In this document: positions 1 through 44,801 of the stretch, piece after piece
Position numbering within the stretch: the first letter of the stretch is position 1
Layout: every line of letters starts with the position of its first letter
Assembly: GCA_020354665.1 (NCBI GenBank)
Contig: CP070653.1
Coordinates: 1,779,304-1,824,104 of the forward strand
Source of the DNA: Burkholderiales bacterium
GTDB taxonomy: Bacteria > Pseudomonadota > Gammaproteobacteria > Burkholderiales > Burkholderiaceae_C
Direction: 5' to 3'
Length of the DNA: 44,801 nt
Translations under genes and position numbers: made by a program
Notes under the pieces: generated by a model
What the model was told of the DNA's origin: nothing
The model's database searches: none
What the model saw: only the letters and a program-made list of their open reading frames with translations

Positions 1-583
1 GGGTGGCGTCGGTGTCCATGTAGGTCTTGTAGAGCTTCTTGAACACATCCACCGCCTGCGCCTGGCTGGCCGCGGGCACGCCGATGCCGGTGGCCAACTG
101 GCGCGCCTGCTCGTCGGTGATATCCACGAGCGGATCGACGAAGACCTTGATGATCTTCTCCGGCGTCCGGCGCGCAACCTCCTCGATATCCATGCCGCCC
201 TCAGAGCTGGCCATCATCGCGACCTTCTGGGTCGCGCGGTCGGTAAGCGCGGCAGCGTAATACTCCTTCTTGATGTCGGCGCCGTCCTCGATCAGCAGGC
301 GCCGCACTTTCTGGCCTGCCGGGCCGGTCTGGTGCGTCTTCAATTGCATGCCCAGGATCTGGCTGGCCAGCGTCTGCACTTCACCGATCGAGCGTGCCAC
401 TTTCACCCCGCCGCCCTTGCCACGACCGCCGGCATGGATCTGCGCCTTGACGACCCAAACCGGTCCGCCCAGCTTTTGCGCGGCTTCGATTGCCTCCTGT
501 ACGGTAAACGCCGGGTAGCCTCGCGGCACCGGCACGCCAAAGCTGCGCAGGATCTCCTTGCCCTGGTATTCGTGGATCTTCAT
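1..583 (-). CDS. sucC: Succinyl-CoA synthetase beta subunit (ADP/GDP-forming), 3' end outside window
   Basis: This is the N-terminal half (about 194 residues) of the ATP-grasp subunit that couples succinyl-CoA hydrolysis to nucleotide triphosphate synthesis in the TCA cycle. The start [12 protein letters not shown] is the family signature, and the glycine-rich [12 protein letters not shown] segment near residues 50-60 and the KKEYY motif follow as expected. The ATG at 583 is preceded only by a weak AGAG ribosome site. The coding strand runs off the left edge, so the C-terminal CoA/NDP-binding part and the expected sucD partner lie outside. The gene follows recX by about 236 bp in the same direction, a usual betaproteobacterial order; the gap holds no other gene I can support. 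Confidence 0.95.
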
Positions 584-819
584 CGTCGAGCTCTGTGGGG
601 GGTGTCCAAGTCAGCGCCGCGCGTTCGAAGGCAAGGAACCGCCACGGCACGCACCACGATCATGACAAGCAGATGCAGCCGGCGCGGCACTTCGGAACGA
701 CCCGGCCGGCCGAATGCGCGGCCAATGTAGCATGCTGCGCCGCATCAGGAACTTGCATCGCCTGGGCCGGCGACGCGCTCGCGTCGGCGAGCTGGCGTAC
801 CGTGGCGCGCAGCGCCCCG

Positions 820-1353
820 TCAGTCTTCGTCGCGCGGCTTTCGCCTGTCCAGCAGTTGGCGGATAACGTCGGCAGAGAAGCCACGCCCGGCCAGAAATCG
901 TGCCTGCCGGACGCGTCCGGCTGCATCAGCCGCCGGTTCGCCGAAGCGGCGGGCCCACACCACTTTCGCGCGCTGCAGTTCCGTCTGGCGCAGACGCTCG
1001 GCATCCGCAGCATCGAGCGCGAGGCCATGCTCGGCGAGCTCACGGCGGATGCGCAGGTTGCCGAATCGTTGCTGCCGCGCGAGGACCCGGGACTCGACGA
1101 AGCGCTCTTCGCTCAGATACTTGCGTGCGGCAAGCCAATCGAGGAGTGCATCGACCCGGGACTCAAGCGCCGCCGGGACGGCGCTCTCGACGAAGCCGGT
1201 TGCTGCCGCCGGATCTTCCTGCGCATCTGCTTCGACGCCATGCCGGGCAGTGACGAGCAGCTTGCGTCGCAGCTCGCTGCGGCTGTATTCGCGTTGCGCA
1301 AGCCAGCGCAGCGCACGCGCCTTCAGCGAGCGGGGCGGCGATCCAACGGTCAT
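820..1353 (-). CDS. recX: Regulatory protein RecX
   Basis: This is a small, mostly helical inhibitor that binds RecA filaments and modulates their growth. The translated protein (177 residues from the ATG at 1353) has RecX features: LKARALRWLAQREYSRSELRRKLL at the N-terminus, a central YLSEERFVESRV segment, and repeated three-helix units ending QARFLAGRGFSADVIRQLL. An in-frame TTG 21 bp upstream would add seven residues; I chose the ATG as more conventional, though neither has a strong ribosome site. The gene sits 69 bp downstream of recA in the same direction, so it is probably co-transcribed and SOS-linked. A long plus-strand open frame across recA/recX is an antisense shadow. Confidence 0.92.
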   Translation of the reverse strand: MTVGSPPRSLKARALRWLAQREYSRSELRRKLLVTARHGVEADAQEDPAAATGFVESAVPAALESRVDALLDWLAARKYLSEERFVESRVLARQQRFGNLRIRRELAEHGLALDAADAERLRQTELQRAKVVWARRFGEPAADAAGRVRQARFLAGRGFSADVIRQLLDRRKPRDED

Positions 1354-1422
1354 CGGCGACTCGACCAGCGACAAGCGGCGCGCCCGCGGCCCACCAGGCT
1401 CGCCGTATTCATCCGCCAGCGT

Positions 1423-2466
<1,044 letters not shown>

Positions 2467-2511
2467 GGGGTTCTCCAAGGGCTGGATGAGGAAGGGGGAT
2501 GACGTTCTGGG

Positions 2512-2544
2512 CTGGATATTCGTACAGTATTGTAGTGCCGTCAA
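2512..2544 (-). promoter_or_regulatory. recA promoter region with LexA (SOS) box
   Basis: On the minus strand a 16-bp site CTGTACGAATATCCAG (2527-2512) matches the CTGT-N8-ACAG LexA consensus with one mismatch in the outer half-sites. A TTGACG element that fits a -35 box lies just upstream (2544-2539). At 17 bp spacing the -10 candidate GAATAT is weak and falls inside the LexA site, so repressor binding would block RNA polymerase. The arrangement resembles recA promoters in other proteobacteria. The LexA site is more certain than the -10 element. Confidence 0.75.
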
Positions 2545-2619
2545 GTCCGAAGCCGCACCGACTCCCTAGAATGAATCCCAGCCCCGCGCCGCGCGGGCGC
2601 CCGCGCGAGGAGAGAGACC

Positions 2620-3291
2620 GTGCGCATCCTGATTGCAGAAGACGACCAGGTGCTCGCTGACGGCTTGCTGAGGTCGCTGCGCCGCTCCGGCTACGCGGTG
2701 GACCACGTCAGCTCAGGCAGCGAGGCCGACGCCGCACTGCTGGCGCATCAGTTCGATCTCGTGATCCTCGACCTCGGTCTGCCCCGGGTCCACGGGCTCG
2801 ACGTGCTGCGCAACCTGCGCGGCCGCGGCAACACGACCCCGGTATTGATCCTGACTGCGGCCGACAGCGTCGAGCAGCGCGTCAAGGGGCTCGACCTCGG
2901 CGCCGACGATTACATGGCCAAACCGTTCTCGCTGCAGGAGCTCGAGGCGCGCGTGCGGGCGTTGACGCGCCGCGGGCTGGGCACCGCGTCGAACGTGATC
3001 AAGCACGGCCCGCTTTCATTTGATGCGACCGGCCGTGTCGCCTACATCAACGACCAGATGATCGAGCTTTCCGCGCGCGAGCTGTCATTGCTCGAGGTCC
3101 TGCTGCAGCGCGCGGGCCGGCTGGTCAGCAAGGACCAGCTCGTCGAGCGGCTTTGCGAGTGGGGCGAGGAAGTCAGCAACAACGCCATCGAGGTCTACGT
3201 CCACCGCCTACGCAAGAAGATCGAACAGGGTCCGATCCGCATCGCGACGGTGCGCGGACTCGGCTACTGTCTTGAAAAGATCCCCAGCTGA
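2620..3291 (+). CDS. OmpR/PhoB-family response regulator (TctD/QseB-like)
   Basis: This is a 223-residue DNA-binding response regulator. The receiver domain (about 1-115) shows the acidic pocket EDD at 7-9, the phospho-acceptor D51 in VILDLGLPR, the conserved T79 and K101 in the AKPFS motif. The C-terminal winged helix (about 125-220) carries LSARELSLLEVLL and the recognition-helix region VYVHRLRKKI. The start is GTG at 2620, set by an adjacent GAGGAGAGAG ribosome site and the usual MRILIAEDD beginning. The sensor kinase gene lies 124 bp downstream in the same direction. The family includes tricarboxylate regulators, but no transporter genes are nearby, so the signal is unknown. Confidence 0.93.
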   Translation: MRILIAEDDQVLADGLLRSLRRSGYAVDHVSSGSEADAALLAHQFDLVILDLGLPRVHGLDVLRNLRGRGNTTPVLILTAADSVEQRVKGLDLGADDYMAKPFSLQELEARVRALTRRGLGTASNVIKHGPLSFDATGRVAYINDQMIELSARELSLLEVLLQRAGRLVSKDQLVERLCEWGEEVSNNAIEVYVHRLRKKIEQGPIRIATVRGLGYCLEKIPS

Positions 3292-3415
3292 CGTGAAGAC
3301 GGCAAGGTCGCTGCACCGCTTCTTCTGGCTCCCCGCGGCGCAGGAGCTTTCAGGCGCAGCGGTTTCGGCGGCTACCGCACCACGTCGCCTCGATTGAGGC
3401 GACCGCAACCGCTAC

Positions 3416-4915
3416 ATGCCGGCCAAGCGACGCGAGCAACGCTCCCTCTTCGGCGAGCTCATCGACTGGCTGCTGGCGCCGCTGCTGCTGCTCTGGCCAA
3501 TGAGCGTAGCGTTGACCTGGGTGGTGGCGCAGGGCATCGCCAACCGGCCGTTCGATCGCGTGCTGGGCGACCGCGCGTTGGCGATCGCCAAGCACGTGGT
3601 GGTGGAAAGACACGCCGCTTCACCGACCGAGGCACGGCTCGCGCTTGGCCCCGAATCCGCCGAGCTGTTGCTCTCCGACGCGACGGACGCGGTGTACTAC
3701 CAGGTGCTCGGGCTGCGTGGCGAGTACCTGAGCGGCGACCGCATCCTGCCGGTTCCACCCAGCGACGGCCCCGCTTCGGCGAGCACAGTGCAGTTCCGCG
3801 ATGACAGCGTCGGCAATGTGCCGGTGCGGGTCGCCTATGTCGCGGTAGGTGCGCCAGCGAACGGCGGGGCTCAGCCGGTCGTGCAGGTGGCCGAAACGCT
3901 GAACAAGCGATCGCAACTCGCCACCGAGATCATCAAGGGTGTGATCGTGCCGCAGTTCGTGATCCTGCCGCTGGCGGTAGCGTTGATCTGGTTTGCGCTG
4001 TCGCGCGGTATCGCACCGCTGGACGACCTGCAGCGGCGCATCCGTTCGCGCGAAAGCCACGACCTGTCGCCGATCGACGAGCGCGAAGCGCCGGAGGAGG
4101 TGGCGCCGCTGGTGACGGCCATCAACGATCTGCTGGCCCGGCTGGACCGGTCGATCAGCACGCAGAAGCACTTCCTCGCCGACGCGGCGCACCAGCTCAA
4201 GACGCCCCTTGCCGGGTTGCGCACGCAGGCTGAGTTCGCGCAGCGCGAGATCGACGCCGGCGGCGCTGATCCGCAAGCGGTCAGCCGTTCATTGCAGCAG
4301 ATCGCCCGCTCAAGCCAGCGCGCAGCGCACATGGTCAACCAGCTGTTGTCGATGGCCCGCGCTGAGGATGAGGAGGGGGCCAAACGCGCCGTGGAAGTCA
4401 ACGTCGCGCGGCTGGCGATCGAAACGGTTCGCGACTTCGTGCCCAGGGCGATGGACAAGCGCCTCGACCTTGGCTACGAGGGCCCCGAAGCCTCCGCTCC
4501 GGGCCATCGCGTGCTCGGTCAGCCCCTGCTCGTGCGCGAGCTGATCCGCAATCTCGTGGACAACGCGCTGCAGTACACGCCCGCGGGCGGAACGGTCACG
4601 GTGCGCGTGCTCGACGATCCTTTCGGCCAGGTGACGGTGCTTCAGGTCGAGGACAACGGACCGGGCATCGTGGCGGCCGAGCGCGACCAAGTGTTCCAGC
4701 CCTTTTACCGTGTGCTGGGTACAGGCGTGGACGGCTCGGGGCTGGGGCTGGCGATCGTGCGCGAGATTGCCACGCACCACGGCGCGCAAGTCGACATCGA
4801 AGACACCTTCCCGCGCCAGCGCGGCCCAGACGGCCAAAGACCCTCCAGAGCCGGCCCCGGCGCACGGTTCACGGTGCGGTTTCCGGCACAGCCGCGCCCT
4901 CTCTCGAACGCCTGA
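3416..4915 (+). CDS. Sensor histidine kinase (TctE-like)
   Basis: This is a 499-residue membrane sensor kinase, the likely partner of the upstream regulator. An N-terminal membrane helix (about 19-40) and a second one (about 178-198) bracket a periplasmic domain of the two-component sensor N-terminal type found in TctE. Next come a HAMP-like linker, the dimerisation/phosphoacceptor H-box with His259 in DAAHQLKTPLAG, and an ATPase domain with N-box NLVDNAL, G1 EDNGPGI and G2 GSGLGLAI. ATG 3416 is the first possible start because an in-frame TGA stands at 3395-3397; the ribosome site is weak. The frame above that stop is open back to a GTG at 3293, just after the regulator's stop codon. Confidence 0.9.
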   Translation: MPAKRREQRSLFGELIDWLLAPLLLLWPMSVALTWVVAQGIANRPFDRVLGDRALAIAKHVVVERHAASPTEARLALGPESAELLLSDATDAVYYQVLGLRGEYLSGDRILPVPPSDGPASASTVQFRDDSVGNVPVRVAYVAVGAPANGGAQPVVQVAETLNKRSQLATEIIKGVIVPQFVILPLAVALIWFALSRGIAPLDDLQRRIRSRESHDLSPIDEREAPEEVAPLVTAINDLLARLDRSISTQKHFLADAAHQLKTPLAGLRTQAEFAQREIDAGGADPQAVSRSLQQIARSSQRAAHMVNQLLSMARAEDEEGAKRAVEVNVARLAIETVRDFVPRAMDKRLDLGYEGPEASAPGHRVLGQPLLVRELIRNLVDNALQYTPAGGTVTVRVLDDPFGQVTVLQVEDNGPGIVAAERDQVFQPFYRVLGTGVDGSGLGLAIVREIATHHGAQVDIEDTFPRQRGPDGQRPSRAGPGARFTVRFPAQPRPLSNA

Positions 4916-4936
4916 AGCCACGTGGCGGGCCGGCGG

Positions 4937-6091
4937 TCACGATTGCATCAGGCGCCGGCTCTTGGCGATCGACATCAGCATGCCCAGCCCCAACCCCAGC
5001 GTGACCATCGCCGTCCCGCCGTAGCTCACGAAGGGAAGCGGCACGCCCACGACCGGCAGGATGCCGCTGACCATGCCCATGTTGACCATGGCGTAGGTGA
5101 AGAACGACAACGTGATCGAGCCTGCCAACAGCCGCGCGAACAGAGTCGGGGCTTCCGCGGCGATCCACAGGCCGCGGTAGATGAGGAACAGAAAACCCAC
5201 CAGCAGGGCGATGCCGCCGGCCAAGCCGAATTCCTCCGCGAACGCGGCAAAGACGAAGTCGGTCGTGCGTTCGGGAATGAACTCCAGGTGGGTCTGCGTC
5301 CCCTTCATGAAGCCCTTGCCGGTGATGCCACCCGATCCGATCGCGATCATCGCCTGGATGATGTGGAAGCCGCGGCCCAGCGGATCGGTGCTCGGGTCCA
5401 GCAGCGTGCAGACACGGTGCTTCTGGTAGTCGCGCAGCAGTGGCCAGGCGACGTCAGGCTGACAGATGCGGTCCTGTGCCAGGACCAGCGCGGCAATACC
5501 CACGGTGAAGGCGATCAAAACGGGGGCGATCAACTTCCAAGAGAGCCCAGCGAAGAAGATCACATAAACGCCCGCCGAAAGCACCAGCAGGGCGGTGCCA
5601 AGATCCGGCTGCTTGACGATCAGTCCGACCGGTATCGCCAACAACGCTATCGCAACGAGGAAGTCGGGTATGCGCAGCGCACCCTCGCGCTTCTGGAACC
5701 ACCACGCGAGCATCAGCGGTGTGGCGATCTTGAGCACCTCGCTCGGCTGAATCACCACACCCACGTTGAGCCAGCGCGTCGCCCCCTTCTTGGTAATCCC
5801 GAACAAGGCGGTGGCGACCAGCAGCGCGACACCCACCGCGTAAAGCGGCACGGCCAATTCCATCAGCCGCTGCGGCGGGATCTGCGCGACCACGACCATG
5901 ATCGCCGCGGCGAGCAGCATGTTGCGGCCGTGGTCGACGAAGCGCGTCCCGTGGTCGAAGCCCGCCGAGTACATCGTGACCAGTCCGGCGGCGGCCAGGA
6001 GCAGGATCGCCAGCACCAGCATGGCGTCGTAGCCGAACAGCAACGGGCGCGCGCGCTGCCAAAGCGTGGGCTGCTCGAAGATTGCGCTCAT
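4937..6091 (-). CDS. rodA: Peptidoglycan glycosyltransferase RodA (SEDS family)
   Basis: This is a polytopic inner-membrane protein (384 residues) that polymerises glycan strands during cell elongation together with PBP2. SEDS features are present: KGATRWLNVG, the IQPSEVLKI segment, KQPDLGTAL, the large periplasmic loop with QIMAIGSGG-like IQAMIAIGSGG, FIPERTTDFVFA, and the C-terminal LPFVSYGGTAM. Its ATG at 6091 overlaps the mrdA stop by four bases (ATGA), indicating translational coupling. It is the last gene of the mreBCD-mrdA-rodA run and converges on the histidine kinase gene with a 21-bp gap. Confidence 0.97.
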   Translation of the reverse strand: MSAIFEQPTLWQRARPLLFGYDAMLVLAILLLAAAGLVTMYSAGFDHGTRFVDHGRNMLLAAAIMVVVAQIPPQRLMELAVPLYAVGVALLVATALFGITKKGATRWLNVGVVIQPSEVLKIATPLMLAWWFQKREGALRIPDFLVAIALLAIPVGLIVKQPDLGTALLVLSAGVYVIFFAGLSWKLIAPVLIAFTVGIAALVLAQDRICQPDVAWPLLRDYQKHRVCTLLDPSTDPLGRGFHIIQAMIAIGSGGITGKGFMKGTQTHLEFIPERTTDFVFAAFAEEFGLAGGIALLVGFLFLIYRGLWIAAEAPTLFARLLAGSITLSFFTYAMVNMGMVSGILPVVGVPLPFVSYGGTAMVTLGLGLGMLMSIAKSRRLMQS

Positions 6092-8154
6092 GGGCGATGT
6101 GTCTCGTCGCCGCGCGCGGGGCCGCGCGCTACGCGCAACTCTCGGGCCGCAGGCTCGGGCTGTGCTCCCGCAGCGCTGTCGGGCCCCTGCGGCACCGGTC
6201 CCATCACACCCGGCAACGGGATCGCGGAGGCCGGCCGGGGCTTGCCGACGGGAGCACTCGACTTGCCCTGGCGTGTCAGCGCGACGTCCTCGACGCTCGG
6301 ATACAAGCCGAGCACCGCGTAGTCAAATACGCGCCGTGCGATCGGCGCGGCCGCCTCGCTGCCAAACCCCGCGTTCTCAACCACCACCGCCAGCGCAATC
6401 GAGGGCGCTTCGAGCGGCGCGAACGCGATGTAGAGCGAATGGTCGCGCTTGTGTTCTTCGAGCTTGCGGGCGTCGTACTTCTCGTTCTGCCAGATGCCCA
6501 CCGCCTGCGCGGTGCCGGTCTTCCCGCCGCTCTTGTAGCTCGCGCCCTGAAAGACACGCGCCGACGTACCCTCCTGCGTGACGCCGTAGAGGGCATGGTG
6601 AACAAGCGCTACATGCTCGGGACTGAGCCCCAGCGACGGCAGCGCGTCGCGCGAGATCGTTTGCTTCTCGTGCGTCACCACGTCCTCGATCTCGCGCACC
6701 AGGCTCGGCTTGAAGCGCTGCCCCCCAGAGGCGAGCGTGGCCAACGCGCTGGCCATCTGCAGCATCGTGAAGTTGTTGTATCCCTGCCCAATACCCAGCG
6801 AGATGGTTTCGCCCGCATACCACTTCTGTTGCTCCGGCCGTCGGTAGGTCTTGCGCTTCCACGCGGTGGAGGGCAGCACACCGGTCACCTCGCCCTCGAG
6901 GTCGATGCCTGTCTTGCGACCGAAGCCGAACGGCGAGAGCTGCTCGTACATCAGATCGACACCCATCTCGTTGGCCAGCGAGTAGTAATAGACGTTGCTC
7001 GACTTGACGATCGAGCGGTACATGTCGACCGGCCCCAGGCCATGGTCACCGTGGCTGCGGAACGTGTGATTGCCAAACTGGAAGGTGCCGCCGTCAAAGA
7101 TGATGGTGTGCGGGTCGCGCTTGCCGGTCTGCAGCGCTGCCATGGCCATGAATGGCTTGAAGGTCGACCCCGGCGGGTAGGTGCCGCGCAGCGCGCGGTT
7201 GAGCAGCGGCTTATCGATCGATTCGTTGAGCTCGCGCCAGCTGTCGGCATCGATACCGTCGACGAACAGATTGGGATCGAATGTGGGTTTGCTCACGAAC
7301 GCCAGCACCTCACCCGACCGGGGATCGATCGCCACCAGTGCACCGCGGCGGTCACCGAACAGTTCCTCGATCATCGCCTGCAGACGGATATCGATCGACA
7401 GCGTGATCTTGTGTCCGGGCACCGGCGGATTGCTGCGCAACCGGCGCACCGCCCGGCCGCCAGCGCTGATTTCGACCTCTTCGAAGCCCGTGATGCCGTG
7501 TAGCTCGGCCTCGTAGCGTTGCTCGATGCCGAGCTTGCCGATGTAGTCGGTGCCGCGGTAATTGGCGGCGTTGTCGGATTCATCCAGCGCCTCCTTCTCG
7601 GCGGTGTTGATGCGCCCGATGTAGCCCAGCACGTGCGCACCGATCTCGCCCAGCGGGTAATTGCGGAACAGCCGTGCTTTGATCTCGACGCCGGGGAACA
7701 GGAAACGCCGCGCCGTGAAGCGCGCGACCTCTTCGTCGCTCAGCTTCGTACGGATCGGCAAAGACTCGAAGCTCTTGCCCTCTTCGAGCAGCCGCTTGAA
7801 CCGCCGCCGGTCACGCGTGCCGATTTCGACCACCGTGGACAGCCGCTCGATCGTTGCTTCGAGGTCGTCGACGACCGCTGGATTGATCTCCAAGGTATAC
7901 GCAGAGAAATTGTTGGCCAGCACGATGCCATTGCGGTCGACGACCAGTCCCCGGTTGGGAACGATCGGCAGCACCGCGATGCGATTGGCCTCCGCGCGGG
8001 TAGCCAGTTCCTCGTACTTGTAGACCTGCAGCCAGACCAGCCGGGCGGCGACCAGTGAAAAGCCAATCAGAACGAACAACGCGGCTGCGAGCAATCGCCC
8101 GCGGAAGCGGCCGAGTTCCGCCTCCAGGTTCTTGAGCTCTGTCACGCCAGCCAT
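6088..8154 (-). CDS. mrdA: Penicillin-binding protein 2 (peptidoglycan D,D-transpeptidase)
   Basis: This class B PBP (688 residues) cross-links peptidoglycan for lateral wall growth in complex with RodA and MreC. One N-terminal membrane helix (about 20-40) is followed by the pedestal domain (FLFPGVEIKARLFRNYPLG) and the transpeptidase domain with SxxK in GSTFKPF, SxN in KSSNVYYY and KTG in SGGKTGTAQ. The C-terminus is a long proline/alanine-rich tail (about 60 residues, PVGKPRPASAIPLPG onward) that looks disordered. The ATG at 8154 has a GAGGTG ribosome site. It starts 9 bp after mreD and overlaps rodA. Confidence 0.97.
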   Translation of the reverse strand: MAGVTELKNLEAELGRFRGRLLAAALFVLIGFSLVAARLVWLQVYKYEELATRAEANRIAVLPIVPNRGLVVDRNGIVLANNFSAYTLEINPAVVDDLEATIERLSTVVEIGTRDRRRFKRLLEEGKSFESLPIRTKLSDEEVARFTARRFLFPGVEIKARLFRNYPLGEIGAHVLGYIGRINTAEKEALDESDNAANYRGTDYIGKLGIEQRYEAELHGITGFEEVEISAGGRAVRRLRSNPPVPGHKITLSIDIRLQAMIEELFGDRRGALVAIDPRSGEVLAFVSKPTFDPNLFVDGIDADSWRELNESIDKPLLNRALRGTYPPGSTFKPFMAMAALQTGKRDPHTIIFDGGTFQFGNHTFRSHGDHGLGPVDMYRSIVKSSNVYYYSLANEMGVDLMYEQLSPFGFGRKTGIDLEGEVTGVLPSTAWKRKTYRRPEQQKWYAGETISLGIGQGYNNFTMLQMASALATLASGGQRFKPSLVREIEDVVTHEKQTISRDALPSLGLSPEHVALVHHALYGVTQEGTSARVFQGASYKSGGKTGTAQAVGIWQNEKYDARKLEEHKRDHSLYIAFAPLEAPSIALAVVVENAGFGSEAAAPIARRVFDYAVLGLYPSVEDVALTRQGKSSAPVGKPRPASAIPLPGVMGPVPQGPDSAAGAQPEPAARELRVARGPARGDETHRP

Positions 8155-8163
8155 GCGACACCT

Positions 8164-8724
8164 CTAGAGGGGGCGATTTTCGTCCGGGTCGGGCGGCCGG
8201 CGCTGCGGCGCGAGCAGCAGCCAGGTGGCAACCGGCCACAAAATAGCCTCGAACAGCGGCGCCAGCAGGAATTGCCAGCCCGGGAACATGCCGCCGGCGA
8301 TCATGCGCACCACCAGCGAAACAAGGTGGGCGACGACGAACAGCGGCAGGATCTGCACCGCCTGCGAGGGCAGCGTGAACCAGAGCAGGCGGCGATGGAC
8401 CATCGTGGCAAGAAACGCGAGCAGCGTGTAGGCGAGCGCGTGCTGGCCGAGCAGCGCGCCCTGATGCACGTCCATCGCCAGACCGAACGCGAAGGCCACC
8501 CCGATGCCCACGCGCTGCGGCTGGTGCACGCACCAGAACACCAGCACGAGGGACACCAGGTCGGGCACAGCCGGAGCCCGGCCCACTGGCAACAGGTTCA
8601 GTGCAAAGGCCGCGACCAGCGAAGCGGCGATGAAGACAGGGCTGGCCGGCAACAGCAATTGATCGGCCGCGCGCGGCATGATCATCGGGCGTGTTGCCCG
8701 GTCGCCAGCTTGATCACGTTGCAT
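8164..8724 (-). CDS. mreD: Rod shape-determining protein MreD
   Basis: This small integral membrane protein of the elongation complex has about five or six hydrophobic segments and typical stretches such as LLPASPVFIAASLVAAFALNLLP, DVHQGALLGQHALAY and MFPGWQFLLAPLFEAILWP. The start is not certain. ATG 8724 has a good AAGGG ribosome site and lies 25 bp after the mreC stop, giving 186 residues; ATG 8685 (MIMPRAADQ) would give 173 residues and matches the shorter N-termini I recall for relatives, but has no ribosome site. I prefer 8724 on the ribosome site. Confidence 0.9.
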   Translation of the reverse strand: MQRDQAGDRATRPMIMPRAADQLLLPASPVFIAASLVAAFALNLLPVGRAPAVPDLVSLVLVFWCVHQPQRVGIGVAFAFGLAMDVHQGALLGQHALAYTLLAFLATMVHRRLLWFTLPSQAVQILPLFVVAHLVSLVVRMIAGGMFPGWQFLLAPLFEAILWPVATWLLLAPQRRPPDPDENRPL

Positions 8725-8749
8725 GTGCGCCCTTGATCGGCACGACGGC

Positions 8750-9694
8750 TCAGGGAGCGCTTCGTGGGCGGCGACCTGCCGCCTGAACTGGGCCGGGGCG
8801 TGCTTGCGCCTCGCCATCGAGGGACTCCGGTGGCACGGGCAGCTGCCGCACCAGTGGCTCGAGCACGAGGACGTGCCGAACGCCGTCGATCGACGCAACG
8901 GGCAGCAGATCGATGCGCGCGAAGCCCGCCTCGCCGCGGCGCTCGATACCGGCGACCCGCGCCACCGGCAGAGCCGGCGGGTAGATGCCATCCAGCCCCG
9001 AAGTAACCAGCAGATCGTCGACCTGCACGTCCGCGTTGGCAGCCATGAAGCGCAGCTCCATTCGTCCCGTGCCGGCATCACCGAAGGCGACGCTGCGCTG
9101 CTGCGTCCGCGGATTGAGCACCGGAATTGCAGCCTGGCGATCGGTCAACAGCGTGACCTCGGCGGTCAGCGGATACAGCCGTGTCACCTGACCGAGCACG
9201 CCCTCGTCATTGACCACCGGCGAGGCCAGCGCGATACCGTGAGTCGCGCCGCGATCCAGGACGACGCGCCGCGAAAAGGGGTCGCTCGCCTCGTACAGCA
9301 CTTCCGCCGCTTGCGAATGCACTGCGATGCGAGGCTGCAGCCCGAGCAGGGTGCGCAACCGGGTGTTCTCGGCCTCGAGAGGCCCGACGCGCGCGATGAA
9401 CTCGGCCTGTGATGCCAGGCGCCGCTGTGCCTGCTCGAGCTGCTCGGTCGCATGGGTAAGTCCCTTCGCATACTCGACCGCCAGCTCGCCCACCTCTACC
9501 GGTACCAGCATCGCCTGCTGAACGGGATGTAGCGCCGTCGCAATCGTCGCACGCAGCAGCGTCACGACCTCGAACCGCGTGTCGGCGGCCATCAGGAACA
9601 CCGCCAGCGCCGCGCCGAAGATCAGCTTGGTCAGCGCTGACGGACCTTGCCGGAAGAACGGCGGCGGGTTGCGGTCGAGCGTCCCCAGCGACAT
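8750..9694 (-). CDS. mreC: Rod shape-determining protein MreC
   Basis: This is a 314-residue bitopic protein that links the MreB cytoskeleton to periplasmic wall synthases. It has a short cytoplasmic N-terminus, one membrane helix (about 20-37), a periplasmic coiled coil (about 65-105, EYAKGLTHATEQLEQAQRRL), and the two beta-barrel lobes recognised by VLDRGATHGIALASPVVNDEGVLGQV and LVTSGLDGIYPPALPVARV. The C-terminal tail (MARRK-like region, QARPGPVQAAGRRP) is proline/arginine rich. It lies 22 bp after mreB in the same operon. Confidence 0.96.
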   Translation of the reverse strand: MSLGTLDRNPPPFFRQGPSALTKLIFGAALAVFLMAADTRFEVVTLLRATIATALHPVQQAMLVPVEVGELAVEYAKGLTHATEQLEQAQRRLASQAEFIARVGPLEAENTRLRTLLGLQPRIAVHSQAAEVLYEASDPFSRRVVLDRGATHGIALASPVVNDEGVLGQVTRLYPLTAEVTLLTDRQAAIPVLNPRTQQRSVAFGDAGTGRMELRFMAANADVQVDDLLVTSGLDGIYPPALPVARVAGIERRGEAGFARIDLLPVASIDGVRHVLVLEPLVRQLPVPPESLDGEAQARPGPVQAAGRRPRSAP

Positions 9695-9716
9695 GGGGTT
9701 CAGCGCGATGCGCTGC

Positions 9717-10859
<1,143 letters not shown>

Positions 10860-11033
10860 TCATGCGCGACCTCTGCCTTTTCGTTTCTCCTGCCCTGGCG
10901 GTGGGCGAACGGCTTCTTTCACGCGCGAGGGGGTATGCGAATGGGCAGAGATAATACCCGATCGATCCCCCTCTGTAGCTTCGCCCCGAGCGGGCGACGC
11001 AGACGCCGCGCACTCTTACCGCCACAAACTGCT

Positions 11034-11333
11034 GTGTCACTGACTCTGCAAGACGTCGAGCGTATCGCCCAGCTGGCGAGGCTCGATCTGCCGCTGGACC
11101 AACGGCATGAACTGCTCAACCAGCTCAACGGGTTCTTTCGCATCGTCGAGCAGATGGAGGCGGTCGATACGCGGGGCGTCGAGCCGCTGTACACGCCGCT
11201 TTCTGCGGTCCAGGCAGTGAGCTTGCGGCTGCGCGAGGACGCTGTCACCGAGCCCAATCAGCGCGAAGCCAACCAGGCCAGTGCACCGGAAGTGCAGGAC
11301 GGGCTGTTTCTCGTGCCTCGCGTGATCGAGTGA
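11034..11333 (+). CDS. gatC: Asp-tRNA(Asn)/Glu-tRNA(Gln) amidotransferase subunit C
   Basis: This 99-residue subunit stabilises GatA and binds across GatA/GatB. It begins at GTG 11034 ([18 protein letters not shown]), where family homology starts; the open frame extends far upstream antisense to mreB and is not coding there. The motif [22 protein letters not shown] and the C-terminal VPRVIE are typical. gatA follows 7 bp later. A GATAAT element at 10950-10955 is a possible -10 box for this operon but has no convincing -35. Confidence 0.95.
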
Positions 11334-11340
11334 AGGGTCG

Positions 11341-12834
11341 ATGAGCGTGCTGCATGACCTCGGCGTCGCCGAACTCGGGCGCCTGCTCGCCGGCGGCGGC
11401 GCTTCGAGCGCCGAGATCACGAAACATTTGCTTGCAAGAATCGCCGCGCACCAGCACCTCGGCGCCTTTCTTTGCGTCGACGAGGGCCTGGCGATGCGCG
11501 CCGCGCATGCCGCCGACGCGCGCCGTGCGCACGGCGAGGCGTCGGCCCTGCTGGGAGTCCCGATCGCGCACAAGGACATCTTCGTGACCCGCGATCTGCC
11601 TACCAGCGCCGGCTCGCGCATGCTCGCCAGCTACCGCAGCCCGTTCGACGCCACCGTGGTCGCACGACTGGGCGCGGACGGGGCCGGCATGGTGACGCTC
11701 GGCAAGCTCAACTGCGACGAGTTTGCGATGGGGTCGTCCAACGAGAACTCCGCCTTCGGCCCGGTGCACAACCCATGGGATACGACGCGCGTGCCGGGCG
11801 GCTCGTCAGGCGGGTCGGCGGCGGCCGTCGCGGCGCGGCTGTTGCCCGCAGCCACGGGCACTGATACCGGCGGCTCGATCCGCCAGCCGGCGTGCTTCTC
11901 GGGCGTCACAGGCATCAAACCGACCTACGGCACCTGCTCGCGCTGGGGCATGGTGGCATTCGCCTCGAGCCTCGACCAGGCCGGTCCGATCGCCCGCTCG
12001 GCGGAGGACTGCGCGTTGCTGCTCGGTGCAATGAGCGGGTTCGACGAGCGCGACTCGACGAGTGCGCCGCGCGAGGCTCAGGACTTCCATGCACAGATGC
12101 TCACGGCGAGGTCGGGGGCCAGCGTGTCGCGCCCGCTGGCCGGGTTGCGCATCGGGCTGCCACGGGAGTTCTTCCCCAAGGCGCTGGCGGGGGACGTCGA
12201 GAACGCCGTACGCGCGGCGCTTGCCGAGCTCGAGAAACTCGGCGCGACGCTGCTTGAGGTCAGCCTACCACGCACCGAACTCGCGATCCCCGTCTACTAC
12301 ATCATCGCGCCCGCCGAGGCGAGTTCGAACTTAAGCCGATTTGACGGGGTGCGCTACGGGCGCCGCGCTTCACGCTATGCCGACCTGCTCGACATGTACA
12401 TGAAAAGCCGCAGCGAGGGGTTCGGCCTGGAGGTCAAGCGGCGCATCATGATTGGCACCTATGTGCTGTCGCATGGCTACTACGACGCCTATTACCTGCA
12501 AGCGCAAAAGTTGCGCCGCATGATCGCCGAGGACTTCCAGCGATGCTTCGGCTCGTGCGACGTGATCGCGGGCCCGGTGGCGCCGACGGTGGCGTGGCGA
12601 ATCGGCGAGCAGGGAGACGATCCGGTCAAGGCGTATCTCGCCGACGTTTTCACGCTGCCGGCGAGCCTGGCTGGCCTGCCGGGGATGAGCGTGCCCGCGG
12701 GGTTCGGCGATCGCGGCATGCCCGTGGGCCTGCAGTTGATCGGCAACTACTGGCAGGAAAGCGTCCTCTTGCACGCGGCGCACGCGCTCCAGCAGGCAAC
12801 CGACTGGCACCGCCGCGCACCGGCCGGGGTGTGA
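11341..12834 (+). CDS. gatA: Asp-tRNA(Asn)/Glu-tRNA(Gln) amidotransferase subunit A
   Basis: This is the amidase subunit (497 residues) that hydrolyses glutamine and channels ammonia to GatB. The amidase-signature Ser-cisSer-Lys triad is visible: Lys78 in VPIAHKDIF, the cis-serine in the GGSSGGS block at 153-159, and the nucleophile Ser180 in [11 protein letters not shown]-terminal [11 protein letters not shown] is the usual ending. Start ATG 11341 follows gatC by 7 bp, and the stop is one base before the gatB start, so the three genes form one operon. Confidence 0.98.
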
Positions 12835-12835
12835 G

Positions 12836-14290
<1,455 letters not shown>

Positions 14291-14327
14291 CGGTGTGCCG
14301 CGGTGTGGCGTCCGCTACGCGGTCGTG

Positions 14328-15065
14328 CTACTTCTTGCTCGTTCCCGACACGACCGTCTGGTCCGCGGACGCCTCAGCGACCGCTGGCATCGGCCCAAGC
14401 GAGCCGGGCGCTGCGCCGGCCCAGAGTTTGCGCAGGCGGGCCAGCTCGGTGTCGTAGAAGTTGTTGATCCGCACCTGCTCGGCCTGCGCATTCGCGATCA
14501 GCGCGCGCTGGGCCTGCACCGCCGCATCGTTGGCATCGAACTGCTGCTTGAGCTTGGCTGGCAACGCCTTGCCCTTGTAGAACTCGGCCTCGTCTTCCAG
14601 GGGCTTGCGCTCGGCGGCCAGCTCGGCCAGCCGACGGTTCGATACGTTGAGCGACTGGCCCGCCCGATCGAGCGCGGCCTCGCGCGCGTTCCCGTGCGCG
14701 GCCTCGTCCGGATACCGCTGCATCAGGTTGCGGTCGGCGCGCTCGACCTCGCGCTGCGCCGCTTGCTCAGCCGCCCGCCGACGCGCCTCGAGCTCGCGGG
14801 CGGCACGCTCGTCGGCGGTCAAGGTCGGTGGAATGATGCGCTGCAGGGATCCATCGCGGTTGAGCACGCGCTGCTCGCGGTCGGTGCATTGCGCGATCGG
14901 TCGATCCGACGTCAGGCGCCGGCCTGTGGCATCGACGCAGGTGTAGATGCTGGACTTCGCCTGCGCCAGCGCCGGGATCGCAACGGCCGCCGCGCCGACG
15001 GCTGCGCACCCGTAAAGGACGCAAACGATCCGCCGCCGCCAAACGATCAACCGTTCACGCTCCAT
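14328..15065 (-). CDS. DUF4124 domain-containing exported protein
   Basis: This is a 245-residue protein of unknown function. An N-terminal signal peptide (about 1-35, arginines then a hydrophobic run ending PALAQA) is followed by a DUF4124-type segment (SSIYTCVDATGRRLTSDRPI) with a conserved cysteine pair, then a long charged helical region (about 90-215) rich in Ala/Arg/Glu that probably forms a coiled coil. ATG 15065 has a strong AGGAG ribosome site and lies inside the 3' end of pyrE, overlapping it by 11 bases, so it is translationally coupled to pyrE. It converges on gatB. Confidence 0.85.
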   Translation of the reverse strand: MERERLIVWRRRIVCVLYGCAAVGAAAVAIPALAQAKSSIYTCVDATGRRLTSDRPIAQCTDREQRVLNRDGSLQRIIPPTLTADERAARELEARRRAAEQAAQREVERADRNLMQRYPDEAAHGNAREAALDRAGQSLNVSNRRLAELAAERKPLEDEAEFYKGKALPAKLKQQFDANDAAVQAQRALIANAQAEQVRINNFYDTELARLRKLWAGAAPGSLGPMPAVAEASADQTVVSGTSKK

Positions 15066-15732
15066 ACAGCTCCTGGTAACGTTCGACTGCCGCCTCATGC
15101 CCGGCCAGCGCCCCATCGCGATGGCAGCGCAGATAGTGGAGCAGGTCCGACAGTGTCGCAATCGCCCGCACCGGCAGGTGCAGCCGCGTCGTGACGTATT
15201 GCACCGCCGACCAGGCAACGTCGACACCATTCTCGACCGCCTTTTCCTGTCGGTCCAGTGCAACCGCCACGCCGCAGGGCGTTGCGCCTGCGCCCTCGAT
15301 CATCGCAATCGACTCACGCACCGACGTCCCCGCCGAAATCACATCATCAATGATGAGAACGCGTCCGGCCACCGGAGCGCCGACCAGCGTACCCCCCTCG
15401 CCGTGGTCCTTGGCCTCCTTACGGTTGTAAGCAAATGCGACGTTGCGGCCCCGCCGCGCCAGTTCAATGGCCAGCGCGGCGGCAAGCGTGATGCCCTTGT
15501 AGGCCGGCCCAAACACCATGTCGAACTGCAAGCCGGATGCAACGAGGCGGCGTGCATAAAATTCAGCGAGGCGTCCCAGCTTGGCGCCATCGTCAAATGC
15601 ACCGGCGTTGAAGAAGTAAGGGCTCAGCCGACCCGCCTTGGTGCGGAACTCCCCGAACGTTAGCGCCTTGGCGTCGATCGCGAACTGGACGAACTCCTGG
15701 GCGATGTGGTCGGACCGTTCAGCAGCAGCCAT
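15055..15732 (-). CDS. pyrE: Orotate phosphoribosyltransferase
   Basis: This 225-residue enzyme of de novo pyrimidine synthesis converts orotate and PRPP to OMP. The PRPP-binding motif VLIIDDVISAGTS is at about 125-137, and substrate-binding elements GEFRTKAGRLSPYFFNAG and GPAYKGI are intact. ATG 15732 (MAAAERSDHIAQEF) fits the family's N-terminus; a GTG 30 bp further upstream would extend into the divergent exonuclease gene. Neither has a clear ribosome site. The start lies only 14 bp from the divergent gene's start codon. Confidence 0.95.
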   Translation of the reverse strand: MAAAERSDHIAQEFVQFAIDAKALTFGEFRTKAGRLSPYFFNAGAFDDGAKLGRLAEFYARRLVASGLQFDMVFGPAYKGITLAAALAIELARRGRNVAFAYNRKEAKDHGEGGTLVGAPVAGRVLIIDDVISAGTSVRESIAMIEGAGATPCGVAVALDRQEKAVENGVDVAWSAVQYVTTRLHLPVRAIATLSDLLHYLRCHRDGALAGHEAAVERYQELYGA

Positions 15733-15746
15733 GGAGGAGCATTTCT

Positions 15747-16550
15747 TTGCGTGTGGTGACACTGAACCTGAACGGCATACGCTCGGCGGCGACCAAAGGC
15801 TGGGTGCACTGGCTCGAAACGGTGCAGGCGGATTTTATGGGCGTACAGGAAGTCAAGGCGCAGGCTGCCGACGTCGCAGGACGCTTCGATGCGCTGGCCG
15901 GGATGCGCGGATACTTCCACTTCGCTCAAAAGAAGGGCTACTCGGGCGTGGGGCTGTACAGCCGGCACGTACCGAGCGACGTACGCATCGGGTTCGGCTC
16001 ACGCGAATTCGACGCGGAGGGGCGCTGGGTCGAGCTTCGTTACGATACGGTGTCGTCTTTGAGGCGGCGGCCGTTTCGCAAACTCAGCATCGTCAGCTGC
16101 TACTTCCCGAGCGGCAGCAGCGGCGAGGACCGTCAGGCGGCCAAGTTCCGATTTCTGGCACGCCTGTATCCGCACCTCGTCAAGCTCAAAGCTGAGCGTG
16201 ACTTGCTCCTGGTCGGTGACGTCAACATCGCGCACCGCGAGATCGACCTCAAGAATTGGCGCAGCAACCAAAAGAACAGCGGCTTCCTGCCTGAAGAACG
16301 GGCCTGGCTGACCAAGCTATTTGGCCGCGGCGGACTGGTCGACGTGTTCCGGACGCTCAACCCGCATCCTGAGCAGTACACCTGGTGGAGCAACCGCGGT
16401 CAGGCCTGGGCGAAGAACGTGGGTTGGCGACTCGACTACCACGTCGCGACACCGGCCATGGCGGCAACCGCCCGACGCGAGCACATCTACCTCGCCCAGC
16501 GCTTCTCCGACCACGCGCCGCTCTCGATCGACTACGACTTCGCGGTCTGA
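15747..16550 (+). CDS. xth: Exodeoxyribonuclease III / AP endonuclease family protein
   Basis: This DNA-repair nuclease of the exonuclease-endonuclease-phosphatase fold has 267 residues. Catalytic elements are present: LNLNGIRSA at the N-terminus, the metal-binding Glu in GVQEVKAQ, the GDVNIAH Asp/Asn pair, and the C-terminal SDHAPL Asp-His. The start is TTG at 15747, supported by a GGAGGAG ribosome site seven bases upstream and the family N-terminus (MRVVTLNLNG). It diverges from pyrE with a 14-bp gap, so its promoter must overlap the pyrE coding region. Confidence 0.93.
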   Translation: MRVVTLNLNGIRSAATKGWVHWLETVQADFMGVQEVKAQAADVAGRFDALAGMRGYFHFAQKKGYSGVGLYSRHVPSDVRIGFGSREFDAEGRWVELRYDTVSSLRRRPFRKLSIVSCYFPSGSSGEDRQAAKFRFLARLYPHLVKLKAERDLLLVGDVNIAHREIDLKNWRSNQKNSGFLPEERAWLTKLFGRGGLVDVFRTLNPHPEQYTWWSNRGQAWAKNVGWRLDYHVATPAMAATARREHIYLAQRFSDHAPLSIDYDFAV

Positions 16551-16672
16551 TCTGAACCAGCCTGAAAGCAATCCCGGCCCCCTCTGTCCATTCACGGCAA
16601 AGCCGCGAGCGCAGCAGCCAAACCGGATCCGTATCGGCTGCGCGGATGCGGGGGCGGCTACGATCACGATCC

Positions 16673-17311
16673 ATGCTTCGTTACGTCACCGTTCCCGTCA
16701 CCGCCTTCGCGCAGAACTGCTCAATCGTCTGGTGCGACCATTCGGGCAAGGCCACCGTGATCGACCCCGGCGGTGACCTGCCGCGCCTGCGTGCCGAGAT
16801 CGCACGCCTCGGAGTGCGACTCGATGCGATCTGGCTGACGCACGCGCACATCGACCATGCCGGCGGCACGGGCACGTTAGCGCGCGAGGAATGCGTGCCG
16901 ATCGTCGGCCCGCATCCTGGCGACCAGTTCTGGATCGATGCGCTGCCGCAGCAGAGCGCGATGTTTGGGCTCCCGATGGCCGAGCCGTTCACGCCCACGC
17001 GTTGGCTGCACGACGGCGACACAGTGGTGATCGGCGAATCGACGCTGCGCGTGCGCCACTGCCCCGGTCACACGCCGGGGCACGTCGTCTTTCATTCACC
17101 GGAGGCGAAGCGCTGCTTCGTCGGCGACGTGCTCTTTGCCGGTAGCATTGGCCGCACCGACTTCCCCGGCGGCGACTTCGACACGCTCGTTTCGAGCATC
17201 ACCGAGCGCCTCTGGCCGATGGGCGACGACACCGTCTTCATCCCCGGCCACGGGCCGGAGAGCACCTTCGGTGAAGAGCGCCGCAGCAATCCGTTCGTGG
17301 GCGGAACCTGA
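16673..17311 (+). CDS. MBL-fold metallo-hydrolase (YcbL/glyoxalase II-like)
   Basis: This 212-residue hydrolase has the full binuclear metal site of the glyoxalase II branch of metallo-beta-lactamase-fold enzymes: THAHIDH at 56-62, CPGHTPGH, GDVLFAGSIGRTDFPGGD, and FIPGHGPEST near the C-terminus. The length and the SIGRTDFPGG motif fit the single-domain YcbL-type proteins and not full-length hydroxyacylglutathione hydrolases, so the thioester substrate is inferred. The ATG at 16673 begins the family homology (MLRYVTVPVTAF). It follows the exonuclease gene by 122 bp on the same strand. Confidence 0.9.
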   Translation: MLRYVTVPVTAFAQNCSIVWCDHSGKATVIDPGGDLPRLRAEIARLGVRLDAIWLTHAHIDHAGGTGTLAREECVPIVGPHPGDQFWIDALPQQSAMFGLPMAEPFTPTRWLHDGDTVVIGESTLRVRHCPGHTPGHVVFHSPEAKRCFVGDVLFAGSIGRTDFPGGDFDTLVSSITERLWPMGDDTVFIPGHGPESTFGEERRSNPFVGGT

Positions 17312-17346
17312 CTCGTGGGTCTGCGACTTGGTGCCGCGCGGAACGA

Positions 17347-18273
17347 TCAGGCCTTCGGTGGGGAAAACCGCTGCGTCGGCTTGGCCGCACGCTGGTACTC
17401 GGGCTCGATGCGCGGCAGGCGAGCCTCGATGTCGTTGATGCGGGTGGCACCCGACGGGTGGGTCGACAGCCACTGCGGTGGCGCACCCTTGTTGGCCGAG
17501 AGCATCTTCTGCCACAGCGTGATGCCGGCGCGCGGGTTGTAGCCTGCGCGCGCGGCGAGGCGCAGGCCAAGCGCGTCGGCCTCCGATTCGTCCTCGCGGC
17601 TGAACTTCAGTGTCAGCAGGTCCGCGCTGCCGCGGACCACCGCGTCGCCGAGCGCGCCCAGCCCGAGCAGCGCTGACAGCGCCGACGCACCCACTTGGGT
17701 AACGGTCGTCTTGCCGACGCGCTCTCGCGCGTGCTCCAGCAAGGCGTGCCCGATCTCGTGGCCCATGATCATCGCCACCTCGTCGTCGTCGAGCTGCAGC
17801 TGCGCGAGGATGCCGTAGTAGAAGGCGATCTTGCCGCCGGGCATGCAGAACGCGTTGAGCTGCTTCGAGCCGATCAGATTGACCTCCCATCGCCAGTCGC
17901 GCGCGCGCGGATTGCAGCCCTCGGTGAACGGGACGATGCGCGCGGCGATTGCGCGCAGCCGCACGACCTGGGGATGGTCGCTCGGAGCGACCGCGCCCTT
18001 GCCTGAGGCCTGTTGCAGCATCTGCCGATACTGCTGGCCGGCGCTCTGCTCGATCTGCTCGGCAGAGATGACTTTGGTGAAACCCGAGCGCTTGCATTCG
18101 GCCATCGGCTCGAGCGTCTGCGCGCGCACCAGGGGCACGCCACCGATTCCCAGCACGCCGGCGCCCAGCAGGGCTGCGAACCCGCGCCGCGCGTGCAGCG
18201 CACAGCGGCAGCCGTGGCCATGGGCAAGCGCGGGCTCGGCAATTCGGGCGTCTGTGTTGAACGGTGCCGTCAT
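17347..18273 (-). CDS. M48-family zinc metallopeptidase, exported
   Basis: This 308-residue zinc protease resembles periplasmic LoiP/BepA-type M48 peptidases. A twin-arginine-like signal (ARRGFAALLGAG then a hydrophobic stretch ending PLVRAQ, residues about 33-58) suggests export, possibly by Tat. The HExxH site is HEIGHALLEHA and the third ligand is in EDESEADALGLRLA; STHPSGATRINDIEARLP is the usual C-terminal block. No TPR repeats follow, unlike BepA. ATG 18273 was chosen as the first conventional start; longer readings run antisense into ampG. It lies 43 bp downstream of ampG on the same strand. Confidence 0.88.
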   Translation of the reverse strand: MTAPFNTDARIAEPALAHGHGCRCALHARRGFAALLGAGVLGIGGVPLVRAQTLEPMAECKRSGFTKVISAEQIEQSAGQQYRQMLQQASGKGAVAPSDHPQVVRLRAIAARIVPFTEGCNPRARDWRWEVNLIGSKQLNAFCMPGGKIAFYYGILAQLQLDDDEVAMIMGHEIGHALLEHARERVGKTTVTQVGASALSALLGLGALGDAVVRGSADLLTLKFSREDESEADALGLRLAARAGYNPRAGITLWQKMLSANKGAPPQWLSTHPSGATRINDIEARLPRIEPEYQRAAKPTQRFSPPKA

Positions 18274-18316
18274 GGCTCGGTTGGATGCTGGGCCGAGCGC
18301 CGCAGTTCCTGCTTCG

Positions 18317-19927
18317 TTACCCGCCGCGATGCGGGCGTTGGTCGCGTCGCGCCAATCGCTGGTCTTCCGCACCGGCCGTCTCGCTGGGATCGACTTCGAG
18401 CGCTCGCACCGCCCCCCGCAACCGCCACAGCATCCACAACGCCGGCAGCGCCGCCGCGGTCGACACGATGAAGAAGTCCGGCCAGCCGATCGACTCGGCC
18501 AGCACACCGGCCAGCGGCCCGACCCAGACGCGCCCGACCGCCGCAAATGCCGACAGCAACGCGTACTGGGTCGCGGTAAATCGATGGTTGCACAAGCTCA
18601 TCAGGAATGCGACGAACGCCGCTGTGCCCATGCCGCCTGACAGGTTCTCGAAAGCGATCACCATCAACAGCCCACCATCCACAGGCGTAGGCTGCGCGAG
18701 CTGAACGAAACCCCTGTCGAAGGCGGGGATCACCAGCCCCGGCAGCAGCCCCTTGCCGCTTACCGCGAGCCACCAGAAGCCGAGGTTGCTCGCCATCTGC
18801 AGCACGCCGAACACCAGCAGTGCGCGCCATAGGCCAAGTCTGAGCATCAGCGCGCCACCGACCAAAGCTCCGCCGATCGTCAGCCACAGGCCGATGATCT
18901 TGTTGACCACGCCGACCTCAGCCGCGCTGAAGGCCATCGCCTTGAGCAAGAACGGCGTCATCAGCGCACCAGCGAAAGCGTCGCCGAGCTTGTAGAGGAT
19001 GATGAAGAGCAGGAACGCTGCAGCCCCCGGCTGAGCGAAGTAGCTGCGCAAGCCCCCCAATAGCGTTTCGAACTTCGCGGCGCGCGCCGCCCAACCCGCC
19101 AGCGGCAGGGTGAGGGCCACCCCCAGCATCAGCGCGAGCAGATCGGTCCACTTGTCCTGGAGAGCGGCTGCCGAGCCGCCGCCGAACAGCGGCTGCAGCA
19201 ACGCACGCGCCAGCGGCACGCCGAACCGGTCGGTCAGCATGACTCCGACCGCAACCGCAGCGAGCACCGCGAGGAATCCCAGCACATCGTTGCGCGCGAC
19301 GGTCTGGCGCGTGCCGGCCGGTACGGACACGCGCGGCAGCACCAGCGCCGACAGTGCCGCAGCAGCCACCATCAGCAACGCCATGAAGTGGTACACCTCC
19401 GGCCAGCTCCAGCCACCGGCCTGGTTGACGTCGGTCCAGATGAAGGCGATGCCGCCCGACAAAATCATCGCCAGTCGGTAGCCCATCACATTGAGTGATG
19501 CACCGAGGCCGCGCTCTGCGGCGGGCAGCAGATCGGTGCGATAGGCGTCGATCACGACGTCCTGCGACGCCGAGAGAAATGCCACCGTCACCGCGAGTAG
19601 CGCAAACGCACGGATGGCGCCAGTGGGTGAGGTCGCTGCCATCGCCGCGAGCACGGCAGCGAGCAACAGCTGCGTGAGCACGAGCCACCCGCGTCGCCTC
19701 CCGAGCCACGGCAGGTCGAAGCGGTCCATCAGCGGCGCCCAAAGGAACTTGAACGTGTAGGGCAGCCCCACCAGGCTCAGAAATCCGATGGTGGCTATGT
19801 CGAGCCCTTCCATCGTGAGCCAGGCCTGCATCGCCTGGCCCGTCAGCGCGAGCGGCAGTCCCGACGAAAAGCCGAGCAGCGTAACGACGACGAGGCGATG
19901 AAGGGCTGCGGCACGCGCGGCGGACAT
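18317..19927 (-). CDS. ampG: AmpG-family muropeptide permease (MFS)
   Basis: This is a 536-residue major-facilitator transporter that imports anhydro-muropeptides for cell-wall recycling. AmpG hallmarks are the N-terminal LLGFSSGLPLALTGQ, IGFLSLVGLPYTFKFLWAPLMDRF, DVVIDAYRTDLL, and the C-terminal FENLSGGMGTAAFVAFLMSLCN with ATQYALLSAF. About twelve to fourteen hydrophobic helices can be counted. It lies 40 bp after the anti-sigma gene and 43 bp before the M48 peptidase gene, all in one direction. Confidence 0.92.
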   Translation of the reverse strand: MSAARAAALHRLVVVTLLGFSSGLPLALTGQAMQAWLTMEGLDIATIGFLSLVGLPYTFKFLWAPLMDRFDLPWLGRRRGWLVLTQLLLAAVLAAMAATSPTGAIRAFALLAVTVAFLSASQDVVIDAYRTDLLPAAERGLGASLNVMGYRLAMILSGGIAFIWTDVNQAGGWSWPEVYHFMALLMVAAAALSALVLPRVSVPAGTRQTVARNDVLGFLAVLAAVAVGVMLTDRFGVPLARALLQPLFGGGSAAALQDKWTDLLALMLGVALTLPLAGWAARAAKFETLLGGLRSYFAQPGAAAFLLFIILYKLGDAFAGALMTPFLLKAMAFSAAEVGVVNKIIGLWLTIGGALVGGALMLRLGLWRALLVFGVLQMASNLGFWWLAVSGKGLLPGLVIPAFDRGFVQLAQPTPVDGGLLMVIAFENLSGGMGTAAFVAFLMSLCNHRFTATQYALLSAFAAVGRVWVGPLAGVLAESIGWPDFFIVSTAAALPALWMLWRLRGAVRALEVDPSETAGAEDQRLARRDQRPHRGG

Positions 19928-19967
19928 CGGCCGATTCTAGAGAGCCGCCTCGCGGCGGCGTGCCGAC

Positions 19968-20813
19968 TCAGCGCGGTGATTCCGCCGGAATCGTCGGTTG
20001 TTGCGCGTAGATCGACTGTGCCAGCGCCAGCAGGCGCTCGCGCGGCAGCGCGCCGGCGAGTGCATATCCCGCACGCCCTTCAACCCAGTAGAACAGGCCG
20101 ACGTCACCCTGCCGCTCGAAGCGGAAGGCCGCCGGCACCGACTCGGCAGCACGGCGCAGCGTGACAGTGACCCGCGCGCCGCCCGGCTGCTCGTACATCA
20201 GCAGCGCGCTCACGCCGTTGGGCCCGTCGGGTAGCAACCGGCCGCCAACGAGCGTGAATCCTTCGGCGCGCAGGTCGAACAGCTTGACCGGCAGGTCGAC
20301 TCGGCGCGTCAGCCACTGCTGAAGGTGCGCCTCCTGTTCAGAACGCTGCGTCTCCGCGGTCGTTGCCAGATTGACTTCGACCGGATGACGTTGCTCGGCG
20401 GCGTAAACACGATGCGCCAGAGCGGCGCGCTGCACCCAACCGGCCGGTGAGGCTGCCCGTGCGAACGCGTTCGCACTGTCGTACTGACCGCGCCACTGCC
20501 ATCCGCCGAAGCTGCCGGCCACGCCGCCGATCACGAACGCGGCAACGGCCGCCGCTAGCGGCCAGACCGGCCCCGCCAGATACCCTTGGCGTGCCCACAC
20601 GCTTCGCGCGAGCGGTTGCGGCACCGGTTCGTCGACCACGGAGGCAAAGCGTGCGCGCAGCGCATCGCGGTCGGCTGACCACAGGCGCACGCGCGCCGCG
20701 GCCTCGGGGTGCTGTTGCAGCCAAGCTTCGACTTCGGCCCGGCGTGCCGGCTCAAGCTCGCCGTCGAGCCAGGCGCTCAGCACGTTGTCCTCGATAACGG
20801 AGGGAGTGTTCAT
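19968..20813 (-). CDS. Membrane anti-sigma factor
   Basis: This 281-residue single-pass protein follows the ECF sigma gene by six bases. Its N-terminal cytoplasmic part (LSAWLDGELEPARRAEVEAWL, residues 12-32) has the helical pattern of anti-sigma domains that bind ECF sigma factors. No HxxxCxxC zinc motif is present. One membrane helix lies at about 83-103, followed by a periplasmic domain (about 110-281) that presumably senses the signal. The signal is unknown. Regulated proteolysis or a conformational change would release the sigma factor; the M48 peptidase two genes downstream is only a circumstantial candidate. Confidence 0.88.
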   Translation of the reverse strand: MNTPSVIEDNVLSAWLDGELEPARRAEVEAWLQQHPEAAARVRLWSADRDALRARFASVVDEPVPQPLARSVWARQGYLAGPVWPLAAAVAAFVIGGVAGSFGGWQWRGQYDSANAFARAASPAGWVQRAALAHRVYAAEQRHPVEVNLATTAETQRSEQEAHLQQWLTRRVDLPVKLFDLRAEGFTLVGGRLLPDGPNGVSALLMYEQPGGARVTVTLRRAAESVPAAFRFERQGDVGLFYWVEGRAGYALAGALPRERLLALAQSIYAQQPTIPAESPR

Positions 20814-20819
20814 GGTCGG

Positions 20820-21371
20820 TCAGATCACGCGGCGCAGGGCGCGCGCTGGCGGCGCGCACTCGCTGCCGTCGAGCAGCGCGCGCAGCGCAGTGCGCGCGCG
20901 CGAGATGCGCGACATCACAGTGCCGATTGGGATTCCGAGCGCCTGCGCGCACTCGGCGTAACTGAACTGCTCAATGCTCACCATCAGCAGCGGTTCGCGC
21001 TGCTCGGGTGGCAGGCGCGCGAGCGCGGCGGCAAGGTCCATTCGCAAGGCGATGTCTGGAGCCGGCTCGTAGCGTTGCAGGTCGCTCTCGGCCAGCACCT
21101 CGGCGGGATCAACCACGCGCACCCGGCGCTCGCGCCGGCGGTCGTCGATGAATGCGTGGTGTGTGATCCCGACAAGCCAGACGACGATGTCTCGGCGCTG
21201 GTCGAACTGGTGCCAGTGCGTCAGCGCGCGCTCGAGTGCCGTCTGCACCAGGTCGTCGGCGGCAGCAGCGTCGAACACCAAGCCGCGCGCATAGCGCCGC
21301 AACCGCGGAATCGCGGCGAGCAACTGCCGGCGAAAGGCATCGGGGGCTTGCACCTTCGGTCTACGCGCCAC
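20820..21371 (-). CDS. ECF (sigma-70 family) RNA polymerase sigma factor
   Basis: This 183-residue extracytoplasmic-function sigma factor has region 2 (about 15-85; DAAAADDLVQTALERALTHW binds core polymerase and the -10 element) and region 4 (about 115-170; LPPEQREPLLMVSIEQFSYAECAQALGI with the helix-turn-helix IPIGTVMSRISRAR). The start is GTG 21371 with a modest GGGG ribosome site. It heads a minus-strand run with its anti-sigma factor, AmpG and an M48 peptidase. I could not find a convincing ECF-type autoregulatory promoter in the 92 bp shared with the divergent flavin reductase gene. Confidence 0.93.
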   Translation of the reverse strand: MARRPKVQAPDAFRRQLLAAIPRLRRYARGLVFDAAAADDLVQTALERALTHWHQFDQRRDIVVWLVGITHHAFIDDRRRERRVRVVDPAEVLAESDLQRYEPAPDIALRMDLAAALARLPPEQREPLLMVSIEQFSYAECAQALGIPIGTVMSRISRARTALRALLDGSECAPPARALRRVI

Positions 21372-21463
21372 GGCCCCACTGTATTCCGCCGTTTGCCCCG
21401 ACCCGGCGCTTGGAGCATGACCCAGGGGGGGCCGAGGCCCCGCCTTTGTCCTAGGATCACTGC

Positions 21464-21991
21464 ATGTCCCCGCTGTTGCGCGCGCATCCGCCGAGCTTTT
21501 CGAGCCTCGAATTCCGGGCGGCCCTCGCGATGTTCGCCACCGGGGTGACGATCGTCACCGCCCGCGACCCAGACGGCCAGTGCATCGGACTCACCGCGAA
21601 CTCGTTCAATTCGGTCTCACTCGATCCGCCGCTCGTGCTGTGGAGTCTGTCGCGGGCGGCGGCATCGCTGACCGCGTTCACGCGCGGCTCGCACTACGCG
21701 ATCAACATCCTCGCCGCCGACCAGCGCACGCTGGCCGACCGCTTCGCGTCCCGCGCGGGCGACCGCTTCGCGGGCATCGCCTTCCGCGAAGGGGCCGGTG
21801 GCGCGCCGGTGCTGGAGGGCGTCGCTGCGGCGTTCGAGTGCTTCAACCGCAGCCGCTACGAAGAGGGCGACCATGTCATCTTCGTCGGTGAAGTCGAGCA
21901 CTGCGAGCGGCAGGAGGGTGCCTCGCCGCTGATCTTCCACGGCGGGCGCTACTACACCGAGCTGCCGCTCGATCGTTCGGCAAACTCTTGA
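21464..21991 (+). CDS. Flavin reductase-like FMN-binding protein
   Basis: This 175-residue split-barrel flavoprotein resembles the reductase components of two-component flavin monooxygenases. The ATGVTIVTARDPDG segment, LTANSFNSVSLDPPLVLWSL, and the C-terminal PLIFHGGRYYTEL are characteristic. ATG 21464 has an AGGA ribosome site eight bases upstream. It diverges from the ECF sigma gene. No monooxygenase partner is adjacent, so the flavin acceptor in the cell is unknown. Confidence 0.9.
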   Translation: MSPLLRAHPPSFSSLEFRAALAMFATGVTIVTARDPDGQCIGLTANSFNSVSLDPPLVLWSLSRAAASLTAFTRGSHYAINILAADQRTLADRFASRAGDRFAGIAFREGAGGAPVLEGVAAAFECFNRSRYEEGDHVIFVGEVEHCERQEGASPLIFHGGRYYTELPLDRSANS

Positions 21992-22240
21992 AACACGCGC
22001 TTGACGCGTGACGTCAGAGCTGTAACCACGGTCTTACCGGCGCGTCGTTTTGCGCCCTCGGTCAACCGCCGCGCCAAGTCGCGCTCGCCAACTAATCCCG
22101 CTGCCACGGCTTGCGCCCCGTCGGGCCTTGCTGGCACGAAAACTGCGCAGTTTCCACTGCGATTGCCGCGCGTCGGCCGCGCTGAAGACGAACTACCAAT
22201 CGCCGATCCCAACAACAATTCCGCTCAGAGAGGCCCACCG

Positions 22241-22498
22241 ATGAGTCACGCCCCTTCGCAGCGCCGCAGCCCGCGTCGCACCCGCCCCGTCGGCCCGACC
22301 TGCCGGGGCGGCGCGTCGTCGGTGTTGCGCCTCTCGCAACCGTCTCTGCCGCGGATGCCCGCAGGTGCCGACGTTGAGGCCTGGCTCGAGCGCACGCTCG
22401 GATTGATGGCGCTCTCCGACACCGACTGGGCGCCCGACGAGCAGGGCGCAAGCATGATCACCCGTCTTCAGCCCAGCCGTGAAATGCACGCTCGCTGA
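22241..22498 (+). CDS. Small protein of unknown function
   Basis: I do not recognise this 85-residue product. Its first half is basic and Arg/Pro-rich; the second half (DVEAWLERTLGLMALSDTDW then APDEQGASMI) looks like an amphipathic, folded segment. Support for it being real is the G/C-rich third codon positions, an AGAGAGG ribosome site upstream of ATG 22241, and a strong hairpin terminator 80 bp past the stop on the same strand. The open frame extends upstream to 22001 but without a ribosome site. It has no recognised domain or signal peptide. Confidence 0.45.
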   Translation: MSHAPSQRRSPRRTRPVGPTCRGGASSVLRLSQPSLPRMPAGADVEAWLERTLGLMALSDTDWAPDEQGASMITRLQPSREMHAR

Positions 22499-22578
22499 CG
22501 ACCGCGGCCGGTTGTCGACGCAATTCCGTCGCTGGATGACCGACCAGACGACGCCGATTTCAGGACTGGTTGACGTCC

Positions 22579-22648
22579 AAAGGGGGTGGGCAAGCGGGGG
22601 CACTTGAGAGCGAGCCCCTGGCGCGTTGTCCCGCCCCCTTCCTTTTTG
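22579..22648 (+). terminator. Rho-independent terminator after the small ORF
   Basis: AAAGGGGGTGGG pairs with CCCGCCCCCTT across a nested GGGGC...GCCCC stem, followed by CCTTTTTG. The long G/C stem and the T-tract fit an intrinsic terminator reading rightward. The length of the inner part (about 40 bases) is unusual for a plain terminator and could be the 3' portion of a structured RNA. Confidence 0.65.
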
Positions 22649-22792
22649 TCGTGAAGCGCCGCACGTTGCTCGGCGACGGGTCAACGCGTCGTGCACGCCA
22701 TGGCGATGAAGACACACGGGCATGAAGCCCCCGCCATGGCCCGCGCGCAACCCGACGCGCCGATCGCGCGCGCGAATCCGTGAAGAGGCAAG

Positions 22793-22820
22793 AAAAAGGC
22801 GCCGGGATCACCGGCGCCCT
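22793..22820 (-). terminator. Strong hairpin terminator, leftward
   Basis: The eight-base arms GGCGCCGG and CCGGCGCC enclose a five-base loop. On the minus strand the stem is followed by TTTTTCTT, a good intrinsic terminator. It lies about 250 bp beyond the GMC stop codon, after another terminator, so it may end a different short transcript. Confidence 0.7.
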
Positions 22821-22999
22821 TGAGTTTCGACGTTTGACGGCCCGGTCGAGGTCGCGTCGAGCGTCTTCTCAATCCGACTTGTGCTTCAGTCCGTCTCCTC
22901 GATCCCCCAGCCGGAGCGGGCGGCGCGCACTGCGCCGGCTCGCTGCGAGTGCACGCACTGTAGGCGCGGCATCCGCCGCATGCACTTGGGGTTTATGCG

Positions 23000-23021
23000 G
23001 GAAAACACCCGCGAGGGTGTC
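23000..23021 (-). terminator. Terminator of the marC-GMC oxidoreductase unit
   Basis: On the minus strand ACACCC-tcgc-GGGTGT is followed by TTTT. It begins about 47 bp after the oxidoreductase stop codon, the expected place for its terminator. The four-base loop makes the stem stable, though the T-tract is short. Confidence 0.6.
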
Positions 23022-23066
23022 AGATCCGGTCGATAAGTTGGTACTTGCTGCGCTTTGCGCCGCCAC

Positions 23067-24716
23067 TCAACGCCGCTCGCGTATCCATTGCGCCGCACGC
23101 TCCGCAATCATCAGCGTGGGCGAATTGGTATTCCCACTGGTAATTGTCGGCATCACGCTCGCGTCCACCACACGCAGCCCCGCGACGCCGCGCACGCGCA
23201 GCTGCGAGTCCACGACGGCCGACGCGTCCTCCGGACGTCCCATCCGACAGGTGCCCACGGGGTGGAAGATCGTCGTCGCGATGTCCCCCGCCAGGCGCGC
23301 CAATTCGTCGTCGGTCTGGTACTGCACTCCGGGGCGGTATTCCTCGGGTCGATAGCGTGCCAGGGCGGGTTGCGACACCACCCGGCGCGTCAGACGCAAA
23401 GACTGCGCGGCAACGCTGCGGTCGGCAGCGGTGCTGAGGTAGTTCGGCGCGATCGCCGGCGCGTCCTCCGGACGCGCTGAGACGATTCGTACATGACCGC
23501 GGCTGGTCGGGTTGAGGTTGCACACGCTGGCAGTGAAAGCGTCGAATCGGTGCAATGGCTCACCGAATGCGTCGAGCGAGAGGGGCTGGACGTGGAATTC
23601 CAGATTGGGCCACTCTCGACCCGCGTCGCTGTAGGTGAACGCGCCGAGCTGCGACGGCGACATGCTCATCGGGCCCGACCTCTTGAGGAGGTATTCGAGG
23701 CCAATGCGCACTTTGCCCAACCACGATGCGGCAAGCGTGTTGAGCGTCGGCACGCCGTGCACTTTGAATACCGCACGGATCTGGAGGTGGTCCTGCAGGT
23801 TCTCGCCGACGCCCGGCAGATCGTGCCTGACGGCAATCCCGTGACGCTGCAGCAGCGCGCCGGGGCCGATGCCCGAAAGCTGCAGGATCTGCGGTGTTCC
23901 GATGCTGCCCGCGGCGAGCACGACCTCGCGCCTGGCGCGCACTGCGTGCACCCCCGCGGCAGTCTGCACTTGCGCGCCGGTGCAGCGCAAGACGCCATCG
24001 ACGCCGCGCTCGAAGTCGAGCAGCCGCACGTGCGCATGGGTCCAAGTGACCAGATTCGCGCGCTGTTTGCACGGGTGCAGGAACGCCTGGGCGGCGTTCA
24101 AGCGCCAGCCGCGCCTCTGATTGACCTCGAAGTAGCCGACACCTTCGTTGTGGCCCCGGTTGAAGTCATCGGTCGCTGGGATGCCCGCCTGCTGCGCCGC
24201 CCGCGCAAAGTCGTCGAGGATGTCCCAGCGCAAGCGCTGGCGCTCGACACGCCATGCGCCCCCGCGGCCGTGGTAGGCGTGGAATTCGTCGCCCGCATCA
24301 CGGCTGTCACCGCGCCAGTGGTCTTCGTGACGTTTGAAGTATGGCAGGCAGGCGTCCCACGACCACGCGTCGTCGCCCGTCAATGCGGCCCAGCCGTCGT
24401 AGTCACGCGGCTGGCCGCGCATGTAGATCATGCCGTTGATGCTCGAGCTGCCGCCGAGCACCTTGCCGCGCGGATAGCGCAGTTTGCGGCCATTGAGCCC
24501 GGGGTCGGATTCGGTGAAGTAGAGCCAGTCCGTGCGCGGATTGCCGATGCAGTAGAGATAGCCAACCGGAATGTGGATCCAGTGATAGTTGTCGCGGCCA
24601 CCGGCTTCGATCAACAGCACGCGCTGGTCGGCATCGGCACTCAGCCGATTTGCGAGCAGGCAGCCGGCAGTGCCGGCGCCAACGACAACATAGTCGAACG
24701 TCAGGCTCTCGCTCAT
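23067..24716 (-). CDS. GMC-family FAD oxidoreductase (choline dehydrogenase-like)
   Basis: This is a 549-residue flavoprotein dehydrogenase acting on an alcohol. The N-terminal FAD-binding loop is VVGAGTAGCLLANRLS, followed by the GMC signature region GKVLGGSSSINGMIYMRG, the second signature GSIGTPQILQLSGIGP, and the C-terminal HPVGTCRMG and NTNSPTLMIAERAA blocks carrying the active-site His and Asn. No betaine-aldehyde dehydrogenase or BetI gene is nearby, so choline as substrate is not supported by context. ATG 24716 is chosen because AAAGGG lies eight bases before it; an upstream GTG is too close to that site. It starts 12 bp after marC. Confidence 0.92.
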   Translation of the reverse strand: MSESLTFDYVVVGAGTAGCLLANRLSADADQRVLLIEAGGRDNYHWIHIPVGYLYCIGNPRTDWLYFTESDPGLNGRKLRYPRGKVLGGSSSINGMIYMRGQPRDYDGWAALTGDDAWSWDACLPYFKRHEDHWRGDSRDAGDEFHAYHGRGGAWRVERQRLRWDILDDFARAAQQAGIPATDDFNRGHNEGVGYFEVNQRRGWRLNAAQAFLHPCKQRANLVTWTHAHVRLLDFERGVDGVLRCTGAQVQTAAGVHAVRARREVVLAAGSIGTPQILQLSGIGPGALLQRHGIAVRHDLPGVGENLQDHLQIRAVFKVHGVPTLNTLAASWLGKVRIGLEYLLKRSGPMSMSPSQLGAFTYSDAGREWPNLEFHVQPLSLDAFGEPLHRFDAFTASVCNLNPTSRGHVRIVSARPEDAPAIAPNYLSTAADRSVAAQSLRLTRRVVSQPALARYRPEEYRPGVQYQTDDELARLAGDIATTIFHPVGTCRMGRPEDASAVVDSQLRVRGVAGLRVVDASVMPTITSGNTNSPTLMIAERAAQWIRERR

Positions 24717-24728
24717 CGTCACACCCTT

Positions 24729-25370
24729 TCAGCGCTGCATCGGTGCGGACAGCACCGGAAACAGCTGCGTGAGGCCCTCCGCCATGATCTCGACCGCCAG
24801 TGCTGCCAGAATCAATCCCATCAGTCGTGTCATCACGTCGATGCCCGTCTTGCCCAGCAGGCGCGCGATGCGGACGGCCGCACCGAACGCGAGGTACGTG
24901 GCCACGCCAACCACCACGCCGTAGCCCACCAGCACTGCCAGCTGCCACCAATGGCGGCTGTGCTGAGCGTAGATCACCATCGTCGAGATCGTCGCCGGTC
25001 CGGTCAGCAGCGGGATCGTCAGCGGCACCACCGCGATGCTGGCACCTGCGTGCGCGCGCTCGTTGCCTTCGGCCACGTCGCCAGGCTTGCTTTCTGCCGG
25101 CTGTGCGTTGAGCATCTGCAACGCGCTGATCAGCAGCAGGGTGCCCCCGCCGACCTGGAAGCTGGCGATGCTGATACCGAAGAACTCGATGATCTTTAAT
25201 CCCGCGAGCGCGCTCAGCGCAACGACGAGGAAGGCCGTGAAAGCGCTGACGCGGATCGTCCGCAGCCGCTGCTCCGGTGTGAACCCCTGCGTGAACGAGA
25301 TGAAGAAGGGCAGCACGCCGATCGGGTTGACGATCGCAAGCAAAGCGATCAGGGGCTTGAGCAGGTCCAT
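24729..25370 (-). CDS. MarC/UPF0056-family integral membrane protein
   Basis: This 213-residue protein has about six hydrophobic helices. The family motifs are the N-terminal ALLAIVNPIGVLPFFISFT and central AVVPLTIPLLTGPATIS. The function of the family is not settled; it was once linked to multiple antibiotic resistance but that role was not confirmed. ATG 25370 (MDLLKPLIALLAIVNP) starts the homology; no clear ribosome site precedes it. It is followed after 12 bp by the GMC oxidoreductase gene. Confidence 0.9.
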   Translation of the reverse strand: MDLLKPLIALLAIVNPIGVLPFFISFTQGFTPEQRLRTIRVSAFTAFLVVALSALAGLKIIEFFGISIASFQVGGGTLLLISALQMLNAQPAESKPGDVAEGNERAHAGASIAVVPLTIPLLTGPATISTMVIYAQHSRHWWQLAVLVGYGVVVGVATYLAFGAAVRIARLLGKTGIDVMTRLMGLILAALAVEIMAEGLTQLFPVLSAPMQR

Positions 25371-25483
25371 GCGGTCATTGTGCGGCTTGGGCGAGCGCGC
25401 CCAGGTAGCGCAGGCCTGCGACCGCTCGGACGCCGGACTACGACAGCAGCACGCGCCGAGCGGGCCGGCCCTCGGCACAAAAC

Positions 25484-26086
25484 TCATGGATGGCCGAGTA
25501 GCGCCGCGTGCAGCGCGTATGCCCCTTCCGTCATTCCTGGCAGGTCGCCGAACTCTCCCCGAAGCTGATCGATCAGCGCCAGGTTGTCGGCCGGCGCGCA
25601 TGGGTGGGTCACCACGATGCGCGGCACGAACTCGCGCAACGACTTGACGGCGTCGCGCCGGTTCTCGTCCACATTGAGCAGAACGTGCGTTGGCTGGCGC
25701 TCGCGCAGCCCGGCGAGGTCGACGTTCTTCGTTTTACCGACCGGTGGCACCTCACGAACCGGATCGCGAGACGCGATGCAAAAGCGCGAGCGTGCGAACA
25801 GGCAGGGCTTCAGTTCGGGCACGACAATCGCCTCGGTCAGGCTCGGCACCCGACTCGCGATACGCCCAGCCGTGGCCGATCGGCTCAAGTCACGCCACCG
25901 GCCCGCGTAGCTGCGCAGAACTGCAGATCGAAAGACGTTGTGCGTTGCGAGAGCCCCCATCGGACCTGGACTCGAAACTCGTCCGTTCAGCGCCATGAAG
26001 CAAGGCCGCCCTCGCTGCAGGCACTCCGCTGGCTGCTGCGGCGGATCCCGCCGTGCGGCCGGGGCCCCTAGGGTTAGCACGGACAT
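25484..26086 (-). pseudogene. Truncated helical-backbone metal receptor / cobalamin-binding (BtuF-like) protein
   Basis: The central part matches the N-terminal lobe of BtuF-type substrate-binding proteins: RIASRVPSLTEAIV, SRFCIASRDPVREVPPVGKTKNVDL, PTHVLLNVDENRRDAV and RIVVTHPCAPADNLALI. Relatives are about 260-280 residues with two lobes. Here the frame stops about 30 residues after the first lobe, and I find no second lobe in any frame in the 113 bp before marC. The segment after PSLTEAIV also looks degraded, and no start codon with a ribosome site stands at the normal N-terminus. I read it as a decaying remnant; a single-lobe functional protein is the alternative. Confidence 0.55.
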
Positions 26087-26242
26087 CCCAGACGCAACAA
26101 AGCCCTGCGCCGGCTTTGCGCTGTTCAGCAGGTTTCATCAATAATATTTGTGACCTGTGTCTGCTAGGCGCACCTTCGCTTGAATGGTTCACGATGGGTT
26201 GAAGCTCCGCATGGCATCCGGTGATTGAAAGGGGCTCGCCCA

Positions 26243-26677
26243 ATGGGAAACAAACTCTACGTCGGCAACCTGGCCTACAGCGTGCGCGACGACACGCTGC
26301 AGCAGGCGTTTGCGCAGTTCGGCACCGTCACGTCGGCGAAGGTCATGATGGATCGCGACACGGGTCGCTCGAAAGGCTTCGGCTTCGTCGAAATGAGCTC
26401 AGACGCCGAGGCGCAGGCGGCCATCAACGGCATGAACGGGCAGGCCCTTGAAGGCCGTGCCGTCGTTGTGAATGAAGCACGCCCGCGCGAGGACCGCGGT
26501 TTCGGCGGCGGCGGCCGCAGCCCGTATGGCGGCGGCCGCGGCGGCTACGGCGGCGGTGGCGGCGGTGGGGGGGGGAGTTACGGCGGCGGCGGTGGCCGCG
26601 GCGGCTATGGCGGTGGCGGCGGCCGCGGCGGCTATGGCGGTGGCAATCGCGGCGGCGGTACCGGAGGCGGCGCCTGA
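26243..26677 (+). CDS. Glycine-rich RRM RNA-binding protein
   Basis: This 144-residue protein has one RNA-recognition motif (about 4-80) with RNP2 LYVGNL (5-10) and RNP1 KGFGFVEM (44-51), followed by a glycine/tyrosine/arginine tail (87-144) made of RGGYGGGGG units. Such proteins in proteobacteria are often cold-induced RNA chaperones; that role is inferred. ATG 26243 has a GAAAGGGG ribosome site. The tail DNA holds two identical 24-bp copies (26594-26617 and 26621-26644) and a run of nine G (26567-26575) where slippage would change the rest of the tail. A terminator hairpin follows. Confidence 0.92.
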   Translation: MGNKLYVGNLAYSVRDDTLQQAFAQFGTVTSAKVMMDRDTGRSKGFGFVEMSSDAEAQAAINGMNGQALEGRAVVVNEARPREDRGFGGGGRSPYGGGRGGYGGGGGGGGGSYGGGGGRGGYGGGGGRGGYGGGNRGGGTGGGA

Positions 26678-26705
26678 CGCTTGGACTTGACTGATGGCTC
26701 GTCTA

Positions 26706-26731
26706 GGGGGCGCACGGTGTGCGCCCTTTGG
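26706..26731 (+). terminator. Terminator of the RRM protein gene
   Basis: GGGCGCAC-ggt-GTGCGCCC followed by TTTGG lies 30 bp past the stop codon. The eight-base perfect stem is strong, the T-tract short. Confidence 0.6.
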
Positions 26732-27032
26732 CATTGTGGCCGCCCCTCCTTCTGGTACGACGCGCCGGAGCCCGGTCGAACAGCGGCGGGCTCGGCGCGT
26801 TGGTCAAGGGGCTCGCCAGCGTCGCCCGGCATCAAGCTCGGTCGCGAACTCGCTACGAATCCACAGCACTTCGTCGAAGGGGAGTGTCTGCGCGTGTAGG
26901 TGACCGCCGCCGCGCCGCTGCTACAAGCCGGGCACGAAGACCTGCACAAGCAGCCCGGAGCACGGTGCGCGGGTCGCTGCTGGTGGCTTCGGGGCGCTAC
27001 GGAGCGGGGTCGTCGGCGCTCGCTCGGGCGGT
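26732..27032. other. Non-coding or decayed stretch between convergent genes
   Basis: About 300 bp between the RRM gene's terminator and the 3' end of the SDR gene hold no gene I can support. On the minus strand, a protein-like reading LPFDEVLWIRSEFATELDAG (around 26830-26890) has no start codon and a stop shortly upstream, so it may be a remnant of a lost gene. No repeats or RNA gene were recognised. Confidence 0.4.
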
Positions 27033-27812
27033 CTATTCGACACGGCGTCGTTTGCGGGGGCGCCCGGCCAGCAGCCGGTCGAAAACCAGGTTCGGCAGCG
27101 CGCGCAACAACTTCGCGACAACTCCCATCTGCCACGGGATCACACGGTAACTGTCGCCCGCCGCAATGGCCCGGAAGGCCCGGTCCGCAAATACGTCGGC
27201 CGGCATCAGAAAAGGCATCGCATAGCGATTGCCACGCGTCAAGGGCGTGTCGATGTACCCGGGCAGCAGCGTGACCACACGCATTCCGTACTCGCGGCAT
27301 TCGCCGCGCAGGCTCTCGCAGTAACTCACGACCGCGGCCTTGCTCGAGCAATACGCCGCATGACCCGGCAGGCCGCGTATTGCCGCGACGCTGGCAATGC
27401 CCACCAGCGTGCCCGAACGGCGGTCGCGCATCGGCGCGATGAATGGCTGGAATGTGGCAGCCATTCCGATGTTGTTCGTTTCGTAGGTGGCGCGCATCAC
27501 TTCGAGGTCGTTGTAGATCGCGCTGTCGATTCCGATGCTGATCCCCGCATTGGCGATCACGACGTCGGGCACACCTTGTGCCGCGAGGCATGCGCGCCCG
27601 GCGCTGACGATCCGGGCCACGTCGCGCACATCGGCGGCATGGACCGCAGCGCGCGTGTCGTCGATTCCCTGTGCACGCAGCCAGGAATGCATCTCGTCGG
27701 CGCGACGCGCCACCAGCGCCAGTCGCCAGCCGGCGGCTGCGTAGCGCGCCGCTAGCGCCTGGCCGATACCGCTCGAGGCGCCCGTGATGAAGACCAGTCG
27801 TGCCTTGCTCAC
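27033..27812 (-). CDS. Short-chain dehydrogenase/reductase (SDR)
   Basis: This is a 259-residue classical SDR. The nucleotide-binding TGASSGIG is at 10-17, NAG at 88-90, and the catalytic Ser141, Tyr154 and Lys158 (YCSSK) are all present; the C-terminus is arginine rich (RPRKRRRVE). The substrate is unknown. Its GTG start at 27812 overlaps the lptC stop by four bases (GTGA), so it is translationally coupled to the LPS genes and a role in lipid or envelope metabolism is a reasonable inference. Confidence 0.92.
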   Translation of the reverse strand: MSKARLVFITGASSGIGQALAARYAAAGWRLALVARRADEMHSWLRAQGIDDTRAAVHAADVRDVARIVSAGRACLAAQGVPDVVIANAGISIGIDSAIYNDLEVMRATYETNNIGMAATFQPFIAPMRDRRSGTLVGIASVAAIRGLPGHAAYCSSKAAVVSYCESLRGECREYGMRVVTLLPGYIDTPLTRGNRYAMPFLMPADVFADRAFRAIAAGDSYRVIPWQMGVVAKLLRALPNLVFDRLLAGRPRKRRRVE

Positions 27813-28492
27813 CGCCGGCCCGTCGTGTTCGGGGAGCGGCGCGCGGGTGGCGCGAAAGTGGCGCTGATGCGGCCCTTTAGCTGCGCTGATCTGGAAGCAT
27901 GGTCGTACTCGAAGCTGTCGGCGCGCAGCTCGTCGGCGCCGCTGCGCACCACCACCGGCAGGTGGGAGCGAACGCGTTCGGTGTCGAGGAACGCCTCGAG
28001 GAATTCCCCTCGCATCTCCAGCGCCGGCTCGCGCGGCGTCGCCAGCCGCAGCACCTGCGCCCCGCCCTGCAACTGCACCTCGGTAGCCGCGCTGTTGGTA
28101 ACGGCGAGCCGTGCGTTGGCCACCGTGACACGGTCGTCGGTCCCAACTGCGCGAATGCGCACTTCGTCGATCTCGATCGTGTCGGTATCGGGGTAGTGAC
28201 GCAGCTGCGCCCCTTCGATGTGCAAGCGCAACTTGCCGTCGCGCGCGAACCGCTGAACTGAGAAATCGTTCATCGCATAGTCAGGCTCATGTCGCGGCGG
28301 GATCGGCCGGCGCTCCGTCACGGGTCCGGGCGTGACCTTTACCAACCACCAAGTACCCAGCGCGAGCGCGCCCATCAGCAGGATTGGCAGCCAGGCAGAA
28401 ATGGCCTCGCGCAGGCGCCAGGACCACGCCATCTTGGGTCGCACCGCCGGCGCTGGCGCGACCGAACCCGCATCAGCTTCGGGTGCGCTCAT
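27809..28492 (-). CDS. lptC: LPS export ABC transporter periplasmic protein LptC
   Basis: This 227-residue bitopic protein passes LPS from LptB2FG to LptA. It has a cytoplasmic N-terminus of about 30 residues, one membrane helix (about 33-51), and a periplasmic beta-jellyroll starting at PDYAMNDFSVQRFARDGKLRLHIEGAQLRHYPDTD. The ATG at 28492 overlaps the kdsC stop by four bases. lptA and lptB, which normally follow lptC, are absent here and an SDR gene takes their place. Confidence 0.9.
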   Translation of the reverse strand: MSAPEADAGSVAPAPAVRPKMAWSWRLREAISAWLPILLMGALALGTWWLVKVTPGPVTERRPIPPRHEPDYAMNDFSVQRFARDGKLRLHIEGAQLRHYPDTDTIEIDEVRIRAVGTDDRVTVANARLAVTNSAATEVQLQGGAQVLRLATPREPALEMRGEFLEAFLDTERVRSHLPVVVRSGADELRADSFEYDHASRSAQLKGRISATFAPPARRSPNTTGRR

Positions 28493-29070
28493 CGGCCGGC
28501 GTCGAGCGAGATCAAGTGACCCGCGAACAGTCCAGCATAGCGGCCGGCAGCCATCAACAGCAAATCGCAGAACTCGCGCGCCGCGCCAAAGCCGCCGCCG
28601 GCGCGCGTCACGTAGTGCACCGCAGCACGGACCTCGGCATGGGCATGGGCTGGTGCCGCTGAGAAGGCGCAGGCGCGCAGCACGGGCAGGTCGGGCCAGT
28701 CGTCTCCGATCGCAGCCACCTCGTCCCATTGCAGCCCCAGGCGGGCCAACGACGTTTGCGCGGCCGCGCGCTTGTCTGTGGCCCCGTACACCGCCTGCAC
28801 CACGCCCAGTTCGGCCATGCGGCGGCGCACCGCGGGCGAATCGCGGCCGGTCACCATGATCGGCGTGATGCCACCCAGCGCGAGCAGTTTCAGGCCATGT
28901 CCGTCGAGCGTCGAAAAAGCCTTGAAGCCTTCGCCCGACTCACCGACGTAGATACGCCCGTCGGTGAGGACGCCATCAACATCGAAGATCGCCGCCTTCA
29001 GACCGATGTCAGGGCCGCGCCCTTGCGCGGCGAGAAGCACCTCAGGGGGGAAGCGCAGCGCCGGCGTCAT
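28489..29070 (-). CDS. kdsC: 3-deoxy-D-manno-octulosonate 8-phosphate phosphatase KdsC
   Basis: This 193-residue HAD-superfamily phosphatase of the C0 (capless, tetrameric) type releases Kdo for lipid A core synthesis. Catalytic aspartates lie in FDVDGVLTDG (D30, D32), motif II is MVTGRDS, the conserved Lys is in GATDKRAA, and motif IV is GDDWPDLPVL. The glycine-rich TRAGGGFGAAREFCDLLL tail is typical. Start and stop overlap its neighbours by four (lptC side) and one to four bases (kdsD side), consistent with one operon. Confidence 0.95.
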   Translation of the reverse strand: MTPALRFPPEVLLAAQGRGPDIGLKAAIFDVDGVLTDGRIYVGESGEGFKAFSTLDGHGLKLLALGGITPIMVTGRDSPAVRRRMAELGVVQAVYGATDKRAAAQTSLARLGLQWDEVAAIGDDWPDLPVLRACAFSAAPAHAHAEVRAAVHYVTRAGGGFGAAREFCDLLLMAAGRYAGLFAGHLISLDAGR

Positions 29071-30065
29071 CAGATCACCTTCGCACGCATCAGATCGTTG
29101 CTGTTGAGGGCGCCGACCAGGCGGCCACCGGCATCGACCACCAACACGCTGGTGATGCGGTGGCGCTCCATCAGTTCGGCCGCCTCAGCGGCGAGCGCGT
29201 CCTCGCGGATGAGCTTGGGGCCGGAGGTCATCACCGACCGCGCGGTCAGCGAGCGAAGCTCGATGCCGCGCTCGATCAATCGCCGCAGGTCGCCGTCGGT
29301 AAAGATACCGAGCACGCGGTCCTCGGCGTCGACAACCGCCGTCGCCCCGAGACCCTTGCGCGTCATTTCTCGCATCATGTCGGTGAAGGCGCTGTCGGGC
29401 GCCACGCGCGGCACCGCCTCGCCAGTGCGCATCACGTCGCGCACGTGCGTAAGCAGCTTGCGTCCGAGCGCGCCACCGGGGTGCGAGCGCGCAAAATCCT
29501 GCTCGCGAAAGCCGCGTGCATCGAGCAGCGCCACGGCGAGCGCGTCCCCCAACGCCATCTGCGCGGTTGTGCTCGCGGTGGGCGCCAGGTTCAGAGGGCA
29601 GGCTTCCTGGTCGACCTCACAACTGATGACGATGTCTGCATGCCGCGCGAGCAGCGAAGCGGCGCGCCCCGTCATCGCCACCAACGTGACTCCCACGCGC
29701 TTGAGCGCCGGCAGGAGGGCCGTCAGCTCCTCGCTTTCCCCGCTGTTGCTGATGGCGAGCACCACGTCGCCGGGTGTCACCATGCCCAGGTCGCCATGGC
29801 TGGCCTCGGCCGGGTGCACGAACATCGCTGGCGTGCCGGTGGAAGCAAGCGTGGCGGCAATCTTTCGTCCGACATGGCCGCTCTTGCCCATACCCATCAC
29901 CACCACCCGACCGCGGCATCCCAGCATCGCATGCACCGCGCGCGCGAAACCGTCGCTCTGACGTGCCGCGAGCCGCTGCAGCGCACGCGCCTCGATGTCG
30001 AAGGTCTGCGCGGCCAGTTCAAGAGCGCGCGCGGGATCAAACGGCTTGACAGCAGAAGCGTCCAT
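29070..30065 (-). CDS. kdsD: D-arabinose 5-phosphate isomerase KdsD
   Basis: This 331-residue enzyme converts ribulose 5-phosphate to arabinose 5-phosphate, the first step of Kdo synthesis. The SIS domain (about 40-180) shows GMGKSGHVGRKIAATLASTGTP, the active-site HPAEASHGDLG and SNSGESEE; two CBS domains occupy about 205-331 (VMRTGEAVPRV onward). ATG 30065 (MDASAVKPFD) fits the family length; the open frame continues upstream for 300 codons antisense to the antiporter gene and is not coding there. It is the first gene of the kdsD-kdsC-lptC-SDR unit; the antiporter gene diverges 60 bp away. Confidence 0.95.
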   Translation of the reverse strand: MDASAVKPFDPARALELAAQTFDIEARALQRLAARQSDGFARAVHAMLGCRGRVVVMGMGKSGHVGRKIAATLASTGTPAMFVHPAEASHGDLGMVTPGDVVLAISNSGESEELTALLPALKRVGVTLVAMTGRAASLLARHADIVISCEVDQEACPLNLAPTASTTAQMALGDALAVALLDARGFREQDFARSHPGGALGRKLLTHVRDVMRTGEAVPRVAPDSAFTDMMREMTRKGLGATAVVDAEDRVLGIFTDGDLRRLIERGIELRSLTARSVMTSGPKLIREDALAAEAAELMERHRITSVLVVDAGGRLVGALNSNDLMRAKVI

Positions 30066-30125
30066 TACGATCGAGCATTCTAGGTCGCGCGGCCCACGGC
30101 GGCCGCGGTTCCTCGCGCTTCGTTC

Positions 30126-32126
30126 ATGGCTACCACGCTCGACCTTGTCTTGCTGTACCTGATCGCCGCCGTGTTCGGCGTGGTGGTCTTCCGCTCGCTG
30201 CGCTTGCCACCCATGCTGGGCTACCTCGTGGTGGGCGTGCTGATCGGCCCCAATGCGCTCGCGCTCGCCAAAGATTCTGCCGGGGTCGGCCACCTGGCCG
30301 AGTTCGGCGTCGTGTTCCTGATGTTCGTGATCGGCCTGGAGTTCAATCTGCCCAAGCTGCGCAGCATGCGCACGCTCGTGTTTGGGCTGGGGTTCTCGCA
30401 GGTGGTCCTGACGATCGCCGGCGCCTTGCTCGGCCACTGGATGCTGGCGTATACGTTCTCGTTCACGGCGGTGGTGTGGGACCTGTCGTGGCAAGGCGCC
30501 GTCGTGCTCGGAAGCGCGTTCGCGATGTCGAGCACCGCAATCGTCGTCAAGCTGATGGCCGACCGACTGGAGCTGGAGTCCGAACACGGTCGGCGCGTGC
30601 TTGGTGTACTGCTGTTCCAGGACCTGGCTGTCGTACCGCTGCTGGTGCTGATCCCGGCTCTGCAATCCAGCGGCGGTGCGCTCACGGTCTCGATCGCCCT
30701 GGCGATCGCCAAGGCCGCCGCGCTGGTGATCCTCTTGCTCACCGGTGGGCAGAAGGTGATGCGCTGGTGGCTCACGCTGGTCGCACGCCGCAAGAGCGAC
30801 GAACTGTTCGTGCTGAACCTGCTGCTGATCACGCTCGGCCTGGCATGGCTCACCGAGCATGCCGGTCTGTCGCTTGCGTTGGGAGCGTTCGTCGCCGGCA
30901 TGCTCGTGGCCGAGACGGAATACAAGCACCAGGTCGAAACCGACATCCGACCCTTCCACGACGTGTTGCTAGGCCTCTTCTTCATCACCGTCGGCATGAA
31001 GCTCGATTGGCGGCCGGTGATCGACCTGTGGTATCTGGTGCTGTTGTTGACGACGCTCCCGATCTTCGCCAAGTTCGCGATCGTTGCCGGGCTGGCGCGC
31101 GTATTTCGCGCCGCACCGGGTGTGGCCCTGCGTACGGGCCTGTATCTCGCGCAGGCCGGCGAGTTCGGCTTCGTGCTGTTGTCGCTGGGGTCGGATTACC
31201 AGCTCATCGACGCCAAATGGCTGAGCCCGGTGCTTGCGTCGATGGTGCTTTCGATGCTGGCCACGCCCTTCATTGTGATGTACAGCAATCGCATCGTCGC
31301 GCGCGTGTCGTCTACCGATTGGATGATGCAGTCGGTGCAACTAACGTCGATCGCCAAGAAGGCGATTCGCACCGAGGCGCACGTCATCATCTGCGGCTTT
31401 GGCCGCAGCGGCCAGAACCTGGCGCGCCTGCTCGAGGCGGAGCGCATCCCGTACATGGCGCTGGACCTCGACCCCGACCGCATCAGGCAGGCCGCGGCGG
31501 CCGGCCAGAGCGTGGTCTTCGGCGATGCGGCCCGACTGCCGAGCCTGATGGCAGCCGGCCTGGCGCGCGCCAGCGCGGTAGTCGTGACGTATCACGACAC
31601 TCCGTCAGCGCTGAAAGTGTTGCGGCTGGTGCGTGAGCACACACCGAAGGTGCCGGTGATCGTGCGCACGATCGACGATACCGACCTGGAGAAGCTCCGC
31701 GCGGCCGGAGCGACCGAGGTCGTGCCCGAGGCGATTGAGGGTTCGCTGATGCTGGCCAGTCACGCGCTGGCATTGGTCGGTGTGCCGATGCGCCGTGTCA
31801 TTCGCCTGACACGCGATGCGCGCGACGCGCGCTACAGTCTGTTGCGGGGCTACTTCCACGGTGCCGACGACGACACCGCGGTCGAGCTCGACCAGAGCCG
31901 CCTGCTCAGCGTGACCCTGCCGCCGGCGGCCGGCAGCCTGGGCAAGACGCTCGCCGACTTGGCCCTGCACGCGGTCGGCGTCACCGTGGTTTCGGTGCGC
32001 CGCGGGACCGGCGCCGTCACTCACCCCGACGACAACCTTCGCTTGGACAGCGGCGACACCCTGGTCTTGTCAGGAAAGCCCGACGCGCTGGCGCTCGCCG
32101 AAGCCAAGCTGCTTGGCGGCGGATGA
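30126..32126 (+). CDS. CPA2-family cation/proton antiporter with RCK domains (KefB/KefC/YbaL-like)
   Basis: This 666-residue membrane protein couples K+ or Na+ movement to protons. Twelve or so helices fill residues 1-390, with the CPA2 motifs LRLPPMLGYLVVGVLIGP, FVIGLEFNLPKLRSM and LFFITVGMKLDW. A Rossmann RCK-N domain follows (HVIICGFGRSGQNLARLLE, about 418-535), then a TrkA-C-like domain (about 575-660, LLSVTLPPAAGSLGKTLADL). The gene diverges from kdsD, a common Burkholderiales arrangement. Which ion and ligand it uses cannot be read from the sequence. Confidence 0.93.
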   Translation: MATTLDLVLLYLIAAVFGVVVFRSLRLPPMLGYLVVGVLIGPNALALAKDSAGVGHLAEFGVVFLMFVIGLEFNLPKLRSMRTLVFGLGFSQVVLTIAGALLGHWMLAYTFSFTAVVWDLSWQGAVVLGSAFAMSSTAIVVKLMADRLELESEHGRRVLGVLLFQDLAVVPLLVLIPALQSSGGALTVSIALAIAKAAALVILLLTGGQKVMRWWLTLVARRKSDELFVLNLLLITLGLAWLTEHAGLSLALGAFVAGMLVAETEYKHQVETDIRPFHDVLLGLFFITVGMKLDWRPVIDLWYLVLLLTTLPIFAKFAIVAGLARVFRAAPGVALRTGLYLAQAGEFGFVLLSLGSDYQLIDAKWLSPVLASMVLSMLATPFIVMYSNRIVARVSSTDWMMQSVQLTSIAKKAIRTEAHVIICGFGRSGQNLARLLEAERIPYMALDLDPDRIRQAAAAGQSVVFGDAARLPSLMAAGLARASAVVVTYHDTPSALKVLRLVREHTPKVPVIVRTIDDTDLEKLRAAGATEVVPEAIEGSLMLASHALALVGVPMRRVIRLTRDARDARYSLLRGYFHGADDDTAVELDQSRLLSVTLPPAAGSLGKTLADLALHAVGVTVVSVRRGTGAVTHPDDNLRLDSGDTLVLSGKPDALALAEAKLLGGG

Positions 32127-32155
32127 CCGTGCTCGGCGCAACCAGCGCCGCGCCA

Positions 32156-32623
32156 TCAGGTCATCGGTGTCTGCCGGGCCAAGTTGGCACGCATACGCGC
32201 GGCCATCACTCCTCCGGCGGCGCGCAGTAACTCCAGCGCGATCAGCGGAACGCGCTGCGCCAACTCCTCGAAGCGCGGCCCGCGCAGCGCCCACACGATG
32301 CAATTCGTCATCGCCTCGACGTTGGCCATACGCGGCGAATCATTGAACAGGCCGGGCTCGCCGATCACTGCACCGGACCTCATGATCGCGATGCGGCTGG
32401 CGCCCGGCGGGCCGCCGGTCGCAAACACCTGCAGCGAACTCTGCTCGACCAAGTACATCGTGCGGTCGCTGTCACCCTGTTTGACCAGCAGGTCGCCGGC
32501 ACGAATCTCATGCCGGGTCAGGTATTGTGAAAGGACGCGCCATTGGTCCAGGCTCAGCCGTGTGCGCAGTGCGTCGTCTGCGTTGAGCGATTGCACTGAC
32601 TGCACCAGCTCCTTGATCTCCAT
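32156..32623 (-). CDS. Free-standing cyclic nucleotide-binding domain protein
   Basis: This 155-residue protein is a single cNMP-binding beta-barrel (about 25-125) with no DNA-binding helix-turn-helix and no membrane segment. The phosphate-binding cassette GEPGLFNDSPRMANV keeps the Glu89 and Arg98 that contact the ribose and phosphate in CRP-type domains, so nucleotide binding is plausible. ATG 32623 has a GAGGG ribosome site; an upstream GTG at 32644 is less likely. It converges on the antiporter gene with a 29-bp gap. The partner or output is unknown. Confidence 0.87.
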   Translation of the reverse strand: MEIKELVQSVQSLNADDALRTRLSLDQWRVLSQYLTRHEIRAGDLLVKQGDSDRTMYLVEQSSLQVFATGGPPGASRIAIMRSGAVIGEPGLFNDSPRMANVEAMTNCIVWALRGPRFEELAQRVPLIALELLRAAGGVMAARMRANLARQTPMT

Positions 32624-32771
32624 CGATCCCTCAGGGTAGGACACCCGCCAGGACCGACTCGCTCCGCTGGGGGTGAATTGCGTTGATTACACGAAATTAT
32701 CGGCAGCCTGCGCCCGACCGCAACCCGCTCACGCGGGATCGACACCGCTCGATCACGGATGGCGCGCGTAC

Positions 32772-34181
32772 TTACTTCCCGATGCAGAAGCGTCCGAAGA
32801 TCTCGCCAAGCAGATCGTCCGCAGTGAAAGAACCGGTGATCTCGCCGAGTGCCTGATGCGCCATCCGCAGCTCCTCGGCCAGCAGTTCGAGTGGCGCCTG
32901 CGCGCTGCCCGCCAGTCGCTGCGCCTCCTCCAGACGGTCTGCGCATCGGCTGAGCGCCTGCACATGCCGTGTACGCGCGATGAACACGCCTTCGGGCGAG
33001 GCGTGCCAGCCGGCGCGGCGCAGCAACTCCTCGCGCAGCGCGGCAAGGCCCTGTCCCGTCAGCGCCGAGACGGCGAGCGCATCGGGCGGCGCCGCAGCGA
33101 TGTCGGTCTTGTTGTAGACGTGCAGGATACGACCGACCTCACGAGCGCGCGGCGCGAGTTCGCGATCGAGCCGCGTTTCGGCCTGGTCGTACGCGGGTTC
33201 GCCGGCACGCGATGCATCGTGCAGCAAGACAATCGCATCCGCCTGCTCGATCGCCTGCCAGGTGCGCTCGATGCCGATGCGCTCGACCTCGTCGAATGTC
33301 TGGTCCGGATGACGCAGGCCGGCCGTGTCGACCACGTGCACGGGCACGCCCTCGATCTGGATCGTCTGACTGACCTTGTCGCGCGTCGTACCTGGTATCG
33401 GCGTGACGATGGCGAGTTCGGCGCCGGCCAATGCGTTGAGCAGCGAGCTCTTGCCGACGTTGGGCTGGCCCGCCAGCACGACATGCATGCCCTCGCGCAG
33501 AAGCATTCCCTGGCGCGTGCGCTCAAGCAGTGCCGCCAGGTCGGACCGCAGCCGCTCGATCTGGCGGCGCGCGTCGGCCTGTTGGACAAAGTCGATATCC
33601 TCTTCCGGAAAGTCCAGCGTCGCTTCGACCAGCGTGCGCAACGCGACGATTCGCTCAGCCAGGGCATTGACCGCTGCGGAGAGCGCGCCCGTAAGTGCAC
33701 GACCGGCCGAGCGGGCCGCCGCCTCCGTGCTCGCGTCGATCATGTCTGCCACCGCTTCGGCCTGCGCGAGGTCGAGCTTTCCGTTGAGGAAAGCGCGCTC
33801 GGTGAACTCCCCGGGCTGCGCGAGGCGCAAATTCGGCAGCCGGGCGCGACCCGCCGCGGCGTCGAGCTGCGCCGCGGCCTCCAGACACCGCGCGACGATC
33901 AGCTGCAGGACCACCGGGCCGCCGTGCGCTTGCAGTTCGAGCACGTCCTCACCGGTGTACGAATGCGGTGCTGGGAAGTACACCGCCAGGCCCCGATCGA
34001 TCGGCTCGCCGCCCGCATCGAGAAACGGCAGCAGCATGGCGCGCCGCGGTTCCAGTGGCCTGCGAAACAAGTCGTCGATCAGCCCATCGAGCTGCCGTGC
34101 AGAGATGCGCACGATGCCTACCGCAGCGCGTCCAGGCGCAGTCGCTACTGCGATGATGGGGTCTTCGTGTCTAGGCAACAC
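32772..34181 (-). CDS. mnmE: tRNA modification GTPase MnmE (TrmE)
   Basis: This 469-residue GTPase works with MnmG to modify wobble uridine 34 of certain tRNAs. The N-terminal folate-binding domain ([51 protein letters not shown]) precedes the helical domain and an inserted G domain with GQPNVGKS at 238-245, DTAGLR, and NKTD. The C-terminal CIGK motif, needed for modification, is intact. The start is GTG 34181; a TTG follows immediately and no good ribosome site is visible. An inverted repeat sits 12 bp upstream. Confidence 0.96.
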
Positions 34182-34563
34182 GGGCCCATTCTCGGGCAGC
34201 GCCGCAACCGCGCCGCTGCCCGCTCTCGCAAGGAAGCCCGCCGGTATCGCTACCGGCGGGCCTCAGGCGTTGGCGCGGGGGGAAGCGCCGGCCGGATCGG
34301 ACGTGTCCGGCCGAGTCACCCTCCCGAGCCAGCGACGAGCCTTGCGCCGTCGCTGGGTCTTCCCCGCATGGAATGGTGGTGCGTTTTCACCGAGGCGCCA
34401 CTGTGTCTCGAGAATGCCCGTGACACAAGGAGCTCGACGACAGGATCGGCCCCTGGCGGTGGAAATTCACCCCCCTCGCCAGGTGGTGACCCCGCAGCTG
34501 TGGGGCCTTTGCTCGTAAACGCCATTGGCAAATGCCCCAGCGCGGAGCGGCGCGAGCGCTCCG
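34182..34563. other. Intergenic region between yidC and mnmE with several hairpins
   Basis: This 382-bp gap has no gene I can support but carries at least four inverted repeats: CGGGCAGCG/CGCTGCCCG (34193-34222), CCCGCCGGT/ACCGGCGGG (34237-34260), CGGCCGGA/TCCGGCCG (34289-34313) and CCTGGCG/CGCCAGG (34452-34483). The second is followed on the minus strand by CTTCCTTG and could terminate the yidC transcript, though there is no clean T-tract. The first lies just upstream of the mnmE start. Confidence 0.5.
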
Positions 34564-36228
34564 TCACTTTCCGACGCCGAGGGAACGGTTGATCGTCCAC
34601 TGTTGAGCGATCGACAACAGGTTGTTGGTCAACCAGTAGAGGACGAGGCCGGCCGGGAAGATGAAGAACATCACCGAAAACACCAGCGGCATGATCCACA
34701 TCATGCGCGCCTGCACGGGGTCCGGCGGGGTCGGATTGAGCCAGGTCTGCAGCAGCGTCGAGGCGGTCATCAGCAGCGGCAGGATGTAATAAGGATCCTT
34801 GGCCGACAGATCGGTGATCCAGCCGATCCACGGCGCCTGTCGCATTTCGACGCTCGACAGCAGCACCCAGTAAAGCGCAATGAAGAACGGGATCTGCACC
34901 AAGATCGGCAGGCAGCCGCCGAGCGGATTGACCTTCTCCTCGCGGTAGATGCGCATCATCTCCTGCTGCATCTGCTGCGGGTTGTCCTTGTGCCGCTCGC
35001 GCATCTCCATCACGCGCGGGTTGACCGCCTTCATCTTGGCCATCGAGCGGTAGGCACTGGCGTTGAGCCAATAGAACGCGATCTTGAGCAGCACGACCAG
35101 CGCGACGATCGACCAGCCCCAATTGCCGAGTACCTTGTGCACCTTATCGAGCAGCCAGAACAGCGGCTTGGCCAGGATCGTGACCCAGCCGTAGTCCTTG
35201 ACCAGTTCGAGGCCGGGCGCCAGCGCTTCGAGCTTCTTCTCCTCCTGGGGCCCGACGAACAGGACGTGGTCGAGCGAGCGGGTCGCACCCGGCTCAACGG
35301 TGCCGACCGGAAACAGCATGCCCACCGAATACAGATTGGCGTCGACCTTGCGCGTGTAGAACTCCCGCGGCCCCGGCGCGGTGTGCAGCCAGGCACTCGC
35401 GAAGTAATGCTGCACCATCGCGACCCATCCGTCGTTGGCGCTCCTGTCGTACGCCGTGTCGCCCTTCTCGATGTCGCCGAATGCAACCTTCTTGAACTTC
35501 GAGGCGTCGTTGTAGATCGCCGGTCCGGTGAAGGTGAAGTAGAAGCTCGATTCCCCCGCCGGCGCATTGCCGTCGCGCACCAGCTGCACGTACAGCTGCG
35601 GCGCGACAGGGGTGGTACCTTCGTTGACGACTTCGTGCTTGACGCCGATCGTGTAATCGCCACGTTTGAGGCTGAACGTCTTGACAAGCTTGATGCCGCC
35701 GGCCTCCGCTGACTCGAAGCGAACGCTCAACGTGTCGTGGCCGGCCTGCAGCGACCGATCCCCCGGCGCTACCGAAAACCGGCTCAGGTGCGTCGGGGCG
35801 CCGGTAACACCGACGAGTCCCGACTGCGCCACGTACTGGCGCTGCGCCGAGCGGTCGAAAACCACCACGTTCTGCCGTGGGTCGAGTTGATCGCGGTACT
35901 TGAGCAATTCGACCTTCACGATGCTGGCACCCGCGGTGTCGAAACTCACGCGCGCCAAATCGGTGGTGACCGCGACCACCTCACCGGCCGTCGGCGTCGG
36001 GATCGGCAGCGCCGCGGGCGGCGCCGAGCCGGTGGTCGGGACCGGCGCCCCTGAAGGCGAAGGTGCGGGCACCCCGCTCGCGGCCGATCCCGGCGCCGCC
36101 GACGGCTGCGAGGTACTGGCCGAGCCGAACAACGACGGCTGGCCGGTGTGCTTGTTCCATGCGTCCCACAGCAGCACCAGCGACATCGTGAAGACCACCC
36201 AGAGTAGGGTGCGGCGGATATCGGTCAT
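34564..36228 (-). CDS. yidC: Membrane protein insertase YidC
   Basis: This 554-residue insertase helps Sec-dependent and independent proteins enter the inner membrane. It has an N-terminal helix (about 5-22, TLLWVVFTMSLVLLWDAW), a proline/alanine linker (40-85), a large periplasmic beta-domain (about 85-340), and the conserved five-helix core starting around 360 (GWSIVALVVLLKIAFYWLN, NPLGGCLPILVQIPFFIALYWVLL, FIFPAGLVLYWLTNNLLSIAQQW). The ATG at 36228 overlaps the yidD stop by four bases, so the two are coupled. Confidence 0.97.
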   Translation of the reverse strand: MTDIRRTLLWVVFTMSLVLLWDAWNKHTGQPSLFGSASTSQPSAAPGSAASGVPAPSPSGAPVPTTGSAPPAALPIPTPTAGEVVAVTTDLARVSFDTAGASIVKVELLKYRDQLDPRQNVVVFDRSAQRQYVAQSGLVGVTGAPTHLSRFSVAPGDRSLQAGHDTLSVRFESAEAGGIKLVKTFSLKRGDYTIGVKHEVVNEGTTPVAPQLYVQLVRDGNAPAGESSFYFTFTGPAIYNDASKFKKVAFGDIEKGDTAYDRSANDGWVAMVQHYFASAWLHTAPGPREFYTRKVDANLYSVGMLFPVGTVEPGATRSLDHVLFVGPQEEKKLEALAPGLELVKDYGWVTILAKPLFWLLDKVHKVLGNWGWSIVALVVLLKIAFYWLNASAYRSMAKMKAVNPRVMEMRERHKDNPQQMQQEMMRIYREEKVNPLGGCLPILVQIPFFIALYWVLLSSVEMRQAPWIGWITDLSAKDPYYILPLLMTASTLLQTWLNPTPPDPVQARMMWIMPLVFSVMFFIFPAGLVLYWLTNNLLSIAQQWTINRSLGVGK

Positions 36229-36515
36229 GCGGAGGGTCCAGGACGGCTGGTCGGTTGGTCGTGCCGCGCGTGCGAAAAGCGCCCGAGCCACCGCGGCCGA
36301 TCATGCGGGACAGGATCGATGCCGCCGGCGCACCAGGGGTGACATCGCACAACGCGGCGTAGCGCGAGGTAGCTGCCCATTCCCGCACCGTGCCGCTCGA
36401 TCGATTCGATCGCGTAGACCGAGCATGTCGGCTCGAACCGGCACTGGCTGCCGAGCCAGGGACTGAACAGCAGCCGGTAGCCGCGCAAGATCGTGGTGAG
36501 CAGACGCTGGATCAT
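36225..36515 (-). CDS. yidD: Membrane protein insertion efficiency factor YidD
   Basis: This 96-residue protein assists YidC. The family block FSPWLGSQCRFEPTCSVYAIESIERHG with its cysteines and the RVVRCHPWCAGGIDPVP motif are both intact; the N-terminus (MIQRLLTTILRGYRLL) is an amphipathic membrane-associated helix. ATG 36515 is preferred on family length; a TTG 21 bp upstream overlapping the rnpA stop is the alternative. It lies between rnpA and yidC in the canonical order. Confidence 0.93.
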   Translation of the reverse strand: MIQRLLTTILRGYRLLFSPWLGSQCRFEPTCSVYAIESIERHGAGMGSYLALRRVVRCHPWCAGGIDPVPHDRPRWLGRFSHARHDQPTSRPGPSA

Positions 36516-36525
36516 GCGCGGCACT

Positions 36526-37032
36526 TCATCGATCAAACCGCGCTGCGCGCCTCAGCACAGAGTCGACCTCGGCGCGCACCGCATGACGTAGCGCCACAGA
36601 CGCCGCGCTCGGGCACGGCAGCCCCTCGAACGGCGCGCGCAGGCGAACCACCCAGATCCCGGGCGGCAGGATCGGGGCAGACCGTTCGAACCCCGCACGG
36701 ATCTCGCGCCGGATCAAGTTGCGCGTCACTGAGCGTCCTGCGCATCGCTTCGGAACGACCATGCCAAGCCAAAAGCCCTGAACAGCCGCTTGAGAAGCGG
36801 CACATACGAGCCGCCCCGAACCCGTGCGCGTCGCTCCATCCACAGGCATTGACCGCGCCGATACCTCGCCTGTTGACAAGTGCCTCGATCCAAGATAAGC
36901 GGAGAGTCCGGCCGGCCGGCCCGCGGCGCGCGCGAGATGATGGACCGAGAAATGCTGGGCGCTGGCCCGGCTGCGGGTCGCCAGTGCGTCCTCGAAGTCC
37001 TTCGAGCGGGTAATCCGGCGGATCTTGGCCAA
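36526..37032 (-). CDS. rnpA: Ribonuclease P protein component, enlarged
   Basis: This is the protein subunit that helps RNase P RNA mature tRNA 5' ends. Core elements are RRITRSKDFEDALATRSRASAQHFSVHH (5-32) and, later, LGMVVPKRCAGRSVTRNLIRREIR (89-112) with the RNR-type basic motif. Between them sits a segment of about 50 residues (34-86) that is missing from most RnpA proteins, making 168 residues against the usual 115-140. The only start in frame is TTG 37032 without a clear ribosome site; the frame is open without ATG or GTG back to a TGA 22 codons upstream. It follows rpmH by 68 bp. Confidence 0.9.
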   Translation of the reverse strand: MAKIRRITRSKDFEDALATRSRASAQHFSVHHLARAAGRPAGLSAYLGSRHLSTGEVSARSMPVDGATRTGSGRLVCAASQAAVQGFWLGMVVPKRCAGRSVTRNLIRREIRAGFERSAPILPPGIWVVRLRAPFEGLPCPSAASVALRHAVRAEVDSVLRRAARFDR

Positions 37033-37100
37033 GACACGGCCCGCAGGGTAGTCCGAGACACGCCGCGCGACGGGATAGCTCGCCGGGATCGTTCACCTGC

Positions 37101-37235
37101 TCAAACGGACAGCCGCTTGCGCCCTTTCGCCCGACGCGCATTGACCACGGCGCGGCCGCCGCGCGTCTTCATGCGCACGAGGAAGCCGTGCGTTCGAGCG
37201 CGACGGATTTTGGAGGGTTGGTAGGTGCGTTTCAT
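37101..37235 (-). CDS. rpmH: 50S ribosomal protein L34
   Basis: This is a 44-residue, very basic ribosomal protein. The full sequence from [18 protein letters not shown] to AKGRKRLSV is the near-invariant L34. ATG 37235 has a GAGGA ribosome site eight bases upstream. It is the first gene of the rpmH-rnpA-yidD-yidC run and diverges from dnaA across the origin-like gap. Confidence 0.98.
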
Positions 37236-37396
37236 CGAGATGTCCTCGGGGCTGGGGGTGCTCGGTTTCTGGGTGCTGGCCCGGCGACGGCGCAAGGCCT
37301 GCCTGAACGGCACGACACCCTGCGTTCAGCCCGGTCAGGTTGCCACCAAGCGTCCTGCTGCGCCGCAGAGCGCCTGGCGATTGCGGAAAACCTGTG

Positions 37397-37426
37397 ATTA
37401 CAGCAAAAACTGGCCGTTACCGTCAA
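37397..37426 (-). promoter_or_regulatory. rpmH operon promoter
   Basis: On the minus strand TTGACG (37426-37421) and TGTAAT (37402-37397) stand 18 bp apart, five of six matches to each sigma-70 consensus element. Transcription would start about 155 bases before the rpmH ATG, leaving a long leader. The -10 overlaps a short inverted repeat CTGTGATTACAG (37392-37403). Confidence 0.65.
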
Positions 37427-37482
37427 ACTTTGATGAGTTCGGACTGCATCGGAAGCGCCGGCTAGCCTGATCGGGCCGGATC

Positions 37483-37522
37483 TGTGGATAACCTGCCCGG
37501 CACGCTTGGATGCGGCTACAAT
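37483..37522 (+). promoter_or_regulatory. dnaA promoter with DnaA box
   Basis: A TACAAT -10 element lies at 37517-37522, 32 bp before the dnaA ATG; no good -35 is present. A perfect DnaA box (reading TGTGGATAA on this strand, 37483-37491) lies immediately upstream of the -35 position, and a one-mismatch box TTCTCCACA lies between the -10 and the start codon. This layout fits DnaA autoregulation. Confidence 0.55.
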
Positions 37523-37554
37523 CTGCGCCTCACAAGAACGAGTTCTCCACAGAA

Positions 37555-38976
37555 ATGGGCGCCGACCTATGGCAGCGGGGCTGCGAACGCCTCGCGATCG
37601 AGTTGCCTGAGCAGCAGTTCAACACCTGGATCCGACCATTGCCTCCGGCGGAAATTGCCGAGGGCGCGGGCGACTGCGTCGTGGCATCGGTGCGCGTACC
37701 CAACCGATTCAAGCTCGACTGGATTCGGAATCAATACGCCACGCGGATCGAAACGGTGTTGTCCGAATTGGCTGGCAAGCCGGTGCGACTCGAGCTCACG
37801 CTCGCGCTGCGCGACGGCCGCACCGCAACCCCTGCCAGCGAAACCCAACCCATGCAGCGCCCCATCGGCATCGCCAGCGTGCTGCCGATCCAGCAGGCCA
37901 ATGGCTACGACGCGCCGTCCGTGCCGATGGCGGTCGCTCACGTGAACGCCACGACCAGGCACCGCCTGAATCCGGCACTGACCTTCGAAAACCTGGTGCC
38001 GGGCCGCGCCAATCAGATGGCTCGCACCGCTGCGTTGCATGTGGCCGGCGCGCCGGGGCAGATGTACAACCCCTTGTTCATCTATGGCGGCGTCGGACTG
38101 GGCAAGACGCACTTGATCCACGCCGTGGGCAACGCACTGCTGAAGGACCGCCCGGAGGCGCGTGTGCTGTACCTGCACGCCGAGCAGTTCATCTCCGACG
38201 TGGTGAAGAACTACCAGCGCAAGACATTCGACGAACTGAAGGCGAAGTACCACTCGCTGGACCTGTTGCTGATCGACGATGTCCAGTTCTTCGCCGGTAA
38301 GGAACGCACGCAGGAAGAATTCTTCAATGCCTTCGAGGCACTACTGGCCAAGAAGGCCCACATCATCATGACCAGCGATACCTATCCCAAGGGGCTGGTC
38401 GACATCGACGAGCGGTTGACTTCGCGCTTCGACGCCGGACTGACCGTGGCGATCGAGCCTCCCGAGCTTGAGATGCGGGTCGCGATCCTGATGAAGAAGG
38501 CCGAGATCGAGGGTGCCGTGATGCCCGAGGACGTCGCCTTCTTCGTGGCCAAGAATGTGCGCGCGAATGTGCGCGAGCTCGAGGGTGCACTGCGGAAGAT
38601 TCTTGCCTATTCGCGCTTCAGCCAGAAAGACATCAACATCCAACTCGCCCGCGAAGCCCTGAAGGACCTGCTATCGATCCAGAACCGTCAGATCGGCGTC
38701 GAGAACATCCAGAAGACGGTCGCTGACTTCTACAAGATCAAGGTTGCCGACATGTACAGCAAGAAGCGGCCCGCGAGCATCGCGCGGCCGCGGCAAATCG
38801 CGATGTACTTGGCCAAGGAAATGACCCAAAAGAGCCTGCCCGAAATCGGTGAACTCTTCGGCGGGCGCGACCACACAACGGTATTGCATGCGGTGCGTAA
38901 GATCGGCGGCGAGCGACAGAAGAACAGCGAACTCAACCAGCAGCTCCACGTGCTGGAGCAAACCCTGAAAGGATGA
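37555..38976 (+). CDS. dnaA: Chromosomal replication initiator DnaA
   Basis: This 473-residue AAA+ initiator opens oriC. Domain I (1-85: [25 protein letters not shown]), a variable linker (about 85-140), the AAA+ domain with Walker [11 protein letters not shown] and Walker [11 protein letters not shown], and C-terminal domain IV with [15 protein letters not shown] are all intact. ATG 37555 matches relatives' N-termini; an in-frame ATG 45 bp upstream would run through the -10 region. No Shine-Dalgarno sequence precedes the ATG; the bases there are a DnaA-box-like TTCTCCACAGAA. Confidence 0.97.
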
Positions 38977-39045
38977 CGCGCCTGCTTGAACCGAGCGGCG
39001 CTGTCGCATGGCAAGCCTGGGGACAACCGCCGAACAACCCTCCAG

Positions 39046-39173
39046 CTATCCACAGTGTGCGTGCGAACGGCGAAGTTATTGATCTGCAGGCCGTGCGCAT
39101 ATCAGGACCCCGCCCACAACCTTGCCCCTGCTCCAAATCCTTGACCTCACGAGCGAAAATGACGTTCTCCACA
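39046..39173 (+). promoter_or_regulatory. DnaA-box-like sites upstream of dnaN
   Basis: The 240-bp dnaA-dnaN gap contains CTATCCACA (39046-39054) and TTCTCCACA (39165-39173), each one mismatch from TTATCCACA. The second sits in the context GTTCTCCACAGA, which also occurs (as AGTTCTCCACAGA) right before dnaA. They may bind DnaA for dnaN control or extend the origin. Confidence 0.5.
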
Positions 39174-39216
39174 GACTGGGCCCGACCCTATTAGAACGAC
39201 CACACGAGGAGAAGAA

Positions 39217-40323
39217 ATGATTGTTCTGAAAGCAGGCCAGGAAAAGGTGCTGAGTGCTTTGCAGTCGGTCGCGGGCATTGTCGAACGTCGGCACACCCTG
39301 CCGATCTTGGCCAACGTGCTGATCCGCAAGCGTGGCAGCAGCGTCGAGTTCACGACCAGCGACCTGGAGATTCAGGTGCGCACCCAGTCCGAACTCGGGG
39401 GTGATAGCGGCGAATACGCGACAACACTGGCCGCACGCAAGCTGATCGACATCCTGCGTTCGATGCCGAATGACCAGACAGTGTCGCTGTCCTCCAACCA
39501 GAGCAAGCTCACGCTGCAGGGAGGCAAGAGCCGCTTCACGCTGCAGACGCTGCCGGCGGAGGATTTCCCGCTGGTGCAGGAAGCGGCGGACTTCGGGCCC
39601 TCGTTCAGCGTGCCGCAGAAGACGCTGAAGTCGCTGATCAACCAAGTGCACTTCGCGATGGCGGTGCACGACATCCGCTACTACCTCAATGGCATCTTGT
39701 TTGTCGCTGAGGGCAAGACGCTGACGCTGGTGGCGACCGACGGCCACCGGCTGGCACTGGCGCAGGCCACGCTGGCCGGCGAGATCCCCAAGCAGGAGGT
39801 GATCCTGCCGCGCAAGACGGTGCTCGAGTTGCTGCGGTTGCTCAAGGACGAGGAGGCGCCAATCGATATCCGCTTTGCGGGCAACCAGGCCAAGTTCGAG
39901 TTTTCCGGGATGGAGTTCGTTACCAAGCTGGTCGAGGGCAAGTTCCCCGACTACAACCGCGTGATCCCGAAGGGTCACAAGAACCACGTGACGCTCGGCC
40001 GTATCGCGCTGCTGTCAAGCCTGCAGCGCGCCGAGATCCTGACCAGCGAGAAATTCAAGGGCGTGCGCCTGAACTTCGAGCCCGGCCTGCTACGCATCAC
40101 GTCGAGCAACGCCGAGCAGGAAGAAGCCAAGGAGGAACTCGAGATCGACTACGAGGGTGACCCGATCGAGATCGGTTTCAACGTGACCTACCTGCGCGAG
40201 GCGCTCGCGAACATGGGGCAGGAGATGGTCACGGTATCGCTGCAGGACGCCAACAGTTCGGCGCTGATCACGATCCCGGAGCAGGCCGGGTTCAAGTACG
40301 TCGTGATGCCAATGCGCATCTGA
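39217..40323 (+). CDS. dnaN: DNA polymerase III beta subunit (sliding clamp)
   Basis: This 368-residue clamp dimerises around DNA and tethers polymerases. Three repeated domains are recognisable, with RRHTLPILANVLI near the start, FAMAVHDIRYYLNGILF and GHRLALA in the middle, and the C-terminal YVVMPMRI ending. ATG 39217 has an excellent AGGAGAAG ribosome site. It lies between dnaA and gyrB in the usual order. Confidence 0.98.
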   Translation: MIVLKAGQEKVLSALQSVAGIVERRHTLPILANVLIRKRGSSVEFTTSDLEIQVRTQSELGGDSGEYATTLAARKLIDILRSMPNDQTVSLSSNQSKLTLQGGKSRFTLQTLPAEDFPLVQEAADFGPSFSVPQKTLKSLINQVHFAMAVHDIRYYLNGILFVAEGKTLTLVATDGHRLALAQATLAGEIPKQEVILPRKTVLELLRLLKDEEAPIDIRFAGNQAKFEFSGMEFVTKLVEGKFPDYNRVIPKGHKNHVTLGRIALLSSLQRAEILTSEKFKGVRLNFEPGLLRITSSNAEQEEAKEELEIDYEGDPIEIGFNVTYLREALANMGQEMVTVSLQDANSSALITIPEQAGFKYVVMPMRI

Positions 40324-40393
40324 GCGGCTCGCCGGTTGCCGCGGAGGGGCCAAGCACCCGCTTCGGCGCTGCAGATTTTCAGGTCCCGGCTGA

Positions 40394-42901
<2,508 letters not shown>

Positions 42902-42968
42902 TCGTCCAAGGCTGGGCTTGCGTTCCGGCCGGACGCGGCTGCGTCGACGGTTCGGGGGGGCGCCGGCG

Positions 42969-43220
42969 TCAGGCGGGATCGAGCCAGCGCACGAGGTAGT
43001 ACAGCCGCACGCCCTCCGACGAGCGGGACGGGCCCATCACTTCGGCGGCATGCCGATGGCTCGCTGGGTCGGCGTGCGCGAGCGCGGCTTCGGCGCTGGG
43101 CATCGGCTCGACGCAGGTCTCGGGGAAGCGCTTGCGGCTGCCGCGCTTGACGTTGACCACCGCCCACTGCCGCGTGACGAGGTGCGCCGCCTCGGGGTCG
43201 ATATAAACGCCGCCCTTCAT
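42969..43220 (-). CDS. Small conserved-looking protein of unknown function
   Basis: I do not recognise this 83-residue product. It is soluble in appearance, with a mixed strand/helix pattern (GGVYIDPEAAHLVTRQWAVVN, then a C-terminal VRLYYLVRWLDPA) and two short basic patches. Its ATG at 43220 overlaps the stop of the DsrS-like gene by four bases (ATGA), with GGGGTCTGAA upstream, so translational coupling supports it as real. It converges on gyrB with a 67-bp gap. Confidence 0.72.
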   Translation of the reverse strand: MKGGVYIDPEAAHLVTRQWAVVNVKRGSRKRFPETCVEPMPSAEAALAHADPASHRHAAEVMGPSRSSEGVRLYYLVRWLDPA

Positions 43221-44284
43221 TTCAGACCCCGCAGCACCCGCAGGTGGTGCAGCAGCGGCTGCAGCACGGGCGCGAGGTGGCGCCGCATCAGCGGTCCGAC
43301 CGCGGTGGTACGGGCGAGGATCGGCTCCGCGGCTGCACGGCCGGTCGCGGCCAGCGCGTGCGCCGCAGCGAGCGTGTCCGGCGCGACGCCCTGCAGCTCG
43401 CCTTGCGACGGCGAGCGCGCGTCGGCGAACCAGGCCGCGATCACGTCGAGCACGCCAAACACCGCATCGTGCGTCGGCGGTTTCTCGAGCGCCAGCGCGA
43501 GCGCGCGCAGTACGCCCTGGCCTGGCGCCGAGGCGCAGCGCACGAGCAGCGCGGCCTCCGCGTGACCGGCCTCGGCGGCGGCAGCCACGCCGGGATCCAG
43601 AGCAATCTGCGAGCCGACAGGCAACGTGTGCGGCTCATACTCAAGCCAGCCGAGCAGGTAATGCGGCCGGTTCTGCGCCGCGCGCCACAACCGCTCGCGC
43701 CAACGCGCATCAAGTTGCCCGGCGGCCGCGATGGCACGCACCGAGGCGATTGCGGCGTCAGGATCCTCTTCGAATGGCAGGTGCTCGAGCAGGTGCTGCG
43801 CGAGCACCGGGCCCATCGAGCCGCGGCGTACCGACTCGTGAGCGAGCATGCTGCGCGCTGTCTCATTGTCCGGCTGCGCCCACCAGACACGGCGCGCGAG
43901 TTCGTCGGTCAGGTTGGCCGACAGCGAAACCGCCGTCACCGCTTCCGGCTCGCCCAAACGCAGCAGGGCCTCCAGGTTCTTCGGGCTCGCGTGGCCGCTG
44001 CGCGTCCAGCGACGCAGATGCACCGGGTAGCCGCCAGGGAAGCCCATCGCGTGTCCGGCGAGCACTTCGCGCACGCGCATCAGGTAGCGCTCGGCGCGCG
44101 TGTCGGGGTGCAGCGCCACGCGCGCCTCGCCGCGCGGCGTGAGTGCGTACAGGGTCAACGCGCCGTCGTCGATGCGCACCGCATGCACCTCGCCGGCCAG
44201 CAGGACGGCCAGCCGCAGGGCATCTTCGGAGACGAGTTCGTTCAGCGACACGGCAGCAGCAAACGTCTGCGGCGATGATCGCAC
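43217..44284 (-). CDS. DsrS-like protein (sulfur reduction protein DsrS family)
   Basis: This is a soluble, largely helical protein of about 355 residues. From memory it resembles DsrS, a protein of unknown function first named in a sulfur-oxidising bacterium; the LSEDALRLAVLLAGEVHAVRIDDG-like beginning, FPGGYPVHLRRWTRSGHASPKNLEALLRLGEPEAV and LTDELARRVWWAQPDN segments are what I match. The start is uncertain: GTG 44284 or GTG 44251, neither with a good ribosome site; the frame stays open to the window edge but there it is antisense-like noise over the VWA gene. It sits between a VWA gene and a small coupled ORF. Confidence 0.65.
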   Translation of the reverse strand: MRSSPQTFAAAVSLNELVSEDALRLAVLLAGEVHAVRIDDGALTLYALTPRGEARVALHPDTRAERYLMRVREVLAGHAMGFPGGYPVHLRRWTRSGHASPKNLEALLRLGEPEAVTAVSLSANLTDELARRVWWAQPDNETARSMLAHESVRRGSMGPVLAQHLLEHLPFEEDPDAAIASVRAIAAAGQLDARWRERLWRAAQNRPHYLLGWLEYEPHTLPVGSQIALDPGVAAAAEAGHAEAALLVRCASAPGQGVLRALALALEKPPTHDAVFGVLDVIAAWFADARSPSQGELQGVAPDTLAAAHALAATGRAAAEPILARTTAVGPLMRRHLAPVLQPLLHHLRVLRGLK

Positions 44285-44352
44285 CCATCGTGGGCCAGCG
44301 AGCTGCCCTGTGGAGCTACCCGCGAAGGGAGGCTGCCCTCGCCTGCGGTCGC

Positions 44353-44801
44353 TCAGGCGAGCGCGATCCGTCGTCCCCACGGCACCGGCGCGCGGCCCTT
44401 GACCAGCCACAGCACGGGGTAGTCCGGCGGCCGCGCCGGGAAGGCGCCGTCGGCGTCGGTGAAGTACACCAGTGCGTCGGGCCGCCGGCCCTCGTGCTCG
44501 ATCCAGTCGAACACCGGCGCGAAGTCGGTGCCGCCGCCACCGGCAAGTTGCTTCGGCAGCAGCAGCGGCTCCCAGGGCTCGGCGATCCAGGGGCCGTCGG
44601 TCGCCAGCGCGCTGTCGCATGCCAGCAGCGTGGTGCGCACCGCGAGCGTGCCCTTCAGCGCATTGATCTCGGCGATGAACTCGGCCAAATCGCGTTCGCT
44701 GACCGAGCCCGAGGTATCGATCGCGATCACGATGTCGCCGGCATGGCTGCGCAGGCTGGGCAGCATCGCGTCGCCCTCCCGCCGCGACGGCCGCAGCCAC
44801 G
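44353..44801 (-). CDS. VWA-like (DUF2201-type) protein, C-terminal part
   Basis: This is the last 148 or so residues of a larger protein; the 5' part lies beyond the right edge. It is a von Willebrand A-type domain with a complete metal-ion-dependent adhesion site: DTSGSVS (DxSxS), the Thr in GGGGTDFAPVFDWIE, and the Asp in YFTDADGAF. In DUF2201-type proteins this domain follows a metallopeptidase-like N-terminal half, and the gene usually accompanies a MoxR-family AAA+ ATPase; both are expectations, not seen here. The DsrS-like gene starts 68 bp downstream. Confidence 0.85.
   Translation of the reverse strand, partial: WLRPSRREGDAMLPSLRSHAGDIVIAIDTSGSVSERDLAEFIAEINALKGTLAVRTTLLACDSALATDGPWIAEPWEPLLLPKQLAGGGGTDFAPVFDWIEHEGRRPDALVYFTDADGAFPARPPDYPVLWLVKGRAPVPWGRRIALA

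Follow-up and report, generated by a model that had tools for sequence, protein, structure and literature searches.

A four-gene cluster of an ECF26-like sigma factor pair, ampG and an M48 peptidase gene in Burkholderiales is probably two overlapping transcription units

Described sigma factor systems and the composition of the locus

The promoter consensus of the ECF26 group is −35 GGAATA and −10 GT, and Lipoprotein_15 is a common partner (PMC6180224). Lipoprotein_15 or sulfite-oxidation genes near ECF26 pairs are common rather than universal. The contexts of rpoE3 and rpoE4 are likewise described as not widely conserved (PMC6180224). The locus studied here resembles the described ECF26 pairs (RpoE1, RpoE4, and RpoE6 of Sinorhizobium, SigE of Starkeya) in its sigma factor sequence, its GGAATA −35 and CGT −10 elements, its downstream anti-sigma factor with membrane and periplasmic parts, and its small predicted regulon. 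Unlike them, it carries ampG and an M48 peptidase gene; no adjacent gene for DUF305 or a sulfite oxidase was present, and Lipoprotein_15 or sulfite-oxidation genes were absent from the annotated immediate neighbors in the window, i.e., the whole 44,801-nucleotide stretch of DNA analyzed. A second comparison is the RpoE-RseA-RseB system (AlgU-MucA-MucB), which shares a membrane anti-sigma factor and, in our model, the fold of the RseB/MucB small domain; it differs in promoter type and in having that domain on a separate protein rather than fused to the anti-sigma factor.

Open reading frames, strand, and spacing confirmed four minus-strand genes separated by 6, 40, and 43 bp, as an earlier note on this DNA had described, and its gene identities hold in Pfam and NCBIfam matches, with the anti-sigma factor just under the zf-HC2 cut-off. 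We found no description of the combination as a unit in the literature searched, among the matches listed, in agreement with that note. The cluster is flanked by a divergent flavin reductase-like gene outside the unit (21464..21991, plus strand) and, downstream, by a convergent metallo-hydrolase gene (16673..17311, plus strand).

The sigma factor gene (20820..21353, minus strand) encodes a protein matching PF08281 and PF04542. Its reading frame at its longest spans 20820-21371; the start is probably GTG 21353 rather than 21371, since this position corresponds to the first possible start of two orthologues (G011 and G005), and the longer reading frame would begin inside a conserved promoter. 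In a midpoint-rooted tree of 43 sigma factors, the clade of the window protein was sister to Burkholderiales ECFs in ECF26-type contexts, the ECF of pSymA (taken to be RpoE6; 40% identical to the window sigma factor) was the next and nearest outgroup, and six other ECFs fell outside. By sequence, the window protein groups with ECF26 and not with the other ECFs. The ECF26-type promoter was present, as GGAATR-N16-CGTM, in 38 of 41 loci. ECF26 pairs carry a COG5662-type anti-sigma factor downstream, and a match to the anti-sigma factor of this locus, with its membrane helix and periplasmic C-terminus, was present in 40 of 42 genomes.

The anti-sigma factor gene (19968..20813, minus strand) lies 6 bp from the sigma factor gene. 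Read from its sequence, the protein has an N-terminal anti-sigma-type helical domain that is cysteine-free and contains no zinc motif, one hydrophobic stretch, and then a periplasmic domain. Over 70 N-terminal residues the protein is 37% identical to the pSymA partner, and the periplasmic motif recurs in anti-sigma factors beside related Burkholderiales sigma factors. It scored 20.6 against zf-HC2 (cut-off 22.2). Of 30 aligned anti-sigma factors, 28 matched this family with an E value of 1 or lower; the alignment held the window protein and 29 of the 32 found, omitting L239 (masked letters), L251, and L261. In the structural model, helices span residues 9-60, with pLDDT of 86-97 for the block beyond residue 10, and the N-terminus resembled ChrR in its SigE complex weakly (Z 4.5 over 60 residues); the model thus contains the N-terminal helical domain of Class I anti-sigma factors. 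A profile search against solved structures gave a single weak match (E 0.074). The modeled periplasmic domain aligned to the RseB/MucB small domain (Z 9.5, rmsd 2.4, 96 residues), and only this small-domain fold, fused to the anti-sigma factor, was seen in the window system; nothing seen there corresponded to RseB's large domain.

The ampG gene (18317..19927, minus strand), 40 bp from the anti-sigma factor gene, encodes what is by sequence an AmpG-type muropeptide permease. The protein scored 456.9 bits against TIGR00901 (cut-off 350) and matched solved AmpG structures at E 3.6e-107, in an alignment of three blocks, but fell under the stricter NCBI equivalog cut-offs. It was the sole match in the source genome at E 0.001, among the matches listed; GH3 (NagZ-type) and Amidase_2 (AmpD-type) each had a single match in this genome. 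In a few relatives (G005, G124, G069, and L236), a second, distant AmpG-like type occupies the slot, with 32% identity in the two measured. Its position in the tree suggests replacement in place, with the layout kept. As the G005 protein scored 257.6, under the TIGR00901 cut-off of 350, this type is a putative muropeptide transporter.

The M48 metallopeptidase gene (17347..18273, minus strand; PF01435) lies 43 bp from ampG, its ATG start being placed by comparison with G011. Its sequence contains an HExxH motif (HEIGH) and a signal-like, RR-containing N-terminus, and the protein is probably exported. Solved relatives were 3c37 and BepA. LoiP and BepA share the M48 domain with HExxH, but the window protein scored far under both cut-offs, on a separate branch.

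Conservation of the gene order

The order of sigma factor, anti-sigma factor, ampG, and M48 genes recurred in 32 of the 42 genomes with this sigma subgroup and in 13 of 19 genera, an arrangement beyond chance; these counts are of genomes rather than events, the relatives not being independent. The intact order was missing in 10 genomes, two of them merely through contig ends (L215 and L226, which are included in the 42 and in which the full order cannot show). L227 (G313), with a sigma factor 51% identical, was treated as an outsider and not counted. In 29 genomes the cluster was tight, with less than 700 bp from anti-sigma factor gene to ampG. Relatives' gaps were measured to the starts of tblastn matches and are thus slightly long, negative AmpG/M48 gaps in some relatives are an artefact of matches merged in different frames, and the gene caller used was unreliable in some very GC-rich loci. 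The tested flank genes, a set limited to chosen queries, are less constant than the four-gene order: a flavin reductase gene lay within 1 kb of the sigma factor gene in 15 of 42 genomes, and a Crp-type gene within 500 bp of the M48 gene in 13 of 33.

The earlier note had named relatives in which ampG-M48 consistently occur without the sigma pair as evidence against its operon, and the wider order at least partly supplies them. Among 60 genomes of the wider order, ampG and the M48 gene lay within 5 kb in at least 28 (G043, without a listed M48 place, was entered as such), and in at least 25 of those 28 the best listed sigma and anti-sigma matches were elsewhere or absent. No ECF site preceded ampG in the seven genomes where it has left the sigma factor gene, and the split loci L192, L206, and L216 lacked one as well; since a separated ampG gained no such site, its coupling to the sigma factor is at least dispensable.

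Promoter-like elements and internal signals

A predicted ECF promoter, GGAATA-N16-CGTA (21362..21387, minus strand), ends 8 nt before the GTG start of the sigma factor gene, so that the transcript would be leaderless or nearly so. The spacer was exactly 16 nt in 38 of 41 loci, L215 being left out because it had no readable anchor. Across 1.12 Mb on both strands, GGAATR-N16-CGTM gave 40 matches at spacer 16, all upstream of sigma factor genes, against 3, 3, 3, and 2 at spacers 14, 15, 17, and 18. A genome-wide search limited to the strict GGAATA-N16-CGTA form recovered the sigma factor's own site in 18 of the 20 clade genomes searched (of 42). The absence of any other strict site in 9 of the 20 makes autoregulation with a tiny regulon likely. 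In each of three genomes from outside the clade there was a single strict match, in no case at a sigma factor of the window's group.

A wider regulon marked by additional strict sites was considered and dropped: the 20 clade genomes gave 20 matches elsewhere against 12 in backward-read controls, and no target common to several genomes was seen among them. Of the three further strict sites in the source genome, one lay 90 bp upstream of a gene for a cytochrome c' and another 134 bp upstream of a gene for a secreted orphan protein of 79 aa. G075 has a strict site 36 bp upstream of a gene for a protein that, by eye, looks similar to the Lipoprotein_15 proteins.

A TAGAAT −10-like box (19934..19939, minus strand) lies 6 nt before the ATG of ampG and is predicted to give ampG-M48 its own leaderless promoter. 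This box preceded ampG in 27 of 33 clade loci, compared with 0/42 for the sigma factor gene, 0/40 for the anti-sigma factor gene, and 4/33 for the M48 gene; the looser TANNNT gave 28/33 for ampG, 7/33 for M48, 0/40 for anti-sigma, and 1/42 for sigma, with 1/17 and 3/13 for the flanking flavin reductase and metallo-hydrolase genes. No recognizable −35 element accompanies it, and it looks like the leaderless housekeeping promoter of ampG. Outside the cluster, the box occurred in two of the seven loci with an ampG separated from the sigma factor gene (G282 and G415), in two of eight related ampG loci without the sigma factor, and in one of 18 more distant ones; G007 and G027 are among the genomes that have the box without a sigma neighbor. 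Few cases thus show the box to be independent of the sigma locus.

In the three junctions, simple scans detected neither a sigma-70 consensus promoter nor a terminator-like site, and the ampG box escaped them. As a whole these scans were uninformative, with 0 promoter-like sites and four terminator-like sites against 3.2 in shuffles. Folding of the junction stretches was no better than shuffles in 8 of 8 cases. The anti-sigma/ampG gap contains a 6-bp GC hairpin, GCCGCC-GCGA-GGCGGC (19944..19959, minus strand), which is not a standard terminator: no T-run follows it, and its folding was not above shuffles (z −0.82). Scan and folding showed no terminator between the four genes, as the earlier note had stated. 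Terminator-like hairpins are present in this gap in two of 29 loci (L189 and L190).

Transcription of the cluster and its possible meaning

Because ampG, with the conserved promoter-like box before it, seems to have a promoter of its own, the locus probably comprises two overlapping transcription units and not a single simple operon. From the genes, their conserved order, and the two conserved promoter-like elements we infer the following course of transcription, signaling, release, and read-through, which we favor by a modest degree. The ECF26-type pair would drive itself from GGAATA-N16-CGTA, and the membrane anti-sigma factor would hold the sigma factor until a periplasmic signal reaches the RseB-like domain. 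The nested ampG-M48 unit would start from its own basal, leaderless housekeeping promoter (TAGAAT). Active sigma factor may then read through into it, as proposed from the absence of a visible terminator between the units, so that stressed cells would take up more muropeptides and have higher proteolytic activity in the periplasm.

A less probable alternative is that the sigma pair and ampG-M48 are separate units with no useful read-through, adjacent by descent only; a conserved order may indeed be inherited without function. The box of ampG, present also in some genomes without a sigma neighbor, the seven separated ampG genes without an ECF site, and the sigma-free ampG-M48 pairs of the wider order all fit this alternative. 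Against it, order and strand are kept in 32 of 42 genomes and 13 genera while the tested flanks vary more, the permease was apparently replaced in place, few other sigma targets are predicted, and ampG genes without an adjacent sigma factor gene have the box less often (2/7 and 2/8). The output of the sigma factor might instead lie elsewhere, with ampG-M48 as bystanders; an example would be secreted redox proteins, an output known from other ECF26 systems. This we regard as improbable: the sites before the cytochrome c', secreted orphan, and Lipoprotein_15-like genes speak for it, but other strict matches are near control numbers with no target seen across genomes, and the sigma factor's own site is the sole strict site in 9 of the 20 genomes. 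These two alternatives are compatible with each other.

The single operon of the earlier note, transcribed only from the sigma promoter and sensing wall damage, keeps its close gaps without a visible terminator, its conserved four-gene cluster, and its strongly conserved upstream ECF promoter, but is the least probable reading given the conserved box before ampG (27/33), the recycling that a stress-only sole permease (among the matches listed) would presumably shut off in normal growth, and the response of two characterized sigma relatives to sulfite. That note had named a promoter between the anti-sigma factor gene and ampG as evidence against its idea, and the TAGAAT box at least partly supplies one; wall-damage sensing by the pair is unsupported.

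Under the favored reading of two nested units, close same-strand gene runs can conceal a second leaderless promoter, which comparison uncovers. The RseB-like domain on an ECF26-type anti-sigma factor suggests a possible means of envelope sensing in this large and poorly understood group. With its precisely defined candidate promoter and small predicted regulon, the locus also makes a connection between ECF stress sensing and the recycling of peptidoglycan in environmental Burkholderiales accessible to experiment. More tentatively, the combination of output confined to its own cluster, an RseB-like sensor, read-through over a basal promoter, and permease swaps might mark a branch of ECF26 rewired to cell-wall housekeeping. 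If so, the circuit would have moved there from sulfur and redox defense, the sigma factor would boost the cell's sole muropeptide permease together with a periplasmic protease, and the circuit would have stayed while some genera swapped the permease for a distant relative.

Gene content and the anti-sigma protein

The four minus-strand genes at 17347-21371 encode an ECF sigma factor (20820-21371), its anti-sigma partner (19968-20813), an AmpG permease (18317-19927) and an M48 peptidase (17347-18273). Checks of reading frames and spacing bore out the gaps of 6, 40 and 43 bp claimed in the earlier note; a scan of the window found neither a standard promoter nor a standard terminator in the three junctions, in agreement with the claimed lack of terminators. 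Family searches identified the sigma factor and the M48 peptidase, assigned the permease to the AmpG family with a score over the curated cut-off, and gave a zinc-finger-type anti-sigma match near threshold for the second gene product. Judging from two orthologous loci, the sigma gene probably starts at GTG 21353: its former first six codons overlap a conserved promoter. Across the source genome (3.64 Mb, one contig), searches returned one AmpG match at E 0.001 among the matches listed, and one match each for GH3 (NagZ-type) and Amidase_2 (AmpD-type). Among the papers listed, a literature search found no account of this combination, consistent with the earlier remark that it is not known as a described unit; the group contexts of the 2021 ECF classification could already list it.

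The anti-sigma structure model (30 sequences; mean pLDDT 81, pTM 0.56) comprises a helical N-terminal domain, then a helix predicted with low confidence over the hydrophobic stretch, and finally a periplasmic domain. As modelled, this last part resembles the RseB and MucB small domain (E 2e-5 in Foldseek; in VIA, Z 9.5 with 2.4 A over 96 residues, against 7.8 for the first unrelated row), and the first 60 residues weakly match ChrR in its SigE complex (Z 4.5). Invariant periplasmic residues in the alignment of 30 sequences include H134, E140, R142, H143 and E146, and the same motif occurs in anti-sigma proteins adjoining related sigma factors of other Burkholderiales.

The predicted sigma promoter and its ECF26 relationship

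The motif GGAAT[AG]-N16-CGT[AC] lies directly 5' of the sigma gene in 38 of 41 loci, with a 16-nt spacer in all; two more loci carry it 129 and 272 bases upstream, and one genome (G079) lacks it. Across 1.12 Mb on both strands, the spacer-16 motif matched 40 times, always at sigma-upstream sites; spacers of 14, 15, 17 and 18 gave 3, 3, 3 and 2 matches. In the window, the predicted promoter ends 8 nt 5' of the start codon, and the sigma mRNA would therefore be leaderless or nearly so.

Strict GGAATA-N16-CGTA sites number one to five per genome (20 of the 42 clade genomes plus three others). The sigma gene's own strict site is present in 18 of these 20 clade genomes, nine of the 20 have no other, and the 20 non-self sites compare with 12 in a backward-read control. 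Motif searching of the source genome placed one site (G000:C1:1065915-1065940, L329) 90 bp ahead of a gene for a cytochrome c' and another (G000:C1:2817596-2817621, L318) 134 bp before a 79-aa secreted orphan without a Pfam match; both genes are possible sigma targets, judged from sequence. Downstream of the third other site, the gene caller found no gene for 1.5 kb.

This motif corresponds to the published ECF26 consensus, with GGAATA at -35 and GT or CGTC at -10 (PMC6180224, PMC6527743). Several related Burkholderiales sigma factors (~50% identity or less) share the promoter type and adjoin Lipoprotein_15, SnoaL and DUF305 family genes (one member of each scanned), resembling RpoE1-type ECF26 loci as described (PMC3511301, PMC6527743). 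In a midpoint-rooted tree of 43 sigma factors, the nearest outgroup was a pSymA ECF with 40% identity to the window's sigma. We take this protein to be RpoE6 from its position; its sequence record carries no annotation.

Distribution of the gene order

A sigma search across 399 genomes of the family was bimodal. The subgroup comprises 42 genomes including the source (58-70% identity with E no worse than 1.9e-42; the weakest member is a partial gene), and the next match outside has 51% identity (E 1.6e-39). Among the source locus and those fetched from the other 41 genomes, the order sigma, anti-sigma, ampG, M48 occurs in 32 of 42 genomes and 13 of 19 genera. The distance from anti-sigma gene to ampG is below 700 bp in 29 of these 32 loci (in one, L195, ampG and M48 lie 1.3 kb apart) and 1.7 to 4.9 kb in three. 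Of the remainder, one has sigma, anti-sigma and M48, another keeps sigma and an AmpG-like gene but lacks both anti-sigma and M48, six show the sigma pair alone within the stretch fetched, and two stop at a contig edge. The sigma factor occurs in genera such as Rhizobacter, Piscinibacter, Aquabacterium, Methylibium, Rubrivivax, Ideonella and Caldimonas; not all of these have the complete cluster. Insertions of ~1.2 to 5 kb separate the anti-sigma gene from ampG in L192, L206, L216, L229, L230, L234 and L237. At L224 (genome G069), a stop lies within the sigma match and no anti-sigma gene was found at the locus, where the system may be in decay.

Flanking genes are less constant than the cluster: the flavin reductase lies within 1 kb of sigma in 15/42, and M48 has a Crp-type regulator within 500 bp in 13/33 and the metallo-hydrolase in 8/33. 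Among the matches listed, ampG and M48 relatives lie at most 5 kb apart in 28 of 60 relatives (7 on the same strand, 21 divergent), and the sigma pair stands in front in only three (the source genome, G011 and G005). The other 25 lack the sigma pair at that place, and ampG-M48 thus do without sigma in Burkholderiales at large.

The box before ampG and two proposed nested units

In 27 of the 33 clade loci whose ampG N-terminus could be read, the anti-sigma/ampG gap contains a box of the TAGAAT type (C[CT]TAGAAT in most) 5-7 nt 5' of the ampG start. The same test gave 0/40 at the anti-sigma start, 0/42 at sigma, 4/33 at M48, and 0/17, 0/13, 0/11 and 0/11 at four flanking genes. The box also precedes ampG in 2/7 loci where ampG is separated from sigma (G282, G415), in 2/8 related ampG loci that have no sigma (G007 and G027) and in 1/18 more distant ones; TAGAAT occurs three times in the window, both strands counted. 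No -35 element is visible upstream of the ampG box. One study gives a TANNNT box ~12 bp upstream of the start codon as the sign of leaderless genes in bacteria, with 9 of 71 beta-proteobacterial genomes reported to show it (PMC3160421). At the level of sequence, the conserved promoter-like box before ampG speaks against the part of the earlier proposal that had a single operon without an internal promoter. The window's flavin reductase (21464, TAGGAT, 6 nt) and metallo-hydrolase (16673, TACGAT, 8 nt) genes likewise carry a -10-like box immediately 5' of the start, a feature rare in relatives (1/17 and 3/13).

Linkage to sigma has been lost in seven genomes: ampG and M48 remain paired away from it in G220, G119, G415, G282, G355 and G234, and in G156 (L211) ampG is relocated with M48 still behind the anti-sigma gene. 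No ECF site was found directly before ampG in the seven displaced-ampG genomes or in split loci, and sigma control of ampG would therefore be dispensable. In G005, G124, G069 and Rhizobacter L236, the ampG slot (L122 9278-10828, L204 5514-6965, L224 4457-5992, and L236) holds a distant AmpG-like permease that groups separately in the tree, has 32% identity to the window's AmpG in G005 and G069, and in G005 scores below the AmpG cut-off. This looks like in-place gene replacement.

Independence of the two gene pairs is favoured by the internal promoter-like box and by losses without compensation; coupling is favoured by the conservation of gene order, by how few targets are predicted beyond the cluster and by the in-place replacement. 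We infer the regulation, signal and physiological role of the cluster, and take it, with moderate confidence, to be two nested units with read-through rather than one simple operon.
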